A DNA stretch of 64,000 bases, from positions 1 through 64,000 of the forward strand of contig JAECRA010000005.1 of NCBI GenBank assembly GCA_015999985.1, written 5' to 3'. A program made the position numbers and the translations under genes. The notes under the pieces were generated by a model, which worked only from the letters and a program-made list of their open reading frames with translations, had not been told where the DNA came from and did not search any database. The DNA comes from Comamonadaceae bacterium. GTDB lineage: Bacteria > Pseudomonadota > Gammaproteobacteria > Burkholderiales > Burkholderiaceae_C. Positions 1-64,000 of the stretch are shown piece after piece. Position 1 is the first letter of the stretch; every line of letters begins with the position of its first letter.

Positions 1-145
1 ATGCCTTTCTCGTTTACGAGTTACTAAGGTGAAATATCCGCGCTAGCCGGTCTGTGTGACCGCGTCCGCAGTCTTGCACTGAAAACCTGCTGCGATCGGC
101 GAATAACCCTTTGTTCCAGACAGTTCCCAGGTTACGCTTGAGTCC

Positions 146-1675
146 ATGGACTACTTGCTTGCGCTTGACCAAGGCACGACCAGCTCGCGCGCCATCGCTT
201 TCGACTCTCATGGCCGTGTAGCGGCGCTGGCGCAGCGCGAATTCACTCAGCATTTCCCCAAGCCGGGGTGGGTGGAGCATGACGCGGCGGAAATCTGGTC
301 CACGCAACTGGACGTGGCACGAGAATGCCTGCGAAAGCTGGCAGTACAAGTGGGGGCCGAGCCCGGTTCCGTCAAGGTCCGCGCCATAGGCATCACCAAT
401 CAGCGGGAGACCACGGTTCTTTGGGATCGCTCCACAGGGCATCCTGTGGCCCCGGCCATTGTTTGGCAGGACCGCCGCACTACGCCCCGTTGCGAGGCCC
501 TGCGCCTTGCGGGGAAAGCCGGCCTGATTCAGCGCAAGACGGGTTTAGTGCTGGATTCCTATTTCTCTGCCACCAAGCTCGAATGGCTGCTTGACCACGT
601 GCCCGGCGTTCGCGCCCGCGCTGAAGCGGGAGAGCTCGCTTTCGGCACTGTCGACAGCTGGCTGATCTGGAACCTGACGGGTGGGCAAGTTCATGCAACG
701 GACGCCAGCAATGCTTCCCGCACCTTATTGATGAACATACGCTCCCTGCGATGGGACGATGAATTGCTGAGTCTTTTCAACATACCTCGTGCTGTATTGC
801 CTCGCATCGTGCCTTCCAGCGGCATAGTGGGCGAAGTCTTGCCCAAGTGGTTAGGTGAGCCAATTCCGATCGCCGGCGTGGCAGGTGACCAGCAAGCCGC
901 TACATTCGGGCAGGCCTGTTTTGGCACCGGGATGGCCAAAAATACCTACGGTACGGGCTGCTTCATGCTCATGAACACGGGCACGACTGCAGTTACCAGC
1001 CGCAACCGGCTGCTGAGCACCGTGGGCTGGCAAGGCCCTGAAGAGGGCGGCGAACGGCGTACCGCCTACTGCCTGGAAGGATCCGTGTTCATGGCTGGCG
1101 CAACCATTCAGTGGCTGCGCGACGGCCTTGGCATCATAGACAGTGCGGCAGAGGTGGAAGCCTTGGCCGCCAGCGTGCCAGATACCGGTGATGCGTTCCT
1201 GGTGCCTGCTTTTGCGGGCCTGGGCGCGCCGGACTGGGACGGCAGGGCCCGCGGTACCTTGGTGGGGCTGACGCGTGGCACCACGCGCGCGCACATAGCC
1301 CGCGCAGCATTGGAAGCCATTGCGTTGCAGTCCGCTGATTTGTTTGGCGCCATGACGCGCGACGCTGGTATGGCTTTGACCGAATTGCGGGTGGATGGGG
1401 GAGCCAGCCGTAATGATCTGTTGATGCAGATGCAGGCAGACTTCCTGGGCGTACCGGTGGTGCGCCCCAAGATCACGGAAACCACTGCGCTCGGCGCGGC
1501 CTATCTGGCGGGCCTGGCCATTGGTGTGTGGAGCGGCGGGGATGCGATTACGCAGCAGTGGTCGGTAGATCGGCGCTTTGAGCCCGGCCTCACCGAGCCC
1601 GCTCGGCGAGCTCGTCTCGAGCGTTGGCGTGAAGCTGTGGCTAGATCACGTGATTGGGCAGCCGAAACGCCATGA
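146..1675 (+). CDS. glpK: Glycerol kinase
   Basis: This cytoplasmic FGGY-family kinase phosphorylates glycerol to sn-glycerol 3-phosphate with ATP, the entry step of glycerol catabolism. The 509-residue product has the usual family length. The N-terminal nucleotide-binding loop reads [12 protein letters not shown], and [13 protein letters not shown] and the C-terminal [12 protein letters not shown] are typical of the second actin-like lobe. The ATG at 146 gives the standard N-terminus, although no clear Shine-Dalgarno sequence precedes it. glpD follows 108 bases downstream on the same strand, so the two enzymes of the pathway are probably co-transcribed. No glpF or glpR is visible in the window. 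A 12-bp inverted repeat (CTCGT-TT-ACGAG, 9-20) in the upstream region could be an operator, but this is a guess. Confidence 0.97.
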
Positions 1676-1783
1676 GATTTATCGAGGCTTTATAAGCTGC
1701 CTCGCTGCCATTTCCGACGCCGGCACCCTGCCTGCTGGATGGCGTAAGCAGAGCCCCCCAAGTACTCAGTCAAAATCAGGACC

Positions 1784-3391
1784 ATGACCGCTGCTCCGCT
1801 GCCTACAAGACGTGAAGACATCATCGCCCGCCTGTGCGAGCCAGAGCTATATGACCTGGTCGTCGTCGGCGGGGGGGCTACGGGCTTGGGTGTGGCATTG
1901 GACGCCATCTTGCGAGGCTATTCAGTGGCCCTTGTCGAAGCCCATGACTTTGCCAAAGGCACTTCATCGCGCGCCACCAAGCTGGTGCACGGCGGCGTGC
2001 GGTACCTGGCACAGGGAGACATCCACCTTGTGCGCGAAGCCTTGCATGAGCGTCTGAACATCCTCCAGGGAGCGCCCCACTTGGCGCAACCTCTGCCCTT
2101 TGTCATGCCGTCCTACAAACTGTGGGAAACACCTTTCTATGGCATAGGCTTGAAGGTCTACGACGCACTGGCTGGCAAGTCCGGGCTGGGGCGCACGCAA
2201 TGGCTGACATCCGGCCAGGCGCAGCGCTTGCTGCCAGGCGTACAGGCCCGTGGGTTGAAAGGGGGGGTCAAATATTGGGACGGTCAGTTTGACGATGCCC
2301 GGCTGGCGCTCGCCATCGCTCGTACGGCAGCGCTTCACGGAGCCAGGCTGGCCAACTATTGTGCGGCGACGGGCTTGTTGCACGAAGGCGGCAAAGTGTC
2401 GGGCGTGGCTTGCCGAGACGAGGAAACCGGGCGTGAATTTGTGCTCAACGCGCGCTGCGTGGTCAACGCCACCGGCGTTTGGGTAGATGCCTTGCGCCAG
2501 GAGGACGCCAGGGCCCAGGGGCAGAGTGCAGGCCCTATCGTAGCGCCTAGCCAAGGGGTTCACCTGGTCGTAGACAAGTCGTTTTCTCCTGGGACGCACG
2601 CGCTGCTTGTGCCGAGTACGGCCGACGGACGCGTGCTGTTTGCGGTGCCATGGCTTGGCAAGCTCATTTTGGGCACCACCGACACACCGCGTCAGGACGT
2701 TCCGCTGGAGCCCATGCCGTTCGAGCAAGAGATAGAGTTCATTCTTCGCGAGGCGGGGCGCTACCTGCAGCGTGCCCCCAGTCGATCAGACATCCTGAGC
2801 CAATGGGTAGGCCTGCGTCCGTTGGTTCGTCCAGGTGGTGAAAGCGGGGCGCCTACCCGTGCAATCAGCCGAGAGCACACGGTTCTGGTGTCCAAAGCTG
2901 GCCTGGTGACAGTGACCGGTGGTAAATGGACTACCTACCGGGCGATGGCAGAAGATGTGCTGGCGCAATGCACCTCAAGCGGGCTGTTGCCAGGGCGCGG
3001 AAAATCACGCACCGTGGGCCAACGGCTGGTGGGCGCGCCTGCGCAAGGCGCCGGAGCTGTGAGCGTAAGCGCTGAACCTGGCCTTCATCTGTACGGCTGT
3101 GAAGCTGAAAATGTGTCATTGTTGCCTGGACGCGACACCTACATCGCTCCCGGATTGAGCGAGGCTATGGTGCGCTTTGCGGCCCGCTTTGAATACGCTC
3201 GTACAGTGGAAGACGTGCTGGCGCGCAGGTCACGTTTGCTGTTCCTGGACGCCACCAAAGCCGCGGGGGCGGGGCAGGCTGTGGCAGACATTCTGGCGGA
3301 AGAGCTCGGCCAGAAAACAGCCGAATCAGGGGCGTACTCGGCGGGGCTGAGTGACTTTCAAGCTCTGGCCAAGCAATACGGCGCGAGATAA
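1784..3391 (+). CDS. glpD: Aerobic glycerol-3-phosphate dehydrogenase
   Basis: This FAD-dependent, membrane-associated enzyme oxidises glycerol 3-phosphate to dihydroxyacetone phosphate and passes electrons to the quinone pool. The FAD dinucleotide-binding motif VVVGGGATGLG lies near residues 26-36, followed by the family signature TSSRATKLVHGGVRYL. The C-terminal part (VTGGKWTTYRAMAEDV and beyond) matches the DAO_C region. At 535 residues it is slightly longer than the E. coli protein of about 500. The start follows AGGACC very closely. It lies just downstream of glpK, completing conversion of glycerol to a glycolytic intermediate. The gap between them holds a weak hairpin (arms 1683-1688 and 1699-1704) but no gene. 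Confidence 0.97.
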   Translation: MTAAPLPTRREDIIARLCEPELYDLVVVGGGATGLGVALDAILRGYSVALVEAHDFAKGTSSRATKLVHGGVRYLAQGDIHLVREALHERLNILQGAPHLAQPLPFVMPSYKLWETPFYGIGLKVYDALAGKSGLGRTQWLTSGQAQRLLPGVQARGLKGGVKYWDGQFDDARLALAIARTAALHGARLANYCAATGLLHEGGKVSGVACRDEETGREFVLNARCVVNATGVWVDALRQEDARAQGQSAGPIVAPSQGVHLVVDKSFSPGTHALLVPSTADGRVLFAVPWLGKLILGTTDTPRQDVPLEPMPFEQEIEFILREAGRYLQRAPSRSDILSQWVGLRPLVRPGGESGAPTRAISREHTVLVSKAGLVTVTGGKWTTYRAMAEDVLAQCTSSGLLPGRGKSRTVGQRLVGAPAQGAGAVSVSAEPGLHLYGCEAENVSLLPGRDTYIAPGLSEAMVRFAARFEYARTVEDVLARRSRLLFLDATKAAGAGQAVADILAEELGQKTAESGAYSAGLSDFQALAKQYGAR

Positions 3392-3414
3392 ATGCTTTTT
3401 GATGCAGGGCTCTG

Positions 3415-3443
3415 TTGACACTAGCGCAGCAGCGCGGCATAAT
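3415..3443 (+). promoter_or_regulatory. Sigma-70 promoter of the spc ribosomal operon
   Basis: A perfect -35 TTGACA (3415-3420) is separated by exactly 17 bases from a near-consensus -10 CATAAT (3438-3443), in the gap between glpD and rplN. A transcript starting near 3450 would have a leader of about 130 bases before the L14 start codon. This is the strongest promoter-like sequence I see in the first 10 kb, and it suits a growth-rate-controlled ribosomal operon. Confidence 0.75.
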
Positions 3444-3489
3444 CGAGAGCTTCGCCCGAATTGGGCTTAGAGAATCTGCCCCAAGCGCA

Positions 3490-3514
3490 GCGCCTGGAAG
3501 AAGTTTTCAGGCGC
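3490..3514 (+). promoter_or_regulatory. Hairpin in the rplN (spc) leader RNA
   Basis: The arms GCGCCTG (3490-3496) and CAGGCGC (3508-3514) pair perfectly. The stem extends inward through G-U and two A-U pairs to leave a 5-base loop. It lies in the 5' untranslated region between the predicted promoter and rplN and has no T-run, so it is not an intrinsic terminator. It could be a ribosomal-protein binding site or an RNA stability element; that role is inference. Confidence 0.45.
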
Positions 3515-3579
3515 GGTGACGGGCCCAAGACTGATCCGGTAGCTTTTTGCTGCGCTGGGTACAAGTTGGGAAATTTGAA

Positions 3580-3948
3580 ATGATCCAGACTGAATCTCGA
3601 CTAGAGGTCGCCGATAACACCGGCGCCAAGTCCGTCCTTTGCATTAAGGTGCTGGGCGGCTCTAAGCGTCGCTACGCGAGCGTGGGCGACATTATTAAAG
3701 TGAGCATCAAAGAAGCTGCTCCGCGTGGTCGCGTCAAAAAAGGCGAGATCTATAGCGCGGTAGTGGTTCGCACTGCAAAAGGCATCCGCCGCGGTGATGG
3801 CTCGCTGATCAAGTTCGACGGCAATGCCGCCGTGCTGCTCAATGCCAAGTTGGAGCCTATCGGCACCCGCATCTTCGGCCCAGTTACGCGTGAACTGCGT
3901 AACGAACGCTTCATGAAGATCGTGTCACTGGCACCAGAAGTGCTGTAA
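3580..3948 (+). CDS. rplN: 50S ribosomal protein L14
   Basis: L14 is a universally conserved large-subunit protein contacting 23S rRNA near the L19 and intersubunit-bridge region. The 122-residue product starting [13 protein letters not shown] matches the family length exactly. The frame stays open upstream to 3547, but those extra residues are not part of L14, so the start is the ATG at 3580. It is the first gene of the spc operon here. The usual preceding genes (rplP, rpmC, rpsQ) are absent and glpD sits upstream instead, so this operon is separated from the S10 operon. Confidence 0.98.
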
Positions 3949-3961
3949 GGAAAGACGCATC

Positions 3962-4282
3962 ATGAACAAGATTCGCAAGGGCGACGAAGTGATCGTGCTG
4001 GCTGGCCGCGATAAAGGCAAGCGTGGCACCGTGACGCTGCGCGCCACAGAAGAGCGCCTGATTGTCGAAGGTGTCAACCTCGTCAAGAAGCACGCCAAGC
4101 CAAACCCCATGAAGGGTGTTGCTGGCGGTATCGTCGAGAAAGCTATGCCGATTCACCAATCGAACGTGGCAATCTTCAATAAGGCTACCGGTAAAGCTGA
4201 CCGCGTGGGCATCAAGTTGTTGGCTGATGGCAAGCGCGTGCGTGTCTTCAAGTCCAGTGGCGACGAAATCAAAGTGGCCTGA
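3962..4282 (+). CDS. rplX: 50S ribosomal protein L24
   Basis: L24 is an assembly-initiator protein of the large subunit that binds the 5' region of 23S rRNA. The 106-residue product carries the KOW motif near its N-terminus ([18 protein letters not shown], about residues 8-25), which defines the family. It starts 13 bases after rplN, behind an AAGGAAAG ribosome-binding site, and is followed 12 bases later by rplE, the standard spc order. Confidence 0.98.
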
Positions 4283-4294
4283 GGGTAGAAAATC

Positions 4295-4834
4295 ATGGCA
4301 CGACTGCAAGAAATTTACCGTGAAAAAGTGGCGCCCGAACTCATTGAGAAGTTCGGCTACAAGTCGCCAATGGAGGTGCCGCGCATCACCAAGATCACTC
4401 TCAATATGGGTGTGAGCGAGGCAGTGGCGGATAAGAAAGTCATGGACAACGCCGTGGCTGACCTGACCAAGATCGCAGGCCAGAAGCCTGTGGTTACCAA
4501 GGCCAAGCGCGCTATCGCTGGATTCAAGATCCGCGAAGGCCAGGCAATTGGCACCATGGTCACGCTGCGCGGTGTGCGCATGTATGAATTCCTGGATCGC
4601 TTTGTGACCGTGGCTTTGCCGCGTGTTCGCGACTTCCGTGGTATTTCCGGGCGCTCGTTTGACGGCCGCGGCAACTACAACGTCGGCGTCAAAGAGCAGA
4701 TCATTTTCCCTGAGATTGAGTATGACAAGGTTGATGCCTTGCGCGGCCTCAATATCAGCATCACGACAACGGCCAAGAACGACGAAGAGTGCAAGGCGCT
4801 GCTCTCGGCTTTCCGTTTCCCGTTCAAGAACTGA
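4295..4834 (+). CDS. rplE: 50S ribosomal protein L5
   Basis: L5 binds 5S rRNA and helps form the central protuberance of the large subunit. The 179-residue product has the expected length and the conserved N-terminus [16 protein letters not shown]. The L5 signatures KITLNMGV and [18 protein letters not shown] are readable. It is the third gene of the spc operon and lies directly ahead of rpsN. Confidence 0.98.
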
Positions 4835-4845
4835 AGGTAACGCAA

Positions 4846-5151
4846 GTGGCTAAAGTAGCTTTGATCGAACGCGAACTGAAGCGTGACAAATTGGTGGCCA
4901 AGTACGCCAAGAAGCACGCTGAATTGAAAGCCATTGCAGGCGACGCCAAACGCAGCGACGACGAACGTGCTCAAGCACGTCTGGCGCTGCAAAAGTTGCC
5001 GCGCAATGCTAACCCGACGCGTCAGCGCAACCGTTGCGCCATCACTGGTCGTCCTCGCGGTACCTTCCGCCAGTTCGGTCTGGGTCGCTCGAAAATTCGC
5101 GAATTGGCTTTCGCTGGCGATATCCCTGGTATCACCAAGGCCAGCTGGTAA
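4846..5151 (+). CDS. rpsN: 30S ribosomal protein S14
   Basis: S14 is a small-subunit head protein that binds 16S rRNA. The start is the GTG at 4846, giving a 101-residue protein beginning [15 protein letters not shown] (the first residue is read as Met). The upstream ATG at 4789 in this frame lies inside rplE and is not used. The protein is the long, zinc-free S14 form: the CxxC pairs of the short type are missing and only a single cysteine is seen (in [12 protein letters not shown]). The AAGGTAA just upstream can serve as ribosome-binding site. Confidence 0.97.
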
Positions 5152-5169
5152 GTCGGCAGGAGTAACAAG

Positions 5170-5565
5170 ATGAGCATGAGTGATCCTATTGCCGATCTGT
5201 TGACCCGCATCCGCAATGCGCAGATGGTGGCTAAACAGACCGTGTCCGCGCCTTCTTCCAAAGTGAAGGTGGCTATTGCCCAAGTGCTGAAGGACGAAGG
5301 TTATATCGATGGATTCGAGGTAAAGAGCGAAGACGGCAAGTCCGAGCTTCTGATTTCCTTGAAATACTACGCTGGCCGTCCGGTCATCGAGCGTATCGAG
5401 CGCGTGAGCCGTCCTGGCCTGCGTGTCTACAAAGGTCGTGGCAATCTGCCACAGGTGATGAACGGCATGGGTGTGGCGATTGTCACCACTCCCCAGGGCG
5501 TCATGACCGATCGCAAAGCACGTGCTACCGGTGTCGGTGGTGAAGTGCTCTGCTACGTGGCGTAA
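5170..5565 (+). CDS. rpsH: 30S ribosomal protein S8
   Basis: S8 binds the central domain of 16S rRNA, and in E. coli it is the translational repressor of the spc operon. The 131-residue product starts [18 protein letters not shown], the classic S8 N-terminus, and ends with the conserved [11 protein letters not shown]. An AGGAG ribosome-binding site precedes the ATG. I did not identify the S8 target hairpin known from E. coli in the rplX-rplE gap here, so autoregulation by the same route is not shown. Confidence 0.98.
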
Positions 5566-5577
5566 GGAGAAGCCTGA

Positions 5578-6111
5578 ATGTCACGTATCGCAAAAATGGC
5601 TGTTAGCGTCCCCGCAGGCGTTGATGTGTCTATCAAAGATGAGCTGATCACCGTCAAAGGTGGTGGCACTGAGCTCAAGCTCGTGTCCAACGCTCTGGTT
5701 AAGGTCTCTTCGGAAGGCGGCAAATTGTCTTTTGCCCCGGTCGATGAGTCACGCGAAGCCAATGCCCTGAGTGGCACCATGCGTCAGCTGGTGAACAACA
5801 TGGTGGTTGGTGTGAGCAAGGGATTCGAGAAGAAGCTGAATCTGGTTGGCGTGGGATTCCGCGCTGCAGCCAGCGGCAACAAACTGAATCTTTCGATTGG
5901 TTTCTCTCACCCGGTGAACTTCGAGATGCCTGAAGGCATCACGGTAGCCACTCCGGTTCCGACTGAGATCATCGTCAAAGGCGCTGATCGTCAGCGCGTT
6001 GGTCAGATCGCAGCTGAAATCCGCGCATCACGTCCTCCTGAGCCCTACAAAGGCAAAGGCATCCGTTATTCGGATGAAAAAGTCGTGATCAAGGAAACCA
6101 AGAAGAAATAA
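5578..6111 (+). CDS. rplF: 50S ribosomal protein L6
   Basis: L6 is a two-domain RNA-binding protein near the sarcin-ricin loop and the factor-binding site of the large subunit. The 177-residue product has the family length and starts [17 protein letters not shown]. The C-terminal signature [15 protein letters not shown] is present. It lies 12 bases after rpsH behind AAGGAG and is followed by rplR. Confidence 0.98.
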
Positions 6112-6122
6112 GGACCTGCATC

Positions 6123-6488
6123 ATGTTGAGCAAGAAAGAGCAGCGTCTTCGCCGTGCACGCCAGACGCGTATCCGCATCGCCACCAAAGGCGTGGCTCGC
6201 CTCACGGTGAACCGCACCAATCTGCACATTTATGCCAGCGTCATTTCTGGCGACGGCGCCAAAGTCCTGGCGACTGCCTCTACAGCCGAAAGCGAAATGC
6301 GCACGGCCCTGGGTGGTTCCGGCAAAGGCGGCAATGCTGCCGCAGCACAGCAAGTCGGCAAACGTATTGCTGAACGCGCTAAAGCTGCTGGCGTTGAGTC
6401 GGTGGCATTTGATCGCGCAGGCTTCGCCTATCACGGTCGCGTCAAGGCTTTGGCCGAAGCCGCGCGTGAAGCCGGTCTGCAGTTCTAA
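6123..6488 (+). CDS. rplR: 50S ribosomal protein L18
   Basis: L18 binds 5S rRNA together with L5 in the central protuberance. The 121-residue product starts with the basic [16 protein letters not shown] tail. It ends in the conserved [23 protein letters not shown] segment. Its length and position between rplF and rpsE are canonical. Confidence 0.98.
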
Positions 6489-6505
6489 TCGGGCAGGACA
6501 CAATA

Positions 6506-7027
6506 ATGGCTACTAAATTTCAGGCAAGAGCGCAAGGCGACGGTCCGGAGGACGGTCTGCGCGAGAAGATGATCGCGGTCAACCGCGTGACTAAAGTCGT
6601 CAAGGGCGGCCGCATCATGGGTTTCGCAGCACTGACAGTGGTTGGTGATGGCGATGGCCGCGTGGGCATGGGCAAAGGCAAATCTAAAGAAGTGCCAGCT
6701 GCTGTGCAAAAAGCGATGGAAGAAGCTCGTCGCAACCTGGCTAAAGTCTCTCTGCGGGACGGCACCATTCATCACAACGTCACGGGCCATCACGGCGCCG
6801 CAGTCGTCATGATGGCACCGGCTCCTCGCGGTACAGGTATCATTGCGGGCGGTCCAATGCGCGCAGTGTTCGAAGTGGTCGGCATCACCGACATCGTGGC
6901 CAAGAGCCATGGCACTTCCAACCCGTACAACATGGTGCGCGCCACTCTGGACGCACTGAAACACTGCACGACTCCGTCCCAAGTAGCGGCCAAGCGTGGT
7001 AAGTCGGTCGAAGACATCTTCGCCTGA
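6506..7027 (+). CDS. rpsE: 30S ribosomal protein S5
   Basis: S5 sits at the back of the small subunit and contributes to decoding fidelity and mRNA unwinding. The 173-residue product has the N-terminal S5 domain ([17 protein letters not shown], about residues 20-37) and the C-terminal domain with [17 protein letters not shown]. It follows rplR by 17 bases and leads into rpmD. Confidence 0.98.
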
Positions 7028-7041
7028 TCTGGAGCACAAAC

Positions 7042-7227
7042 ATGGCAACTCCGCAAAAAACCGTCAAGGTCCAACTGGTTCGCAGCCCCATCGGTTGCAA
7101 GGAATCGCACCGCGCTACTGTGCGCGGTCTGGGCCTGCGCAAAGTCAATAGCGTCAGCGAACTCGAAGATACTCCTGCAGTCCGCGGGATGATCAACAAG
7201 ATCGACTACCTAGTCAAAATCGTTTGA
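7042..7227 (+). CDS. rpmD: 50S ribosomal protein L30
   Basis: L30 is a small large-subunit protein with a ferredoxin-like fold. The 61-residue product reads [19 protein letters not shown] and then [18 protein letters not shown], both typical of bacterial short L30. It lies between rpsE and rplO in the standard spc order, behind a GGAG ribosome-binding site. Confidence 0.97.
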
Positions 7228-7240
7228 AGAGGACCCGGTG

Positions 7241-7672
7241 ATGGAACTCAATAGCATCAAGCCCTCGTCTGGCTCCAAGCGCCCTCGTCGGCGCGTGGGC
7301 CGCGGGATCGGCTCCGGTCTGGGAAAGACCGCAGGCCGTGGTCACAAAGGTCAAAAATCGCGTTCGGGTGGCTACCACAAGGTAGGCTTCGAAGGCGGTC
7401 AAATGCCTTTGCAACGTCGTTTGCCAAAGCGTGGCTTCAAGTCGCGTACTCTCAAGTTCAACGCAGAAGTGACTCTGACCGAAATCGACCGCCTGGGCGC
7501 GGCCGAAGTCGACATGCTGACACTGAAGCAAGCAGGTCTTGTGGGCGAATTGGTTAAAGTCGTCAAAGTCATCAAATCGGGCGAGCTGACAAAAGCTGTC
7601 AAGCTGACCGGTATTGGTGCGACGGCTGGCGCCAAGGCGGTCATCGAGTCTGCTGGCGGCTCGCTGGCTTGA
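7241..7672 (+). CDS. rplO: 50S ribosomal protein L15
   Basis: L15 is a late-assembly protein of the large subunit. The frame could begin at the GTG at 7238, but the adjacent ATG at 7241 gives the family N-terminus [14 protein letters not shown] and a 143-residue protein. The glycine- and basic-rich segment [23 protein letters not shown] is diagnostic. secY follows after 26 bases. Confidence 0.97.
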
Positions 7673-7698
7673 TCGCTTTTTCTGAAAGTGTTTGAGTA

Positions 7699-9012
7699 GT
7701 GGCCACCAGCGCACCGCAAATAGCAAAGACCGGAAAGTACGGCGATCTTCGCCGTAGGCTGGTATTTTTGCTGCTCGCGCTGGTCGTTTACCGGCTTGGC
7801 GCGCACATTCCTGTACCCGGCATCAACCCCGATCAGCTTCGTTCGCTGTTTGAAGGTCAGCAGGGCGGCATCCTGAACTTGTTCAACATGTTCTCCGGCG
7901 GTGCGCTCTCGCGGTTTACCGTGTTTGCGCTTGGCATCATGCCCTACATCTCGGCTTCGATCGTGATGCAGCTGATGACCTACGTGCTGCCAGCATTCGA
8001 ACAGTTGAAGAAAGAAGGTCAGTCCGGCCAGCGCAAAATTACGCAGTACACGCGTTATGGCACGCTGGGTCTCGCACTATTCCAGTCTCTGGGTATTGCG
8101 GTGGCGCTGGAAGCTTCTCAAGGTCTGGTGATTAACCCCGGGTTTGGCTTCCGCCTTACTGCAGTGGTCAGTCTCACGGCAGGCACCATGTTCCTCATGT
8201 GGCTTGGCGAGCAGATCACGGAGCGCGGTCTGGGTAACGGCATTTCGATCCTGATTTTTGCAGGTATCGCAGCTGGTTTGCCTAGTGCTGTCGGTGGATT
8301 GCTGGAACTGGTGCGAACGGGTGCGATGAGCATCGTCGTGGCGCTGTTCATCGTCGTGTTGGTTGCAGGTGTTACCTACTTCGTCGTGTTCATGGAGCGC
8401 GGTCAGCGCAAGATCCTGGTGAACTACGCTCGGCGTCAGGTAGGCAACAAGGTGTATGGCGGTCAATCGTCTCACCTGCCGCTGAAAGTCAACATGGCTG
8501 GTGTGATTCCGCCGATCTTCGCGTCGTCCATCATCTTGCTGCCGGCCACTGTCGTGGGTTGGTTCAGTACTGGTGATTCGATGCGGTGGTTGAAAGACAT
8601 TGCCTCTACGTTGTCACCTGGTCAGCCGATCTACGTGATGCTTTACGCAGCAGCGATCATCTTCTTCTGCTTTTTCTACACTGCCCTGGTGTTCAACAGC
8701 CGGGAAACCGCAGACAACTTGAAAAAGAGCGGAGCTTTCATCCCAGGTATTCGCCCGGGTGATCAAACGGCTAGATACATCGACAAGATCCTGGTTCGCC
8801 TGACATTGGCTGGCGCAATCTACATCACGTTGGTTTGTCTGCTGCCTGAGTTCCTGATTCTGCGCTACAACGTCCCGTTCTATTTTGGCGGAACTTCCTT
8901 GCTGATTATTGTGGTGGTGACCATGGACTTCATGTCCCAAGTCCAAAACTACATGATGTCGCAGCAGTATGAATCGTTATTGAAGAAAGCCAATTTCAAG
9001 ACGACGCTTTAA
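7699..9012 (+). CDS. secY: Protein translocase subunit SecY
   Basis: SecY is the channel-forming inner-membrane subunit of the SecYEG translocase, which exports unfolded proteins and inserts membrane proteins. The 437-residue product has about ten hydrophobic segments and the signatures [11 protein letters not shown] and NIFSGG-like [19 protein letters not shown]. The cytosolic loop with GNGISILIF and the C-terminal tail [14 protein letters not shown] are also present. The start is the GTG at 7699 and its ribosome-binding site is weak. In many Burkholderiales infA follows secY, but here the next gene is rpmJ. Confidence 0.98.
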
Positions 9013-9030
9013 AAATGTGTCAGACCCTGG

Positions 9031-9070
9031 GAAACCGAGATCAAGGTTAACAAATACTGATCTTGGCTTC
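9031..9070 (+). promoter_or_regulatory. Hairpin in the secY-rpmJ gap
   Basis: In the 164-base gap after secY, arms at 9031-9043 and 9058-9070 pair over about 13 positions, with one A-C mismatch and one G-U pair (core CCGAGATCA with TGATCTTGG). The loop is about 14 bases. No T-run follows, so it does not look like a terminator. It may be a processing site or a translational control element for the downstream rpmJ-rpsM-rpsK genes. No infA gene lies in this gap. Confidence 0.4.
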
Positions 9071-9176
9071 CTGGTGCAGAGGCAGCAGTGCTGATCGCCC
9101 TGAAGCTTTTGCCAGATACAAAAAGTGTTTCGCGTTGAATAGGCGCCAGTGAATTGAAAAGTTTTAGGAGAATGAA

Positions 9177-9290
9177 ATGAGAGTTTCAGCTTCGGTCAAG
9201 AAAATTTGCCGTAACTGCAAAGTCATCCGCCGTAAAGGCGTGGTTCGCGTGATCTGCACTGATCCACGCCACAAGCAGCGTCAAGGTTGA
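9177..9290 (+). CDS. rpmJ: 50S ribosomal protein L36 (zinc-binding form)
   Basis: L36 is the smallest large-subunit protein. This 37-residue frame starts [19 protein letters not shown] behind an AGGAG site at 9166-9170, six bases before the ATG. Residues C11, C14, C27 and H32 form the zinc-binding set, so this is the zinc-containing paralogue. The gene is short and easily missed. It is followed by rpsM after 32 bases, the usual start of the alpha operon in this group. Confidence 0.95.
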
Positions 9291-9322
9291 TGCCGCCCAT
9301 CAGAATCGTCAGAGGATAGAAC

Positions 9323-9688
9323 ATGGCACGTATTGCTGGTATCAACATTCCGCCGCACAAGCACGCTGAAATTGGCCTGACCGCTATTTTCGGTATTGGT
9401 CGGCAACGCGCTCGCATGATCTGCGAGGCTTGTGGAATCCCTTACTCCAAAAAGATCAAAGATCTGACGGATGGGGACCAGGAAAAAATTCGCGACCAGA
9501 TCGCACAATTCATCATCGAAGGCGACCTGCGTCGTGAAACGACGATGAACATCAAGCGCTTGATGGACATTGGCTGCTACCGCGGCTTCCGCCATCGCCG
9601 CGGCCTGCCTATGCGCGGCCAGCGTACGCGCACTAACGCACGTACCCGTAAAGGTCCGCGCAAGGCAGCGCAGTCGCTGAAAAAATAA
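9323..9688 (+). CDS. rpsM: 30S ribosomal protein S13
   Basis: S13 is a head protein of the small subunit that contacts the P-site tRNA and the B1 bridges to the large subunit. The 121-residue product starts [20 protein letters not shown]. It carries the helix-hairpin region [16 protein letters not shown] and the basic C-terminal [21 protein letters not shown]. Its position between rpmJ and rpsK is canonical. Confidence 0.98.
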
Positions 9689-9713
9689 GCTCTAGGATTG
9701 AAGAAGGTTCAAT

Positions 9714-10118
9714 ATGGCCAAATCACCCGCCAATAACGCCGCGCAGCGCGTACGCAAAAAAGTCCGTAAGAACATTTCGGATGGCATTGCACACGTGCAC
9801 GCTTCGTTCAACAACACCATCATCACCATCACTGATCGCCAAGGCAACGCGTTGTCCTGGGCTTCGTCCGGTGGTCAAGGCTTCAAAGGTTCGCGTAAGT
9901 CGACTCCTTTTGCCGCTCAGGTGGCTTCCGAAGTGGCGGGTCGCGCTGCTATCGAACAAGGCATCAAGAACGTTGACGTCGAGATCAAGGGCCCAGGCCC
10001 AGGTCGTGAGTCCTCAGTGCGCGCTTTGGCTGCACTCGGCATTCGCATCACCTCGATTTCTGACGTGACGCCAGTCCCGCACAACGGCTGCCGCCCACAA
10101 AAGCGTCGTCGTATTTAA
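9714..10118 (+). CDS. rpsK: 30S ribosomal protein S11
   Basis: S11 lies on the platform of the small subunit near the mRNA exit channel. The 134-residue product contains [19 protein letters not shown] and ends with the conserved [18 protein letters not shown]. It starts 25 bases after rpsM, behind AAGAAGG. A terminator-like hairpin follows the gene, so expression of rpsD may be partly uncoupled. Confidence 0.98.
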
Positions 10119-10132
10119 TCGTACATACTCGT

Positions 10133-10163
10133 CTCCTGCGTCAATGCAGGAGGCAGTTTTTTT
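10133..10163 (+). terminator. Terminator or attenuator between rpsK and rpsD
   Basis: CTCCTGC (10133-10139) pairs with GCAGGAG (10146-10152) around a 6-base loop. A run of seven T (10157-10163) begins four bases after the stem. The spacer between stem and T-run is longer than ideal, so this may be a partial terminator that lowers transcription into rpsD rather than stopping it. Confidence 0.55.
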
Positions 10164-10178
10164 AAACCCAAGCCCACC

Positions 10179-10202
10179 GCCGTGATTTTCGTGAATCACG
10201 GC
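10179..10202 (+). promoter_or_regulatory. Perfect 9-bp hairpin in the rpsD leader
   Basis: GCCGTGATT (10179-10187) and AATCACGGC (10194-10202) form a perfect stem with a 6-base loop, about 58 bases before the rpsD start. No T-run follows. S4, the rpsD product, is the known translational repressor of the alpha operon in E. coli, so an S4-binding leader element is one possibility. The sequence alone does not prove it. Confidence 0.4.
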
Positions 10203-10259
10203 TCCCGCGGTTCAGCCCGTCAGGTTGATTGCGGAAGATGAAGCAAGAAGGAAGTTCAA

Positions 10260-10883
10260 GTGGCACGTTATCTCGGCCCTAAGGCCAAACTCTCCCGCCG
10301 CGAAGGCACTGATCTGTTCCTGAAGAGCGCACGCCGCTCCATCAGCGACAAAGCTAAATTCGACTCCAAACCGGGTCAGCATGGTCGCACTTCCGGCCAG
10401 CGCACTTCGGACTACGGTCTGCAACTGCGTGAAAAGCAGAAGGTCAAGCGCATGTATGGCGTGCTGGAAAAGCAATTCCGCCGCTACTTCGAAGAAGCTG
10501 ACCGCCGCCGTGGCAACACTGGCGCCAACCTGCTGTTCTTGCTGGAGTCCCGCCTGGACAACGTCGTGTACCGTATGGGCTTTGGCTCCACTCGCGCTGA
10601 AGCGCGTCAGCTGGTGTCGCACAAGGCTGTTACCGTCAACGGCAAGCCAGTCAATATTCCGTCGTATCTGGTCAAGACCGGCGACGTAGTTGCTGTGCGC
10701 GAAAAGTCGAAAACGCAGACTCGTATTCAGGAAGCCATGCAATTGGCTGGCCAAGTGGGTATGCCAGCTTGGGTCGAGGTCAATGTCGACAAAGTCGAAG
10801 GCACCTTCAAGAAAGTGCCTGATCGTGATGAGTTTGGCGCTGATATCAACGAATCGCTGATCGTCGAACTTTATTCGCGCTGA
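10260..10883 (+). CDS. rpsD: 30S ribosomal protein S4
   Basis: S4 is a primary 16S rRNA-binding protein that nucleates small-subunit assembly, and in E. coli it represses its own operon. The 207-residue product starts at the GTG at 10260 behind AAGGAAG and reads (M)[18 protein letters not shown]. The S4 RNA-binding domain lies around residues 97-160 ([27 protein letters not shown]). The 110 bases to rpoA contain a strong hairpin. Confidence 0.98.
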
Positions 10884-10910
10884 TTCTTGCGGTTTTAGTT
10901 CACCCTTGTT

Positions 10911-10936
10911 CCAACCCGCCGTCTTGGCGGGTTTGG
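10911..10936 (+). promoter_or_regulatory. Hairpin between rpsD and rpoA
   Basis: CCAACCCGCC (10911-10920) pairs with GGCGGGTTTGG (10926-10936) with one bulged T, around the 5-base loop GTCTT. Only three T residues are near the end of the stem, so efficient termination is unlikely. An RNA-processing or stability role between rpsD and rpoA is more plausible. Confidence 0.4.
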
Positions 10937-10993
10937 CGCTTCACCAGCCTTACCGGTGTAACGAGCCGGGGGTATTGAGAGGAAGTCTAGAGA

Positions 10994-11986
10994 ATGCAAA
11001 CCCAACTGCTGAAACCAAAAGCCATCAACGTCGAGCCCTTGGGGCCGAACAAAGCCAAGGTCACCCTCGAGCCCTTCGAGCGCGGCTACGGCCACACCCT
11101 GGGCAATGCCCTGCGCCGTGTGCTGCTGTCGTCGATGGTCGGCTATTCGCCTACCGAGGTGACGATTGCCGGCGTGCTGCACGAGTACTCCACCATTGAT
11201 GGTGTGCAGGAAGATGTTGTCAACATCTTGCTGAACCTCAAGGGCGTTGTGTTCAAGCTGCATAACCGCGACGAAGTCACGCTGAGCCTGCGTAAAGAAG
11301 GCGAAGGCGTGGTGACTGCTGCCGATATCCAGACTCCGCATGATGTCGAGATCATCAACCCCGAGCACGTGATTGCCACGCTGTCGCAAGGCGGCAAAGT
11401 GGACATGCAGATCAAGGTCGAAAAAGGCCGTGGTTATGTGCCCGGCACGATGCGTCGTTACGCTGATGAGACCACCAAGTCTATCGGTCGTATTGTTCTC
11501 GATGCATCGTTCTCGCCAGTCAAGCGCGTGAGCTACACCGTTGACAGCGCACGCGTGGAGCAGCGCACCGACCTGGACAAGCTGGTCGTTGAGATCGAAA
11601 CCAACGGCGCCATCACTGCAGAAGATGCAGTGCGCGCGTCTGCCAAGATTTTGGTGGAACAGTTGGCGGTGTTCGCTCAACTCGAAGGCAGCGAACTGGC
11701 TGCTTTCGATCAGCCTGCTCAACGTGGCGGCAGCGAACGCTTCGATCCTATCCTGCTGCGTCCTGTGGACGAGCTCGAACTGACCGTGCGCTCTGCCAAC
11801 TGCCTGAAGGCTGAGAACATCTACTACATCGGCGATCTGATTCAGCGCACCGAGAACGAGTTGCTCAAGACTCCCAACCTGGGCCGGAAATCTCTTAACG
11901 AGATCAAGGAAGTGTTGGCGTCTCGCGGCCTGACTCTCGGCATGAAGCTGGAGAACTGGCCTCCGTCTGGGCTGGACAAAAGGTAA
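10994..11986 (+). CDS. rpoA: RNA polymerase subunit alpha
   Basis: The alpha subunit dimerises to start assembly of RNA polymerase, and its C-terminal domain contacts UP elements and activators. The 330-residue product has the N-terminal assembly domain ([20 protein letters not shown], about residues 32-51). After a linker comes the alpha-CTD, about residues 250-315 ([20 protein letters not shown]). It is followed by a strong terminator, so rplQ is not simply read through as in E. coli. Confidence 0.98.
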
Positions 11987-12047
11987 TTCGGGCCAGGGAA
12001 CTGGCTTAGCCTGAGATAGTGCCTGCTATTGCGGCGGGCCTGCTTTG

Positions 12048-12074
12048 AAAACGGGGTTGAGAAACCCCGTTTTT
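12048..12074 (+). terminator. Intrinsic terminator after rpoA
   Basis: ACGGGGTT (12051-12058) pairs perfectly with AACCCCGT (12063-12070) around a GAGA tetraloop. Upstream A residues pair with the T-run that follows (12070-12074). It closes the rpsD-rpoA transcript. The loop and 3' arm overlap the predicted rplQ promoter. Confidence 0.8.
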
Positions 12075-12085
12075 CGTTGTATAAT
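12057..12085 (+). promoter_or_regulatory. Promoter of rplQ, embedded in the rpoA terminator
   Basis: TTGAGA (12057-12062) and a perfect TATAAT (12080-12085) are 17 bases apart. The -35 box falls in the 5' arm and loop of the rpoA terminator. Transcription would start near 12092, leaving a leader of about 200 bases before rplQ. Confidence 0.7.
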
Positions 12086-12091
12086 CGAAGG

Positions 12092-12290
12092 CTCTTCAGA
12101 ACTTTGCCTTGTATGGCGCAGTTTTGAAAGAAATGCGCATCAGCCGCTTTATTCGAAAGCTCGGTATCTGCCTCTGCTCAATGGGGCTGTCTGAGTCAAG
12201 AAGTTGAAAAGCGGGCTAAAGCGCACGCAGTGCAGGGGCCGTACCTGATCCGGCGGCCTCATATAAGGTAATTTAAAAAGGAATAGCACC
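12092..12290 (+). promoter_or_regulatory. Long 5' leader of rplQ
   Basis: The gap from the predicted start point to rplQ holds no open reading frame of note. It can fold locally, for example GCGCA/TGCGC around 12117-12142 and a 7-bp stem pairing 12235-12241 with 12254-12260. A ribosome-binding site (AAAAAGGAA) lies just before the start codon. A leader this long for a single ribosomal gene suggests RNA-level control, which is inference. Confidence 0.35.
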
Positions 12291-12683
12291 ATGCGTCACG
12301 GCAACGGCCTTCGCAAACTTAACCGCACCAGCGCACACCGTCAGGCGATGCTGCGCAACATGATGAACTCGCTCATCGAGCATGAGGCCATCAAAACAAC
12401 GCTGCCTAAAGCCAAGGAACTGCGCCGCGTGATCGAACCCATGATCACCCTTGCTAAAGAGTCCACAGTCGCTAACCGCCGTCTGGCTTTTGCCCGTCTG
12501 CGTGATGACGACAGCGTCAAGAAATTGTTCAACGATCTGGGTCCACGCTTCAACGCGCGTCCAGGTGGTTACACACGTATTCTGAAAATGGGTTTCCGCG
12601 TCGGTGACAACGCGCCTATGGCGTTTGTTGAATTGGTTGATCGCCCAGAAATTTCTTCAGAAGAAGTTAAAGAAGCCAATTAA
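12291..12683 (+). CDS. rplQ: 50S ribosomal protein L17
   Basis: L17 lies near the polypeptide exit tunnel of the large subunit. The 130-residue product starts [20 protein letters not shown], diagnostic of the family. It has [15 protein letters not shown] in the middle and the short C-terminal tail typical of betaproteobacteria. It is the usual last gene of the alpha operon, but here it has its own promoter and long leader. Confidence 0.98.
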
Positions 12684-12688
12684 TAGGC

Positions 12689-12694
12689 TATAAT
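12689..12694 (+). promoter_or_regulatory. -10 element of the initiator tRNA promoter
   Basis: A perfect TATAAT lies 11 bases before the 5' end of the tRNA, so a start near 12701 would leave a very short 5' extension for RNase P. The -35 region falls in the last codons of rplQ and is weak (TTAAAG at 12667-12672, 16-base spacing). Confidence 0.5.
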
Positions 12695-12705
12695 TCAAAG
12701 CTTAC

Positions 12706-12782
<77 letters not shown>

Positions 12783-12786
12783 AATT

Positions 12787-12818
12787 AAAAAGCCCGCTGA
12801 ACACAGCGGGCTTTTTTT
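12787..12818 (+). terminator. Intrinsic terminator after tRNA-fMet
   Basis: AGCCCGCTG (12791-12799) pairs perfectly with CAGCGGGCT (12804-12812) around the loop AACA. Five A residues precede the stem and a run of T (12812-12818) follows, so it could act in both directions. Confidence 0.9.
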
Positions 12819-13087
12819 ATGCCCGTTCGCAAATCAAGAATGTAAGGCGGACGATCGGTCATAGTTCAAGCACGGAGCTAGGGCTGCATGACGTGCAGCG
12901 CAAGCACTGAGAGCGCTCCGGAGGGCTGATTTCAAAACAGCTTAGTCGCGACGAATTCGTCAGCTCGACCATTGCTGCGCAGGAACAGTGTGAGTACCTA
13001 TGGCCAGATAGGACAGGGGGCCATGTAAAGGTATCGCTGCGTAAAGAAGCATCAAGATTTTCATGCCGGACCGTAGAATACAAATAG

Positions 13088-13103
13088 CTGGTTATTTGTA
13101 CAG
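13088..13103 (+). promoter_or_regulatory. Putative LexA (SOS) box upstream of the radical SAM gene
   Basis: CTGGTTATTTGTACAG has the CTG-N10-CAG spacing of proteobacterial LexA sites. The right half (TACAGTA) is perfect and the left half differs from CTGT by one base. It lies 48 bases before the start at 13152, just downstream of a possible -10 TAGAAT (13074-13079). The rest of the 333-base stretch from 12819 to 13151 shows no convincing gene or other signal. Confidence 0.55.
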
Positions 13104-13151
13104 TACCTTGCCCATGGATTCACGGGTGAGCTACCTCTGGTTCAACACATC

Positions 13152-14474
13152 ATGGAAATACCTCAGAAGCTCAGCATCTTGGCTGATGCAGCCAAATACG
13201 ACGCTAGTTGCGCCTCCAGTGGGGTGAAGAATCGCGACTCAGTTGGCGGTCGTGGTATGGGGTCCGCCAACGGCTCCGGTATCTGCCATAGCTACACACC
13301 AGATGGGCGGTGCGTATCTTTGTTGAAGATCCTGCTCACCAATTTCTGCGTCTATGACTGCCAGTATTGCATCAATCGCAAGAGTTCCAATGTGCGACGG
13401 GCACGCTTCGATGTGGACGAAGTGGTGCAGATCACGCTCGATTTCTATCGTCGCAATTTGATCGAGGGCTTGTTCCTCTCGAGCGGCATTATTCAGAGCG
13501 CCAATTACACAATGGAGCAGCTCGTGCGGGTAGCGAAGGACTTGCGCGAGGTGCACGATTTTCGTGGCTACATTCATCTCAAGGCCATCCCCGAAGCGTC
13601 GCCCGAGATGCTCGCGCAGGCAGGCTTGTACGCAGACCGCCTCAGCATCAACATAGAGCTACCTACTCAGGGGAGCCTCGAAAAGCTCGCGCCTGAAAAG
13701 TCGCTTGCGACGATTCATCATTCGATGGGTGAGATTGCCAGCAAAGTGCAAGAGAGCGTGATGGAAAGGGCCGCTAGCCAAGACCGCGCCCGATCGCTAC
13801 CGGGGGGGCGTGGGGTTCGCAGGGCCGCTGTGCCTCGGTTTGCGCCGGGCGGACAAAGTACTCAGCTCATCGTGGGTGCAGATGCCAGCGACGACAGCCA
13901 AATCCTGCAGGTCAGCTCCAATCTCTACGCCAGCCATCAATTGCGCCGAGTCTATTATTCGGCGTTCAGTCCCATTCCTGAAAGCCCGAGCATGCTTCCG
14001 CTGGGCCAGCCACAGATGATGCGTGAGCACAGGCTCTACCAGGCGGACTGGCTGCTTAGAAACTATGGTTTCGCCGTGTCAGAAATCGGCGCAAGCCTGC
14101 GAAATGGCATGCTGGACCTGGAGCTTGACCCCAAGTTGGCATGGGCCCTTCAGCAACGCCATCGGTTTCCGGTGAATTTAAATACCGCGTCGCGAGAAGA
14201 CATCTTGCGTGTACCCGGCCTGGGAGCCAAGTCGGTCGATGTACTTCTTCGTGCGCGCCGATCCCGCTCCCTGCGCCTGGGCGATCTGGCCAAGCTTAGG
14301 ATTCGTTTGGACAAGGTTCGTCCCTTTGTCGAAGTGGCCGATCATCATCCCCACACCACGTTGGAAGACCCGCAACTTCGCTCGCGGCTCTTAATGGCTC
14401 AAACGGCCAGTCGGGCAGCCCTCAAACATGCAGGTTTGCAGGTGGAATCCGGTTCGCAGGCAAGCCTCTTCTAA
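13152..14474 (+). CDS. Radical SAM protein linked to DNA repair (TIGR03916-like)
   Basis: The 440-residue product has the radical SAM cysteine motif CVYDCQYC (C66, C70, C73), which binds the 4Fe-4S cluster that cleaves S-adenosylmethionine. A helix-hairpin-helix segment near residues 340-368 (NLNTASREDILRVPGLGAKS) suggests contact with DNA. This architecture matches the family described as a putative DNA modification/repair radical SAM protein found next to uracil-DNA-glycosylase-like genes. Its substrate is not known to me. The next gene, 24 bases downstream, is the usual DUF4130 partner. A LexA-like box upstream suggests induction by DNA damage. No strong ribosome-binding site precedes the ATG. 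Confidence 0.88.
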   Translation: MEIPQKLSILADAAKYDASCASSGVKNRDSVGGRGMGSANGSGICHSYTPDGRCVSLLKILLTNFCVYDCQYCINRKSSNVRRARFDVDEVVQITLDFYRRNLIEGLFLSSGIIQSANYTMEQLVRVAKDLREVHDFRGYIHLKAIPEASPEMLAQAGLYADRLSINIELPTQGSLEKLAPEKSLATIHHSMGEIASKVQESVMERAASQDRARSLPGGRGVRRAAVPRFAPGGQSTQLIVGADASDDSQILQVSSNLYASHQLRRVYYSAFSPIPESPSMLPLGQPQMMREHRLYQADWLLRNYGFAVSEIGASLRNGMLDLELDPKLAWALQQRHRFPVNLNTASREDILRVPGLGAKSVDVLLRARRSRSLRLGDLAKLRIRLDKVRPFVEVADHHPHTTLEDPQLRSRLLMAQTASRAALKHAGLQVESGSQASLF

Positions 14475-14498
14475 TTCGCCCACAGCAATTCGCTCAGC

Positions 14499-15341
14499 AT
14501 GAAACAGTGGACGATTGAACTGCCATCTAGCGATGATTGGGAGGCTTTCAGGCAAGCTGCCCGCCATTTGCTGACCTGTCACGTTCCATGGGACACAATC
14601 CACTGGACCTACCCTGGCAGAGATAAATCTGACGCATCAGCATCTTTGTTATTGGACGATGGCATACAGCCAGCCATTGCTGCGGAGCGGCTGGTCGATT
14701 ATTTTCCTGCGCAAGATGGACTACGCAACGGAGGGGAGCCAGGTGCGGACTCTCCTTTGCGAATTCCGCGCAGCGCAATGGATGTCTGCGCCTGCGCGAG
14801 CCTCCACGAACACCCGCACAGGTATGAACTTATCTACCGTTGGCTGCAAAAGTGCCGACTTGGAGAAATCGACGCGATAGATGCGCTGGATGCCGATTGG
14901 CGCCGCATTGAAAAAATGAAGATCGCGGTAGCGCATGAAATTCACAGAATGCATGCGTTTGTGCGATTTCAGCCGCTGCAGCGCGGCGAAGGCCTACCGG
15001 ATCTGCATGTGGCCTGGTTTGAGCCAGACCATCACATCATCAGGGCGGTCGCTCCATTTTTCATCAAGAGATTTCCCAATATGCACTGGATGATTCTGGC
15101 GCCGGAATTGGGCCTGCACTGGAACACCAGCGAACTGACCGAATCCACCGGTAATACCCAGGCATCACTGCCGGCGCCCGATGCAGGCGCAGAGCTTTGG
15201 CTGGCCTACTACCGCAGCACCTTCAACCCGAACCGTCTAAAAGCTTCAGCGTTGGCCCAGAAAATGCCACGACGCTATTGGAAAAATCTTCCCGAAGCTG
15301 CGTTGATCGAAGGCTTGATTCACGGGGCCGAGCGGCAGTGA
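14499..15341 (+). CDS. DUF4130 / TIGR03915-family DNA metabolism protein
   Basis: This 280-residue protein belongs to the family that accompanies the radical SAM repair protein. Its segments AHEIHRMHAFVRFQ (about residues 146-159) and AYYRSTFNPNRLKASAL with PRRYWKNLPEA near the C-terminus are the conserved blocks. In many genomes this domain is fused to a uracil-DNA glycosylase-like domain, but here it ends where that domain would start and no glycosylase gene follows. It lies 24 bases after the radical SAM gene, so the pair is almost certainly one operon. Its biochemical function is unknown; a DNA-repair role is inferred from context. Confidence 0.85.
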   Translation: MKQWTIELPSSDDWEAFRQAARHLLTCHVPWDTIHWTYPGRDKSDASASLLLDDGIQPAIAAERLVDYFPAQDGLRNGGEPGADSPLRIPRSAMDVCACASLHEHPHRYELIYRWLQKCRLGEIDAIDALDADWRRIEKMKIAVAHEIHRMHAFVRFQPLQRGEGLPDLHVAWFEPDHHIIRAVAPFFIKRFPNMHWMILAPELGLHWNTSELTESTGNTQASLPAPDAGAELWLAYYRSTFNPNRLKASALAQKMPRRYWKNLPEAALIEGLIHGAERQ

Positions 15342-15432
15342 GCTTTGGGTCGCTTGCTGAGGCCTGAGCTGCCCGGGAACCCGCACGCACCATCGGCCCG
15401 ATCTCCTAACTGAGGTCACCGGTCAGCCCTGA

Positions 15433-15882
15433 TTACCAGCCAGATTCACGGCGCAAAATGAAGGGGCTGGTGATGCCTTTTCGCGAATCCTGCCACTCGC
15501 CGCGAATTTCCTTGCCGCAGGAGCTCTCCACGAGCTTTCCTGTCCAGATGGCTGTGATACCTATGCGGTCGCTGGACTCATCAAGGTTGAATTCGCCTTC
15601 CTCCACGTCTCCCGAAGCAATCGATTGCGTATCGCCATAGCGCAACTCACCGCGCAGGCTTTCGGTGAATTCGGGGTGCTGGCGCAATGTCATGCTGCCG
15701 GTCTGCTTGACGGCTGGAAGTTCTATTCGCCACGCACCGTAGAGCTGGGGAGCTTTGAATGATTTCGCGGGGGCGCAGCGCTGCGTTGCAGACACGGGTT
15801 TCTCGGCCTCTTGTCCGAGCGCTAATGTTGGCAACATACAAGCCAAAAGCAAAGAAAGCGTGCTTCTCATCAGGGTGGTCAT
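15433..15882 (-). CDS. Small secreted protein of unknown function
   Basis: The 149-residue product begins with a signal peptide (MRSTLSLLLACMLPTLALGQ, from the second possible start at 15870), with likely cleavage after ALG, and would be periplasmic. The mature part is beta-rich and has two cysteines (in QRCAPAK and ESSCGKE) that could form a disulphide. I do not recognise the family. Its ATG overlaps the stop of the helicase gene upstream by four bases (ATGA), so the two are translationally coupled, although a shared role is not obvious. It converges with the DUF4130 gene, 91 bases away. Confidence 0.75.
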   Translation of the reverse strand: MTTLMRSTLSLLLACMLPTLALGQEAEKPVSATQRCAPAKSFKAPQLYGAWRIELPAVKQTGSMTLRQHPEFTESLRGELRYGDTQSIASGDVEEGEFNLDESSDRIGITAIWTGKLVESSCGKEIRGEWQDSRKGITSPFILRRESGW

Positions 15883-17945
15883 TCTTTAGAGGCCGCCTGC
15901 GCGGCTTGTTCGGTGATGGCGGCCTTGAGCGCAAACTCTGCCCTGAGGGCCTTCAATTTCTCGCGCGGGTCTTCTCTTGCGGTGCCTTTGTCAAGAGCCA
16001 TCTCAGCGATGAAGCGGCTGGGCTGGGCTGCAATGATCTCGCGCCCCTTTTTTCGGCGCCGGGTCCAACTGACCGCAAGGGTTTGTCGCGCGCGCGTGAT
16101 GCCGACGTACATCAGACGCCTCTCTTCTTCGATCCGGGCCGTAACGGCCTCTGCCGGAGCTTCTTCGTCGGCTCGGAAGGGCAGCAATCCTTCGTTAACA
16201 CCGGCCAGGATCACGTGAGGCCACTCAAGGCCCTTGGAGGCGTGTAGCGTGGAAAGCGTGACGACGTTCGGATTTTGTTCGCGCTCGCTCAAGGTTGAGA
16301 GTAGCGAGATCGTTTGCGCTACTTCCAGCAGGCTTTTGCTGTCACTGCCCCCACTTGCACCCGCCGCATCGTCGATACGCCCACCGCAGCGGCCGGCCAT
16401 CCATTCGCAAAAGTCCAGCACGTTGCTCCAACGCGCCGCGGCGAGTTTTTCGCTTTCTTCAGCGTCGTAGAGGTATTTTTCGTAGCCGATGTCCTTGAGC
16501 CAGTCAGTCAGGAAAGCCTTGGCAGCTTCTTCCCCTATGGTGTGCTTTGCTCTGTGCTGTAGATCGTTCACAAAGCGGCCAAACTCCTGCAGGCTACCCA
16601 CAGCTCGCGCAGAAAGCACCCCGCCGAGCGAGTTGGAAAACAGCGCGCCAAACAGGCTCAGGCGGTACTTGGTAGCCAAGTCGCCGAGTTGCGCCATGGT
16701 TTGATGGCCGATGCCTCGTTTGGGCGTCGTGATGGCTCGCATGAAGGCCGGGTCGTCGTCCTCGTTGATCCACAGCCGAAACCACGAGCAGAGGTCCTTG
16801 ATCTCGGCCCGATCAAAGAAGCTTTGTCCACCAGAGACCTTGTAAGGAATCTGAGCGCGCCTGAGCGCCTGCTCGAATAGTCTGGCCTGGTGGTTGGCCC
16901 TGTAGAGAATGGCGAAGTCTCGCCATTCCTTCTGTACGGAGGAGGCTCTCAAGCTCTGGATGCGTGCAGAGGCGCGTTCGGACTCGTGCATCTCATGGTC
17001 ACAGTCCACCACGCGTACAGGCTCTCCTTCGCCCAGTTCGGAAAATAAGCGTTTCGGGAAGAGCTTGGGATTAGGCCCAATCACGTTATTGGCCGCCCGC
17101 AAGATAGCACTGGTGGAGCGGTAATTTTGCTCCAGCTTGATGACTTTGAGGCGAGGGTAATCTAGCGGCAAGCGCTTGAGGTTGTCGAGGGTAGCGCCTC
17201 GCCAGCCGTAAATGCTCTGGTCGTCGTCTCCCACGGCAGTGAAGTTACCTTCGGAGCCAACCAGCAGCTTCAGCAGTTCATATTGGGTGGCATTGGTGTC
17301 CTGATATTCATCCACCAGGACATGCCCAAGGCGCTGTTGCCATCTCTCTCTGACGGCATCGTGATTTTTCAGCATACGCAGCGGCATACCGATCAAATCG
17401 TCGAAATCGACGCCCTGGTAGGCAGTCAGACGCTCGTGGTAGAGGACCATCAAGCGCGCAATCTCCCGCTCGCTCTCGCTGGTCGCTTGCTCCATAGCCT
17501 GTTCTGGCGTCAAACCTTCGTTTTTCCAGCGACTGATGGTCCATTGCCATTGCCGGGCCGTGGCGGCGTCTGTGGTGGTGCCGCAATCTTTCAGCAGGCT
17601 CAGGCATTCGTCGCTGTCCAGAATGCTGAACTGCGGCTTCAGGCCCATGACGGCGCCGTCCTCGCGGAGCAGGCGCACGCCTAAGGCATGGAAGGTGCAG
17701 ATCAGCACATCGCCTGCGGCTTTTCCGATCAGATCGCGCGCTCGCTCGCGCATTTCACTGGCGGCTTTGTTGGTAAAGGTGATGGCGGCCACGCGCTTAG
17801 GATCCAGACCGGTCTGGATCAAGCGAGCGATCTTTTGCGTGATGACGCGCGTTTTCCCCGAGCCCGCACCTGCAAGGACCAGGCAGGGACCTCGTAGATG
17901 GTTGACAGCGTCTTGCTGGGCTAGGTTTAAGCTGGCGACGGACAT
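15879..17945 (-). CDS. rep: ATP-dependent DNA helicase Rep (UvrD/PcrA family)
   Basis: Superfamily 1 3'-5' helicase that helps replication forks pass protein roadblocks and takes part in fork restart. The product of 688 residues starting MSVASLNLAQQDAV has Walker A GAGSGKT (residues 26-32), motif II DEYQDTN, motif III GDDDQSIYGWRGA, motif IV QNYRST, and motif V/VI with TLHASKGLEWPHV and YVGITRARQTL. The frame is open to 18059, but the 38 extra residues do not resemble the family, so the ATG at 17945 is chosen. Its length fits Rep better than UvrD, though the two are close. priA lies 2 kb away on the same strand. Confidence 0.92.
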   Translation of the reverse strand: MSVASLNLAQQDAVNHLRGPCLVLAGAGSGKTRVITQKIARLIQTGLDPKRVAAITFTNKAASEMRERARDLIGKAAGDVLICTFHALGVRLLREDGAVMGLKPQFSILDSDECLSLLKDCGTTTDAATARQWQWTISRWKNEGLTPEQAMEQATSESEREIARLMVLYHERLTAYQGVDFDDLIGMPLRMLKNHDAVRERWQQRLGHVLVDEYQDTNATQYELLKLLVGSEGNFTAVGDDDQSIYGWRGATLDNLKRLPLDYPRLKVIKLEQNYRSTSAILRAANNVIGPNPKLFPKRLFSELGEGEPVRVVDCDHEMHESERASARIQSLRASSVQKEWRDFAILYRANHQARLFEQALRRAQIPYKVSGGQSFFDRAEIKDLCSWFRLWINEDDDPAFMRAITTPKRGIGHQTMAQLGDLATKYRLSLFGALFSNSLGGVLSARAVGSLQEFGRFVNDLQHRAKHTIGEEAAKAFLTDWLKDIGYEKYLYDAEESEKLAAARWSNVLDFCEWMAGRCGGRIDDAAGASGGSDSKSLLEVAQTISLLSTLSEREQNPNVVTLSTLHASKGLEWPHVILAGVNEGLLPFRADEEAPAEAVTARIEEERRLMYVGITRARQTLAVSWTRRRKKGREIIAAQPSRFIAEMALDKGTAREDPREKLKALRAEFALKAAITEQAAQAASKE

Positions 17946-18174
17946 GCGGAAGGAAATGAAACGGCCCTGAATGGCCCTCAGACTGTATTGACGATCCAGT
18001 CGGGGTCGCGTTTGGACTCTACCTGTGTGGCGTGTGCCACGGTGCTTATGCAACCCCAAATCATCGCAAATACGATAGGAGAGGGGGCCGCGGAAAAATC
18101 TTGACCTCTCCGATCATACCGAGTGACGATTCACATCGCGGGATGGCATCATCGGCGGGCTGATTCTGAAAATC

Positions 18175-19179
18175 ATGAGCGCCTTAGCCCACATATTTGC
18201 TGTCACGCTGCCGTTCTTTGCTCTCGTGCTTTGCGGCTACGCTGCGGCGCGTTCGCGTCTGCTGCCACTTGAAGCCGTAGCCGGGCTCAACATGTTCGTG
18301 CTGTATTTTGCTTTACCGTGCATGTTGTATCGCTTTGGCAATTCGACACCCATCGGGCAGCTTTTTGATCCAGTCATCTGTCTTTTGTGGCTGGGAGTCG
18401 CCAGTCTCATCGTCGCATGGGCTGCATGGCTAGCGCGGACACGGGGGGCATCATGGCCCGATGCGGCCATGGGGGCGTTGGTGGCTGCGTTTCCCAATTC
18501 CGGATTCATGGGCGTGCCACTGATTCTGGCCTTGCTCGGCCAAAGCGCGGTGGGCCCAGTCATGTCGACTCTATTGATTGATCTGGCGGTAACTACTTCA
18601 ATTTGTATTGGTTTGTCGCAGTGGGGAGTGGCGGGAGAAAGCGGTGCGCTCAAGGCAGCCGGACGAGCATTCAAGCGAGTGCTCCGAAATCCCATGCCAT
18701 GGGCTATCTTTCTGGGAGCTATCTCCGGCGGTCTAGAGTTTCGCCTATGGCAGCCAGTTTCGCAAACCGTCAATTTGTTGGGAGACGCAGCTTCGCCAGT
18801 GGCGTTATTTACCATTGGTGCCGTGTTGGCACGCTCCCAAATGCTCACCAATCAGGGTGATCTTCAAACCCGGCAGCTCAAGGATGTAGGCTGGATGGTT
18901 GCAAGCAAACTGTTGGTGCACCCGCTATTGATCTTAGGATTGGGCACGGCAGCGGTCAGGGCGGGTGCCCTGAGCCCCGAGATTCTCGCACCGCTCGTAC
19001 TGACAGCGGCATTGCCAAGTGCCAGCAACGTATCGCTGCTGGCTGAGCGTTTTGGTGCCAACAATGGACGCATCGCACGCATCATCCTTTGGTCTACGTG
19101 CGTTGCGTTTTTGACATTCTCCGCAATCTCCAGCGTATATGTCGGGCGGCCCATCATTGAGGCACCGCCAGGGAACTAG
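18175..19179 (+). CDS. AEC-family (auxin efflux carrier-like) transporter
   Basis: The 334-residue product has about ten hydrophobic segments with the halved 5+5 arrangement of the AEC family. Signatures include FFALVLCGYAAARSRLLP at the N-terminus and ALPSASNVSLLAERFG near the C-terminus. These are inner-membrane carriers, mostly for dicarboxylates or malonate-type anions in bacteria. The substrate here cannot be told from sequence. The gene is divergent from rep (229-base gap) and converges with the next gene, sharing a CTAG at the two stop codons. Confidence 0.88.
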   Translation: MSALAHIFAVTLPFFALVLCGYAAARSRLLPLEAVAGLNMFVLYFALPCMLYRFGNSTPIGQLFDPVICLLWLGVASLIVAWAAWLARTRGASWPDAAMGALVAAFPNSGFMGVPLILALLGQSAVGPVMSTLLIDLAVTTSICIGLSQWGVAGESGALKAAGRAFKRVLRNPMPWAIFLGAISGGLEFRLWQPVSQTVNLLGDAASPVALFTIGAVLARSQMLTNQGDLQTRQLKDVGWMVASKLLVHPLLILGLGTAAVRAGALSPEILAPLVLTAALPSASNVSLLAERFGANNGRIARIILWSTCVAFLTFSAISSVYVGRPIIEAPPGN

Positions 19180-19580
19180 CGCGGTGCCGTACCGCGTGGC
19201 CGCTGCATAGGCGGCTCAGGTTGGGGTTTGAGTTCAATTCGTGGAGCATTGCGCAACTCATCTGGCGAAACCTGAGTCACGCTTTCCTTGATGAGGCCGC
19301 CTCCGACGACACTTCCTGAGACGGCGCCCTGTCCGTTAACTCGAGATTCACAGTCAACTTTATAAAAGGCGGGCAGGTTGGCACAACGCTGCAACCCATT
19401 GGTGCGTGCCTGATCCGCTGTGACCGCGCTTAGCTGCCCTTTGGCTGAAGCTGCGCGTCGCTCCTGGGCGGCTGCGCGCTGGTCCAGGTTGGTTTGACTT
19501 GTAGTCATTTCGGATTGGGCAAACGCCGGAAGGGTCATGGACCCCACCAGTGCAGCCAGAACAAGAATCTTTTTCTTCAT
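19176..19580 (-). CDS. Small secreted protein of unknown function
   Basis: The ATG at 19580 follows AGGAG and gives a 134-residue protein with a clear signal peptide (MKKKILVLAALVGSMTLPAFA, cleavage before QSE). The mature protein is rich in Gln, Ala and Arg, has two cysteines (QRCANLP, KVDCESR) and ends in a proline-rich tail (ELKPQPEPPMQRPRG). The ADQARTNGLQRCANLPAFYKVDC block suggests a small periplasmic protein with a disulphide. I do not recognise its function. The upstream frame to 19646 is not used because of the good ribosome-binding site at 19580. Confidence 0.8.
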   Translation of the reverse strand: MKKKILVLAALVGSMTLPAFAQSEMTTSQTNLDQRAAAQERRAASAKGQLSAVTADQARTNGLQRCANLPAFYKVDCESRVNGQGAVSGSVVGGGLIKESVTQVSPDELRNAPRIELKPQPEPPMQRPRGTAPR

Positions 19581-19781
19581 AGCAACTCCTTCGCTTGGCA
19601 TGGGGAGATACAAAAAATCCCCAAGTCGGCTGAGCCGATGCATCACTGTATGCGGCGCACTGTTCTGGCCATGTCAGACAGAGGCTCGCCGAACTGTGGG
19701 CTGTTGCAGAAGGAACTTGCACATTGCGGTGAGTTGCGTCCAGGGCGCCTTCACACGTCCTGCTAGCGTGGGCAGCAGCAA

Positions 19782-21908
19782 CTAGACAGCGAGGGGATCA
19801 ACATCAACCGCCCATCGCACAATGCCTCGATGTTCTGGCGTAGACCGCAATTGGTGCAGCAGAGGTTGGCATGCAGCCAATACGCGTTGCAATGCTGACC
19901 GCGAGTTGCTTTCGATCAGCATCTGCGCACGTTCGATGTTCGCCACTCTCTGCACTGCCATGGGCACAGGGGGGTACCACGTTGTCTCCCCAAGGGCGGT
20001 GCCGAGGGGGGTGTCTTCAGTCAAAGCGCTTTTGGCTGTTTGGGCCGCTTCTTTCAAAAAGGCTTGCGCAGCTTCCTGGCTGCGGGCGTCGGCGCGAAGC
20101 AAGGCCAGATGGGTGAACGGAGGCAGCCCCGCCTGTGCCCGCTCTACCAACTGGCTTTCGGCAAAGCTGGGGTAATCGTGCGCCTTCAGCGCTTCGTAGA
20201 GCGGATGCTGCGGATGGTGAGTCTGAACCCACATTTCACTCGAAGCTGCAACGCTTGCATCGCGGCCTGCACGTCCTGCAGCCTGCAGCAGCAGCGAGAA
20301 CAGACGCTCAGGCGCGCGGAAATCGCTGGAAAACAAAGCAGCATCAGGATTGATGGCCGCGACCAAGGTCACGCGCCTGAAGTCATGGCCCTTGGCGATC
20401 ATCTGGGTGCCCACCAGAACGTCCACTTCGCCCGCGTGCACCTGGGCCAGTTGGGTTTCCAGAGAGCCTTTGCCTCGGGTGGAGTCCGCATCAATCCGTG
20501 CGACACGCACGGGGGTGCCATCTGGCCTGGCGAGAGGTTCCAGGAGCTCGGCGAGATGTTCTTCCAACTGCTCAGTGCCACGGCCTATGGTGCCGATATC
20601 CACGTTGCCGCACGATGGGCAGGCTTTGGGCACGCGTTCTGTGAAGCCGCAGTGGTGGCATCTCAGAGTGCGGTCAATCTTGTGGAACACCCTGTAGGCG
20701 CTGCAATAAGGGCATTCGCTTTTCCAGCCGCAGTCGGCGCAGTGCAATACGGGCGCGTATCCGCGGCGATTGAGCAACAACAGAGCCTGCTCGCCGCGCC
20801 CCACGCGCTCCTCTATGGCGCTCAGAAGAGGTGGGGCTATCAAGGTTCCGCGTGGTTGCCTGCCCATATCGACACGCCGAACGCGCGGCATGCCTGACCC
20901 TGATTCACTCGCCCCTATTCGCAGCGGCATGGCCAGTCGCAGATACCGTCCTGGTCCACCTTCCTCGGCGGGGCGGCTGCCTTCCCAGCTCTCCAGCGAA
21001 GGCGTGGCGGATCCCAAAATGACCTTGGCATTCACTAAGCGCCCTCGGTAGATGGCCAGGTCGCGCGCTGAATATCTGGCGCCTTCCTGCTGTTTGTAGC
21101 TGGGGTCGTGCTCTTCGTCGACTACGATCAGTGCCAGATGAGGCATGGAAGCCAATACCCCCATGCGAGTGCCCAGAACTATGCGCGCCTGCCCTGTGTG
21201 CGCCGCCAGCCAGCCAGCCAGGCGCTGCGCAGGTGTGAGCCCGCTGTGCATGGATACAACTGCATCCGCCCCGAAGCGTTCTATGAAGCGCGCCTCAAGT
21301 TGCGGTGTCAGGTTGATCTCTGGAACCAGCACCAGCACTTGCGATTGCGCATCCTGGGTTATCACGCGATGGGCGGCGCGCATGTACACCTCGGTTTTAC
21401 CGCTGCCAGTCGTTCCGAACAGCAAGAAGGGGCCGCTTTTCTCCTGAATCTGAAGCAGGGCGTCGGCCTGTTCCCTCGAAAGCTCCTTCAGAGTCGCTGA
21501 TTGCTCTGACTTCTGCCGGTCATTGGAAGTGCTCTTTCGCTTCAAGCGTCGTGCCATCTGTGTGGCATTCAAGTTCCTCAACTGGGGTGGCAGGGCCGCC
21601 AGAGCCACTTCGCCCAAGGCTCGCTGGTAGTAGCGTGCAGCAAACGCCATCAGAGCGCGCCAATGCTCGTCAAGAGGGGGCAGGTCGCCCAGTGTGCCAG
21701 CCACTTCTCTTACAGACTTGGCCAAGTTGGGTTCCGGCTCGGGTAGCTCGGACCAGACGACGCCCAAGACCTCTCTGGTGCCCAGCGGTACCCGAACCAG
21801 CGTGCCAGGAGCCAAAGCTTGCGCACTTCGATAAGTCAGCGGCGTGCCGATTCCGCTGTATGCGGGTGTCGCCACAGCCACCGCCAACCAATGCGATTCG
21901 CTCGTCAA
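19782..21908 (-). CDS. priA: Primosomal replication-restart helicase PriA
   Basis: PriA recognises abandoned replication forks and D-loops and reloads the replisome. The 708-residue product has the N-terminal DNA-binding domain (SGIGTPLTYRSAQALAPGTLVRVPLG). It then shows Walker A FGTTGSGKTEVY, the DEEH motif VVDEEHDPSYKQQ, and the paired-zinc region of eight cysteines (CADCGWKSECPYC, then CHHCGF and CPSCG). Helicase motifs VLVGTQMIAKGHDF and QAAGRAGR follow. The 408-base upstream region carries DnaA-box sequences. rep lies downstream on the same strand. Confidence 0.96.
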   Translation of the reverse strand: MTSESHWLAVAVATPAYSGIGTPLTYRSAQALAPGTLVRVPLGTREVLGVVWSELPEPEPNLAKSVREVAGTLGDLPPLDEHWRALMAFAARYYQRALGEVALAALPPQLRNLNATQMARRLKRKSTSNDRQKSEQSATLKELSREQADALLQIQEKSGPFLLFGTTGSGKTEVYMRAAHRVITQDAQSQVLVLVPEINLTPQLEARFIERFGADAVVSMHSGLTPAQRLAGWLAAHTGQARIVLGTRMGVLASMPHLALIVVDEEHDPSYKQQEGARYSARDLAIYRGRLVNAKVILGSATPSLESWEGSRPAEEGGPGRYLRLAMPLRIGASESGSGMPRVRRVDMGRQPRGTLIAPPLLSAIEERVGRGEQALLLLNRRGYAPVLHCADCGWKSECPYCSAYRVFHKIDRTLRCHHCGFTERVPKACPSCGNVDIGTIGRGTEQLEEHLAELLEPLARPDGTPVRVARIDADSTRGKGSLETQLAQVHAGEVDVLVGTQMIAKGHDFRRVTLVAAINPDAALFSSDFRAPERLFSLLLQAAGRAGRDASVAASSEMWVQTHHPQHPLYEALKAHDYPSFAESQLVERAQAGLPPFTHLALLRADARSQEAAQAFLKEAAQTAKSALTEDTPLGTALGETTWYPPVPMAVQRVANIERAQMLIESNSRSALQRVLAACQPLLHQLRSTPEHRGIVRWAVDVDPLAV

Positions 21909-21982
21909 GTTGCTCCAATCAACATCTAATGATGGCCTTAAGTGCTTGTTTTGAATCGGGTTTAACAGTCATGCCCAAAATC

Positions 21983-22168
21983 TGTGGATAACTTTGTGGA
22001 AAACGAGTGTTGAAACCGCTGGAGGCCTTGCAAATCAAGGGCTTCGCTAGCCTGCCTGTCAAAAAAGCACTGTTTGATTTTTTATATAGATCAATGACTT
22101 AGCTTGGATCAAGTCTTGAGGGACTGAAAAACATGCCTTTCACCAATCGATCTGATTTTTGTGCATAA
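21983..22168 (+). promoter_or_regulatory. Group of DnaA-box sequences upstream of priA
   Basis: Three same-orientation matches to the DnaA box are present: TGTGGATAA (21983-21991), TGTGGAAAA (21995-22003) and TGTGCATAA (22160-22168). On the other strand these read TTATCCACA, TTTTCCACA and TTATGCACA. The first two are three bases apart. An AT-rich tract (TTTTTTATATAGATCAATGA, about 22078-22097) lies between the pair and the third, and several GATC sites are nearby. No gene lies in the 408-base gap 21909-22316. No dnaA, dnaN or rpmH is in the window, so this is not called an origin. DnaA control of priA or a DnaA-titrating locus is possible. Confidence 0.5.
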
Positions 22169-22316
22169 GTAAAGTAGCCGAGGCCCATTTATTTGCTTTA
22201 ATGCACGCAAATTTGCTTGACTTACGTAGCGACGATAAGTAGGGACACTCGGCCAACGCACCGATCGTAGAGATCACAGCAGAGGGCAGGGTCCCGAGCA
22301 GATATCAACGCAGATT

Positions 22317-23429
22317 TCAAAGGCCAGCGCGCATTTGCCTAGAGTAACTATGCACCTCATCTACCAGATGGCTCACGTGTTCAGGTGGGGTGAACTGGCT
22401 GATGCCGTGTCCCAGATTGAATATGTGCGTAGATCCAGATCCTGAACCGGTGTGGGGCTTGCCGAAGCTGTCCAGAACGGCGCGTGCCTGCGTGCGGATG
22501 GCCTCTGGGGGAGCAAACAGCACATTGGGGTCGATATTGCCCTGCAATGCTTTGCGGCTGGCTTCAGGCCCATCAGAGACCATGGCGCGGGCCGCGGCAA
22601 GATTCATGGTCCAGTCCAGGCCAAGTACCTCGCAATCAAGCGCACGCATCTGAGACAACCACAGGCCGCCTCCCTTGGTGAAGACAATGCGGGGGACCAC
22701 TTCTCCGTCGGCGCCTGTACGCTTGAGCTGCGACAGCACGCGCATTGTGTAGGCCAGGCTGAACGCCTGAAAAGCCCCATCTGCCAAGACGCCGCCCCAG
22801 CTATCGAAGAGCATCACGGCCTGAGCCCCGGCATCAATCTGCGCATTCAGGTACAAGGCCACCGCATCGGCGTTGATGGACAGAATGCGGTGCATCAGAT
22901 CTGGCCGGGCGTACATCAATGTCTTCACGGCACGGTAATCCTGCGAGCCACCGCCCTCGACCATGTAGCAGGCCAGCGTCCAGGGGCTGCCGGAAAAGCC
23001 TATCAAAGGCACACGGCCATTCAGCGCCTTGCGAATGGATGTAACAGCATCGAACACGTAGCGTAGCTTGTTCATGTCTGGCACAGCCAGTTGGGCGACG
23101 GCCGCCTCGTCGCGCACTGTTCGTTCGAATTTAGGACCTTCCCCTTGAGCAAACGACAGGCCAAGGCCCATGGCGTCCGGCACAGTCAGAATGTCAGAAA
23201 AAAGAATGGACGCGTCCAGGGGATAACGTGCCAGCGGTTGCAGCGTGACTTCAGTGGCGTAGTCGACGTTGGTCGCCAGTCCCATGAAACTGCCTGCCTT
23301 GGCGCGCGTCGCGCAGTATTCGGGCAGGTAGCGTCCGGCCTGGCGCATCAGCCAGATGGGGGTATGAGACGTCGCCTGTCCGAGACAGGCGCGCAGAAAG
23401 GTGTTGTTTTGCAGGGGGGCGAAGCTCAT
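22317..23429 (-). CDS. hemE: Uroporphyrinogen decarboxylase
   Basis: HemE removes the four acetate carboxyls of uroporphyrinogen III to give coproporphyrinogen III in haem synthesis. The 370-residue product has the family length. The substrate-binding N-terminal motif [13 protein letters not shown] carries the key arginines (R29, R33), and [17 protein letters not shown] is the second signature. It is divergent from the large acetyltransferase gene (78-base gap) and lies upstream of priA on the same strand. Confidence 0.97.
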
Positions 23430-23507
23430 GTCTGTATTGTCTCAGCCTGCGCCATCGGTTTGGAGCGCAAAATAAGGGTTTTCCCGTTGGGATTTCAAAA
23501 AATCGCT

Positions 23508-26207
23508 ATGGATCAGCATTACCTTAGTCCTCTTTTCGATCCACGGTCCATCGTTCTCTTCTCGGGCGATGAGGTTGAGCCTTCAGGTTTGGCACCTCAT
23601 GCGAAGGCGTTGCTCGCCGGTTTTCGTGCGCAAGCCTTCGACGGGGTGGTGACTGAGCTCAACACGAAAACGACGGGCACGCTGGGCGATCTGGCGCAGG
23701 CGCGCGCTGATCTGGCCATCATCGCCTTGCAGCCGCAAGAGATTCTGGCTGCTCTCGAGCTGGCCGGCCGCATCAAATGCAAAGCCGCGTTGATTCTCTC
23801 AGCAGGGGTGGGAGCCCAGTTGGCTGCAGAGATGGCTCGTACAGCACAGCGGCATGGTGTCATGCTTCTGGGGCCCAATAGCCAGGGCTTTCAAAGGCCT
23901 TCCCGCCTTTTGAACGCCAGCACCCTGGGGCCCATGACGGCGCCCGGGCAGTTGGCTCTGGTGGCTCAATCAGGCGCGCTGACCGCGTCCATCCTGGATT
24001 GGGCACGTCAGAACCGCGTGGGTTTTTCCAGCGTCGTTTCTGTGGGCCCGCATAGCGCCCTGGAAGTCGCTGACATGCTGGATTTTCTGGCAGGCGACCG
24101 CAACACCCAGGCCATTTTGGTTTATCTGGAAGGCATCTCCAACGCCCGAAGGTTCATGAGTGCACTGCGCGCTGCGGCCAGTAGCAAGCCGGTGGTCATC
24201 CTCAAGTCCGGGCGCAAACTCGCCGGCAATGTCGCCGCGCAAACGCACTCCGGTGCCATTGTCGGCAGCGATGAGGTGTTCGATGCAGCGCTTCGCCGAG
24301 CTGGTGCGGTGAGGGTTCGCTCTTTTGTTCAACTGTTCTCCGCGGCTAAATGCCTGGCTTCTCGTTATCGTCCGGTGGGCAAGCGCCTGGCCATCGTGAC
24401 CAACGGTGGCGGCCCGGGTGTTCTTGCGGCTGATTGGGTCAGTGAAATTGGTCTGAAGCTGGGCGTGCTCTCGCAAGACAATGCCAAAGCTCTTTTGAGC
24501 CAATTGCCAGCGAATGCGTCGCTGGTGGATCTGATTGATGTCACAGAAGATGCGCAGCCTGAACACTATCGGGCTGCACTTGAAGCCGCAATGAGTGACA
24601 AGGACATCGATGGAGCGCTGGTGATCTATTCACCCAAGTGGGGCAGCGACGCCGAGGCGATTGCCCGAGTTCTGGTTGAAGCGCGCCCTCGCTTATCCAA
24701 GCCTTTGGTCAGCTGCTGGATGGGCGACGCTTCGGTAGGTACGGCGCGCACACTACTGGCCGATGCGCAGATCCCCACGTTCCGCACGCCGGAAGCGGCG
24801 GTAGGCGCGTTCAGCAACATCGCCAGTTTCTATCAGAACCAGCAGCTTCTGCGCCAGACGCCACCACCCCTGACGCAACTGGCCGCACCGGATGCAGAGG
24901 GCGCGCGGCTTTTGATTGAAGGCGTGCTGGCGGAGCGGCGCCAGACTCTGACGGAGATGGAATCCAAGGCCTTGCTGGCCGCGTTTCACATTCCAGTGAC
25001 TCCCACCAACCTGGCGCGCACTCCCAATGAAGCCATGATGATTGCCACGCAGCAAGGCTTTCCTGTGGCCTTGAAGATCGATTCACCCGATATTGCACAC
25101 AAAAGTGATGTCGGCGGAGTGGCGTTGAATGTGATGAATGCAACGGCCGTACGCGATACCTATCACGACATCATGGCCAACGTGGCCCGTGCACGGCCGG
25201 ATGCGCACGTCAGCGGAATCACGGTGCAAGCTATGGCCAAGGCACGTCGTGGTCGAGAGTTGTATATCGGTGTGGTCACCGACGACCCCTTTGGCCCGGT
25301 CATAGCATTTGGCGCGGGAGGTACTTTGGTTGAGCTCATGGGTGGCAGCTCCATGGAGCTGCCGCCGCTCAATCAGTTCCTGGCCCACAGATTGATTGAC
25401 CGCGCACGCGTATCGGAGACTTTGGGCGAGTGGCGCGGCGCACCTGCAGTGAACATGCAGGCTTTGGAGCAGGTCTTGCTGCGCGTGTCAGAAATGGTGT
25501 GTGAACTGCCCCAGCTGCGCGAGATGGATATCAATCCCATCATCGTTGACGACGCGGGTGCCGTGGTGGTGGACGCACGTATCGTCGTGGGCCATACCCG
25601 GGGGGCAGTTTCAACCGGTGGAGTGCGTGGGGGCAACTATGGGCACATGGCGATCTTGCCTTACCCGGCGCGGTATGAGCAGGTATGGCCATTGCGCGGC
25701 GGGGGTGAATATACGGTACGTCCAATCCGGCCTGACGATGCCGAGATGTTGCAGGAGATGACCAAGCGCCTGTCGCCGGAAAGCCGATACTTCAGGTTCG
25801 TCTCCAGCATGGCTGAACTTCCCCCCGGCATGCTGTCACGCTTTACTTTGATCGACTACGACCGTGAAATGGCGTTGTGCGCAGTGATAAGGGAAGAAAA
25901 GCTTGGGAAAAACGGGCTGAAGGAGAGCAGCGAACGATTCATCGCAGTCTCTCGCTACATCACCAATCCAGATCAGACGACCTGCGAGTTCTCGCTGGTG
26001 GTCGATGACGCCTTCGCGGGACAGGGCCTGGGATCAAGAATGATGCGCGGCATCATGGAGGTGGCGCGTGACAAAGGCCTGCAGGAGATGATGGGACTGG
26101 TATTGACCCATAACGGCGCCATGCTCAAGCTGGTGCAGAGCTTGGGGTTCTCTGTGAAGGCCTATGCAGACGACCCGGATTTCAGGCTGGTCACGCACGA
26201 GCTTTGA
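23508..26207 (+). CDS. Pat-like NDP-forming acyl-CoA synthetase / GNAT acetyltransferase
   Basis: The 899-residue product joins an ADP-forming acetyl-CoA synthetase-like region to a C-terminal GNAT domain, the layout of the protein lysine acetyltransferase Pat. In order it has a CoA-binding Rossmann domain (about 5-130), a succinyl-CoA ligase-like domain (about 145-280), a flavodoxin-like domain, an ATP-grasp domain (about 485-710) and the GNAT domain from about 740. In THSGAIVGSD, H247 occupies the place of the phospho-histidine of active synthetases; Salmonella Pat is reported to lack it. The start MDQHYLSPLF at 23508 is chosen because the longer frame runs into hemE. Confidence 0.88.
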   Translation: MDQHYLSPLFDPRSIVLFSGDEVEPSGLAPHAKALLAGFRAQAFDGVVTELNTKTTGTLGDLAQARADLAIIALQPQEILAALELAGRIKCKAALILSAGVGAQLAAEMARTAQRHGVMLLGPNSQGFQRPSRLLNASTLGPMTAPGQLALVAQSGALTASILDWARQNRVGFSSVVSVGPHSALEVADMLDFLAGDRNTQAILVYLEGISNARRFMSALRAAASSKPVVILKSGRKLAGNVAAQTHSGAIVGSDEVFDAALRRAGAVRVRSFVQLFSAAKCLASRYRPVGKRLAIVTNGGGPGVLAADWVSEIGLKLGVLSQDNAKALLSQLPANASLVDLIDVTEDAQPEHYRAALEAAMSDKDIDGALVIYSPKWGSDAEAIARVLVEARPRLSKPLVSCWMGDASVGTARTLLADAQIPTFRTPEAAVGAFSNIASFYQNQQLLRQTPPPLTQLAAPDAEGARLLIEGVLAERRQTLTEMESKALLAAFHIPVTPTNLARTPNEAMMIATQQGFPVALKIDSPDIAHKSDVGGVALNVMNATAVRDTYHDIMANVARARPDAHVSGITVQAMAKARRGRELYIGVVTDDPFGPVIAFGAGGTLVELMGGSSMELPPLNQFLAHRLIDRARVSETLGEWRGAPAVNMQALEQVLLRVSEMVCELPQLREMDINPIIVDDAGAVVVDARIVVGHTRGAVSTGGVRGGNYGHMAILPYPARYEQVWPLRGGGEYTVRPIRPDDAEMLQEMTKRLSPESRYFRFVSSMAELPPGMLSRFTLIDYDREMALCAVIREEKLGKNGLKESSERFIAVSRYITNPDQTTCEFSLVVDDAFAGQGLGSRMMRGIMEVARDKGLQEMMGLVLTHNGAMLKLVQSLGFSVKAYADDPDFRLVTHEL

Positions 26208-26217
26208 TCGCTTGCTG

Positions 26218-26275
26218 GACCGGATGAATTCCGGTCTGGCATTTCCCAGCTGGTCAGCTTGGCGAGCTTGACCAG
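26218..26275. terminator. Two hairpins between convergent genes
   Basis: GACCGGA (26218-26224) pairs with TCCGGTC (26230-26236). CTGGTCA-GCT (26250-26259) pairs with AGC-TGACCAG (26265-26275, one bulged T). They fill the 87-base gap between the convergent pat-like and ugd genes and may serve as a bidirectional terminator, although neither has a long T-run. Confidence 0.4.
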
Positions 26276-26294
26276 TGTGAAGTGCCTCAAGGTA

Positions 26295-27641
26295 TCAAAG
26301 CTGTTTGGCTGGGTCTTGCGAAGCCCGGCCAATGGACGAATAGCCCAACCCATGGCGAGCCAGCAAAGCTGGGTCATACAGGTTGCGGCCATCAAACACC
26401 ATGCGGTCTTTCAGAAGACGGGCCATCTGTGCGAAATCCGGCGCGCGGAAGGTCTGCCACTCCGTGACGATGGCCAGGCAATCAGCCCCTTCAAGCGCGG
26501 CGCTTGGCGTGGTGGCCAGGATCAGGTCGCTGCGTTCGCCATAGACACGAATGGCCTCTTGCATCGCCACCGGATCATGGGCTTGCACCCGCGCACCCGC
26601 TGCCCAAAGCGCTTCCATCAGCGATCTGCTGGGAGCTTCTCGCATGTCGTCCGTGTTGGGTTTGAACGCCAGCCCCCACAGCGCCACCACCTTGCCCTTC
26701 AACTCGCCGCCGTAGAAGGCGTTGATACGATCGAAGAGAACGCGCCGCTGGGCTTCATTGCGCCGCTCCACAGCCAGCAGCAACTCAGGAGAGAAGTCCG
26801 TGCTGCGAGCAGTATGGATCAGCGCCTTGACGTCCTTGGGAAAGCAACTTCCACCGTAGCCCAGGCCTGGATAGATGAAGTGGTAACCAATGCGGGGGTC
26901 ACTGCCAATGCCGCGACGGACAGCTTCAACGTCGGCACCCAGGCGTTCCGCCAGATTGGCGATCTCATTCATGAAGCTGATCTTCGTGGCGAGCATCGCG
27001 TTGGCCGCGTACTTGGTCAGCTCGGCACTTCGGATGTCCATCACCACAATCTTGTCGTGATTGCGGTTGAAAGGTGCATACAGTTCACGCAGACGGGCTT
27101 CAGCGGCAGGGCTGTCAGTTCCGATCACGATGCGGTCTGGCCGCTTGCAGTCTGCGACCGCAGCGCCTTCCTTGAGAAACTCGGGGTTGGAGACCACGTC
27201 GAAGGGGTAGTCCACACCGCGCTCTTGAAGTACCTCGCGCACGGCAGCAGCCACACGATCAGCAGTACCAACTGGCACGGTCGATTTATTGACCAGTGTG
27301 CGCGGTCCGTCCATGTAACGGGCAATGGTGCGCGCCACGGTCAGGACGTGTTTCAGGTCGGCGCTTCCATCTTCGTCCGGTGGCGTGCCAACGGCCAGAA
27401 AAATCAGCTCGCCATGCGCCACACCTTCTGCCGCGTCCGTCGTGAAGCGTAAGCGGCCCGCGGCCTGGTTCTCCAGTACCAGCGGCGCCAAGCCGGGCTC
27501 ATGGATTGGAATCTCGCCGGCTTTCAGCCCGGCGACTTTGGCCTCGTCAATGTCAATGCAGATGACGTCATGGCCCACGTCGGCTAACACGGTTCCTTGA
27601 ACCAGACCGACATAGCCGGTGCCGAAAACGCTGACTTTCAT
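26295..27641 (-). CDS. ugd: UDP-glucose 6-dehydrogenase
   Basis: Ugd oxidises UDP-glucose twice with NAD to UDP-glucuronate, the precursor of many acidic surface sugars. The 448-residue product begins [20 protein letters not shown], the Rossmann motif of the family. The catalytic cysteine is C266 in [12 protein letters not shown]. Its ATG overlaps the stop codon of the epimerase gene by four bases, so the two are coupled and UDP-glucuronate would pass directly to the next enzyme. Confidence 0.96.
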
Positions 27642-28648
27642 AAATGATGGAAATCCCGATACCAATTGATGAAATGTGCCACGCCTACATTTACAGGCGT
27701 AGCGGGCTCAAAGCCGACCCATTCGGCAAGTGCGGTCGTGTCGGCAGCTGTGCTGTGCATGTCGCCCGGCTGTTCCGGCAGCAAGTGCTGAATAGCCTTG
27801 ATACCAAGCGCAGACTCCAGCGCCGCTATGTAATCCGTGAGCACCGTGGGCGTGCTGTTGCCAATATTGAAAACGCGATGCGGTGCTGCTCCCGTCGATG
27901 GGTTCGGCGCCTGTGCATCGTAGCTCGGGTCGGCGGTCGCAGGTTTGTTCAACACCCGAATCACGCCTTCCACGATGTCATCAATGTAAGTGTAGTCGCG
28001 CAACAGTTTTCCGTGCCCGTACACATCGATAGCTTCGCCCGCCAGAATGGCTCGGGTGAACTTGAAAAGCGCCATATCCGGGCGGCCCCAGGGTCCGTAG
28101 ACAGTGAAAAAACGCAAACCTGTCGCAGGAAAGCCGAATAAATGGCTGTAGGTATGCGCCATAAGCTCGTTGGCACGCTTGGTGGCCGCGTACAGGCTGA
28201 TAGGGTGATCCACCGCATCGCGCTCCGAAAATGGCAGCTTTTTATTGCCACCATAAACGCTGGAGCTACTGGCGTATACAAGATGCTCTACCGGGAAGGC
28301 CCGACAGCCTTCCAGAATATTCACGAAGCCAGCGAGATTGGAGTCCACATAAGCGTGCGGGACCTCCAGCGAGTAGCGAACGCCCGCCTGTGCAGCCAGA
28401 TGCAATACACGATGAGGCCGTACGCGCTCGAACAGTGAGGCTGTGGCCTCGCGGTCAGCGACGTCCATGCGCTCGAAAGAAAAACGGGGGTGCGCTTCAA
28501 GACGCGCCAGCCGGGCTTGCTTCAGACCCACGTCGTAATAGGCGTTCAGATTGTCGATGCCGACGACTGAATGGCCAAGGGTGAGCAGTCGCTCGCAGGC
28601 GTGCATGCCAATGAATCCGGCTGCGCCGGTGACCAGTATTTCGCTCAC
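27638..28648 (-). CDS. UDP-glucuronate 4-epimerase-type NAD-dependent epimerase
   Basis: Extended short-chain dehydrogenase that most likely converts UDP-glucuronate to UDP-galacturonate. The nucleotide-binding motif TGAAGFIG lies near the N-terminus. The active-site block [10 protein letters not shown] and the YxxxK pair ([10 protein letters not shown]) are present. [20 protein letters not shown] resembles the LpsL/CapJ type of epimerase. The GTG at 28648 (336 residues) overlaps the stop of the upstream transferase as GTGA; an ATG at 28672 would add eight residues. It lies between an ArnT-like transferase and ugd in one operon. Confidence 0.88.
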
Positions 28649-30165
28649 GGGGTGGTTCTCGCGGGTTGCCATGCGAACTGATAGTGTGCCGGGGGCAGGG
28701 CGCCGAGCTGATGGAAGGGCAGCTTAACGCCCAGCACAGCCTGTGGCGGCAATCGGCTTTGCGCCCGGCTCCACCATTCGGGGTCGAGGCGGTCGGCGCG
28801 TGAGATCAGCAGATAGCCTTGGCCGGCCGTTCGGGCCTGGTTGACGGCCTCGGTGACGCAAGCCGTGATGTCTTGCCCATCAGAGCCCGTGCAGGATTGA
28901 GCATGCGCTTGTGGAAACCGTGTGCGCAAGGTGCCGGCGAGCATGTGGTCTGCAGCGATGATGGGACTTTGGCCGTCGTAACCCGCCTCGCGCAATGTGC
29001 TTGCCAGCTCAAGGATCGGGTGGTTGAGCTCATCGGCATCGCCGCGTATATATCCGAACCATAAGCGGGCGCCGGCAGCCACCAGAAGCAGCAAGGCAAT
29101 GGCGGTCACGGCATGGGTATACCGACTTGCGCGTGGATGTTGTTGCAACTCGGGCCGGACTGCGAAGGCCATCAATGGCACTGCGCACAGCAGTGGAAGC
29201 AGCCAGCGTTCCCTGAAATTCGTCACGCCCCCCACCAACACCATGGCCAGCAATGCCAGCCCTACCAGGGCCAGATAGCGCTTGAACAGCGGCAAGGCCC
29301 AGGAAGCTGCGGGTGCGGTGACTGCGTTTGTTTTCCACCAACTGGAGCGAAAGGCCCAGTAGGCCACCAAGATCCACAGCAGCAACACACCGAGCAAGCT
29401 GGTCAGCAGGCTTAAAAGACCCTTGATCCTCGAAGGGTCGGCCTGGATCTGCATCTTGTTCAGGGTCCCGGTGGTCGCTTCCTGCAGGTGGGTAAGCAAC
29501 CAGCTCGCATGGGGCAAAAACACCAAAGCAGCCACAATGGGAGTCAGCCACCAGCCATGAGAGAGCAGGGCGCGCCGTGCTTCAGGTACAGAGAGGGCGG
29601 CCATCACCATGGCACCTGCCACCAGGGCATAGCTGTATTTGGATAGCATGCCAATCCCGAACGCAAGCCCCAGCAGTGCGAAATCCCTGGGCCGCGGTTT
29701 TTTGATCAGGCGAAACAGCATCCACCATGCGGCGCATGTCATGGCCGTCACAAGGATGGAGTGCGTCTGATCCCGAACCGAATACCACCCGAGTGGCGGC
29801 AATAGCAGCATGCTGGCGGAAGCCCACCATGCGCCGCGAGTCCCGAGCAGTTCGCGCCCCGCGCCCCACATCAGGACATAAGTCAGGATCAAGGCGGAGT
29901 GTTTCAGGACCGACAGGGCCAGAACGCTGGGCCCGAACACGGCGTTCAGGCCCCATTGCAACCAGGTATAGAGCGGCGGCTGGGCTCCATAACCGAGGGC
30001 AAGGTTCTGAGACCAGAGAATTTGCTCTGCCTCATCCCATTTCAGGGCGGGCGAAATCACCAGTCGTACGGCCACATGCGAAAGCGCCAGCAGCAAAAGC
30101 CACAGGAGTGGATGGGCTATGACAGAGCCAAAAGGCTGTGACTTCTGCGGGTCGGAAAGATTCAT
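28645..30165 (-). CDS. ArnT/RgtA-like membrane glycosyltransferase (GT39/GT83 type)
   Basis: The 506-residue product has about ten to twelve hydrophobic segments and a C-terminal soluble domain of about 120 residues. The N-terminal loop WDEAEQILWSQNLALGYGA followed by QPPLYTWLQWG carries the acidic pair and the QPPLY signature of polyprenyl-phosphate-sugar-dependent transferases. Such enzymes work on the periplasmic side of the inner membrane and add sugars to lipid A, LPS core or proteins. The ATG at 30165 is chosen; the frame upstream overlaps the divergent GT2 gene. It sits 60 bases from the divergent GT2 and is coupled to the epimerase and ugd. Confidence 0.82.
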   Translation of the reverse strand: MNLSDPQKSQPFGSVIAHPLLWLLLLALSHVAVRLVISPALKWDEAEQILWSQNLALGYGAQPPLYTWLQWGLNAVFGPSVLALSVLKHSALILTYVLMWGAGRELLGTRGAWWASASMLLLPPLGWYSVRDQTHSILVTAMTCAAWWMLFRLIKKPRPRDFALLGLAFGIGMLSKYSYALVAGAMVMAALSVPEARRALLSHGWWLTPIVAALVFLPHASWLLTHLQEATTGTLNKMQIQADPSRIKGLLSLLTSLLGVLLLWILVAYWAFRSSWWKTNAVTAPAASWALPLFKRYLALVGLALLAMVLVGGVTNFRERWLLPLLCAVPLMAFAVRPELQQHPRASRYTHAVTAIALLLLVAAGARLWFGYIRGDADELNHPILELASTLREAGYDGQSPIIAADHMLAGTLRTRFPQAHAQSCTGSDGQDITACVTEAVNQARTAGQGYLLISRADRLDPEWWSRAQSRLPPQAVLGVKLPFHQLGALPPAHYQFAWQPARTTP

Positions 30166-30225
30166 GTGGCGATCGAAAGGCAACCATGGATCGTACCCCG
30201 AGGCGAGGCAAGGCAAAATGTCGCA

Positions 30226-31239
30226 ATGATTCAAGATCGCGAAGTCGCCCCCGATGTGTCCATCGTGGTGCCTATCTACAACGAAGTCGAGAACCTGCGT
30301 GACCTGGTCGAGCGTATCGCCCAGGCAATGGCCGGCCAAACACTCTCGTTTGAACTCCTGGCCGTGGACGACGGCTCTACAGATGATAGTGCCGAATTAT
30401 TGCGAGAGCTGGCCGCTGAGCGCCCGTGGTTGCGAGCAATATGCCTGGCCCGCAATTACGGCCAGTCCAGCGCGCTGCAGGCCGGTTTCGACCGCGTGCG
30501 CGGCCGCTATGTGGTGACCTTGGACGCGGATCTGCAAAATGAGCCTGCCGACATTCCTCTGCTGCTCGAACGCCTGGAGACTGATCAGTCCGTGGATATG
30601 GTCAGTGGCTGGCGCAAGGACAGGCAAGATGCTGAACTGTCCCGCAAACTTCCTTCGCGCATCGCCAACCGGCTGATCTCGAGTGCCACAGGCGTCCATT
30701 TGCACGACTATGGCTGCGCGCTCAAGGCTTATCGGCGCCCCATCATTGACCGTATCCGGCTTTACGGCGAACTGCACCGGTTCATTCCTTCCCTGGCCAA
30801 GGAAGCCGGTGCGCGCATCACCGAAGTGCCTGTGCGCCACCACGCGCGCACCCGTGGCGTGTCCAAGTATGGAATTGACCGCACTTTCCGAGTCATCCTC
30901 GATTTGATCCTGATCGTGTTTTTCATGCGCTACCGTCAACGCCCTTTGCATGCCTTCGGCGGCTTCGGGCTCTGGCTGGTGTCGCCGGGCGTGCTGATCC
31001 TTTCCTGGTTGTTTGTCCTCAAGCTCACCGGCGATGACATTGGCGGACGCCCCCTGCTGCTGCTGGGAGTGATGCTGGTGCTCATGGGCATGCAATTCAT
31101 TGCTGCCGGGCTGATGGGCGAGCTGCTGATGCGTATCTACCACGAGGCGGGAGGGGCTCCGCAGTACCACGCCAAAGAGTACAGCGCCGTCACCACGGCG
31201 CAATCTGAACAATCACGGCCTGCGACCCACACTCAGTGA
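30226..31239 (+). CDS. GT2 polyprenyl-phosphate glycosyltransferase (ArnC/RgtE-like)
   Basis: The 337-residue product has an N-terminal GT2 domain (SIVVPIYNEVENLRDLVERI, then VTLDADLQNEP with the metal-binding DAD) and two C-terminal membrane helices (about 247-270 and 282-310). This is the arrangement of enzymes that move a sugar from a nucleotide donor onto undecaprenyl phosphate on the cytoplasmic face. The start at 30226 (MIQDREVAPDVSIVV) is chosen because the conserved domain begins there. It overlaps the next gene by GTGA, and the divergent operon encodes a donor-making pathway and a matching transferase. Confidence 0.86.
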   Translation: MIQDREVAPDVSIVVPIYNEVENLRDLVERIAQAMAGQTLSFELLAVDDGSTDDSAELLRELAAERPWLRAICLARNYGQSSALQAGFDRVRGRYVVTLDADLQNEPADIPLLLERLETDQSVDMVSGWRKDRQDAELSRKLPSRIANRLISSATGVHLHDYGCALKAYRRPIIDRIRLYGELHRFIPSLAKEAGARITEVPVRHHARTRGVSKYGIDRTFRVILDLILIVFFMRYRQRPLHAFGGFGLWLVSPGVLILSWLFVLKLTGDDIGGRPLLLLGVMLVLMGMQFIAAGLMGELLMRIYHEAGGAPQYHAKEYSAVTTAQSEQSRPATHTQ

Positions 31240-32165
31240 AATCGTCCCATAAGGCCCTGCTGCGCGGTCTGCTTGGGCTGGCGCTGCTGGGATTGGTTCT
31301 GCTCCTGGCAGACCCGTCACGCGTCGTCGCTGCCCTGCGCCAGGCGCAACCCGGCTGGGTGTTGGCGGGGCTGGTCCTGGCCATAGCCTCCAACGTGGCT
31401 TCTGCGCTCCGTTGGCGTGCCTTGGCGCGCTGGCTGGGGGGCGAGCTCAGCATGGGCGATTCGCAGCGCTGGTATTTTCAGGCCATGGGGCTCAATGCAC
31501 TGCTGCCGGGCGCGGTGGTAGGGGGCGATGTGTATCGGGCCATGATGCTGCGGCGTGCTGGGCAAGACACGCTGGCGTCCACTTGGTCAGTCATCATTGA
31601 CCGCGTCAGTGGCTTATGGATGCTGTGCGCCATAGGCGGTTTGGGCGCAGCCCTGTCCGCTTCCCGGTTGGGCGCAGAACTGGGGATTGACCCTGTGCTC
31701 ATCGCCGCCTTGATGCTGACAGGTACTGCGGTGTGGCTGGCATTGCCTTGGCTGATACCACCGCTGCTCAGGCGCTGGACGGGCCTGGAGCGCTGGCTTG
31801 GTCCGCTGCGTATGGCGGCACAGAGGCCAGACTTTGCGGCTCAGGTGGGCCTGCAGGCTGTATGGTCGGCTGCCGTGCAAGTGCTTTCGGCCGCAGCGTT
31901 GGCCATGGGGGCACTGGCGCTGGGGATCAATCTGTCACCGGCGGCATGGGCGTTTGCCATTGCGCCCATATTCTTGATGGCCGCCTTGCCTGTGAGTGTG
32001 GGCGGCTGGGGAACCCGGGAGGCCGCGGCCGTGGCTGCGCTGGCGCCGTTTGGAGTGGCCCCAGCCGCGGCGGTGGGGGCAGCCATGATTTACGGCCTCT
32101 ACAGCCTCTTTCAGGGCGCTGCAGGCGCTTTGACCTTGGGGCTGCCTGACCGGCGCAAGCTTTGA
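31236..32165 (+). CDS. UPF0104 / LPG-synthase-TM family flippase-like membrane protein
   Basis: The 309-residue product has about eight hydrophobic segments and the family pattern in which SSALRWRALARWLG-type and GDVYRAMMLRR motifs follow the second and third helices. Proteins of this family include the membrane half of lysylphosphatidylglycerol synthase and several glycan-locus proteins suspected of flipping lipid-linked intermediates. The GTG start overlaps the GT2 stop, so it is probably made with that enzyme and may handle its lipid-linked sugar; this is inference. Confidence 0.82.
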   Translation: MKSSHKALLRGLLGLALLGLVLLLADPSRVVAALRQAQPGWVLAGLVLAIASNVASALRWRALARWLGGELSMGDSQRWYFQAMGLNALLPGAVVGGDVYRAMMLRRAGQDTLASTWSVIIDRVSGLWMLCAIGGLGAALSASRLGAELGIDPVLIAALMLTGTAVWLALPWLIPPLLRRWTGLERWLGPLRMAAQRPDFAAQVGLQAVWSAAVQVLSAAALAMGALALGINLSPAAWAFAIAPIFLMAALPVSVGGWGTREAAAVAALAPFGVAPAAAVGAAMIYGLYSLFQGAAGALTLGLPDRRKL

Positions 32166-32186
32166 CGCCAGGTCAGTGGAAGTTGC

Positions 32187-33326
32187 TCACTCTTTTTTTG
32201 TCACGACGCCGCGCTTCATCTGGTCCAGCTCCATGGTCTCGAAGAGTGCCTTGAAATTGCCTTCTCCAAAACCTTCATTTCCTTTGCGCTGAATGAACTC
32301 GAAGAAAATGGGCCCAAGTTGGTTTTCACTGAAGATCTGCAGCAGCAGTTCTCCTGGCTGCCCATCGACCAGAATATTGCGTGACTGCAATTCGCCAATC
32401 GGCTCTTTAAGGCCAGGAATTCTTGCCGGCAGAAGCTCGTAGTAGGACTCACTGGTGTTCAGCAGCTTGATGCCCGCCATCTGCAGGGAATCCACAGTGT
32501 CATAGAGATTGCGGGTGGACAGCGCGATGTGCTGCACGCCTTCTCCCTGATAGCTGTCCAGGTACTCCTGAATCTGGCCTTTGTTCTCGTTCCCCTCTTC
32601 ATTGATGGGGATGCGAATCTTGCCGCAAGGGCTGGTCATGGCCTTGCTCTTGACGCCCGTTGCCTGGCCTTCAATGTCAAAGTAACGCACTTCACGGAAG
32701 TTGAATAGGCGCTCATAGAAGCCGGACCATTCCGCCATGCGGCCCTTGTGCACGTTATGCGTCAAATGATCGATGACGGTCATGCCGTAGCCTTGCGGGC
32801 TGATGGCCGCTGATCCGTTGACCCCCGGCAATGGCTCAAAGTCGACGTCATAGAAGCCGATATTGCCGATATCGCCTTCCTGCGCGCCATTTTTACCGCG
32901 CCAGCGATCAATCAGATAGATGATGGAATCGCCAATGCCCTTGATGGCGGGAATGTTCAGTTCTCCCGGCCCGGCTTGACCCGCGTAGCCCCAAGCGCCC
33001 AGGCTCAGCGCGCGCTCGTAGGCCTTTTTGGCATCTTGCACTCGGAAGGCTATGGCGCAGATGCTGGGGCCGTGCAGTTTCGCAAAACGTTGGGCAAAAC
33101 TGTCCGGCTCGGCGTTGATGATGAAGTTGATCTCGCCCTGCCGGTACAGCAACACGTTTTTGTGTCGGTGCTTGGCGACGGCGGCGAAGCCCATCTGTTC
33201 GAACAAGGCGCCCATGGCCACCGGGTCAGGCGCGGCGTATTCGATGAATTCGAAGCCATCCGTGCCCATGGGATTGTCCCAAACTGCGGGTGCGGCAGGC
33301 GCGCTAGGGGAGGGGGAAGTGCTCAT
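32187..33326 (-). CDS. hppD: 4-Hydroxyphenylpyruvate dioxygenase
   Basis: This non-haem iron enzyme converts 4-hydroxyphenylpyruvate to homogentisate in tyrosine catabolism. The 379-residue product has two vicinal-oxygen-chelate domains. The iron ligands are readable as the histidines of VIDHLTHNV and GVQHIALST and the glutamate of FFEFIQRKG. The start at 33326 follows AGGAG; the upstream ATG at 33362 has no such site. The divergent Lrp-family gene probably regulates it. No hmgA or fumarylacetoacetase gene is in the window. Confidence 0.96.
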   Translation of the reverse strand: MSTSPSPSAPAAPAVWDNPMGTDGFEFIEYAAPDPVAMGALFEQMGFAAVAKHRHKNVLLYRQGEINFIINAEPDSFAQRFAKLHGPSICAIAFRVQDAKKAYERALSLGAWGYAGQAGPGELNIPAIKGIGDSIIYLIDRWRGKNGAQEGDIGNIGFYDVDFEPLPGVNGSAAISPQGYGMTVIDHLTHNVHKGRMAEWSGFYERLFNFREVRYFDIEGQATGVKSKAMTSPCGKIRIPINEEGNENKGQIQEYLDSYQGEGVQHIALSTRNLYDTVDSLQMAGIKLLNTSESYYELLPARIPGLKEPIGELQSRNILVDGQPGELLLQIFSENQLGPIFFEFIQRKGNEGFGEGNFKALFETMELDQMKRGVVTKKE

Positions 33327-33500
33327 GGTGGGGTCTCCTGTTCGATCGGCTACGGGGCTCATACCTCATTACTGTAATTCTTATGAATCTCAGCTTTCAT
33401 GCGTCTTTGAGGTCATTTTTGTGAATTGCCGCTGAGTTATCCAGCTTTTTCTCGTAAGTGCGCTGATGTCCTGCGTCAAGTAGGTTATTGGCGCTGATAT

Positions 33501-33530
33501 TTGTTTCTGTCAGGCCGTCCGCCCTAGAAT
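33501..33530 (+). promoter_or_regulatory. Possible promoter of the lrp-type gene, near-leaderless
   Basis: TTGTTT (33501-33506) and TAGAAT (33525-33530) are 18 bases apart. A start near 33537 would lie only about four bases before the ATG at 33541, and no ribosome-binding site is present. The mRNA could thus be leaderless or nearly so. Confidence 0.4.
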
Positions 33531-33540
33531 CCATGCCACG

Positions 33541-34029
33541 ATGTCCTCTGCCCCAGCCCCAGCCCTAGACAAAATTGATCGCGCCATTCTCGATGGACTG
33601 CAGCTCAACGGCCGTGCCACTTGCGAGGCCCTTGGTGAGCGGATCGGGCTTTCCGCGTCTGCTGTACTCCGGCGCATCAAGCGGCTGGAAGATGGCGGTG
33701 TGATCGACAGGTATGTCGCGTTGCTGCGGCCAGAAGCCTTGGGACTCGGTCTTGTGGCGTATGTCAATGTTCGGCTTGAAAAGCAAGCCGAAGGCGCCAA
33801 GAGAAACCCCATGGACGTTTTTCGAGCCAGTGTGCAGGCTTGGCCAGAGGTGATTGAGTGCGTCGCGCTGACTGGCGAGATGGATTTTCTGCTCCGTCTT
33901 GTGGTCGCTGACATGAACGCCTATTCGCGCTTCATGATGGATACGTTGCTACGCCACCCTTCCGTACAAGACTGCAAGACGAGCTTTGTCATGGACCGTG
34001 TGAAAGCGACCACCGCTTATCCACTGTGA
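33541..34029 (+). CDS. Lrp/AsnC-family transcriptional regulator
   Basis: The 162-residue product has an N-terminal winged helix-turn-helix (LDKIDRAILDGLQLNGRATCEALGERIG, then SASAVLRRIKRLEDGGVI). A C-terminal RAM domain (about 75-155) for ligand binding and oligomerisation follows. Such proteins usually sense amino acids. It is divergent from hppD across 214 bases, so tyrosine or a breakdown product is a plausible signal and hppD the likely target. Confidence 0.92.
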   Translation: MSSAPAPALDKIDRAILDGLQLNGRATCEALGERIGLSASAVLRRIKRLEDGGVIDRYVALLRPEALGLGLVAYVNVRLEKQAEGAKRNPMDVFRASVQAWPEVIECVALTGEMDFLLRLVVADMNAYSRFMMDTLLRHPSVQDCKTSFVMDRVKATTAYPL

Positions 34030-34271
34030 GGCCAATGGGGCCGCAGTATTTGGGCGCGGCTCTTTGCAGGCGCAAGAGCACGTGCCGGCCGTGAGTTCAT
34101 CCTCTAAGGCACTTGGCTTCTTTAGATGTTCTATTGACAGTACTATAAAATAATAAGCAAAATCCCATTTTGGGATCTCATTCAAATCGAATCGCGATGG
34201 CAGGGCGTTGGTCAAGCGACGTGTTTGCCAGGGGTCCCTGGCTTATCTGGATCGAACACAAAGGACATTGA

Positions 34272-36092
34272 ATGAATGCAGCGCGCACATTGCGAATTGG
34301 AGGAGCCTGTGCTTTCTGGGGCGACAGCAACCACGCGGTAGGGCAGCTTGTTCAGGGCGCAAACGTGGATGTACTGGTCTTTGACTACCTGGCCGAACTC
34401 ACCCTGTCCATCATGGCCGCTGCCAAGGCACGCAATCCTGCCATGGGTTACGCAACCGATTTCGTCAAAGCCGTGGCGCCTCACTTGCCACTGATCGCCG
34501 AGCGTCGTATTCGCCTGCTTAGCAACGCGGGCGGTATGAACCCCCACGCATGCGCCGAGGCTTTGCAAAAGGCCGCTGAGGCGGTGGGCATTCACTTGCG
34601 GATAGCGGTGGTTGAGGGAGATGACCTTCTGCCCGTGCGCGAGCAGATACACGCCGCGCAAGTTCGCGAAATGTTCTCCGGCGCCAGTTTGCCAAGCGAA
34701 TTGAACAGCATGAACGCTTATCTGGGTGCCGTACCTGTACTGGCCGCCTTGCGTGCGGGAGCGGATGTGGTCATCACCGGTCGGTGTGTAGACAGTGCCT
34801 TGGCGCTGGCTGCGCTGATGCACCATTTCGATTGGAAAACCGATGACTATGACCGGCTGGCGGCGGGAAGCCTGGTGGGACACTTGCTCGAGTGCACCAC
34901 GCAGACCACGGGCGGCTTGTTTACGGATTGGTGGAAAGTCCCGGGCTGGCAGGACATGGGCTATCCCATCGCAGAGTGCGAGGCAGATGGCAGTTTCGTT
35001 TTGTCCAAACCACCCGGCACGGGCGGACTCATTACGCCGTTGGTTGCATCCGAGCAGATGCTCTACGAGGTTACAGAGCCAGGCAACTACCAATTGCCGG
35101 ACGTTTGTTGCGACTTCACCAATGTCACGATCACGCAGGTGGGCGAAAATCGCGTGCGCTTTGCGGGGGCGCGTGGTCGGCACCCGACACCCACCTACAA
35201 GGTAAGCGGAACTTGGCTGGACGGCTATCGCTTGACGACGACGCTGACATTTGTAGGTGCAGATGCAGTAGCCATGGGTCGTCGTGCCATGCAAGCCATC
35301 CTGGCGCGCACCCGGCGAATGCTGGCCTCTGCTGGGTTTGAGGATTTCACCCGAACGAGTATTGAAGTGCTGGGTAGCGAATTGCCTTCCTTTGGCGCCA
35401 CAGCCCGTCCTGATGCACGAGAAGTCGTCGTACGTCTGGCGGCTCATCACCAGGAAGCCAAAGCGCTTGAATTGTTAGCCACAGAAGTCGCGCCTATGGG
35501 GGTGGCTGGCGCACCCGGTACCACGGGTTTCAGCGGGCGGCAGAAATCAAGCCCTGTTTTTCGGCTTTTCTCATTTCTCTGGCCAAAAGCATCGGTGCCC
35601 GTGGGCATTTCCATCGACCGGGAATTTCAGTCCGTGGAGGTCCCTCAGGGAGAAACCCAGAAATCGACTGCGGCCGCGGCAGGTGCAAGCTACGGACCTC
35701 ATGACACGCCTGCTGGTGGCACGACGCCGGTTCCGCTATCTGCCATTGCGGTTGCTCGCAGCGGAGACAAAGGCGACCGCGCACACTTGGCTGTGATCGC
35801 ACGCAAGCCCAAGTTCGCTGCAGTAATAGGCCGACAGCTGACCTCCGAGAAAGTGAAGGCTCACTTTTCTCATCTGGCTTCAGGCGAGGTGCATCGCTAT
35901 GACGTACCGGGTATTCATGCCTATAACTTTGTCCTGGACCAAGCACTTGATGGCGGCGGATCGTCTTCACTGCGTAACGACCCTCTGGGCAAGACATTTG
36001 GTCAAATCATGTTGACCCATCCGGTGGATGTCCCGACATCGTGGCTGGAAGAACTGGAGCCGGGTTTTCAAGGAACTATGGCCAACTTGTGA
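34272..36092 (+). CDS. AtuA-family (DUF1446) acyl-CoA/terpene utilisation protein
   Basis: The 606-residue product matches the AtuA family at its N-terminus (IGGACAFWGDSNHAVGQLV, then NAGGMNPHACAEAL and VITGRCVDSALALA). A C-terminal ferredoxin-like AtuA domain (PLSAIAVARSGDKGDRAHLAVIARKP, about residues 486-590) follows. AtuA is part of the citronellol/geraniol utilisation cluster in Pseudomonas, but its reaction is not established. None of the other atu genes (geranyl-CoA carboxylase and others) is next to it. A linker of about 80 residues (430-485) looks unstructured. A 6-bp inverted repeat (ATCCCA/TGGGAT, 34162-34176) lies in the upstream region. Confidence 0.8.
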   Translation: MNAARTLRIGGACAFWGDSNHAVGQLVQGANVDVLVFDYLAELTLSIMAAAKARNPAMGYATDFVKAVAPHLPLIAERRIRLLSNAGGMNPHACAEALQKAAEAVGIHLRIAVVEGDDLLPVREQIHAAQVREMFSGASLPSELNSMNAYLGAVPVLAALRAGADVVITGRCVDSALALAALMHHFDWKTDDYDRLAAGSLVGHLLECTTQTTGGLFTDWWKVPGWQDMGYPIAECEADGSFVLSKPPGTGGLITPLVASEQMLYEVTEPGNYQLPDVCCDFTNVTITQVGENRVRFAGARGRHPTPTYKVSGTWLDGYRLTTTLTFVGADAVAMGRRAMQAILARTRRMLASAGFEDFTRTSIEVLGSELPSFGATARPDAREVVVRLAAHHQEAKALELLATEVAPMGVAGAPGTTGFSGRQKSSPVFRLFSFLWPKASVPVGISIDREFQSVEVPQGETQKSTAAAAGASYGPHDTPAGGTTPVPLSAIAVARSGDKGDRAHLAVIARKPKFAAVIGRQLTSEKVKAHFSHLASGEVHRYDVPGIHAYNFVLDQALDGGGSSSLRNDPLGKTFGQIMLTHPVDVPTSWLEELEPGFQGTMANL

Positions 36093-36283
36093 GGCTCCGG
36101 CAGCTCCCAGGTGTTGGGGGGAGTGGCCCAGGAGCGCCATGGCGCTCGCATTGCCGGCGAAGATGGCGTCATATTCGCCTTCGACGTCTGTGCGGCGCTC
36201 ATGCCATTCGGATGGTGCCGCCGTCTCATTTAGCGAGGTCGGACTGCGCATGGGAGGCCGACTGCGAGAGTACTATTTCTCGT

Positions 36284-36304
36284 TTTTGCTGCAATGCAGC
36301 AAAA
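36284..36304 (+). promoter_or_regulatory. PhaR-like palindrome (CTGC-N3-GCAG) upstream of a GNAT gene
   Basis: TTTTGCTGC (36284-36292) and GCAGCAAAA (36296-36304) are a perfect inverted repeat around AAT. The core CTGC-N3-GCAG matches the site described for the polyhydroxybutyrate repressor PhaR. It lies 43 bases before the GNAT start. A second inverted repeat (AGGGGC at 36306-36311, GCCCCT at 36338-36343) brackets the ribosome-binding region. Confidence 0.45.
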
Positions 36305-36346
36305 CAGGGGCATTTTGGAGTGTTAACTCTAGGGAAAGCCCCTAAT

Positions 36347-37018
36347 ATGAAACCTATGAGTACCTCCAACCGCTCCGCCGCCGGGCATGGCTCGGCCATA
36401 GTACCGATCCGCGAGATCGGCTCTCGCTACCGCGAAAAAGTGGCGCGACATCTGCTGTCGCTCGATGAGCGCGATCGTTATCTGCGCTTTGGTTATGCGG
36501 CCAATGACCATCAGGTCCGCACCTACGTAAACGGTATCGACTTCACACGCGACCGTGTATTCGGGATCTTCAACCGCCGACTGGAATTGATCGCCTTATC
36601 TCACCTGGCCCGCGCAAGCGAGTTCCGGCCATCTCGAATGTCTGAATTTGGAGTGTCTGTGGCCAAGCATGCGCGTGGCCGCGGCTACGGTTCACGCCTG
36701 TTCGAACGTGCCGCCATTCATGCCGCCAACGAAGGCGTGAACGTGCTTTATGTGCATGCCTTGGCGGAAAATGCCGCCATGATTCGAATCGCTCGTAAAG
36801 CCGGTGCCAGTGTGGAGCGCACAGGCGGCGAAAGCGAGTGTCATTTGCAACTACCCGTTGCCACATTGGAGACTCGCGTGAGCGAATTGTTTTCCCAGCG
36901 AATGGGGCAATTGGATTACTGGGTCAAGTCCGAGCTTTCCCACATGCGCAACCTCCTGGGTTTCGTGCAGCAAGTACGCTTGGGCGTGCAAGATGCGCGG
37001 CACAAAGCGGGTAGTTGA
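36347..37018 (+). CDS. GNAT-family N-acetyltransferase
   Basis: The 223-residue product has a GNAT core (about residues 25-170). The acetyl-CoA pyrophosphate loop is GVSVAKHARGRGYGSRLFERA and is followed by LYVHALAENAAMIRIARKAGA, the usual final strands. A C-terminal extension of about 50 residues is amphipathic and may mediate oligomerisation. The substrate is unknown. Start at 36347 is chosen over 36356 because AGGGA (36331-36335) is closer to it. It stands alone between the AtuA-like gene and corC and has a PhaR-like palindrome upstream. Confidence 0.82.
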   Translation: MKPMSTSNRSAAGHGSAIVPIREIGSRYREKVARHLLSLDERDRYLRFGYAANDHQVRTYVNGIDFTRDRVFGIFNRRLELIALSHLARASEFRPSRMSEFGVSVAKHARGRGYGSRLFERAAIHAANEGVNVLYVHALAENAAMIRIARKAGASVERTGGESECHLQLPVATLETRVSELFSQRMGQLDYWVKSELSHMRNLLGFVQQVRLGVQDARHKAGS

Positions 37019-37109
37019 GTGACCTTCAATAGCGTTTGGCACAAATCAAGCGCTATTTCCGCTATCCTAGTGCGCTTAACAACTACCGCACGTCCTGCAC
37101 CCCCAGACC

Positions 37110-37997
37110 GTGGCTGACCCCCACCCCGCGCATTCTTCCTCGCCGCACGTTGAGCGCGAGGACAAGCGCAGCCTCTTTCAGAAGCTCGTAGAGTTCATCA
37201 ACCCTGGCCCCGATTCGACAGACGAATTGATCGAGACCCTCGCCGAGGCTGAAGACAATCAAGTGATCGACGCCGAAAGCCGGATCATGCTGGAGGGCGT
37301 CCTTCGCATGGCCGACATGACGGCTGGCGACGCCATGGTGGCCGCGCCGCGCATGGATCTGCTGAATATCGACGCGCCCTATGAGGAGTTGCTGAGAGAG
37401 GTCATTACGACTGCACACTCGCGGTTCCCGGTGTACCAGGATGAGCGTGAGAACATCATTGGCATCCTGATGGCCAAGGACTTGCTCAAACTCCAGCGGG
37501 CTCCAGAACTGAATATTCGTACGCTGCTCCGTCCAGCGGTGTTCGTTCCCGAGTCCAAGGGCTTGAACGACCTGCTCAGGGCGTTTCGAATCAACCGCAA
37601 CCATCTGGCCATCGTCGTGGACGAATTTGGCCGGACAGCGGGCCTGATCACTATCGAAGACGTGTTGGAACAGATCGTCGGTGAAATTGAAGACGAATTC
37701 GATATCGATGCGGACGCGGGCGACATCTTTGCTCTGGCTGACAATACCTGGCGAGTTGCCGGCGACACACGGCTTGAACGCGTCAACGAATCATTTGGCG
37801 TTCAGTTAGGAACCCATTCCGACAGCGACCTGGAAGTCGATTTCGACACCATTGGCGGCCTGATTGCCCATGAAATGGGCCATGTACCCAAGCGTGGCGA
37901 GCGCTTCCAACTGGGCGGACTTGATTTCGCGGTGCTGCATACCAAAGGTGGTGCGGTGCGCTGGTTCAAGGTCACGCCAACTGGCGCGTCCGATTAA
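37110..37997 (+). CDS. corC: CorC-type CBS-domain protein (Mg/Co efflux-associated)
   Basis: The 295-residue soluble protein has two CBS domains (about residues 70-190) and a C-terminal CorC_HlyC domain (about 205-290; GDTRLERVNESFGVQL). It lacks the membrane DUF21 domain found in longer relatives, so it is the YbeX/CorC type linked to divalent-cation handling and ribosome maturation. The GTG start is at 37110. lnt follows 25 bases later, as in most proteobacteria, so they form one operon. A possible -10 TATCCT lies at 37061-37066. Confidence 0.93.
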   Translation: MADPHPAHSSSPHVEREDKRSLFQKLVEFINPGPDSTDELIETLAEAEDNQVIDAESRIMLEGVLRMADMTAGDAMVAAPRMDLLNIDAPYEELLREVITTAHSRFPVYQDERENIIGILMAKDLLKLQRAPELNIRTLLRPAVFVPESKGLNDLLRAFRINRNHLAIVVDEFGRTAGLITIEDVLEQIVGEIEDEFDIDADAGDIFALADNTWRVAGDTRLERVNESFGVQLGTHSDSDLEVDFDTIGGLIAHEMGHVPKRGERFQLGGLDFAVLHTKGGAVRWFKVTPTGASD

Positions 37998-38021
37998 GCG
38001 CGCCCGAGTAAGTACGCACAA

Positions 38022-39662
38022 ATGAGTTTTGCACGTCGGCTAGCCTGTACACCTATGGCGCTGGTGGCCGGCTATCTGCAGGCCTGCGCTGTCTCCAATC
38101 CATGGACTGGTCAACCCCATTGGTGGCTACAGGTGCTCAGCCTTGCTTTCCTGGTTTGGCAACTGGTCTTGAGATCTGAAAGGAAATCGTCCTGGAGCGC
38201 CAGCACCTGGGACAATCCTAAAACCCAGTCTGGATGGCGTTCCGGTTTTGCGCTGGGTTGGCTGTTCGGCCTGGGATGGTTGACGGGGACATTCTGGTGG
38301 CTCTTCATCTCCATGCATACCTATGGCGGTCTCAATGCTGTTCTGGCTGTGTTGGCTGTGGTGGGGCTCGCTGGGTTCCTGGCGCTCTACTATGGCCTGG
38401 CATGTGCTGTGTTCATGGCGTTGGTACCCACAGCCCGCACTGCCCGTGGTGGCGCGGCTACAGCACTCGTGTTCGCCGCGCTCTGGACGATGGCGGAACT
38501 GGCGCGAGGCAGTTGGCTCACCGGCTTTCCATGGGGCGCGGGTGGCTATGCCCACGTGGATGGACCGCTCGTTTTTCTGGCACGGTATGGGGGTGTCTAC
38601 GGCATTGGCTTCGTGGCAGCAGCCCTGGCCGCCTCTCTAGTGCTGGCGCCCCGTTTTCGTTGGCAATCCTGGCCGGTGTACGCGGGGCTGGGGCTGGTTA
38701 TCGCAACGGCAGCCGCAGGCTGGGCCGCACGGGAGTGCGCTGTTGACGGTACCGCCAGCTTCTGCCCCGGATCAGCTGCGCCTGAAAAGCCGCTGACGAT
38801 GGGGGTTGCCCTGCTGCAAGGCAATATCCCTCAGGACGAAAAGTTCGTTCCAGGCACGGGAATCATGGATTCCCTGCGATGGTACGGGGAGCAACTTAGA
38901 GACGCACAGGCAACCCTGGTGGTCGCTCCCGAAACCGCGCTGCCGGTGTTGCCTCGTCAACTACCTGCTGGCTATTGGGAATCACTGGCTGCCCGTTTCG
39001 GCACCGAACCCCAGGCGGCGTTGATGGGCATCCCGTTGGGCGACATGGAAGCTGGTTACACCAACTCTGTGGTGGGCTTCAAACCGGGCCAGACCGAGCC
39101 CTACCGTTACGACAAGCATCACCTGGTGCCTTTTGGCGAGTTCATTCCGCCGTTCTTCAAATGGTTCACGCAGATGATGAACATTCCGCTCGGGGATTTT
39201 GAGCGTGGGTCCGTCGGGCAAGCTTCTTTCGAGTGGCAGGGCCAGCGGCTGGCGCCCAATGTCTGCTACGAAGATTTGTTCGGTGAAGAACTGGCGGCCC
39301 GGTTCGCTACGCCAGCGAGCGCTCCCACAGCCCTGGTGAATCTCAGCAATATTGCCTGGTTTGGCGACAGCGTCGCCATTGCCCAGCACTTGCAGATAAG
39401 CCGCATGCGTTCTTTGGAATTCGAGCGCCCCATGTTGCGGGCGACCAATACAGGCGCCACGGCAGTCATCGACCACCGAGGTCAGGTCACGCATGAGCTG
39501 CCGCGCCTGACGCGCGGCGTTCTGCTGGGGCAGTTCGAAGGTCGTACCAACCTGACTCCCTTCGCGCAATGGGCTTCCAGGCTCGGTTTGTGGCCTCTCT
39601 GGGCGCTATGTTTGATGGTGGTTCTTTGGAGAGTTGCCGTAACAGTGCGAGCCCGCTCTTAG
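38022..39662 (+). CDS. lnt: Apolipoprotein N-acyltransferase
   Basis: Lnt adds the third acyl chain to the N-terminal cysteine of lipoproteins in the inner membrane. The 546-residue product has about seven hydrophobic segments in the first 240 residues, then a nitrilase-like periplasmic domain, and a last membrane helix at the C-terminus. The catalytic triad is visible as E304 (APETALP), K365 (KHHLVPFGEF) and C415 (NVCYEDLF). It follows corC and precedes glyQ, the typical betaproteobacterial order. Confidence 0.96.
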   Translation: MSFARRLACTPMALVAGYLQACAVSNPWTGQPHWWLQVLSLAFLVWQLVLRSERKSSWSASTWDNPKTQSGWRSGFALGWLFGLGWLTGTFWWLFISMHTYGGLNAVLAVLAVVGLAGFLALYYGLACAVFMALVPTARTARGGAATALVFAALWTMAELARGSWLTGFPWGAGGYAHVDGPLVFLARYGGVYGIGFVAAALAASLVLAPRFRWQSWPVYAGLGLVIATAAAGWAARECAVDGTASFCPGSAAPEKPLTMGVALLQGNIPQDEKFVPGTGIMDSLRWYGEQLRDAQATLVVAPETALPVLPRQLPAGYWESLAARFGTEPQAALMGIPLGDMEAGYTNSVVGFKPGQTEPYRYDKHHLVPFGEFIPPFFKWFTQMMNIPLGDFERGSVGQASFEWQGQRLAPNVCYEDLFGEELAARFATPASAPTALVNLSNIAWFGDSVAIAQHLQISRMRSLEFERPMLRATNTGATAVIDHRGQVTHELPRLTRGVLLGQFEGRTNLTPFAQWASRLGLWPLWALCLMVVLWRVAVTVRARS

Positions 39663-39729
39663 AATCTAGGCTTTTACGTGGCCGTAAGAAGGCTGCGCTT
39701 TTCTCGTTTCCTGCCCGGGCTACCGCCGC

Positions 39730-40638
<909 letters not shown>

Positions 40639-40662
40639 ACAGGCTCATCTGAACTGACTTCC

Positions 40663-42795
40663 ATGACCGTGCAAAACCTTCTGATCGAACTCTTCGTCGA
40701 AGAGCTGCCTCCCAAGGCCTTGAGAAAACTGGGCAACGCCTTCGCGACCGTCCTTCACGAACAGCTCAAGGCCCAGGGCCTGGCGAGTGACGCTTCCGTG
40801 GCTACTTCCTATGCCAGCCCGCGCCGTCTGGCCGCCCACATCACTCAGGTGGTTGCCAAGGCAGCCGACAAAGCCGTGCAGCAAAAGCTGATGCCGGTAA
40901 GCGTCGGTCTCGATGCCAGCGGCAATGCCACCCCAGCTCTTCTGAAGCGTCTGCAGGCTGCAGGCGCAGATGCCAGTGTCGTGCCACTTTTGCGGCGTGC
41001 GATGGATGGCAAGGCGGAGGCCCTGTTTCACGACAGCGTGGCGCCTGGCACCGCTCTTGAAGCTGGTCTGCAGAAGGCCCTGGCCGAAGCGATAGCCAAA
41101 TTGCCTATCCCCAAGGTCATGACTTACCAGCTCGAATCCGGCTGCGAACTTCCCGGATGGAGCAGCGTGCAGTTTGTTCGCCCCGCGCACGGTTTGGTGG
41201 CGCTGTACGGCGACGACGTGGTGCCCGTCTCTGCATTGGGTCTGACAGCGGGTCGGAATACGCACGGACACCGGTTTGAGGCTGCACGCGATCCCATAGA
41301 GTTGGCGAATGCGGACAGTTATGCCACTGCTTTGCGTGAGCAGGGGGCGGTTATCGCAAGTTTCGAAGAGCGCCGCGCTGCCATTGAAGCGCAGCTCAAG
41401 GCCGCGGCCGCCCGTGCTGGCCAAGGCCTCGCGGCGATTGAAGACGAAGCCTTGCTCGACGAAGTGACTGCCTTGGTCGAGCGCCCCAACGTTCTGGTCT
41501 GCGAATTCGAGTCTCAGTTTCTCGACGTGCCGCAGGAGTGCCTGATTCTGACCATGAAGGCCAACCAGAAGTATTTTCCGCTGCTGGATAGCCAGGCGCG
41601 TTTGACCAACAAATTCCTGGTGGTGAGCAACATCAGCCCGGAAGACGCGAGCGCGGTTATCGGGGGAAATGAACGCGTGGTGCGTCCGCGCCTGGCAGAT
41701 GCCAAATTCTTTTTTGACCAGGACCGCAAGAAATCCCTGGCCGACCGCGTGCCTGCACTGGCCAAGGTGGTCTATCACAATAAGCTGGGCACGCAGGGCG
41801 AGCGCACTGAGCGTGTGCGCGCCATAGCCCGCCAGATTGGTCAGCAACTGGGTGGAGACGTTCTGGCCAAGGCGGCAGACCAGGCGGCCATGCTGGCCAA
41901 GGCCGATCTTCTGACCGACATGGTGGGCGAATTCCCGGAGCTGCAGGGCATCATGGGCGGCTACTACGCTCGCCACGATGGTCTCTCCGAAGACATCGCC
42001 TTCGCTGTCGAAGACCACTACAAGCCCCGCTTTGCCGGAGACGAGCTTCCGCGCGGGCAGGTGGGTACTGTCGTGGCCTTGGCAGACAAGCTGGAAACAT
42101 TGGTCGGCATGTTCGGCATTGGCAATTTGCCAACCGGTGACAAAGATCCCTTTGCACTGCGCCGCCATGCGCTCGGCATCGTGCGCATGCTGGTGGAGAA
42201 AAAGCTTGCGCTCGACATGCCCGGCGTTCTCGCCCAGGCAGCCAAGCCGTTTGGCAATCTGTTGCCCGAAAGCGAAAAGAGCAATGCTCTGCTGCTCAAT
42301 TTCTTCTACGAGCGGGTGGCCAGCTACTTGCGTGAATCGGGCTACAGCGCCCAGGAGGTCGATGCCGTCATCGCTGTTCGGCCGCTCTGGGGTGAGATGC
42401 CTGCGCGCCTGGATGCCGTGCGCTCGTTCGCGCAACTGCCCGAAGCGCCCGCTCTCGCCGCTGCCAACAAGCGCATCGGCAATATTCTCAAAAAGGTGAG
42501 TGAGGCAGAAGCCGGCGCCGCTTTCAACGAAACCCTGCTGCAAGAGCCCGCGGAGAAAGCTCTCCACGCCGCGATGCAAACGGTGGTGCCCAAGGCCAAT
42601 ATGCAGTTTGAAGCCAGCGATTACACCGGGTCCCTTCAAACGCTGGCGGCGCTGCGTGAGCCGGTAGATGCCTTCTTCGATGGCGTGATGGTCAATGCAG
42701 AGCAGCTGGACCTGCGGCTTAACCGCCAAGGTCTTCTCAAACAACTGCATCAGGCCATGAACCGCGTGGCCGACCTTTCCCGGCTGGCCAGCTGA
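40663..42795 (+). CDS. glyS: Glycine-tRNA ligase beta subunit
   Basis: GlyS carries the tRNA-binding part of the heterotetrameric glycyl-tRNA synthetase. The 710-residue product begins LLIELFVEELPPKALRKLG. Further signatures are EFPELQGIMGGYYA with a following EDHYKPRFAGDELP, and the C-terminal DALR anticodon-binding region. It overlaps the next gene by one base (TGATG). Confidence 0.97.
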   Translation: MTVQNLLIELFVEELPPKALRKLGNAFATVLHEQLKAQGLASDASVATSYASPRRLAAHITQVVAKAADKAVQQKLMPVSVGLDASGNATPALLKRLQAAGADASVVPLLRRAMDGKAEALFHDSVAPGTALEAGLQKALAEAIAKLPIPKVMTYQLESGCELPGWSSVQFVRPAHGLVALYGDDVVPVSALGLTAGRNTHGHRFEAARDPIELANADSYATALREQGAVIASFEERRAAIEAQLKAAAARAGQGLAAIEDEALLDEVTALVERPNVLVCEFESQFLDVPQECLILTMKANQKYFPLLDSQARLTNKFLVVSNISPEDASAVIGGNERVVRPRLADAKFFFDQDRKKSLADRVPALAKVVYHNKLGTQGERTERVRAIARQIGQQLGGDVLAKAADQAAMLAKADLLTDMVGEFPELQGIMGGYYARHDGLSEDIAFAVEDHYKPRFAGDELPRGQVGTVVALADKLETLVGMFGIGNLPTGDKDPFALRRHALGIVRMLVEKKLALDMPGVLAQAAKPFGNLLPESEKSNALLLNFFYERVASYLRESGYSAQEVDAVIAVRPLWGEMPARLDAVRSFAQLPEAPALAAANKRIGNILKKVSEAEAGAAFNETLLQEPAEKALHAAMQTVVPKANMQFEASDYTGSLQTLAALREPVDAFFDGVMVNAEQLDLRLNRQGLLKQLHQAMNRVADLSRLAS

Positions 42796-43436
42796 TGACC
42801 CAGGTTACCGCCGATACTCCGGCGGTGGAGCGCCGCACAGCACGCGCAGCGTGGCTGCTCTTTACTCCGCCGTTCGCGGCGGCTGGATTGCAATGGTGGT
42901 TGGCCACTTTGAGCCAAAAGGACACCACCCCGCTTCAAGCACTGAAAGCTGCCAGTGCGCCAGGAGAGGGGGGTATGGGTAGCCTGATGCTTCAAGCCAG
43001 TGAACCCTTCTTGTGGGCAGTGGCCGTTGTGGTCGCCACCTTGTTGATCACGCGGTGGTCTTGGCGGCGTTACGGCGGTGCAAGGGTCGTCCGGGTGGCA
43101 TCTGCCCTATGGATACTGCTTTGGGCCGCCGCTGCGCTGGCCATCGCTTACTCCTACCTCAATCGATCGGGCCGTGAGGCCATCCCTGCACGAACGGTCA
43201 CGGTGCTTCAGGCGCGTCCGCAACCGGCTTCGGAGCGCGGGGTGGGCGGTGCTGTGGTGCTGGCACGGGTGCCAGACTTGACTGTGCCCCAGAGCGTGTT
43301 GCTGGAAGAGGCGGACGCCGACAGGATGCCGCCCGGAACGCCAGTCACCTTGTCTTTGGCCAAAGGCAAGTTCAGCGGCTTGTATGTGACAGACTGGCGT
43401 ATTGAAGCGCCCATGCTCGCGCCGAAGCAACCCTAG
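42795..43436 (+). CDS. Inner-membrane protein of unknown function
   Basis: The 213-residue product has three hydrophobic segments (about residues 19-38, 70-87 and 103-122). A C-terminal soluble domain (about 130-213) follows, probably periplasmic and beta-rich, reading RTVTVLQARPQPASERGVGGA and then GKFSGLYVTDWRIE. I do not recognise the family. Its ATG overlaps the glyS stop by one base, so it is translationally coupled to glyS. Its place between glyS and gmhB suggests a conserved but uncharacterised gene of this neighbourhood. Confidence 0.75.
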   Translation: MTQVTADTPAVERRTARAAWLLFTPPFAAAGLQWWLATLSQKDTTPLQALKAASAPGEGGMGSLMLQASEPFLWAVAVVVATLLITRWSWRRYGGARVVRVASALWILLWAAAALAIAYSYLNRSGREAIPARTVTVLQARPQPASERGVGGAVVLARVPDLTVPQSVLLEEADADRMPPGTPVTLSLAKGKFSGLYVTDWRIEAPMLAPKQP

Positions 43437-43561
43437 AAGCGGCAGATGACCGCTCGCTATATTCCCGAAATCGGAATGCAAACTGAATTCCGCTGCAACG
43501 CTTTAGTTTCAGTTGCTGCGCCAGCACGGCCAAACCCTGCATCTAGGATAATTCGCCCATC

Positions 43562-44140
43562 ATGAAATTCGTCATCGTCGATCGTGACGGCACCATCAAC
43601 GTCGAGCGCGAGGGATATATCCAGACGCCGGAAGAATGGGAGCCATTGCCAGGCGCATTGGACGCCATTGCGCGTTTGAATCACGCAGGTTTTCAGGTCG
43701 TCATTGCCGCGAATATGCCCGGGCTCGGGCGGGGCTTGTTCGATGTAGTGGCGCTCAACGCCATTCACGCCCGCATGAACAAGCAGTTGGCCAGCGTAGG
43801 CGGTCGCGTGGAAGCGGTGTTTTTCTGCCCGCATGCTCCCGACGAAGGGTGCAATTGCCGCAAACCCCTGCCAGGGCTTTTCCTGCAGATCGGAGAGCGC
43901 TATAAAGTCGATTTAAGCCAGGTCCATGCAGTAGGCGACAGTGTGCGTGATGTGCAAGCCGCAGCATCGGCTGGGTGCGTACCGCACCTTGTCATGACAG
44001 GTATAGGGGCTCCTGCGTCTACCCATCCTTTGCCCCCTGAATTTCCCGCCGGTACGCGTGTGCACGCCGATCTTGCGGACTTCGCCACGACCTTCATTGC
44101 TGAAGCCGAAGCCCTTTCCAAGGCTCCGGTGGCTTCCTGA
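43562..44140 (+). CDS. gmhB: D-glycero-beta-D-manno-heptose 1,7-bisphosphate 7-phosphatase
   Basis: GmhB is a HAD phosphatase in ADP-heptose synthesis for the LPS inner core. The 192-residue product has the catalytic DxD (D7, D9 in VDRDGTIN), the zinc loop CPHAPDEGCNCRKP and the acidic motif VGDSVRDVQAA. HAD motif II, normally ATNQSG, reads AANMPG, so the phosphate-binding Thr/Ser is replaced by A50. The enzyme may be weakened or use another residue. plsC follows after 66 bases. No ribosome-binding site is obvious before the ATG. Confidence 0.9.
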   Translation: MKFVIVDRDGTINVEREGYIQTPEEWEPLPGALDAIARLNHAGFQVVIAANMPGLGRGLFDVVALNAIHARMNKQLASVGGRVEAVFFCPHAPDEGCNCRKPLPGLFLQIGERYKVDLSQVHAVGDSVRDVQAAASAGCVPHLVMTGIGAPASTHPLPPEFPAGTRVHADLADFATTFIAEAEALSKAPVAS

Positions 44141-44206
44141 GCTTCGCTTACTCGTCTGCTCCAACGCCCAACTCCCGCGACCCCAACGCTCCCAAAGTAA
44201 ATTGCC

Positions 44207-44953
44207 ATGAATCTGATTCGTTCCGTGTTGCATCTGGTGTGGATGGTGGTCACTGTGATCCCCTGGGCTCTCGCGGTACTCATCGCCGCTCCCTTTCTTA
44301 GCAGCACGCGCATCTATTGGATGTGCGCAGGTTGGCTCAAGTTGGCCGTCAATGGGGGCACTGTGATCCTGGGCATCAAGAACCGCGTCACGGGCATGGA
44401 GAACCTTCCGGTGGGCCACAGAGATGGGGCGGTGCTGCTCGTCAAGCACCAGTCCACCTGGGAAACCTTCACCATGCCCGCGATCATGCCGCACCCCCTG
44501 GCCTACGTATTCAAGAAGGAATTGCTGCGCGTGCCTTTCTTCGGTTGGGCCATGTCACGTATGGACATGATCCACATTGACCGCAGCCGAAAAACAGAAG
44601 CCTTCAACAGGGTGGTCGCGCAGGGTCGGAGATTGATGGGCGAGGGCGTCTGGGTGATCATGTTTCCTGAGGGCACGCGCATTCCTCGTGGAGAAAAAGG
44701 CCACTATCGCACTGGCGGTACACGCTTGGCCATTGAGTGTGGGGCGCCGGTGATACCCATCGCAGTCACTTCAGCCAAGTGCTGGCCCCGCAAGGCTTTT
44801 GTTAAGCGTCCCGGCATCGTTGACATTTCGATTGGCCCCCAGATTTCCAGCGTAGGCCGCAAACACGACGAGCTGATGGTGGAAGTAGAAAACTGGATAG
44901 AGGCGGAAATGCGGCGCCTGGATCCTGAGGCATACGGCAAGACCTCGGCCTGA
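44207..44953 (+). CDS. plsC: 1-Acyl-sn-glycerol-3-phosphate acyltransferase
   Basis: PlsC acylates lysophosphatidic acid to phosphatidic acid at the inner membrane. The 248-residue product has an N-terminal membrane segment (about residues 8-28). The catalytic block is KHQSTWET (H81, with the acidic residue as Glu), the acceptor-binding block is FPEGTR from residue 153, and GAPVIPIAV follows. It lies in the conserved run gmhB-plsC-ygjP. Confidence 0.94.
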   Translation: MNLIRSVLHLVWMVVTVIPWALAVLIAAPFLSSTRIYWMCAGWLKLAVNGGTVILGIKNRVTGMENLPVGHRDGAVLLVKHQSTWETFTMPAIMPHPLAYVFKKELLRVPFFGWAMSRMDMIHIDRSRKTEAFNRVVAQGRRLMGEGVWVIMFPEGTRIPRGEKGHYRTGGTRLAIECGAPVIPIAVTSAKCWPRKAFVKRPGIVDISIGPQISSVGRKHDELMVEVENWIEAEMRRLDPEAYGKTSA

Positions 44954-45009
44954 AGCGCAAACACGCGTCGTTCAGGAATCAAGTTACCGCCTACTCTCCG
45001 CAAGCACCC

Positions 45010-45966
45010 ATGGCTTCCTGGATAGCCGATATGCGGCAATTGGCTTTTGACTGGTTTGCCAGCAGCGAATCTCTTTCCGATGAGGGTCAAAAGGCGAAAC
45101 CGGAACCGCCTTCTGCGCCCCGCGATAGACCGCAGCCGCCGGCCAGGGGAGGGACTGCCCATGAGCCTGCAGATCCACTGACCAATGTCTTGAGCCGGGT
45201 GCAATTTCTCCACCCCAGAGCCAACCGAGAGATTGCATTTGAGCATGCGCTTGTGGCGTATGAGTTTCGCAGGGGTAAGCGGCGTACCATTGGCTTTACA
45301 GTGAGCGCGGATGGCTTGGTGGTGAGTGCTCCGCGTATCACGTCCATCATGGAAGTCGAAGCGGCGCTGCGAGAGAAAGAGCGCTGGATTGTGACCAAGC
45401 TTCGCGAAGCCCGAGAGCGCCAGGACCGTATGGAGTCCACGCGCATCGAGTGGCGTGAAGGTGCGAGCATCCCCTTTCTTGGAGAGCTGGTTTTTTTGGA
45501 AATCGACCCTCGCCAACGGCATGGCCGCGGCGGCGCAGTACTTCAGGCGGACGGCGAGTTAGCGCCTGGTACTGCGCGTCGGACTCTACAACTGGGCCTG
45601 CCGGACAGTGCCACGCCAGCGCAATTGCGCGACATCACCCAAGCTTGGCTGATGCGCCAGGCAAGGCGCATATTTACCGCCCGCCTTGATCATTTTGCGC
45701 CGCAGTTGGGTGTGCAGTGGCAAAAGCTCACCCTGTCATCTGCCGGGACCCGATGGGGTTCTGCTAGCGCAGACGGCTCCATTCGACTGAATTGGCGCCT
45801 GGTGCATTTCAGCGAGCCCATCATCGACTACGTCGTAGTGCACGAGCTGGCCCATCTGCATGAGATGAACCACGGACCGCGCTTTTGGGCCCATGTGGAA
45901 AGAGTCCTGCCTGACTACGTGGCGCGCCGGTGCGAACTCAAGGACGAAGCCGTTCCGCAGTGGTGA
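45010..45966 (+). CDS. YgjP-like zinc metallopeptidase (DUF45, SprT/M48-related)
   Basis: The 318-residue product has the metal site HELAH (278-282) with a third histidine in MNHGPRFW (H288). The family pattern SSAGTRWGSASADGSIRLNWRL lies just before. An N-terminal extension of about 60 residues is rich in Pro, Glu and Arg and looks disordered. In E. coli the homologue YgjP is a small zinc protein of unclear role. A second possible start is the ATG at residue 8. The gene follows plsC by 56 bases. Confidence 0.87.
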   Translation: MASWIADMRQLAFDWFASSESLSDEGQKAKPEPPSAPRDRPQPPARGGTAHEPADPLTNVLSRVQFLHPRANREIAFEHALVAYEFRRGKRRTIGFTVSADGLVVSAPRITSIMEVEAALREKERWIVTKLREARERQDRMESTRIEWREGASIPFLGELVFLEIDPRQRHGRGGAVLQADGELAPGTARRTLQLGLPDSATPAQLRDITQAWLMRQARRIFTARLDHFAPQLGVQWQKLTLSSAGTRWGSASADGSIRLNWRLVHFSEPIIDYVVVHELAHLHEMNHGPRFWAHVERVLPDYVARRCELKDEAVPQW

Positions 45967-46030
45967 GAAAGACGCCCCGCCCCTGGAGGGGGCGCACCCA
46001 GCGGCCTGGCGAAGCCAGCTCCGCGCATGC

Positions 46031-47095
46031 CTAGTTCGAAATGCTGAATCTCCAAACCCCATGTGGGTCACGCTGACGCGTCATCTTTCCGCCATACCAA
46101 AGCCGGTGCAAATGCGCCACTGACTCACCTAGCGCAAAGGTGGTCTGGTGCAGGTCCAACGGGCGCCTGAAGAGCACGGGCAATACCTCGAAGGCTGAGA
46201 CGGGGCCAGCTGCCGCAGCTTCCATGACTTCATCCAGCCGATCACGGTGGTGATCGTGCAATTGTTGAATCCGCGTGTGCAGGCCAGTGAAAGGCTTGCC
46301 GTGCGACGGTAGAACCAGGGTATCTTCAGGTAGCGGTTTGAATCGGTCGATAGAGTCGAGAAACAAGGTCAGCGCGTCCGCTTCTGGCTCCAACTCGTAC
46401 ACGCTCACATTGGTAGAAATACGGGGCAGCATCATGTCGCCGCTGATCAATACGCCAAGCGCTTCACAATAAAGTGCCATGTGCTCGGGCGCATGACCAT
46501 AGCCTGCGATGCAGCGCCACGCATTACCGCCGATCGTGACAGTGCCGCCGTCCAGTAGCCGCGCGAAGTTGGACGGCACTGAGGGCACCAGGTTGCGGTA
46601 GTAGGACTTGCGGTTGCGGATCTGTTCCAGATCATCAGGATTGGTCATGCCATGGCTGGCGAAATACTGCGCCAGTTTCTCGCCGCCAAAACTGTTCACG
46701 ACCTCACATCCATAGCGCGCTGTGTGGTAGTCCGTGCTGCTGATCCATAGCGGGGCGTCCCAACGCTCACAAAGCCAATGCGCCAGGCCTATATGGTCTG
46801 GATGCATGTGGGTCACGATCACCCGCAGCACAGGCAAGCCGTTCAGCTCCTTGATGAATACGGTTTCCCAATCCGCTCGCGACTGCGGGTGGTCAATGCA
46901 GCAATCAACCACCGTCCAGCCTTCACGCCCGTCTATACGGTCACGTATCAACCAAAGGTTGATATGGTTCAGCACGAACGGAAGCGGCATGCGCAGCCAT
47001 TTCACTCCCGGGGCTACTTCCATGGTGCCACCGGAGGCGGGAAGATCGTCGCCCCAGGGGTAATTCAGGGCGCGCTCAAGTTCAGTAGCATTCAT
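46031..47095 (-). CDS. MBL-fold metallohydrolase
   Basis: The 354-residue product has the metallo-beta-lactamase signature THMHPDHIGLAHW and the following histidine/aspartate ligands around GYGHAPEHMALY and ISGDMMLPR. A C-terminal helical domain of about 80 residues is like that of glyoxalase II-type and RNA-unrelated hydrolases. The substrate is unknown; a thioester or lactone is possible. It is divergent from the MerR-type regulator across a perfect palindrome, which suggests joint control with leucine catabolism. Confidence 0.87.
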   Translation of the reverse strand: MNATELERALNYPWGDDLPASGGTMEVAPGVKWLRMPLPFVLNHINLWLIRDRIDGREGWTVVDCCIDHPQSRADWETVFIKELNGLPVLRVIVTHMHPDHIGLAHWLCERWDAPLWISSTDYHTARYGCEVVNSFGGEKLAQYFASHGMTNPDDLEQIRNRKSYYRNLVPSVPSNFARLLDGGTVTIGGNAWRCIAGYGHAPEHMALYCEALGVLISGDMMLPRISTNVSVYELEPEADALTLFLDSIDRFKPLPEDTLVLPSHGKPFTGLHTRIQQLHDHHRDRLDEVMEAAAAGPVSAFEVLPVLFRRPLDLHQTTFALGESVAHLHRLWYGGKMTRQRDPHGVWRFSISN

Positions 47096-47133
47096 CTGTA
47101 GCTGACTCGTTCAATGTGAAGTACGATTGTGAA

Positions 47134-47153
47134 AGTTGACGTTAACGTCAACT
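47134..47153. promoter_or_regulatory. 20-bp perfect palindrome, probable LiuR operator
   Basis: AGTTGACGTTAACGTCAACT is a perfect 20-bp palindrome in the divergent gap between the MBL and MerR genes. It resembles the TTGACG-type operators reported for LiuR regulators. On the plus strand TTGACG (47136-47141) is 19 bases from CATTTT (47161-47166), the long spacing used by MerR-family promoters. Confidence 0.75.
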
Positions 47154-47228
47154 GCACAACCATTTTAGTGAGAGATCACTTTTTTTGCTGCGCACAGGCG
47201 ACAGCCATCCGCCCTGCCAAGTTTCGCC

Positions 47229-47654
47229 ATGACTTTGACCACTTTTTCTATCAGCGATCTGGCGCGGGAGTTCGATCTGACTCCGCGTGCCATGCGTTTT
47301 TACGAAGACATGGGCCTTTTGCAACCGGGGCGCTCGGGCTCCGGGGGGCGCACGCGCATCTACACCGCACGTGATCGCACGCGCCTGAAGCTCACTCTGC
47401 GCGCCAAGCGCCTTGGTTTGTCGCTGACAGAGGCCAAAGACCTTATCGACATGTATGACAGCCCGCGTGATACCGGTCCGCAACTGGAAAAATTCCTGAG
47501 CGTATTGTCCGATCACCGTGCGCACTTGGAGGCTCAGTTGGCGGAGTTGCAGGCAACCCTTGCAGAAGTCGCTGAACACGAAAAAGAAGCGCGAGCGCTT
47601 TTGGCGGGCAATAAGAAGCGCTCTGCCAGCACCGCATCGAAATCGAAAAAATGA
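47229..47654 (+). CDS. liuR: MerR-family regulator of branched-chain catabolism (LiuR-type)
   Basis: The 141-residue product has a MerR winged helix (ISDLAREFDLTPRAMRFYEDMGLL, about residues 8-31). A coiled-coil dimerisation helix (about 85-125) and a basic tail follow. Unlike metal sensors it has no cysteines. The flanking isovaleryl-CoA dehydrogenase and the 20-bp operator just upstream identify it as LiuR-like, controlling leucine/isovalerate degradation. Its stop overlaps the thioesterase ATG (ATGA). Confidence 0.88.
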   Translation: MTLTTFSISDLAREFDLTPRAMRFYEDMGLLQPGRSGSGGRTRIYTARDRTRLKLTLRAKRLGLSLTEAKDLIDMYDSPRDTGPQLEKFLSVLSDHRAHLEAQLAELQATLAEVAEHEKEARALLAGNKKRSASTASKSKK

Positions 47655-48085
47655 CAACGTCAGGCAACCACCACGACCGTGTGACTGCGAGCTTGGCGCG
47701 CCAGGGCATGATGCGCCATCTCGGTGCCGAGCTACGGCACGTTGAGCCCGGGTTGGTCGAACTCTGGCTACCTTATTCCGATAAAGTCACACAGCAGCAA
47801 GATGGCTTTCATGGTGGCGCCATGGGCGCAGTGGCCGATGTCGCCGGCGGCTACGCGGGTCTGACCGTGGCTGCTGAAGGCATGGAGGTCGTCACGGTTG
47901 AATACAAGATCAATTTTCTCGCGAGCTTCAAGGGCGGCGCCCTGCGCGCAATCGGGAAGGTGACCAAACCCGGCAAACGGCTCATCATCACGACCGCTGA
48001 GGTGATTCATGTTGCCGATGATGGAAAAGAGTCTGCCTGCGCCTTGATGCAGCAGACGTTGATGCCTGTTCCCAAAACCTTCTAG
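47651..48085 (+). CDS. PaaI-family hotdog thioesterase
   Basis: The 144-residue product has the hotdog-fold thioesterase pattern QDGFHGGAMGAVADVAGGYAG (about residues 52-72) and VTVEYKINFLASFKGG, as in PaaI-like acyl-CoA thioesterases. It probably hydrolyses short or branched acyl-CoAs, relieving CoA trapping during leucine breakdown. It is translationally coupled to liuR. About 390 bases of repeats separate it from the dehydrogenase gene. Confidence 0.9.
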   Translation: MTTSGNHHDRVTASLARQGMMRHLGAELRHVEPGLVELWLPYSDKVTQQQDGFHGGAMGAVADVAGGYAGLTVAAEGMEVVTVEYKINFLASFKGGALRAIGKVTKPGKRLIITTAEVIHVADDGKESACALMQQTLMPVPKTF

Positions 48086-48093
48086 TGTCATGA

Positions 48094-48373
48094 AGCACCC
48101 CCTGATGAAGGTAAGGCACCCCCTGATGAAGGTACGGCACCCCCTGAGTCGCTGTCGCGCCTTCCCCCTCTCTCCATGGGAGGGGGACAACGCCAATGGC
48201 CGGCACAGGTCCGTCCATGGCGTCCCGCGCATGGCCTGCTCCGCGGCCGTGGTGGAAAAGGCACCCCCTGAGTCGCTGTCGCACCTTCCCCCCTCTCTCT
48301 TTGGGAGGGGGACAACGCCAATGGCCGACGCAGGTCCGTCCATGGCGTTCCCCGCTTGGCCTGCTCCGCGGCC
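48094..48373 (+). repeat. Tandem intergenic repeat: two complete and two partial units
   Basis: Two nearly identical units of 113-114 bases (48136-48248 and 48260-48373) begin GGCACCCCCTGAGTCGCTGTCGC and end CTGCTCCGCGGCC. They differ at only a few positions, including one extra C in the second. Ahead of them are two partial heads ending TGATGAAGGTA (48094-48113 and 48115-48134). Each unit contains an internal C-rich/G-rich inverted repeat (CCCCCTCTC with GGGAGGGGG). This looks like the dispersed intergenic element abundant in Comamonadaceae genomes. The rest of 48086-48479 holds only the ribosome-binding site of the next gene (AAAGGAG). Confidence 0.85.
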
Positions 48374-48479
48374 CTTGATGGGAAAGACACGCTGTGGAGC
48401 GACAAACCCCTTGCTTCGCCGCCTCACGCGATCTGACAACCTAGATGATTCGACAATTCGCTTTTAAAGGAGACACAAC

Positions 48480-49661
48480 ATGAGCAATTTACCTGGCCTG
48501 GACTTTCAGCTTGGAGAAGACATCGACGCCCTTCGGGACGCCGTTCGTTCGTTTGCCGAGGCCGAAATTGCGCCTCGGGCTGCGGAAGTCGATCGAAGCG
48601 ACCAGTTTCCTATGGATCTATGGCCCAAGATGGGCGAATTAGGGGTGCTGGGCATTACCGTGCCCGAGGAGTATGGCGGTGCCAACATGGGTTACCTGGC
48701 GCACATGATCGCGATGGAGGAGATCAGCCGTGCCAGCGCCTCCATTGGCCTCAGCTACGGCGCACACAGCAATCTCTGTGTCAACCAGATCAAGCGCAAC
48801 GGTAGCCCGGAGCAGAAGGCAAAATTCCTTCCCAAGCTGATCAGCGGCGAGCACGTTGGCGCACTCGCCATGAGCGAGCCAGGTGCGGGCAGCGACGTCC
48901 TCAGCATGAAACTGAAAGCGGAAGACAAGGGGGGGTTCTACCTGCTGAACGGCACCAAGATGTGGATCACCAACGGTCCTGACGCCGACACCATGGTGGT
49001 CTACGCAAAAACAGAGCCTGAACTGGGTGCGCGGGGCGTCACGGCCTTCCTCGTCGAGAAAGGCATGAAGGGCTTTTCCACAGCACAGAAGCTGGACAAA
49101 CTGGGCATGCGCGGCAGCCACACCGGCGAGATGGTGTTCGAGAATGTCGAAGTGCCCGCACAAAACGTTCTTGGTGGCCTGAACCAGGGCGCCAAGGTGC
49201 TGATGAGCGGGCTGGACTATGAGCGTGCCGTGCTGGCTGGCGGGCCTGTGGGCATCATGCAGGCGGTCATGGACAACGTCGTGCCTTACATCCATGATCG
49301 CAAGCAATTTGGCCAAAGCATTGGAGAATTCCAACTGGTGCAGGGTAAAGTCGCCGACATGTACACCGTGCTGCAGGCCGGTCGCGCGTTTCTCTATACC
49401 ATCGGCAAGAACCTGGACGCATTGGGCGCTGAGCATGTGCGTCAAGTGCGCAAGGACTGCGCGTCGGTGATTCTCTGGACTGCTGAGCAAGCGACCCGAA
49501 TGGCCAGCGACGGCATTCAGCTCTTCGGAGGTAATGGCTACATCAATGAGTACCCGCTCGGCCGCCTGTGGCGCGATGCCAAACTCTACGAAATCGGTGC
49601 CGGCACCAGCGAAGTTCGCCGCATGCTCATAGGCCGGGAGCTGTTTGCCGAAACCATGTGA
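48480..49661 (+). CDS. liuA: Isovaleryl-CoA dehydrogenase
   Basis: This FAD enzyme oxidises isovaleryl-CoA to 3-methylcrotonyl-CoA in leucine catabolism and feeds electrons to ETF. The 393-residue product has the acyl-CoA dehydrogenase segments [18 protein letters not shown] and [17 protein letters not shown]. The catalytic glutamate is E248 in [12 protein letters not shown], the distinctive position of isovaleryl-CoA dehydrogenases rather than the C-terminal YEGTS site. AAAGGAG precedes the ATG. It lies near liuR, although the methylcrotonyl-CoA carboxylase genes are not in the window. Confidence 0.95.
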
Positions 49662-49689
49662 TTTTCTTTTATCCGCTACCTTTTCAAAT

Positions 49690-50376
49690 ATGGCCTCAAA
49701 ACTGCAACACCTGATCGACAAGAACCGTGAATGGGCCGAACGTGTCGAACTGGAGACCCCGGGCTTTTTCAAGAACCTGGCGGCTCAGCAATCACCCAAA
49801 TATTTGTGGATCGGTTGCTCCGACAGCCGCGTCCCCGCCAACCAGGTCATTGGCCTGGCCCCTGGGGAGGTGTTTGTGCATCGGAATGTGGCCAATGTGG
49901 TGGTGCACTCGGATCTGAATGCCCTGTCAGTGATTCAATTCGCTGTCGATGTGCTCAAGGTGGAGCACATCATGGTGGTCGGGCACTACGGCTGCGGCGG
50001 CGTACTGGCGGTACTGCATGAAAAGCGCGTGGGCCTGGCCGACAACTGGCTGCGCCACGTGCAAGACGTGAAAATGCGCCACCGTGGCCGCTTGATGCAC
50101 CTTTGCAATCAGGAGCAGGAAGACACGCTGTGCGAGGTCAACGTGATCGAGCAGGTGGGCAACGTGGCCCAATCCAACGTGCTGCAAGATGCCTGGGCGA
50201 GGGGGCAGGCGGTGTCGGTGCATGGCTGGTGCTACGGTTTGAAGGATGGGCATGTCAAGGACCTGGGCGTGACCATGTCAAACTCGGAAGAAGTGGTGGA
50301 TGTGTTTCGCAATGCCATCAAACGGTATCCGCGCGCGCCGGGCGAAACCGCCACGTCGACCGATCTCCATCTCTGA
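49690..50376 (+). CDS. can: Beta-class carbonic anhydrase
   Basis: The enzyme interconverts CO2 and bicarbonate in the cytoplasm. The 228-residue product has the zinc ligands C43 (CSDSRVPANQ), H99 and C102 (HYGCGG), with D45 and R47 as the catalytic dyad. The longer frame to 49645 overlaps the dehydrogenase stop and has no family support, so the ATG at 49690 is used. It follows the isovaleryl-CoA dehydrogenase by 28 bases and may supply bicarbonate to the biotin carboxylases of the same pathway. Confidence 0.94.
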   Translation: MASKLQHLIDKNREWAERVELETPGFFKNLAAQQSPKYLWIGCSDSRVPANQVIGLAPGEVFVHRNVANVVVHSDLNALSVIQFAVDVLKVEHIMVVGHYGCGGVLAVLHEKRVGLADNWLRHVQDVKMRHRGRLMHLCNQEQEDTLCEVNVIEQVGNVAQSNVLQDAWARGQAVSVHGWCYGLKDGHVKDLGVTMSNSEEVVDVFRNAIKRYPRAPGETATSTDLHL

Positions 50377-50397
50377 AATAGGCAAAAGCGTGAGGCC

Positions 50398-52302
50398 ATG
50401 CCGGCGATAGTGCTCGATTCCCCATCGGCCCGTGACATTGCACAGGCCATGGTCGATGGCTTCAATCGCCACTATCGCTTGTTTCGAACCGAATCCGCGC
50501 GGGCGAAGCATCGGTTTGAAACCTGCGACTGGCATGGTCAGCAGCGCGCGCAGCGCGAACGCATAGAGTTCTACGACCTGCGCGTGCGGGAATGCCAACG
50601 CCGCCTGGAGCGTGAGTTCAAGGCGGGTGAGCAGCCCATGGCAACCTGGCAGCAAATCAAGTTGCACTACATAGGTATGCTGGTGTCACACAAGCAGCCA
50701 GAGTTGGCCGAGACCTTTTTCAACTCGGTGACGACCAAGATCCTTCACCGCAGCTATTTCCACAACGACTTCATCTTCGTTCGACCGGCCATCAGCACGG
50801 AATACATGGAGACTGATGATCCCAAGGCCAAGACCACCTACCAGGCTTTCTACCCTGAAGTGCACCGGCTTGAAGACGCGGTGCGCACGGTTTTTGAATC
50901 CTTTGGCTTGCGCGTCGTTTTCGAGGACGCAGCGCGTGATGCCCGCTATGTAGCCAGCGCACTGCGAAGGGAACTGGGTGACAGCCGGCCGAGACCGAAT
51001 TTTCAGATCCAGGTGCTTTCCAGCCTGTTCTACCGCAACAAAGGCGCTTACCTGGTGGGCAAGGTGATCAACGGTTTTCGAGAGATACCGTTCGCGCTGC
51101 CCATCCTTCACCGGCGGCCGGGCACCGTGTTTGTGGACGCAGCCTTGTTTGGAGAAGAAGACCTCCTGCTGCTATTTTCTTTCTCGCGTGCCTATTTCAT
51201 GGTCGACATGGAGATTCCGTCGGCCTATGTGCAGTTCTTGCGCAGCCTCATGCCGCGCAAGCCACGTGCAGAGATCTATAACGCCCTGGGCCTGGCCAAA
51301 CAAGGCAAGAACCTCTTTTATCGCGACCTGCTCTGGCATTTGCGTCACAGCTCCGACAAATTCCGTATTGCACCTGGCATCAAGGGCATGGTCATGCTGG
51401 TGTTCGACCTGCCGAGCTTCCCGTACGTCTTCAAGATCATCAAGGATTTCTATCCTCCGCCCAAGGAAACCACACGAGAGCAGGTTCGGGCCAAGTACAA
51501 GCTTGTCAAACACCATGACCGCGTGGGTCGGATGGCAGATACCATGGAGTTTTCTCTGCTTGCATTTCCGCGCGATAGATTCGAGGACGCGTTGATCGCG
51601 GAGATTGAAAAGCACGTGCCCAGCCAACTCGAAATCTCTGATCGTGATGGCGATGGCGAGACTGAAGTCATCATCGCCCATGCCTACATTGAGCGGCGCA
51701 TGATCCCGCTCAACCTGTATCTGCAGGAAGCTATCGAAAGCAACGCCAAGGATGCCGCCGGGTCTGCCCAGTTGGAGCACGCCGTGATCGAATACGGCAA
51801 CGCCATCAAAGATCTGGTCGCTGCGAATATCTTTCCGGGAGACATGCTCTGGAAGAACTTCGGTGTCACGCGCCACGGCAAGGTGGTTTTCTACGACTAC
51901 GACGAGATCGAGTACGTCACTGACTGCAATTTTCGCCGCGTGCCAGCTCCGCGCAATGAAGAAGACGAAATGAGTGGAGAGATCTGGTACAGCGTCGCCA
52001 AGGGCGATGTGTTTCCCGAGACCTTCGGTCCTTTCCTTCTGGGACATCCGCGCGTGCGCGAAGCTTTTATGCGCCACCATGCTGATTTGCTGGAAGCTGA
52101 TTTTTGGCAACAGAACAAAGAGCGTATCCAGCGTGGTGAGGTGATTGACTTCTACCCCTATGGCATACACCGGCGTTTCGATGTCAATGAGGGAGCCTGG
52201 GGCGCCTCGGAATTGGCTGACCCCGCGGCAGCGAGTTCTGAGACCCCAGCGGATCAGCCTGACATGTCCGCACCAATGACAGCGGGGGAGCCTCCTGAAT
52301 GA
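50398..52302 (+). CDS. aceK: Isocitrate dehydrogenase kinase/phosphatase
   Basis: AceK switches isocitrate dehydrogenase off and on by phosphorylation and so divides carbon between the TCA cycle and the glyoxylate shunt. The 634-residue product has the AceK regulatory domain (about 1-310) and the kinase-like domain (about 320-590), with [20 protein letters not shown] and [15 protein letters not shown] typical of the active site. A C-terminal tail of about 40 residues rich in Pro, Ala and Ser is extra. It lies 21 bases after can and is followed by a hairpin. No aceA or aceB is nearby. Confidence 0.95.
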
Positions 52303-52318
52303 CCGCTGCTGCACTAAT

Positions 52319-52338
52319 GGGTGTGAGATTTCACACCC
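52319..52338 (+). terminator. Hairpin after aceK, possible terminator
   Basis: GGGTGTGA (52319-52326) pairs perfectly with TCACACCC (52331-52338) around the loop GATT. Only a short T-rich run (CTCGTTTAG) follows, so termination may be incomplete. The same gap carries the direct repeat CGTTTAGCC twice (from about 52341). Confidence 0.5.
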
Positions 52339-52426
52339 CTCGTTTAGCCACAACCCTGCGTTTAGCCGGCTGACTCTTTAAATAGCCAGCTAGAGAATCT
52401 TTTCATCTTCGTCCAAGGAAACAACC

Positions 52427-53608
52427 ATGTCAGACCCCATCGTCATCGTATCTGCGGTTCGCACTCCCATGGGGAGCTTTCAAGGCGATTTCACCAATCT
52501 GTCTGCCAACGATCTGGGAGGCGTCGCCATCAAGGCTGCCGTCGAACGTGCAGGCATTTCGCCAGAGCTCGTGACCGAGGTTCTCTTTGGCAACTGCCTG
52601 ATCGCCGGGCAGGGCCAGGCACCTGCCAGACAAGCTGCGTTCAAGGGGGGCCTTCCTAAAAGCGCAGGTGCTGTTACCTTGAGCAAGATGTGCGGATCAG
52701 GTATGCGCGCGGCCATGTTCGCCCACGACATGCTGGCAGCTGGTTCGCACGACGTTCTGGTGGCCGGAGGTATGGAAAGCATGACGGGCGCGCCCTATCT
52801 GCTGCAGAAGGGCCGCGGCGGCTATCGCATGGGCCACGACAAAGTGTTTGACCACATGATGCTGGATGGACTGGAAGACGCCTACGAGCCTGGGCGCAGC
52901 ATGGGCACCTTCGGTGAAGATTGCGCCTCCAAATATGATTTCACGCGTGAGCAACAGGACGCCTTTGCCGTGGCCAGCGTGCAGCGTGCGCAACAGGCTA
53001 TCAAGGCTGGTTCATTCAAGGAAGAAATTGCACCAGTGACTGTGAAAGATAGAAAGGGCGAGCGCGTCGTTGACACTGATGAGGGGCCGGGCCGCATCAA
53101 TGTTGACAAGATTCCCAGCCTGAAGCCCGCTTTCAAGAAAGACGGCACCGTCACAGCCGCCAGCAGCTCCAGCATCAATGATGGTGCGGCAGCCATGGTC
53201 CTGATGCGCGAATCTACCGCCCGGGAACTGGGGTGTACGCCGTTGGCCCGCATCGTCAGCCATGCCACCCACGCGCAGGAGCCTGAGTGGTTTGCCACTG
53301 CGCCTATCGGTGCGACCGAGAAAGCTCTCAAGAAGGCCGGTTGGCAGGTCAATGAGGTCGATCTCTGGGAAGTCAATGAAGCCTTTGCCGTCGTGCCTAT
53401 GGCGCTCATGCACGATCTGAAAGTGCCTCACGAAAAAGTTAACGTCAATGGAGGTGCTTGTGCGCTGGGCCATCCTATCGGGGCCAGTGGCGCTCGCATC
53501 ATGGTCACCTTGATGTACGCGTTGAAGGCCAGAGGCTTGAAAAAGGGTTTGGCCACGCTTTGCATCGGTGGCGGCGAAGCCACGGCTGTCGCCTTGGAAA
53601 TGCTTTGA
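52427..53608 (+). CDS. Acetyl-CoA C-acyltransferase (thiolase)
   Basis: This thiolase cleaves 3-ketoacyl-CoAs or condenses acetyl-CoA. The 393-residue product has the acyl-accepting cysteine in SKMCGSGMRAAM, the GGACALGHPIGASGAR signature with its catalytic histidine, and the second cysteine in CIGGGEA. Its size and sequence fit the biosynthetic/degradative acetoacetyl-CoA thiolase group. The leucine pathway ends in acetoacetate and acetyl-CoA, so it can finish the pathway begun by the dehydrogenase upstream. AAGGAA precedes the ATG. Confidence 0.93.
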   Translation: MSDPIVIVSAVRTPMGSFQGDFTNLSANDLGGVAIKAAVERAGISPELVTEVLFGNCLIAGQGQAPARQAAFKGGLPKSAGAVTLSKMCGSGMRAAMFAHDMLAAGSHDVLVAGGMESMTGAPYLLQKGRGGYRMGHDKVFDHMMLDGLEDAYEPGRSMGTFGEDCASKYDFTREQQDAFAVASVQRAQQAIKAGSFKEEIAPVTVKDRKGERVVDTDEGPGRINVDKIPSLKPAFKKDGTVTAASSSSINDGAAAMVLMRESTARELGCTPLARIVSHATHAQEPEWFATAPIGATEKALKKAGWQVNEVDLWEVNEAFAVVPMALMHDLKVPHEKVNVNGGACALGHPIGASGARIMVTLMYALKARGLKKGLATLCIGGGEATAVALEML

Positions 53609-53724
53609 CCTTGCCACTTGCAAGCTCACGCATTTAAGGTGACAAGCTTCCCTGGGAACCAAGGCATGCGTTTGAGTCCTCACCTTGGTGCCTGTCGATA
53701 GTCGAATGCGAAGGGGATTCCATC

Positions 53725-54408
53725 GTGTCCACCGTTTTGATCATAGGAGCCTCTCGAGGCATCGGCTACGAACTGGCTGAACAATATGCCCAGGAGGGCG
53801 CGCGTGTCATCGCCACGGCGCGAGACGAACCGGGTCTGGCCAGGCTGAGAGATATCGGATGCGAGGCGCTCAAGCTGGATGTCACCAATCCAGCCAGTGT
53901 GAGCGGCCTCTCTTGGCAACTCGACGGCGAGAGGCTTGACATAGCCTGGCAGGTGGCCGGCGTCATATGCAACCGCACCAATGCACTGACACCGCCTACT
54001 CAGCAGGAGTTCGATCGCGTCATGCATGCCAATGTGCTGGGCCCCATGCAGGTCATCCCTCAGGTGGCTCCTATGGTGGAGTCCAGTAAAGCCCCAGGCG
54101 GCGGACGTTTTGGCTTCATTAGTAGCGAGATGGGGCATATTGGTAGCGTGAGTAGTTCGGGTGCGTGGCTGTACCGTGTAAGCAAGTCTGCACTCAATAT
54201 GGCCATGGCCTCAGCGCGCCATAGCTATGCCCAAGCCACCTTCGTCTCGTTTCACCCAGGGTGGGTGCGGACGGCGATGGGCGGTGAGTCCGCACCCGTC
54301 ACCGTGCAAGCCAGTGCTGCTGGCCTGCGCAGGTCGCTGGCCGATGCGACGCGTGACGATAGCGGATCATTCATGCGCTATGACGGCACCCAAATCGCAG
54401 GCTGGTAA
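53725..54408 (+). CDS. Short-chain dehydrogenase/reductase
   Basis: The 227-residue product has the cofactor-binding GASRGIG at the N-terminus, a serine in GFISSEMG and the catalytic pair YRVSK (WLYRVSKSALNMA). SDRs of this compact type use NAD(P)H, and the substrate cannot be told. The start is a GTG at 53725 behind AAGGGGA. It follows the thiolase and may belong to the same catabolic set, as is common in this group. It converges with a lipoprotein gene. Confidence 0.88.
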   Translation: MSTVLIIGASRGIGYELAEQYAQEGARVIATARDEPGLARLRDIGCEALKLDVTNPASVSGLSWQLDGERLDIAWQVAGVICNRTNALTPPTQQEFDRVMHANVLGPMQVIPQVAPMVESSKAPGGGRFGFISSEMGHIGSVSSSGAWLYRVSKSALNMAMASARHSYAQATFVSFHPGWVRTAMGGESAPVTVQASAAGLRRSLADATRDDSGSFMRYDGTQIAGW

Positions 54409-54430
54409 GCAGGCAGCCTGGAGCGCGAGC

Positions 54431-55291
54431 TTATTTGGGCGTGAACGTGATTTTTGTGGCGAGAATTTGGGCACTTCCTGGCTGCTGGCTGTTCTGTAAC
54501 ACAAGCTTGAGCTCCTGCCCGCGGTAAGGACCATCGGCCGCAATCCACTGCTCGCTGAGTTGAGTGAAACCTGAGCCGTCCGGATAAACCACTTGGCTAG
54601 AGCCTGAAAACCTACACGCGTTAATGGTTCCCATCGGGGTGCTGATGGCCTCACGTCCCACATAGGTGATTTTTGAGGTAACCGTTTCTTCATGGCGAAT
54701 CTCATCGTTCACACCCTGAACCGTTTTCACAACGGTTGTCGACTCCGTCGTTTCACCGGGGTTCATGGCCACAGGTCGCACGATGGGAGGCTCATTGGTC
54801 TTGCGGCCGTACTTGGGATCCGCGTTTTCATTGCCATTGCGGGAGCCGTAGCGGATCTCCTTGCCGTCCACCAGATCCATATACTGTCTCTCTTCACCTA
54901 TCGTCCCTGTGGCATAGATGAAACTCGATTGAACGAATCGGATGGGCCTGGCATTGGCAAATGATTCGCGCGGGCCGGTGGTCGTGGTAACTCGGGTTTT
55001 GAAGACCCGACCGTTTGGATCGATCGCGTCCAACTCAACTACAGATACGGTGCCTTCGCGATAGGTCGATTCATTGAAACATGCGGCTGAGCTTGTTCCT
55101 GGCTGAGGGGTGGTGCCAGGGTTGCTTCCAGGGCCACTGTCATCGCCGCCGTCGCTAGCACCACCGCCGCAGGCCGTCAGGCAAGCGATGGCGGTGGCTG
55201 CCAGAAAAAACTTCGCTGTTTGCCCGATGGGGCGCTTGCTAGCGACCGGAGTCACTAATTGGAGGGAAAGAGGGCGTAGGTCAAGGCGCAT
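54431..55291 (-). CDS. Secreted lipoprotein of unknown function
   Basis: The 286-residue product starts at the ATG at 55291 behind GGAG. Its signal sequence ends in the lipobox LTAC, followed by a Gly/Ser/Asp/Pro-rich linker (CGGGASDGGDDSGPGSNPG), as in surface or outer-membrane lipoproteins. The mature part is beta-rich with repeated KTRVTTTTG- and TTVVKTVQG-like strands and two cysteines. I do not recognise the family. The frame runs upstream to 55594, but those codons cross a repeat-bearing intergenic region. It lies beside a second lipoprotein on the same strand. Confidence 0.78.
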   Translation of the reverse strand: MRLDLRPLSLQLVTPVASKRPIGQTAKFFLAATAIACLTACGGGASDGGDDSGPGSNPGTTPQPGTSSAACFNESTYREGTVSVVELDAIDPNGRVFKTRVTTTTGPRESFANARPIRFVQSSFIYATGTIGEERQYMDLVDGKEIRYGSRNGNENADPKYGRKTNEPPIVRPVAMNPGETTESTTVVKTVQGVNDEIRHEETVTSKITYVGREAISTPMGTINACRFSGSSQVVYPDGSGFTQLSEQWIAADGPYRGQELKLVLQNSQQPGSAQILATKITFTPK

Positions 55292-55549
55292 AAAAGTCTC
55301 CAAGGAAAATACCGGGGGGGAAGATAGAAGGCTTTTTCGGGTGCGCGTCATGCGCTGGCGGGCGGGTATCAAGTTGCCCTGAGTGGAATCAAGCAGTTCA
55401 TCACCACCGTGAAAATTGGCCACGCAGCGGTGCGCACAAGGTGTCAACGCACAATGAGTGAGGCCGCGCGCGTTGTCATTTTCTAACTGCATGGGCTCAT
55501 AAGGTGCGAATGAATCAGGCGTGCTCGAAAGGGCCGTCAAAACCCACCC

Positions 55550-55612
55550 GATCAAGGCGCAACGCGCAGCCGTAGCTTGTGCTACGGAGAGCATTTGTTA
55601 CGCGGAGCTGGG
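55550..55612 (-). repeat. Palindromic repeat in the gap between two lipoprotein genes
   Basis: An inner perfect stem CCGTAGC (55570-55576) and GCTACGG (55581-55587) with a TTGT loop is nested in outer arms GCGCAAC (55557-55563) and GTTACGC (55597-55603) with one mismatch. No T-run follows. The form is that of a dispersed palindromic (REP-like) element. The remainder of the 349-base gap 55292-55640 shows no gene that I can support. Confidence 0.5.
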
Positions 55613-55640
55613 AGGGCATGAGGGGTTTGTTCCCACCTTC

Positions 55641-56702
55641 TCAGAGCTTCGTGTAACAGTTCTTGCCTGCAATCGATAGATTGGCGGACGATTCCACCAA
55701 CTGCGGAGTCGTCAGAACGCTGGGGGTTGCATCACCCAGAATGCACAGGTGGGCACCCTTGCGCGCCCAGATAGTGGGGCTGCTACTTCCGTTCGGCAGA
55801 TTCCATGTGCCCCAGAATGCTGTGAGCGTGGCTGTGGCTGCGCTGCGGTTGAAAACCATGGTCCCCAGGCTACTGGACCCTGATACTTCGGGAGCTCCGG
55901 TTCCCGTGCAGGTTGCGTTGTTGTACACCACCATGCCTTGATTCACTGCGGTCGTCATGGACCCTTGCTTTGCAATACGCCAAAGTGCTCGGCCCCAGGT
56001 GTTGGCTCGGATGGCCACGCATAAGTCCATTTGCCAATCGCCTTCCGGTAAGCTGACATCCGTGTTGGCAGCGCAGGAGATTTCCACTGTCGATACGTTG
56101 GCTGCTGACATGGTGCCACTGCCCTGCCGGACAGTGCAGATTTGCGCGACAGGCTGCGACTTGACGGAGATGGCATAGCTCGCGCCGCTCAACAAGGGGG
56201 CAGCGAAGGTGAAGCCACCGTTAGCAGTGACTGTCAGGTCATCCCCGTTGTTGTTCTGCAGCACCAGCGTCGTGTTCGCCGCCAGGCCACTTACTCTCCC
56301 GCCCACGCTGAATGCCGCAGCGGGCAAATTGGTGCATCTCGCAAGCACCTCATCTATGTTGGCCGTCGCCACGCCCGTGCCCTTCTCTATGGTGCAGGAC
56401 TGGCCGACCGGTTGAGTCTTGACGGTGACCGCGTAGGCGCTGCCAGAAGGCACGCGATCGGGGAAACTGAAAGGCCCTTCAGTCGTAATTTCAAGATCAC
56501 CAGTGCCGTTGTTTTGCAACACGACGCGCTTGCCTCCCCCCAGTCCATTGACCGTACCCGCCACCGTGAATCCATCCCCGGCGGGCGGCGTGGTGTCGTC
56601 ATTACCCCCACCGCCGCAGGCGCTCAGCAGGAAGATCGACGCGAGGCATGCCATCCCGACGGGCTGAAGGGGCATGCAAGGTGGGGAAATCGCAAGACGC
56701 AT
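55641..56702 (-). CDS. Lipoprotein with two tandem 80-residue repeats
   Basis: The 353-residue product has a lipobox LSAC and a glycine/aspartate linker. Two tandem domains of about 80 residues follow (about 44-122 and 130-209). Each reads like F-V-G-V-GL----VLQNN--GDL, then F-F, SG--YA--VK-QPV-Q-C and a final cysteine. Such repeats are common in betaproteobacterial surface lipoproteins and probably have a beta-sandwich fold. The C-terminal 140 residues form a separate unrecognised domain. It is divergent from the sensor kinase gene by 206 bases, which may indicate a regulatory link. Confidence 0.8.
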   Translation of the reverse strand: MRLAISPPCMPLQPVGMACLASIFLLSACGGGGNDDTTPPAGDGFTVAGTVNGLGGGKRVVLQNNGTGDLEITTEGPFSFPDRVPSGSAYAVTVKTQPVGQSCTIEKGTGVATANIDEVLARCTNLPAAAFSVGGRVSGLAANTTLVLQNNNGDDLTVTANGGFTFAAPLLSGASYAISVKSQPVAQICTVRQGSGTMSAANVSTVEISCAANTDVSLPEGDWQMDLCVAIRANTWGRALWRIAKQGSMTTAVNQGMVVYNNATCTGTGAPEVSGSSSLGTMVFNRSAATATLTAFWGTWNLPNGSSSPTIWARKGAHLCILGDATPSVLTTPQLVESSANLSIAGKNCYTKL

Positions 56703-56908
56703 AGGAACTTTTCAGTTGAGAATGTCGTGATGCCAGCAAGCATAGAAAGCTTTACCGGGTGTGCAGCCTGCAGCCATGTCAATGACAAAACTATGCCGAC
56801 GAAGCGCGCTTGATTTCGACGGACGGCTGAAAAAAGCCGGTGAACGCAAGAGGGTGCTTCTACTATTGGCCATTCACTATCACTGGTGCGGCTCGCGAAG
56901 GGAACAGC

Positions 56909-57988
56909 ATGGAAGAGGCACACGACGGGATCGGCAGCTTTGGCAAGACCTTGCGACGGGCCACGCTGCGACTCAGCTTGCTTTACTGGGCCTGTATGTT
57001 CGTGGCCGACAGCATCCTCGGCTACTTCATCAATATTGATCCCATCGATTCCGCCCCCCTCAAGGTGGTGCTCTTTGGTCTGAGCGCGTTGATGACTTAT
57101 GCCATGTCGTTGGTTTTATTCCGTCTGCGCAGGTACTCATTCACGCAGAAGGCTTTGCTCTGTTTTGGGATGACAGCGATTGCTGCGCCCATCTTCACTG
57201 GGATCGACTTCGTCAACTACGCTATTTGCGAGTACCCCGAGCCCGTCAAGTTCGATAAACTCTACGCCGCCTACATGCTGATAGAGGGTGCGTCAATGAT
57301 GTTCGGTTGGAGTTGCCTGTTCATGGCCTTGCTCTACAACTTCGAAGTACGTGACCGCGAGCGCAGGCTGGCAGCCGTTCGAGAGGAGGCCTTGACCGCG
57401 CAGATGCAAGCACTTCGCTACCAGGTCAACCCGCACTTTCTTTTCAATACGCTGAACTCCATCGCGGGCCTGATCGAGGAGGGCGCCGCCGTGCGCGCTG
57501 AGCGCATGGTGCAGTCGCTGTCGAATTTTCTGAGAAGCTCTCTGGCACTGGACCCTATGCTTGATGTCGCGCTGGCCGAGGAGTTGCGATTGCAGCAGGA
57601 CTACCTCGCCATTGAGCGAGAACGTTACGCAGATCGAATGGATTTCGTTGTGGACGTGCCCGAACAAATGCACCACGCCATGGTGCCCAGCCTGCTGCTG
57701 CAACCCTTGATCGAAAATGCCATCAAGCACGGTGTTGGGCAATCGCTAGAACATACACAGATTCGAATATGGGCACGGCGCCGTAACGAGAGTCTGTGCA
57801 TGGCGGTAGAGAACACTCGGTATCCGAACGCTGCGCGCTTCACTTCCACCGAAGGGCTTGGTATTGGGCTGAGGAACGTGGCTGAGCGCATTCGGATGCG
57901 TTTTGGCGATGCAGGTGCTTTTCGAATTGATGCGGCGGACGGCACGCGTTTCCGGGTGGAAATCGAACTGCCTTGGAGAACGGCGTGA
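56909..57988 (+). CDS. LytS/YehU-type sensor histidine kinase
   Basis: The 359-residue product has about four membrane helices in the first 145 residues. A His_kinase domain with phospho-accepting H176 in NPHFLFN follows, and a C-terminal ATPase domain (LLLQPLIENAIKHGVGQ, then GIGLRNVAERIRMRFG). It lacks a separate periplasmic sensor domain, so it may sense the membrane state. The start at 56909 follows GAAGGGAA. Its stop overlaps the GTG of the regulator gene. Confidence 0.92.
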   Translation: MEEAHDGIGSFGKTLRRATLRLSLLYWACMFVADSILGYFINIDPIDSAPLKVVLFGLSALMTYAMSLVLFRLRRYSFTQKALLCFGMTAIAAPIFTGIDFVNYAICEYPEPVKFDKLYAAYMLIEGASMMFGWSCLFMALLYNFEVRDRERRLAAVREEALTAQMQALRYQVNPHFLFNTLNSIAGLIEEGAAVRAERMVQSLSNFLRSSLALDPMLDVALAEELRLQQDYLAIERERYADRMDFVVDVPEQMHHAMVPSLLLQPLIENAIKHGVGQSLEHTQIRIWARRRNESLCMAVENTRYPNAARFTSTEGLGIGLRNVAERIRMRFGDAGAFRIDAADGTRFRVEIELPWRTA

Positions 57989-58767
57989 GACTGCTCGATG
58001 TCTTGGTCGTGGATGACGAGCCCTTGGCGAGGCGGCGCGTCCTGCGGTTGCTTCGCCAGCTACCCTGGGTGGGCTCTATCGCGGAGGCCGCCAATGTGCC
58101 CCAGGCACTCGCGCAATTGGATCGGCTTGATGCTCAGATTCTCCTACTCGACATCCAGATGCCCGGTGGCACGGGCTTCGATCTGCTAGCGCGGATCTCA
58201 GGCAGGCCGGAGCCACCCGCAGTGGTGTTCGTCACCGCTTTTGACGATCAGGCTTGTCGAGCTTTCGACGCTAGCGCCACCGACTACATCACCAAGCCTA
58301 TCGAGCCGGGACGTTTTCATCTTGCTCTGGATCGGGCCCGCCGTGCGACTGAACTACAAAGCAACGCCGGACGCATTGCGGAACTGGAAGAAGTGATCGC
58401 TACCCTGCGACGCTCGTCGCAGCCCCAGTCCGCGGCGGTGGAAATTTGGGTAAAGACCAGGGGTGAGTACGTGCGGCTTGCGGCCTCCAGCATCACGCGC
58501 ATTCAGGCTGAGGGTGACTACGCAAGAATCTACGCCGAAGGGCGCGAATACCTGCACAATGCCACCTTATCTGAACTGAAAAACCAGCTGCCAGTGCAAG
58601 ACTTTGTTCGCATTCATCGCAGTACGATGGTGCGTGCAGGCGAAGTCGTTCGTCTTGGTGTGGGCTCGTTCTCGTCATTGACCGTGGTGCTTGCCGATGG
58701 CGCCGTGGCTCGAGTGGGCCGAACTTACACCTCCGACGTCAGAGCCCGGTTCATGGCGAGAAAATAG
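57985..58767 (+). CDS. LytTR-family response regulator
   Basis: The 260-residue product has a receiver domain with D10/D11 (VVDDEP), phospho-acceptor D56 (LLLDIQMPG) and the conserved K near residue 106 (TDYITKPIEP). A coiled linker and a C-terminal LytTR DNA-binding domain (about 155-258; IQAEGDYARIYAEG) follow. The GTG at 57985 sits behind GGAG and overlaps the kinase stop (GTGA). A TTG upstream at 57973 is less likely. The likely targets include the divergent lipoprotein gene, but this is inference. Confidence 0.93.
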   Translation: MRLLDVLVVDDEPLARRRVLRLLRQLPWVGSIAEAANVPQALAQLDRLDAQILLLDIQMPGGTGFDLLARISGRPEPPAVVFVTAFDDQACRAFDASATDYITKPIEPGRFHLALDRARRATELQSNAGRIAELEEVIATLRRSSQPQSAAVEIWVKTRGEYVRLAASSITRIQAEGDYARIYAEGREYLHNATLSELKNQLPVQDFVRIHRSTMVRAGEVVRLGVGSFSSLTVVLADGAVARVGRTYTSDVRARFMARK

Positions 58768-58842
58768 CGCTGGCTCGGGGGTCCAACCAAATGAGTGGAA
58801 CTTCATGGACCAGACGAGTCCGCAACATGACGAGAGACAACG

Positions 58843-59979
58843 ATGCTACTGACCGAAGACCAGGAAATGATCCGCGATGCTGTGCGAGCATTCGCACAGG
58901 AACAGTTATGGCCTCATGCTGCGCGCTGGGACAAAGAACATCATTTTCCCGTTGAGGCACACCAGGGGTTGGCCCAACTCGGCGCTTACGGGATCTGTGT
59001 CCCCGAGGAGTACGGTGGTGCGGGGCTGGATTACCTCTCGCTCGCGCTGGTCCTGGAGGAAGTCGCCGCGGGCGACGGCGGCACCAGTACGCCCATCAGC
59101 GTGACCAACTGCCCCTATAACGCCATCCTCATGAGGTATGGGAGCGAGGCGCAAAAGCAAAAGTGGCTCGCTCCCGCTGCACGCGGTGAGATGCTCGGCG
59201 CCTTTGCATTGACCGAGCCCCATGTGGGCAGCGACGCATCCGCCCTCCGTGCGACTGCGGTAAGGCAAGGCGATGAGTACGTCCTGAACGGCGCCAAGCA
59301 GTTCATCACCAGCGGAAAAAATGGCCATGTGGCCGTGGTGATCGCTGTGACGGATAAGGCGGCGGGCAAACGTGGCCTCAGCGCCTTTATCGTCCCCACA
59401 CATAACCTGGGCAATGCCGGTTGGGTGGTGGCACGTCTTGAAGAAAAGCTGGGCCAGCACTCCAGTGACACTGCGCAGATCAATCTTGAAAATTGCCGTG
59501 TCCCGGTTGAGAACCGCATTGGAGAAGAAGGCGAGGGCTACAAGATTGCTCTTAGTTCGCTGGAAGGTGGGCGCATAGGCATTGCGGCACAAAGCATAGG
59601 CATGGCGCGGTCAGCATTGGAAGTAGCCATTCAGTATGCCAAGGAGCGTGAAGCATTTGGCACGGCCATCTTCAACCATCAGGCAGTGAGCTTTCGCCTG
59701 GCTGAGTGTTCCACCAGGTTGGAAGCGGCCCGTCAGCTCATCTGGCATGCAGCAGCCCTGCGCGACGCTGGCCGACCTTGCCTGAAGGAAGCTGCCATGG
59801 CCAAACTGTTTGCCAGTGAAGTGGCCGAGCAGATATGTTCTGCAGCCATTCAGACCTTGGGAGGCTACGGCTATGTGGCCGACTTCCCCGTCGAGCGTAT
59901 CTACCGCGACGTGCGTGTGTGCCAGATCTATGAAGGCACGAGTGACGTGCAGAAGATCATTATTTCGCGGGCGTTGTAG
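58843..59979 (+). CDS. Acyl-CoA dehydrogenase
   Basis: The 378-residue flavoprotein has the three acyl-CoA dehydrogenase domains. ALTEPHVGSDASALRATAV and FITSGKNGHVAVVIA lie at the FAD and substrate site. The catalytic glutamate is in the C-terminal QIYEGTSDVQ, the position used by short- and medium-chain enzymes. It is thus a different subfamily from the isovaleryl-CoA dehydrogenase at 48480. The chain-length preference cannot be read from the sequence. It lies between the two-component system and the glycan cluster with no coupled gene. Confidence 0.93.
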   Translation: MLLTEDQEMIRDAVRAFAQEQLWPHAARWDKEHHFPVEAHQGLAQLGAYGICVPEEYGGAGLDYLSLALVLEEVAAGDGGTSTPISVTNCPYNAILMRYGSEAQKQKWLAPAARGEMLGAFALTEPHVGSDASALRATAVRQGDEYVLNGAKQFITSGKNGHVAVVIAVTDKAAGKRGLSAFIVPTHNLGNAGWVVARLEEKLGQHSSDTAQINLENCRVPVENRIGEEGEGYKIALSSLEGGRIGIAAQSIGMARSALEVAIQYAKEREAFGTAIFNHQAVSFRLAECSTRLEAARQLIWHAAALRDAGRPCLKEAAMAKLFASEVAEQICSAAIQTLGGYGYVADFPVERIYRDVRVCQIYEGTSDVQKIIISRAL

Positions 59980-60031
59980 ACGCGGCTATCCGGGACTATG
60001 GCGAAGTTCCCAGACCTGGGGGAATCGAGAC

Positions 60032-61594
60032 TTGGACAAGTTGCTAGATCACTTCTTTGATGGCGATCATTACCTGAGGCAGATCAGCGAATCTCCCTCA
60101 GATCCCTTTGCACATTTTGTGGCTGGCGGAGACGCGCTGGAGCTCAATCCTTCGCCCTACTTCAATACCAACTTCTACAAAAACGAATACCCTGACTGGA
60201 ATGCGAAAGGAGAGCGCACCGCTCTTGAGAATTTCATTGCACACGAACAAGCAGGAAGCTACAGAAAGCCCCACCCCTTAATCGATCCCAATGATTACCT
60301 TGAGGCCTACCCGGACCTCTCGAGAGCCAAAGTGCAACCAAGTTTGCATTACGTCATGTACGGGGACGGGGAGGGCCGTAGTCCTTCCAGGCTGTTCAAT
60401 TCGGATTTTTATGTCCGCTGTTATCTTCCGCTGGGACAGAAGAACCCGTTCAAGCACTACGTCGTGCAGGGGCGGGAAACTCGTCGGCTCCCCGTACCTC
60501 TTAGCCGTACCCGTGAGGAATCAAGGCAGGCCGCATGGGACGCCACCTGGAAGTTGAAAAAGCCAATCGTGCTGGCCGCGCATGATGCGCAGGAGGCTGG
60601 CGTTCCCTTGCTTCTGCTGGACATTGCAAGAGATTTTTCTGCACGAGGCTATTCGCCATGTTTCGTTCTGGCCAATGGAGGCCCTTTGCAGGAGGCTTTT
60701 CGGGCGCTGGGGCCTGTTTTTCTGGTGGCTGAAGGTTGGCACGCGGAGGGATTGTTTTCAGGAATTCATAAGCAGACCCCAGTGTTGGTCAACACCGCTG
60801 CGGCGGCTAAAGTTGGCGGGCTTTCGGCACGCACCGGGCACCACACGGTTTTGCTTATTCATGAGATGCGGGGGTATCTGGCACAGCAGAATCTCGTGCC
60901 AGCGCTGCAGGCAGCACAGTTGCTCGGCGTGCACTTGGTGGCATCTTTTCACCTGATGAAGACCGAGCTTCAGGCGGAGCTCGGAGAGCTACCTGTGGTT
61001 CACCCAGGGGTCATTCAGCAGAAGCTGCGCTTCAGTGAGTTTTCTGCGGTGCACCGCCAATTCAAAGGAAACCCCCTGTTTATTGGCGCTGGACACGGTG
61101 ACTACAGAAAAGGCTTCGACCTTTTTCTTTTAGCGTGCCGTGCCATACACGACCGGCTTGCGAGTTCGGTTTTTGTGTGGCTTGGAAACCTGGACTCCTG
61201 GGCGCAAGAGTTGGCTGTGAAGGCTCAGTCAGACGGGTTGCCCCTTTTGCTGCCGGGTTTTGTGAGGAATTCAGCCGCCTGGTACCGTGAAGCTGCGGTC
61301 TACCTCCTGACCTCTCGCGAGGATGCGGGCCCCACCACAGCCGTACATGCCGCAGGGGTGGGCACCGGGTTTGTCGGGTACGCAGCGAACATTGGGCTAA
61401 GGGGCGCTGCTGATGCGCTTGGCCAATTTGTGCCACCCAATGATCACGACAGTTTTGTAGAGGAGGCGTTGCGCTTGGTGCGTGAAGATTCTTCTCTTAG
61501 ACAGAGAGAAAGGCGAGCGTTTGTGCGGGAATCTGGCTCATTCTCAGCCTACTGCGACACCTTGCTCCAGTTGGTTAATTCGACGACTCGCTGA
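60032..61594 (+). CDS. Glycosyltransferase with N-terminal repeats (GT4-like)
   Basis: The product is 520 residues if it starts at the TTG at 60032, which follows GGGGGA at 60018-60023. The open frame continues back to 59810, inside the acyl-CoA dehydrogenase gene, and no ATG or GTG fits better. The first about 150 residues hold three repeats of the type DPF-HF--GGDALELNPSPYFNTNFY, found ahead of glycosyltransferase domains in polysaccharide loci. The rest resembles a GT4 enzyme, with LVASFHLMKTELQ, FIGAGHGDYRKGFDLFL and a REDAGPTTAVHAA donor site. Its last 20 bases overlap the convergent acyltransferase gene. Confidence 0.8.
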   Translation: MDKLLDHFFDGDHYLRQISESPSDPFAHFVAGGDALELNPSPYFNTNFYKNEYPDWNAKGERTALENFIAHEQAGSYRKPHPLIDPNDYLEAYPDLSRAKVQPSLHYVMYGDGEGRSPSRLFNSDFYVRCYLPLGQKNPFKHYVVQGRETRRLPVPLSRTREESRQAAWDATWKLKKPIVLAAHDAQEAGVPLLLLDIARDFSARGYSPCFVLANGGPLQEAFRALGPVFLVAEGWHAEGLFSGIHKQTPVLVNTAAAAKVGGLSARTGHHTVLLIHEMRGYLAQQNLVPALQAAQLLGVHLVASFHLMKTELQAELGELPVVHPGVIQQKLRFSEFSAVHRQFKGNPLFIGAGHGDYRKGFDLFLLACRAIHDRLASSVFVWLGNLDSWAQELAVKAQSDGLPLLLPGFVRNSAAWYREAAVYLLTSREDAGPTTAVHAAGVGTGFVGYAANIGLRGAADALGQFVPPNDHDSFVEEALRLVREDSSLRQRERRAFVRESGSFSAYCDTLLQLVNSTTR

Positions 61595-62276
61595 GCAGCT
61601 TACGCAGTTGTTTCCATTCCTGCGTGGTCATGGCAGGGTTGCCCACCATCCGGGCGCCAGCGGGAACGTCGCGAGTCACTACGGCTCCAACCCCCAGAAT
61701 GGCTCCTGAACCTATTTTTAAAGGCTTACCGGGACTGCCGTTGCCCACGATTGCGCTAGGCGCAATATTGACATGGTCCGCAATTTCAACGTGCCCGTAC
61801 ACGGAAGCATCCGCGCCAATGTTTGAGAAATCTCCGATAGTCACGTCGTGGGCGACCAAAGTGCCCAGCACTTGAACGCCTACCCCCGTGCGGATGTTAG
61901 GTCCGATCCGCGTGCCTGAAAAGAAAAAGCTCCCCACTCCAATCTGCGGGTGAGAGACGAGCCCTCCCGGGCCCACTGGAACAACCGTAGCCAGAGTGGC
62001 GCCTTCAGCGGAGAGTTGCATGGCAATTCGCGTACGAACAGACACGTCAGAAATCGACACGAGGACCGGCACATTCGGAAACTCTTCGAGTCTTTGGGAC
62101 GACGAAATAACCGGTACCCCCAACCTCGGATGCATGAAGCCGTTGTTGACGTCGTCAACCAGTGCGCGCAAACGAACCTTTCCTTTGCGTGCCTCTTGAA
62201 GATCGGCGATAAGCAATTCTGCAGTACCTCTGGCACCATAGACTACCAACTCATCCAGCTGATCGGTACCTTTCAC
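61575..62276 (-). CDS. NeuD/PglD-like sugar acyltransferase
   Basis: The 233-residue product has an N-terminal PglD-type Rossmann domain (VVYGARGTAELLIADL). A left-handed beta-helix of hexapeptide repeats follows, with GVGSFFFSGTRIGPNIRTGVG and the C-terminal GSGAILGVGAVVTRDVPAG. Such enzymes transfer acetyl groups from acetyl-CoA to amino sugars or sialic acid. The GTG start overlaps the stop of the aminotransferase gene (GTGA), so the pair probably acts in sequence on one nucleotide sugar, as PglE and PglD do. Confidence 0.88.
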   Translation of the reverse strand: MKGTDQLDELVVYGARGTAELLIADLQEARKGKVRLRALVDDVNNGFMHPRLGVPVISSSQRLEEFPNVPVLVSISDVSVRTRIAMQLSAEGATLATVVPVGPGGLVSHPQIGVGSFFFSGTRIGPNIRTGVGVQVLGTLVAHDVTIGDFSNIGADASVYGHVEIADHVNIAPSAIVGNGSPGKPLKIGSGAILGVGAVVTRDVPAGARMVGNPAMTTQEWKQLRKLLSESSN

Positions 62277-63424
62277 GCCTGTCCTTTCAAGTGCTTCGCG
62301 GAGCAGTTTTCAATAATGGCTGTAATTGTCCCTGCAGCAGCTTCGCTTATATTGCTGTGCATGGGCAGCGCCAGAAGGGTTGGCGCTATCGCAGGCGCCA
62401 CTGCTATCTGTGTAGGGCTGAATATATTGTGGCTTTCGAAAAAAGTGCCGGGTCCGCACAACAGGTTGAACGAGTCTCTCAACATGATCCCTTCTTTAGT
62501 CGCGTCCACAACGCAGGCTTGGCGAATATTCTCCGGCATGGCCAGCGCGAAATAGAGGTGACTTGCGGAGCTGTTTGGGCGGGGACACAGAACCCTGACT
62601 CCAGGGACGTTCGCTAACTTGCTTGAATAGAATTCCCTCAAATTTCTACGAGCTCTCATTTCTTCTGGCAGTAAGGGGAATACGGCCAATCCGAGTGCTG
62701 CGTGAATTTCAGACAGTTTTCCGTTGATTCCGATATCTACAATCTGCCCCTGGGCTAGACCGAAATTGCGCATACGTTTAAGGCGCTCTTTATGCTCGGC
62801 GGTTTTGACCACGACGGCCCCACCCTCAGCAGTGTTCAAAAGCTTGGTGGCGTGAAGGGAAAGCACCGTGGCGTCGCCTCGCTGCGCCAAATGATGCTCA
62901 CCTTGCATCACATCCGGAGTTTGAGCCCCATCAAAGACCAGCCACAATTTGTGCCGGTTGGCTACTTCCTCCAAAGCGCTGGTGTCGCACGCAATACCCA
63001 TGAAGTGAATGCCCAAAATGGCGACCGTATTGGGGGTGATGGCCTTTTCTACGGCCTTGGAATCCAGTGTCGGAAAATTGTGCTCCACGTCCGCAAACAC
63101 GGGCTTGAAGCCACACCACTCGATAGCTTGCGCTGACGCAGCAAAGCTCAGGGGTGAAGTGATGATCTCGCCGCCTGGCCGCAAATTGCCGAGCCGCAGC
63201 GCCAGCATGAGTGCCATGGTTCCAGACGAGGTGAGGCACACATGATTGCCCACCCACTGAGCCAATGCATCTTCCAGCCGGTTGTGCATGACACCGCCAT
63301 TGGAGAGCTGACGCGAGGCTAGCACCTCATCGAGAAGCTCGATGAGGAGTTCTCGTTGGGGGAGTACAGGGCGTCCAAACACCAGCGGAGAATTTTCGAG
63401 TGGGTTCACCTCATGTCGCTCCAT
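62273..63424 (-). CDS. DegT/DnrJ/EryC1/StrS-family aminotransferase
   Basis: The 383-residue PLP enzyme has the family signatures SSGTMALMLALRL and FDGAQTPDV. The PLP lysine K194 is in SLHATKLLNTAEGG. It makes amino sugars from keto-sugars, usually at C-4 of UDP- or dTDP-hexoses. The gene is followed directly by the acyltransferase and lies nine bases from the gene upstream, so it is part of a glycan operon on the minus strand. Confidence 0.9.
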   Translation of the reverse strand: MERHEVNPLENSPLVFGRPVLPQRELLIELLDEVLASRQLSNGGVMHNRLEDALAQWVGNHVCLTSSGTMALMLALRLGNLRPGGEIITSPLSFAASAQAIEWCGFKPVFADVEHNFPTLDSKAVEKAITPNTVAILGIHFMGIACDTSALEEVANRHKLWLVFDGAQTPDVMQGEHHLAQRGDATVLSLHATKLLNTAEGGAVVVKTAEHKERLKRMRNFGLAQGQIVDIGINGKLSEIHAALGLAVFPLLPEEMRARRNLREFYSSKLANVPGVRVLCPRPNSSASHLYFALAMPENIRQACVVDATKEGIMLRDSFNLLCGPGTFFESHNIFSPTQIAVAPAIAPTLLALPMHSNISEAAAGTITAIIENCSAKHLKGQA

Positions 63425-63433
63425 GCAGGCATC

Positions 63434-64000
63434 CTATCTCGTATCGAGTGCTAGCCGCCTCAGTATTTGCCGCCGGCGCTCTTCGTAGAAGCGTTGGTAC
63501 ACGGAGAGCTTCGTCTTGATGTGATGTCCCTTCAATGCATCCAGATCCATCAAGGTGAAGAAAATTTTCTCTCCGTCGGGCCAGGTGGTGGGGATCTTGT
63601 TGAAATCTATGCCGATCTCAGCATCCATACCTTTCATCTCCAGAAGTATGGAAACCAGCCGTTCTATTATGAATACTTTCATGGCGTAGCTAGCGCCGGT
63701 TCGGTGCTTTACCATGTGATTCAAAGAGCTACCAAGAATCGAATTTTTGTCTTCTGAGATCTTGAAAATTTTTTCAGAAAGTTGAAGCCATTCTTTCCAG
63801 AAACTATACGTGGCTACAAAATAGTTGCTGTATATCGTTCTGGTTTGATCTTGAATTAGAGTGTGCAGATCAATGCCTAATTCCAGGTCGTGGAATATTC
63901 TTTGTGCCGTTTTAAGTAGGCCGGGGTGTACGGCGTCGCCTTGAATAAAACTATTCGGGTAGCAGGCTATTTCTTCGAAACATGGTGAAAAGCTTATGAC
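63434..64000 (-). CDS. Partial gene of the glycan cluster (5' end beyond the window)
   Basis: The minus-strand frame is open from the right edge to the stop at 63434 and gives at least 188 residues. A possible internal TTG start at 63724 would cover only the last 96 of them, but coding continues upstream without a stop. Readable parts include AVHPGLLKTAQRIFHDLEL, YSNYFVATYSFWKEWLQ and MVKHRTGASYAMKVFIIERL. The pattern of aromatic residues and the KHR-containing loop resemble uncharacterised proteins of polysaccharide loci, possibly glycosyltransferases, but I cannot name the family. This part is clearly more AT-rich than the rest of the window, a sign of transfer. Confidence 0.65.
   Translation of the reverse strand, partial: VISFSPCFEEIACYPNSFIQGDAVHPGLLKTAQRIFHDLELGIDLHTLIQDQTRTIYSNYFVATYSFWKEWLQLSEKIFKISEDKNSILGSSLNHMVKHRTGASYAMKVFIIERLVSILLEMKGMDAEIGIDFNKIPTTWPDGEKIFFTLMDLDALKGHHIKTKLSVYQRFYEERRRQILRRLALDTR

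What the first reader, a model, noticed from the sequence alone, without database searches (positions are those of the whole stretch)
13074..15341. LexA-like box in front of a radical SAM / DUF4130 DNA-repair pair
The sequence CTG-N10-CAG at 13088-13103 lies close to a possible -10 and 48 bases before an operon of a radical SAM protein with a helix-hairpin-helix and its DUF4130 partner. The family has been linked to DNA repair only by context with uracil-DNA glycosylases. An SOS box would give direct evidence that the pair is part of the damage response. The left half-site has one mismatch, so this is a prediction.
Basis: partly seen in the sequence, partly recalled or inferred. Interest (0 to 1): 0.75.

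Follow-up and report, generated by a model that had tools for sequence, protein, structure and literature searches.

The report
SOS switch before radical-SAM repair genes
A two-gene operon of unknown chemistry (a radical SAM enzyme and its DUF4130 partner) carries a conserved binding site for LexA, the switch of the bacterial DNA-damage response, which makes it very probably a damage-induced repair system rather than one guessed only from its neighbours.

Summary
The box is real and almost certainly a LexA operator. CTGGTTATTTGTACAG lies at 13088-13103, 48 bases before the start codon. By the E. coli-type consensus it is unremarkable (15 one-mismatch hits in the window, 22 expected). The "mismatch" CTGG, however, is this family's usual half-site: G stands there in 40 of 51 lexA-promoter sites. 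With that matrix the box is the window's best site, 21.8 bits against 9.8 for the next. Of 81 family loci, 78 have such a site, against 2 of 810 shuffles. Other classes carry the alphaproteobacterial LexA motif instead (50 of 52 named, 32 of 32 unnamed loci). One genome has switched motif at both lexA and this operon. SOS control of a UDG-COG4277 operon is already reported for Bacteroidetes, Verrucomicrobia and Alphaproteobacteria (PMC8565304, passages), so this is a new member of a known kind. New to me: a C-terminal motif (QxxLF type) like the sliding-clamp motif in 190 of 215 relatives, and a different palindrome before the operon in 7 of 9 Xanthomonadales-like loci. LexA binding and induction remain untested.

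The parts
13088..13103 (.). LexA operator (SOS box) CTGGTTATTTGTACAG
   Evidence: best LexA-matrix site in the 64 kb window; site of at least 10 bits at 78 of 81 family loci
13079..13100 (.). perfect inverted repeat TACAAATA-N6-TATTTGTA overlapping the box; probably incidental
   Evidence: 8 of 200 shuffles have such a repeat; best match at a family locus has 2 mismatches (L065), all others 5 or more
13152..14474 (+). radical SAM protein, TIGR03916 (440 aa)
   Evidence: 546 bits, cut-off 343.5; AlphaFold2 mean pLDDT 85.9, Foldseek matches radical SAM proteins
13347..13370 (+). CX3CX2C (C66, C70, C73) for the SAM [4Fe-4S] cluster
   Evidence: invariant in the 59-sequence alignment, as are C20, C45, H46 and C54
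14175..14249 (+). helix-hairpin-helix segment, residues 342-366
   Evidence: Pfam HHH 19.8 bits, below cut-off 24; weak profile matches to ComEA-like and RuvA chains, E 0.02-0.2
14457..14471 (+). C-terminal QASLF, like the beta sliding clamp binding motif (name recalled)
   Evidence: Q..L[FWYLI] in the last 25 residues of 190 of 215 proteins, against 5.1% of shuffled tails and 27 of 3278 internal 25-residue segments; Q436 invariant in 59 of 59
14499..15341 (+). DUF4130 / TIGR03915 partner protein (280 aa), without the UdgX domain that many relatives carry
   Evidence: 176.4 bits, cut-off 112.25; no UDG match in the window protein, whereas 4 of 4 long relatives tested have TIGR03914; a DUF4130 relative was found at 219 of 220 loci

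Best explanation
The box at 13088-13103 is a LexA operator. LexA holds down the radical SAM/DUF4130 operon until DNA damage activates RecA and LexA cleaves itself; the operon is then expressed with the rest of the SOS response. Shown here by sequence: match to the group's LexA motif, conservation at orthologous operons, the alphaproteobacterial LexA motif in its place in other classes, and one case of co-switching with the lexA promoter. Inferred: LexA binding and induction. The proteins most likely form a damage-processing pair: a radical SAM enzyme with a probable HhH DNA-binding segment is docked on the beta sliding clamp by its C-terminal QxxLF motif, at replication gaps or forks, and works with DUF4130, which in many relatives is fused to the uracil-trapping UdgX domain. 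The chemical lesion is not known; a radical-based change of a damaged base or sugar is my guess.
For: Family LexA motif from 51 lexA-promoter sites is CTGG-N8-ACAG-like. The box is the window's best site. 78 of 81 family loci have a site of at least 10 bits, against 1 of 643 same-size segments within and after the genes and 2 of 810 dinucleotide shuffles. Mean information is 1.45 bits per base in the 78 boxes against 0.11 and 0.27 in the flanks, so this is not mere relatedness. GTTC-N7-GTTC or its complement lies before 50 of 52 named loci assigned to Alphaproteobacteria and 32 of 32 unnamed loci of other classes; Pseudomonas 5 of 5 and named Burkholderiales 12 of 14 have CTGT-N8-ACAG. In genus g86, G407 has GGTGT-N8-ACACC at its lexA promoter and at this operon, and the pattern occurs at 3 places in its genome. 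G113 and G288 have no lexA over the cut-off; G113 has no box and G288's gene is in pieces with a stop. In the own genome, other hits of the pattern (up to 1 mismatch) lie before lexA, a PA0069-family radical SAM gene, an AlkB-type 2OG-Fe(II) oxygenase gene and parE. Clamp-like tail. UdgX fusion.
Against: No binding or expression data. The scan finds no sigma-70-type promoter by the box. Three of 81 family loci lack it: L005 (no lexA in that genome), L018 (switched motif) and L050 (second copy in G002). Of nine further family loci two lack it (L149, and L142 with the broken gene). Other losses: L152, L174, L184, L194, L208, L201 and L111. Nine of nine Xanthomonadales-like loci have neither CTGT-N8-ACAG nor GTTC-N7-GTTC nor the TTAG-N6-TACTA motif that three of their lexA promoters carry. 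Half of the eight other own-genome hits of the pattern lie near genes without a tie to SOS known to me. The clamp motif is short, lies in a low-confidence part of the model and its name is recalled; 25 of 215 tails lack even the Q..L[FWYLI] form. DUF4130 has no confident structural relative.
Confidence: 0.88

Rival explanations
1. Chance match in an AT-rich stretch; the operon is not under LexA.
For: With the plain E. coli consensus the window has fewer hits than expected (15 against 22); no consensus promoter is seen.
Against: 78 of 81 family loci against 2 of 810 shuffles; box conserved, flanks not; motif switched together with that of the lexA promoter in one genome.
Confidence: 0.03
2. The operator is real but mainly serves another repressor (a LexA-like phage repressor, or a regulator using the overlapping inverted repeat TACAAATA-N6-TATTTGTA), so induction need not follow the SOS response.
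For: A perfect 8-base inverted repeat overlaps the box at 13079-13100; seven Xanthomonadales-like loci have an unrelated palindrome at this place.
Against: The inverted repeat is not shared by the family loci except for one 2-mismatch match, while the LexA-type box is.
Confidence: 0.05
3. LexA does control the operon, but the pair is not a repair enzyme: for example a damage-induced defence against mobile DNA, or a modifier of nucleotides or RNA.
For: No activity is known to me for either protein; the best structural matches of the radical SAM part are metabolic, protein- or RNA-modifying enzymes (AprD4, MgmA, HydE, MiaB).
Against: Fusion of DUF4130 to UdgX, which acts on uracil in DNA (PMC10359453, start of abstract and discussion passages), the HhH segment and the clamp-like tail point to chromosomal DNA at replication.
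Confidence: 0.12

Closest known systems
COG1573-COG4277 SOS operon of Bacteroidetes, Verrucomicrobia and Alphaproteobacteria (PMC8565304, passages seen)
   Same: Same gene pair in essence (UDG-containing partner plus COG4277; the equation COG4277 = TIGR03916 is recalled) under the clade's LexA motif.
   Different: Here the host is a Burkholderiales bacterium with a CTGG-N8-ACAG-type motif, and the partner has DUF4130 but no UDG domain.
splB genes under LexA in alpha- and betaproteobacteria (PMC3323433, passages seen) and PA0069-family radical SAM genes
   Same: Radical SAM protein behind a LexA-type box; the own genome has a PA0069-family gene behind CTGGTTATTTATACAG, one base different from the box here.
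   Different: Different family: the window protein matches only TIGR03916 in NCBIfam, not NF033668, and has the HhH segment, extra invariant cysteines and clamp-like tail.
UdgX (TIGR03914), uracil-DNA glycosylase that crosslinks itself to DNA (PMC10359453, start of abstract and passages)
   Same: Fused to the DUF4130 partner in 4 of 4 long relatives tested.
   Different: Absent from the window's partner; the own genome has only a sub-threshold match elsewhere (82.6 bits, cut-off 189.95; assembly 79% complete).

Membership tests
LexA/SOS regulon | site matching the LexA motif of the same group | tested here: met
LexA/SOS regulon | site conserved before orthologues beyond chance and beyond flanking relatedness | tested here: met
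   78 of 81; 2 of 810 shuffles; box 1.45 against flanks 0.11 and 0.27 bits
LexA/SOS regulon | site follows the presence and specificity of LexA | tested here: met
   one genus of three genomes and the alphaproteobacterial motif in other classes; nine Xanthomonadales-like loci are an exception
LexA/SOS regulon | genome encodes LexA | tested here: met
   one lexA, 228.1 bits, with two boxes before it
LexA/SOS regulon | LexA binding and damage induction | not testable with these tools
   needs ChIP or gel shift and RNA after mitomycin C
TIGR03916 radical SAM | score over curated cut-off and CX3CX2C | tested here: met
   546 bits, cut-off 343.5; C66, C70, C73 invariant in 59 sequences
TIGR03915 / DUF4130 | score over curated cut-off | tested here: met
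   176.4 bits, cut-off 112.25; Pfam 122.7, cut-off 27
UdgX (TIGR03914) | UDG domain in the partner | tested here: not met
   only TIGR03915 and DUF4130 match the window protein
SplB / PA0069 radical SAM | match to NF033668 | tested here: not met
   only TIGR03916 is reported for the window protein
beta-clamp binding proteins | QL[SD]LF-like motif (recalled) in a flexible tail | tested here: met
   QASLF at residues 436-440; Q..L[FWYLI] in 190 of 215 proteins; low-confidence tail
beta-clamp binding proteins | physical binding to DnaN | not testable with these tools
   no complex prediction or binding assay available

The most novel reading that the evidence does not exclude
The pair is a core SOS effector across Proteobacteria: a radical SAM enzyme tethered to the sliding clamp that processes damaged DNA at replication gaps, with UdgX as an optional uracil-trapping module. 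In Xanthomonadaceae it has been handed to a second damage regulator that is not the canonical LexA and reads TCTCA-N5-TGAGA, shared with uvrA.
Probability: 0.4. Interest if true: 0.8.

Novelty: new member of a known kind. Interest (0 to 1): 0.6.

Why it matters
The TIGR03916/TIGR03915 pair is widespread and, as far as I found, without known activity. Placing it under LexA-type operators in most proteobacterial groups sampled, with the operator following LexA's specificity in the cases tested, makes it a test object for DNA-damage biology rather than a context guess. The clamp-like tail says where to look (replication gaps and forks), and the optional UdgX fusion says with what partner.

Tried and rejected
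The plain CTGT-N8-ACAG scan was useless as evidence; a matrix from lexA promoters replaced it. A consensus promoter at the box was not found. The inverted repeat at 13079-13100 was considered as a separate operator and set aside. A sequence search of solved structures gave no confident relative for the radical SAM protein (best E 0.023); for DUF4130 the strong matches (UdgX and other uracil-DNA glycosylases) fall in the fused UDG domain of relatives in the alignment, and the fold search had no match at E <= 0.001 (best 8a8k, E 0.047). For SOS control of this pair in Betaproteobacteria, the 2012 study (PMC3323433, passages only) speaks of splB and two hypothetical genes, with no hit for 'uracil', 'radical SAM' or 'helix-hairpin-helix'; one of its two hypothetical genes could still be a member under another name. 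Paper searches for UdgX with radical SAM, clamp-binding motif with radical SAM, and PA0069 with LexA found nothing. [quoted passage not shown]). Two papers cited for Verrucomicrobia and Caulobacter are not held. A recent Caulobacter SOS paper (PMC12700426, find only) has no hit for uracil, glycosylase or radical SAM in its main text.

Full report
What is there. The window lies in contig C77 of a 4.3 Mb assembly (78.95% complete). After the tRNA-Met gene at 12706-12782 and a 13-pair hairpin at 12787-12816 (listed for the - strand; on the + strand its 3' arm ends in a run of T) come the box at 13088-13103, a TIGR03916 radical SAM gene at 13152-14474 and a TIGR03915/DUF4130 gene at 14499-15341.

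Is the box more than chance? With the E. coli consensus, no: 15 hits with at most one mismatch against 22.3 expected. The right yardstick is the LexA motif of the group. lexA was searched in 36 genomes that hold the radical SAM gene; 35 had it, and 30 lexA loci were examined. All 30 have at least one site with 7 or 8 of the 8 half-site letters in the 250 bases before the gene, 22 of 30 have two or more, and 29 of 30 have at least one with the half-site CTGG. The matrix from 51 of these sites has G at the fourth position in 40 of 51. The window genome's own lexA has two such boxes. On this matrix the finding's box is the best site of the window on either strand (18.1 bits; next elsewhere 6.0). 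With the own lexA sites left out and the matrix symmetrised it has 21.8 bits (next 9.8), and no site in 5 Mb of random sequence reaches it.

Orthologues. TIGR03916 was found in 89 of 399 family genomes, 86 over the cut-off, and in 9 of 29 of the genus. I fetched 80 loci (77, with both copies of G002, and 3) and with the window scored 81: 78 have a site of at least 10 bits within 300 bases upstream, against 1 of 643 segments of equal size taken within and after the genes and 2 of 810 dinucleotide shuffles of the same upstream stretches. The remaining nine family genomes were fetched; by the simpler half-site pattern 7 of these 9 have a box, the exceptions being L149 and L142 (G288, broken gene). 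The 78 boxes hold 1.45 bits per base on average against 0.11 and 0.27 in the 30-base flanks. Thus the conservation is of the operator, not of the region.

Exceptions. The three misses among the 81 are L005 (-10.9 bits), L018 (-1.6) and L050 (1.8). L005 (G113) and L018 (G407) belong to genus g86. G113 and its sister G288 have no lexA over the cut-off, both genomes being 99% complete (G113 has only a match at E 0.2, G288 none); G288's radical SAM gene is in pieces with an internal stop. G407 has a lexA (194.3 bits). Its lexA promoter carries GGTGTAATAATTTACACC directly before the start, and its radical SAM operon carries GGTGTATATTTTTACACC. The pattern GGTGT-N8-ACACC occurs at three places in that whole genome: these two and one G+C-rich site. 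Operator and repressor promoter have changed together. This is one genus, hence one event. L050 is a second copy in G002; the first copy (L009) has the box.

Other clades. In 32 of 32 unnamed loci of other classes of the phylum, and in 50 of 52 named loci that I assigned to Alphaproteobacteria by record title, GTTC-N7-GTTC or its complement lies within 200 bases upstream; 0.0 and 0.35 are expected from shuffles. That this is the alphaproteobacterial LexA motif is stated in PMC8565304 (introduction passage). One of the 52, L251, is titled only 'Proteobacteria bacterium', so placing it there leans on its box. Pseudomonas has CTGT-N8-ACAG in 5 of 5, named Burkholderiales in 12 of 14 (missing L174, L184), and a mixed unnamed set of family, order and class in 21 of 25 (missing L149, L152, L160, L165; this set includes 8 of the nine family loci). 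One of two Verrucomicrobia has GTTC-N4-GAAC (motif recalled). L111, of the same class, has none. None of nine Xanthomonadales-like loci has either motif (7 named, plus L160 and L165). The loci were the 30 best scorers and those were 20 chosen by me; of 84 genomes over the cut-off, 6 were in hand from the family set, 50 were fetched, and 28 were not examined. The 80 named loci are the best of 595 candidates, a capped list. Some named loci appear to be the same contigs as unnamed ones (L205 and L068, L186 and L080).

Own regulon. CTGKWTWWWWNTACAG with at most one mismatch occurs at 8 places in the own assembly besides the window's box (backwards control 2 strand hits against 11). Four are before genes with a tie to SOS that I know of: the lexA promoter; a site 20 bases before a PA0069-family radical SAM gene (446.5 bits, cut-off 360); one 38 bases before an AlkB-type 2OG-Fe(II) oxygenase gene; and one 34 bases before parE (537.1 bits to TIGR01055, under its cut-off of 723 because the gene is cut by the locus end), where a methyltransferase-like gene starts on the other side. 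The other four (a GFA-domain gene at 26 bases, a fumarate hydratase-like gene, and two short ORFs without a family) have no such tie.

The proteins. In 59 radical SAM sequences (of 60 picked for diversity; L148 was left out), C66, C70 and C73 of the CX3CX2C motif are invariant, and so are C20, C45, H46 and C54. The model is confident (mean pLDDT 85.9) except residues 21-53, the stretch between C20 and C54, and the tail 421-440. A second iron-sulphur or metal site is a guess. Fold search returns radical SAM proteins such as AprD4, MgmA, HydE and MiaB. The very end is Q-x-x-L-F or a close variant: Q..L[FWYLI] in the last 25 residues of 190 of 215 proteins (5 of 220 were dropped for odd length), against 5.1% of shuffled tails and 27 of 3278 internal segments; the stricter Q..L[FWY] is in 158 of 215 against 1.3% and 23 of 3278. 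I recognise the beta-clamp binding motif QL[SD]LF from memory. A DUF4130 relative lies at 219 of 220 loci (the other, L060, is cut by its contig end). The partner is about 280 residues, as here, or about 480, with a UdgX-type domain after DUF4130 (4 of 4 tested). Twelve positions are invariant in 52 partner sequences, but the fold has no confident relative.

What is known. PMC8565304 (passages) reports the COG1573-COG4277 operon as part of the SOS network in Bacteroidetes and cites Verrucomicrobia and Alphaproteobacteria papers, which are not held. PMC3765255 (passage) ties DUF4130 to SplB-like radical SAM proteins and uracil-DNA glycosylases. PMC3323433 (passages) predicts splB but, by my search terms, does not name this pair in Betaproteobacteria. 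So SOS control of the pair is known elsewhere; the Burkholderiales and Pseudomonas cases, the motif co-switch, the clamp-like tail and the Xanthomonadales palindrome did not turn up in what I could search, most subscription papers not being held.

Verdict. It is a new member of a known kind, with two leads (clamp docking, second regulator) that go further.

Noticed in passing
L160, L165, L173, L176, L190, L204, L225 (38 bases before the radical SAM start): These Xanthomonadaceae-like loci have a palindrome TCTCA-N5-TGAGA at the same place (7 of 9 Xanthomonadales-like loci, not L206 Luteibacter and L210 Rhodanobacter; 0 of 211 other loci). A second damage regulator is possible; the uvrA site could also serve rplU.
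   Followed up: partly
window 14457-14471, and the radical SAM proteins of 190 of 215 loci: C-terminal QxxLF-type motif like that of sliding-clamp binding proteins.
   Followed up: yes
L280, 20 bases before the gene at 368-1480 (-): A box one base different from the window's (CTGGTTATTTATACAG) lies before a PA0069-family radical SAM gene in the own genome.
   Followed up: partly
L050 (G002 second copy): Second TIGR03916 copy without box and with an off-motif tail, on a contig that also holds a partial LexA-family match below the cut-off; perhaps on a mobile element.
   Followed up: no
family loci with the box ending at the start codon, e.g. L076, L080: In 30 of 78 family boxes the operator runs into the start codon inferred from the alignment, which suggests very short or leaderless transcripts, or other true starts.
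   Followed up: no
window 13079-13100: Perfect 8-base inverted repeat overlapping the box, not shared by the family loci except a 2-mismatch match in L065.
   Followed up: yes
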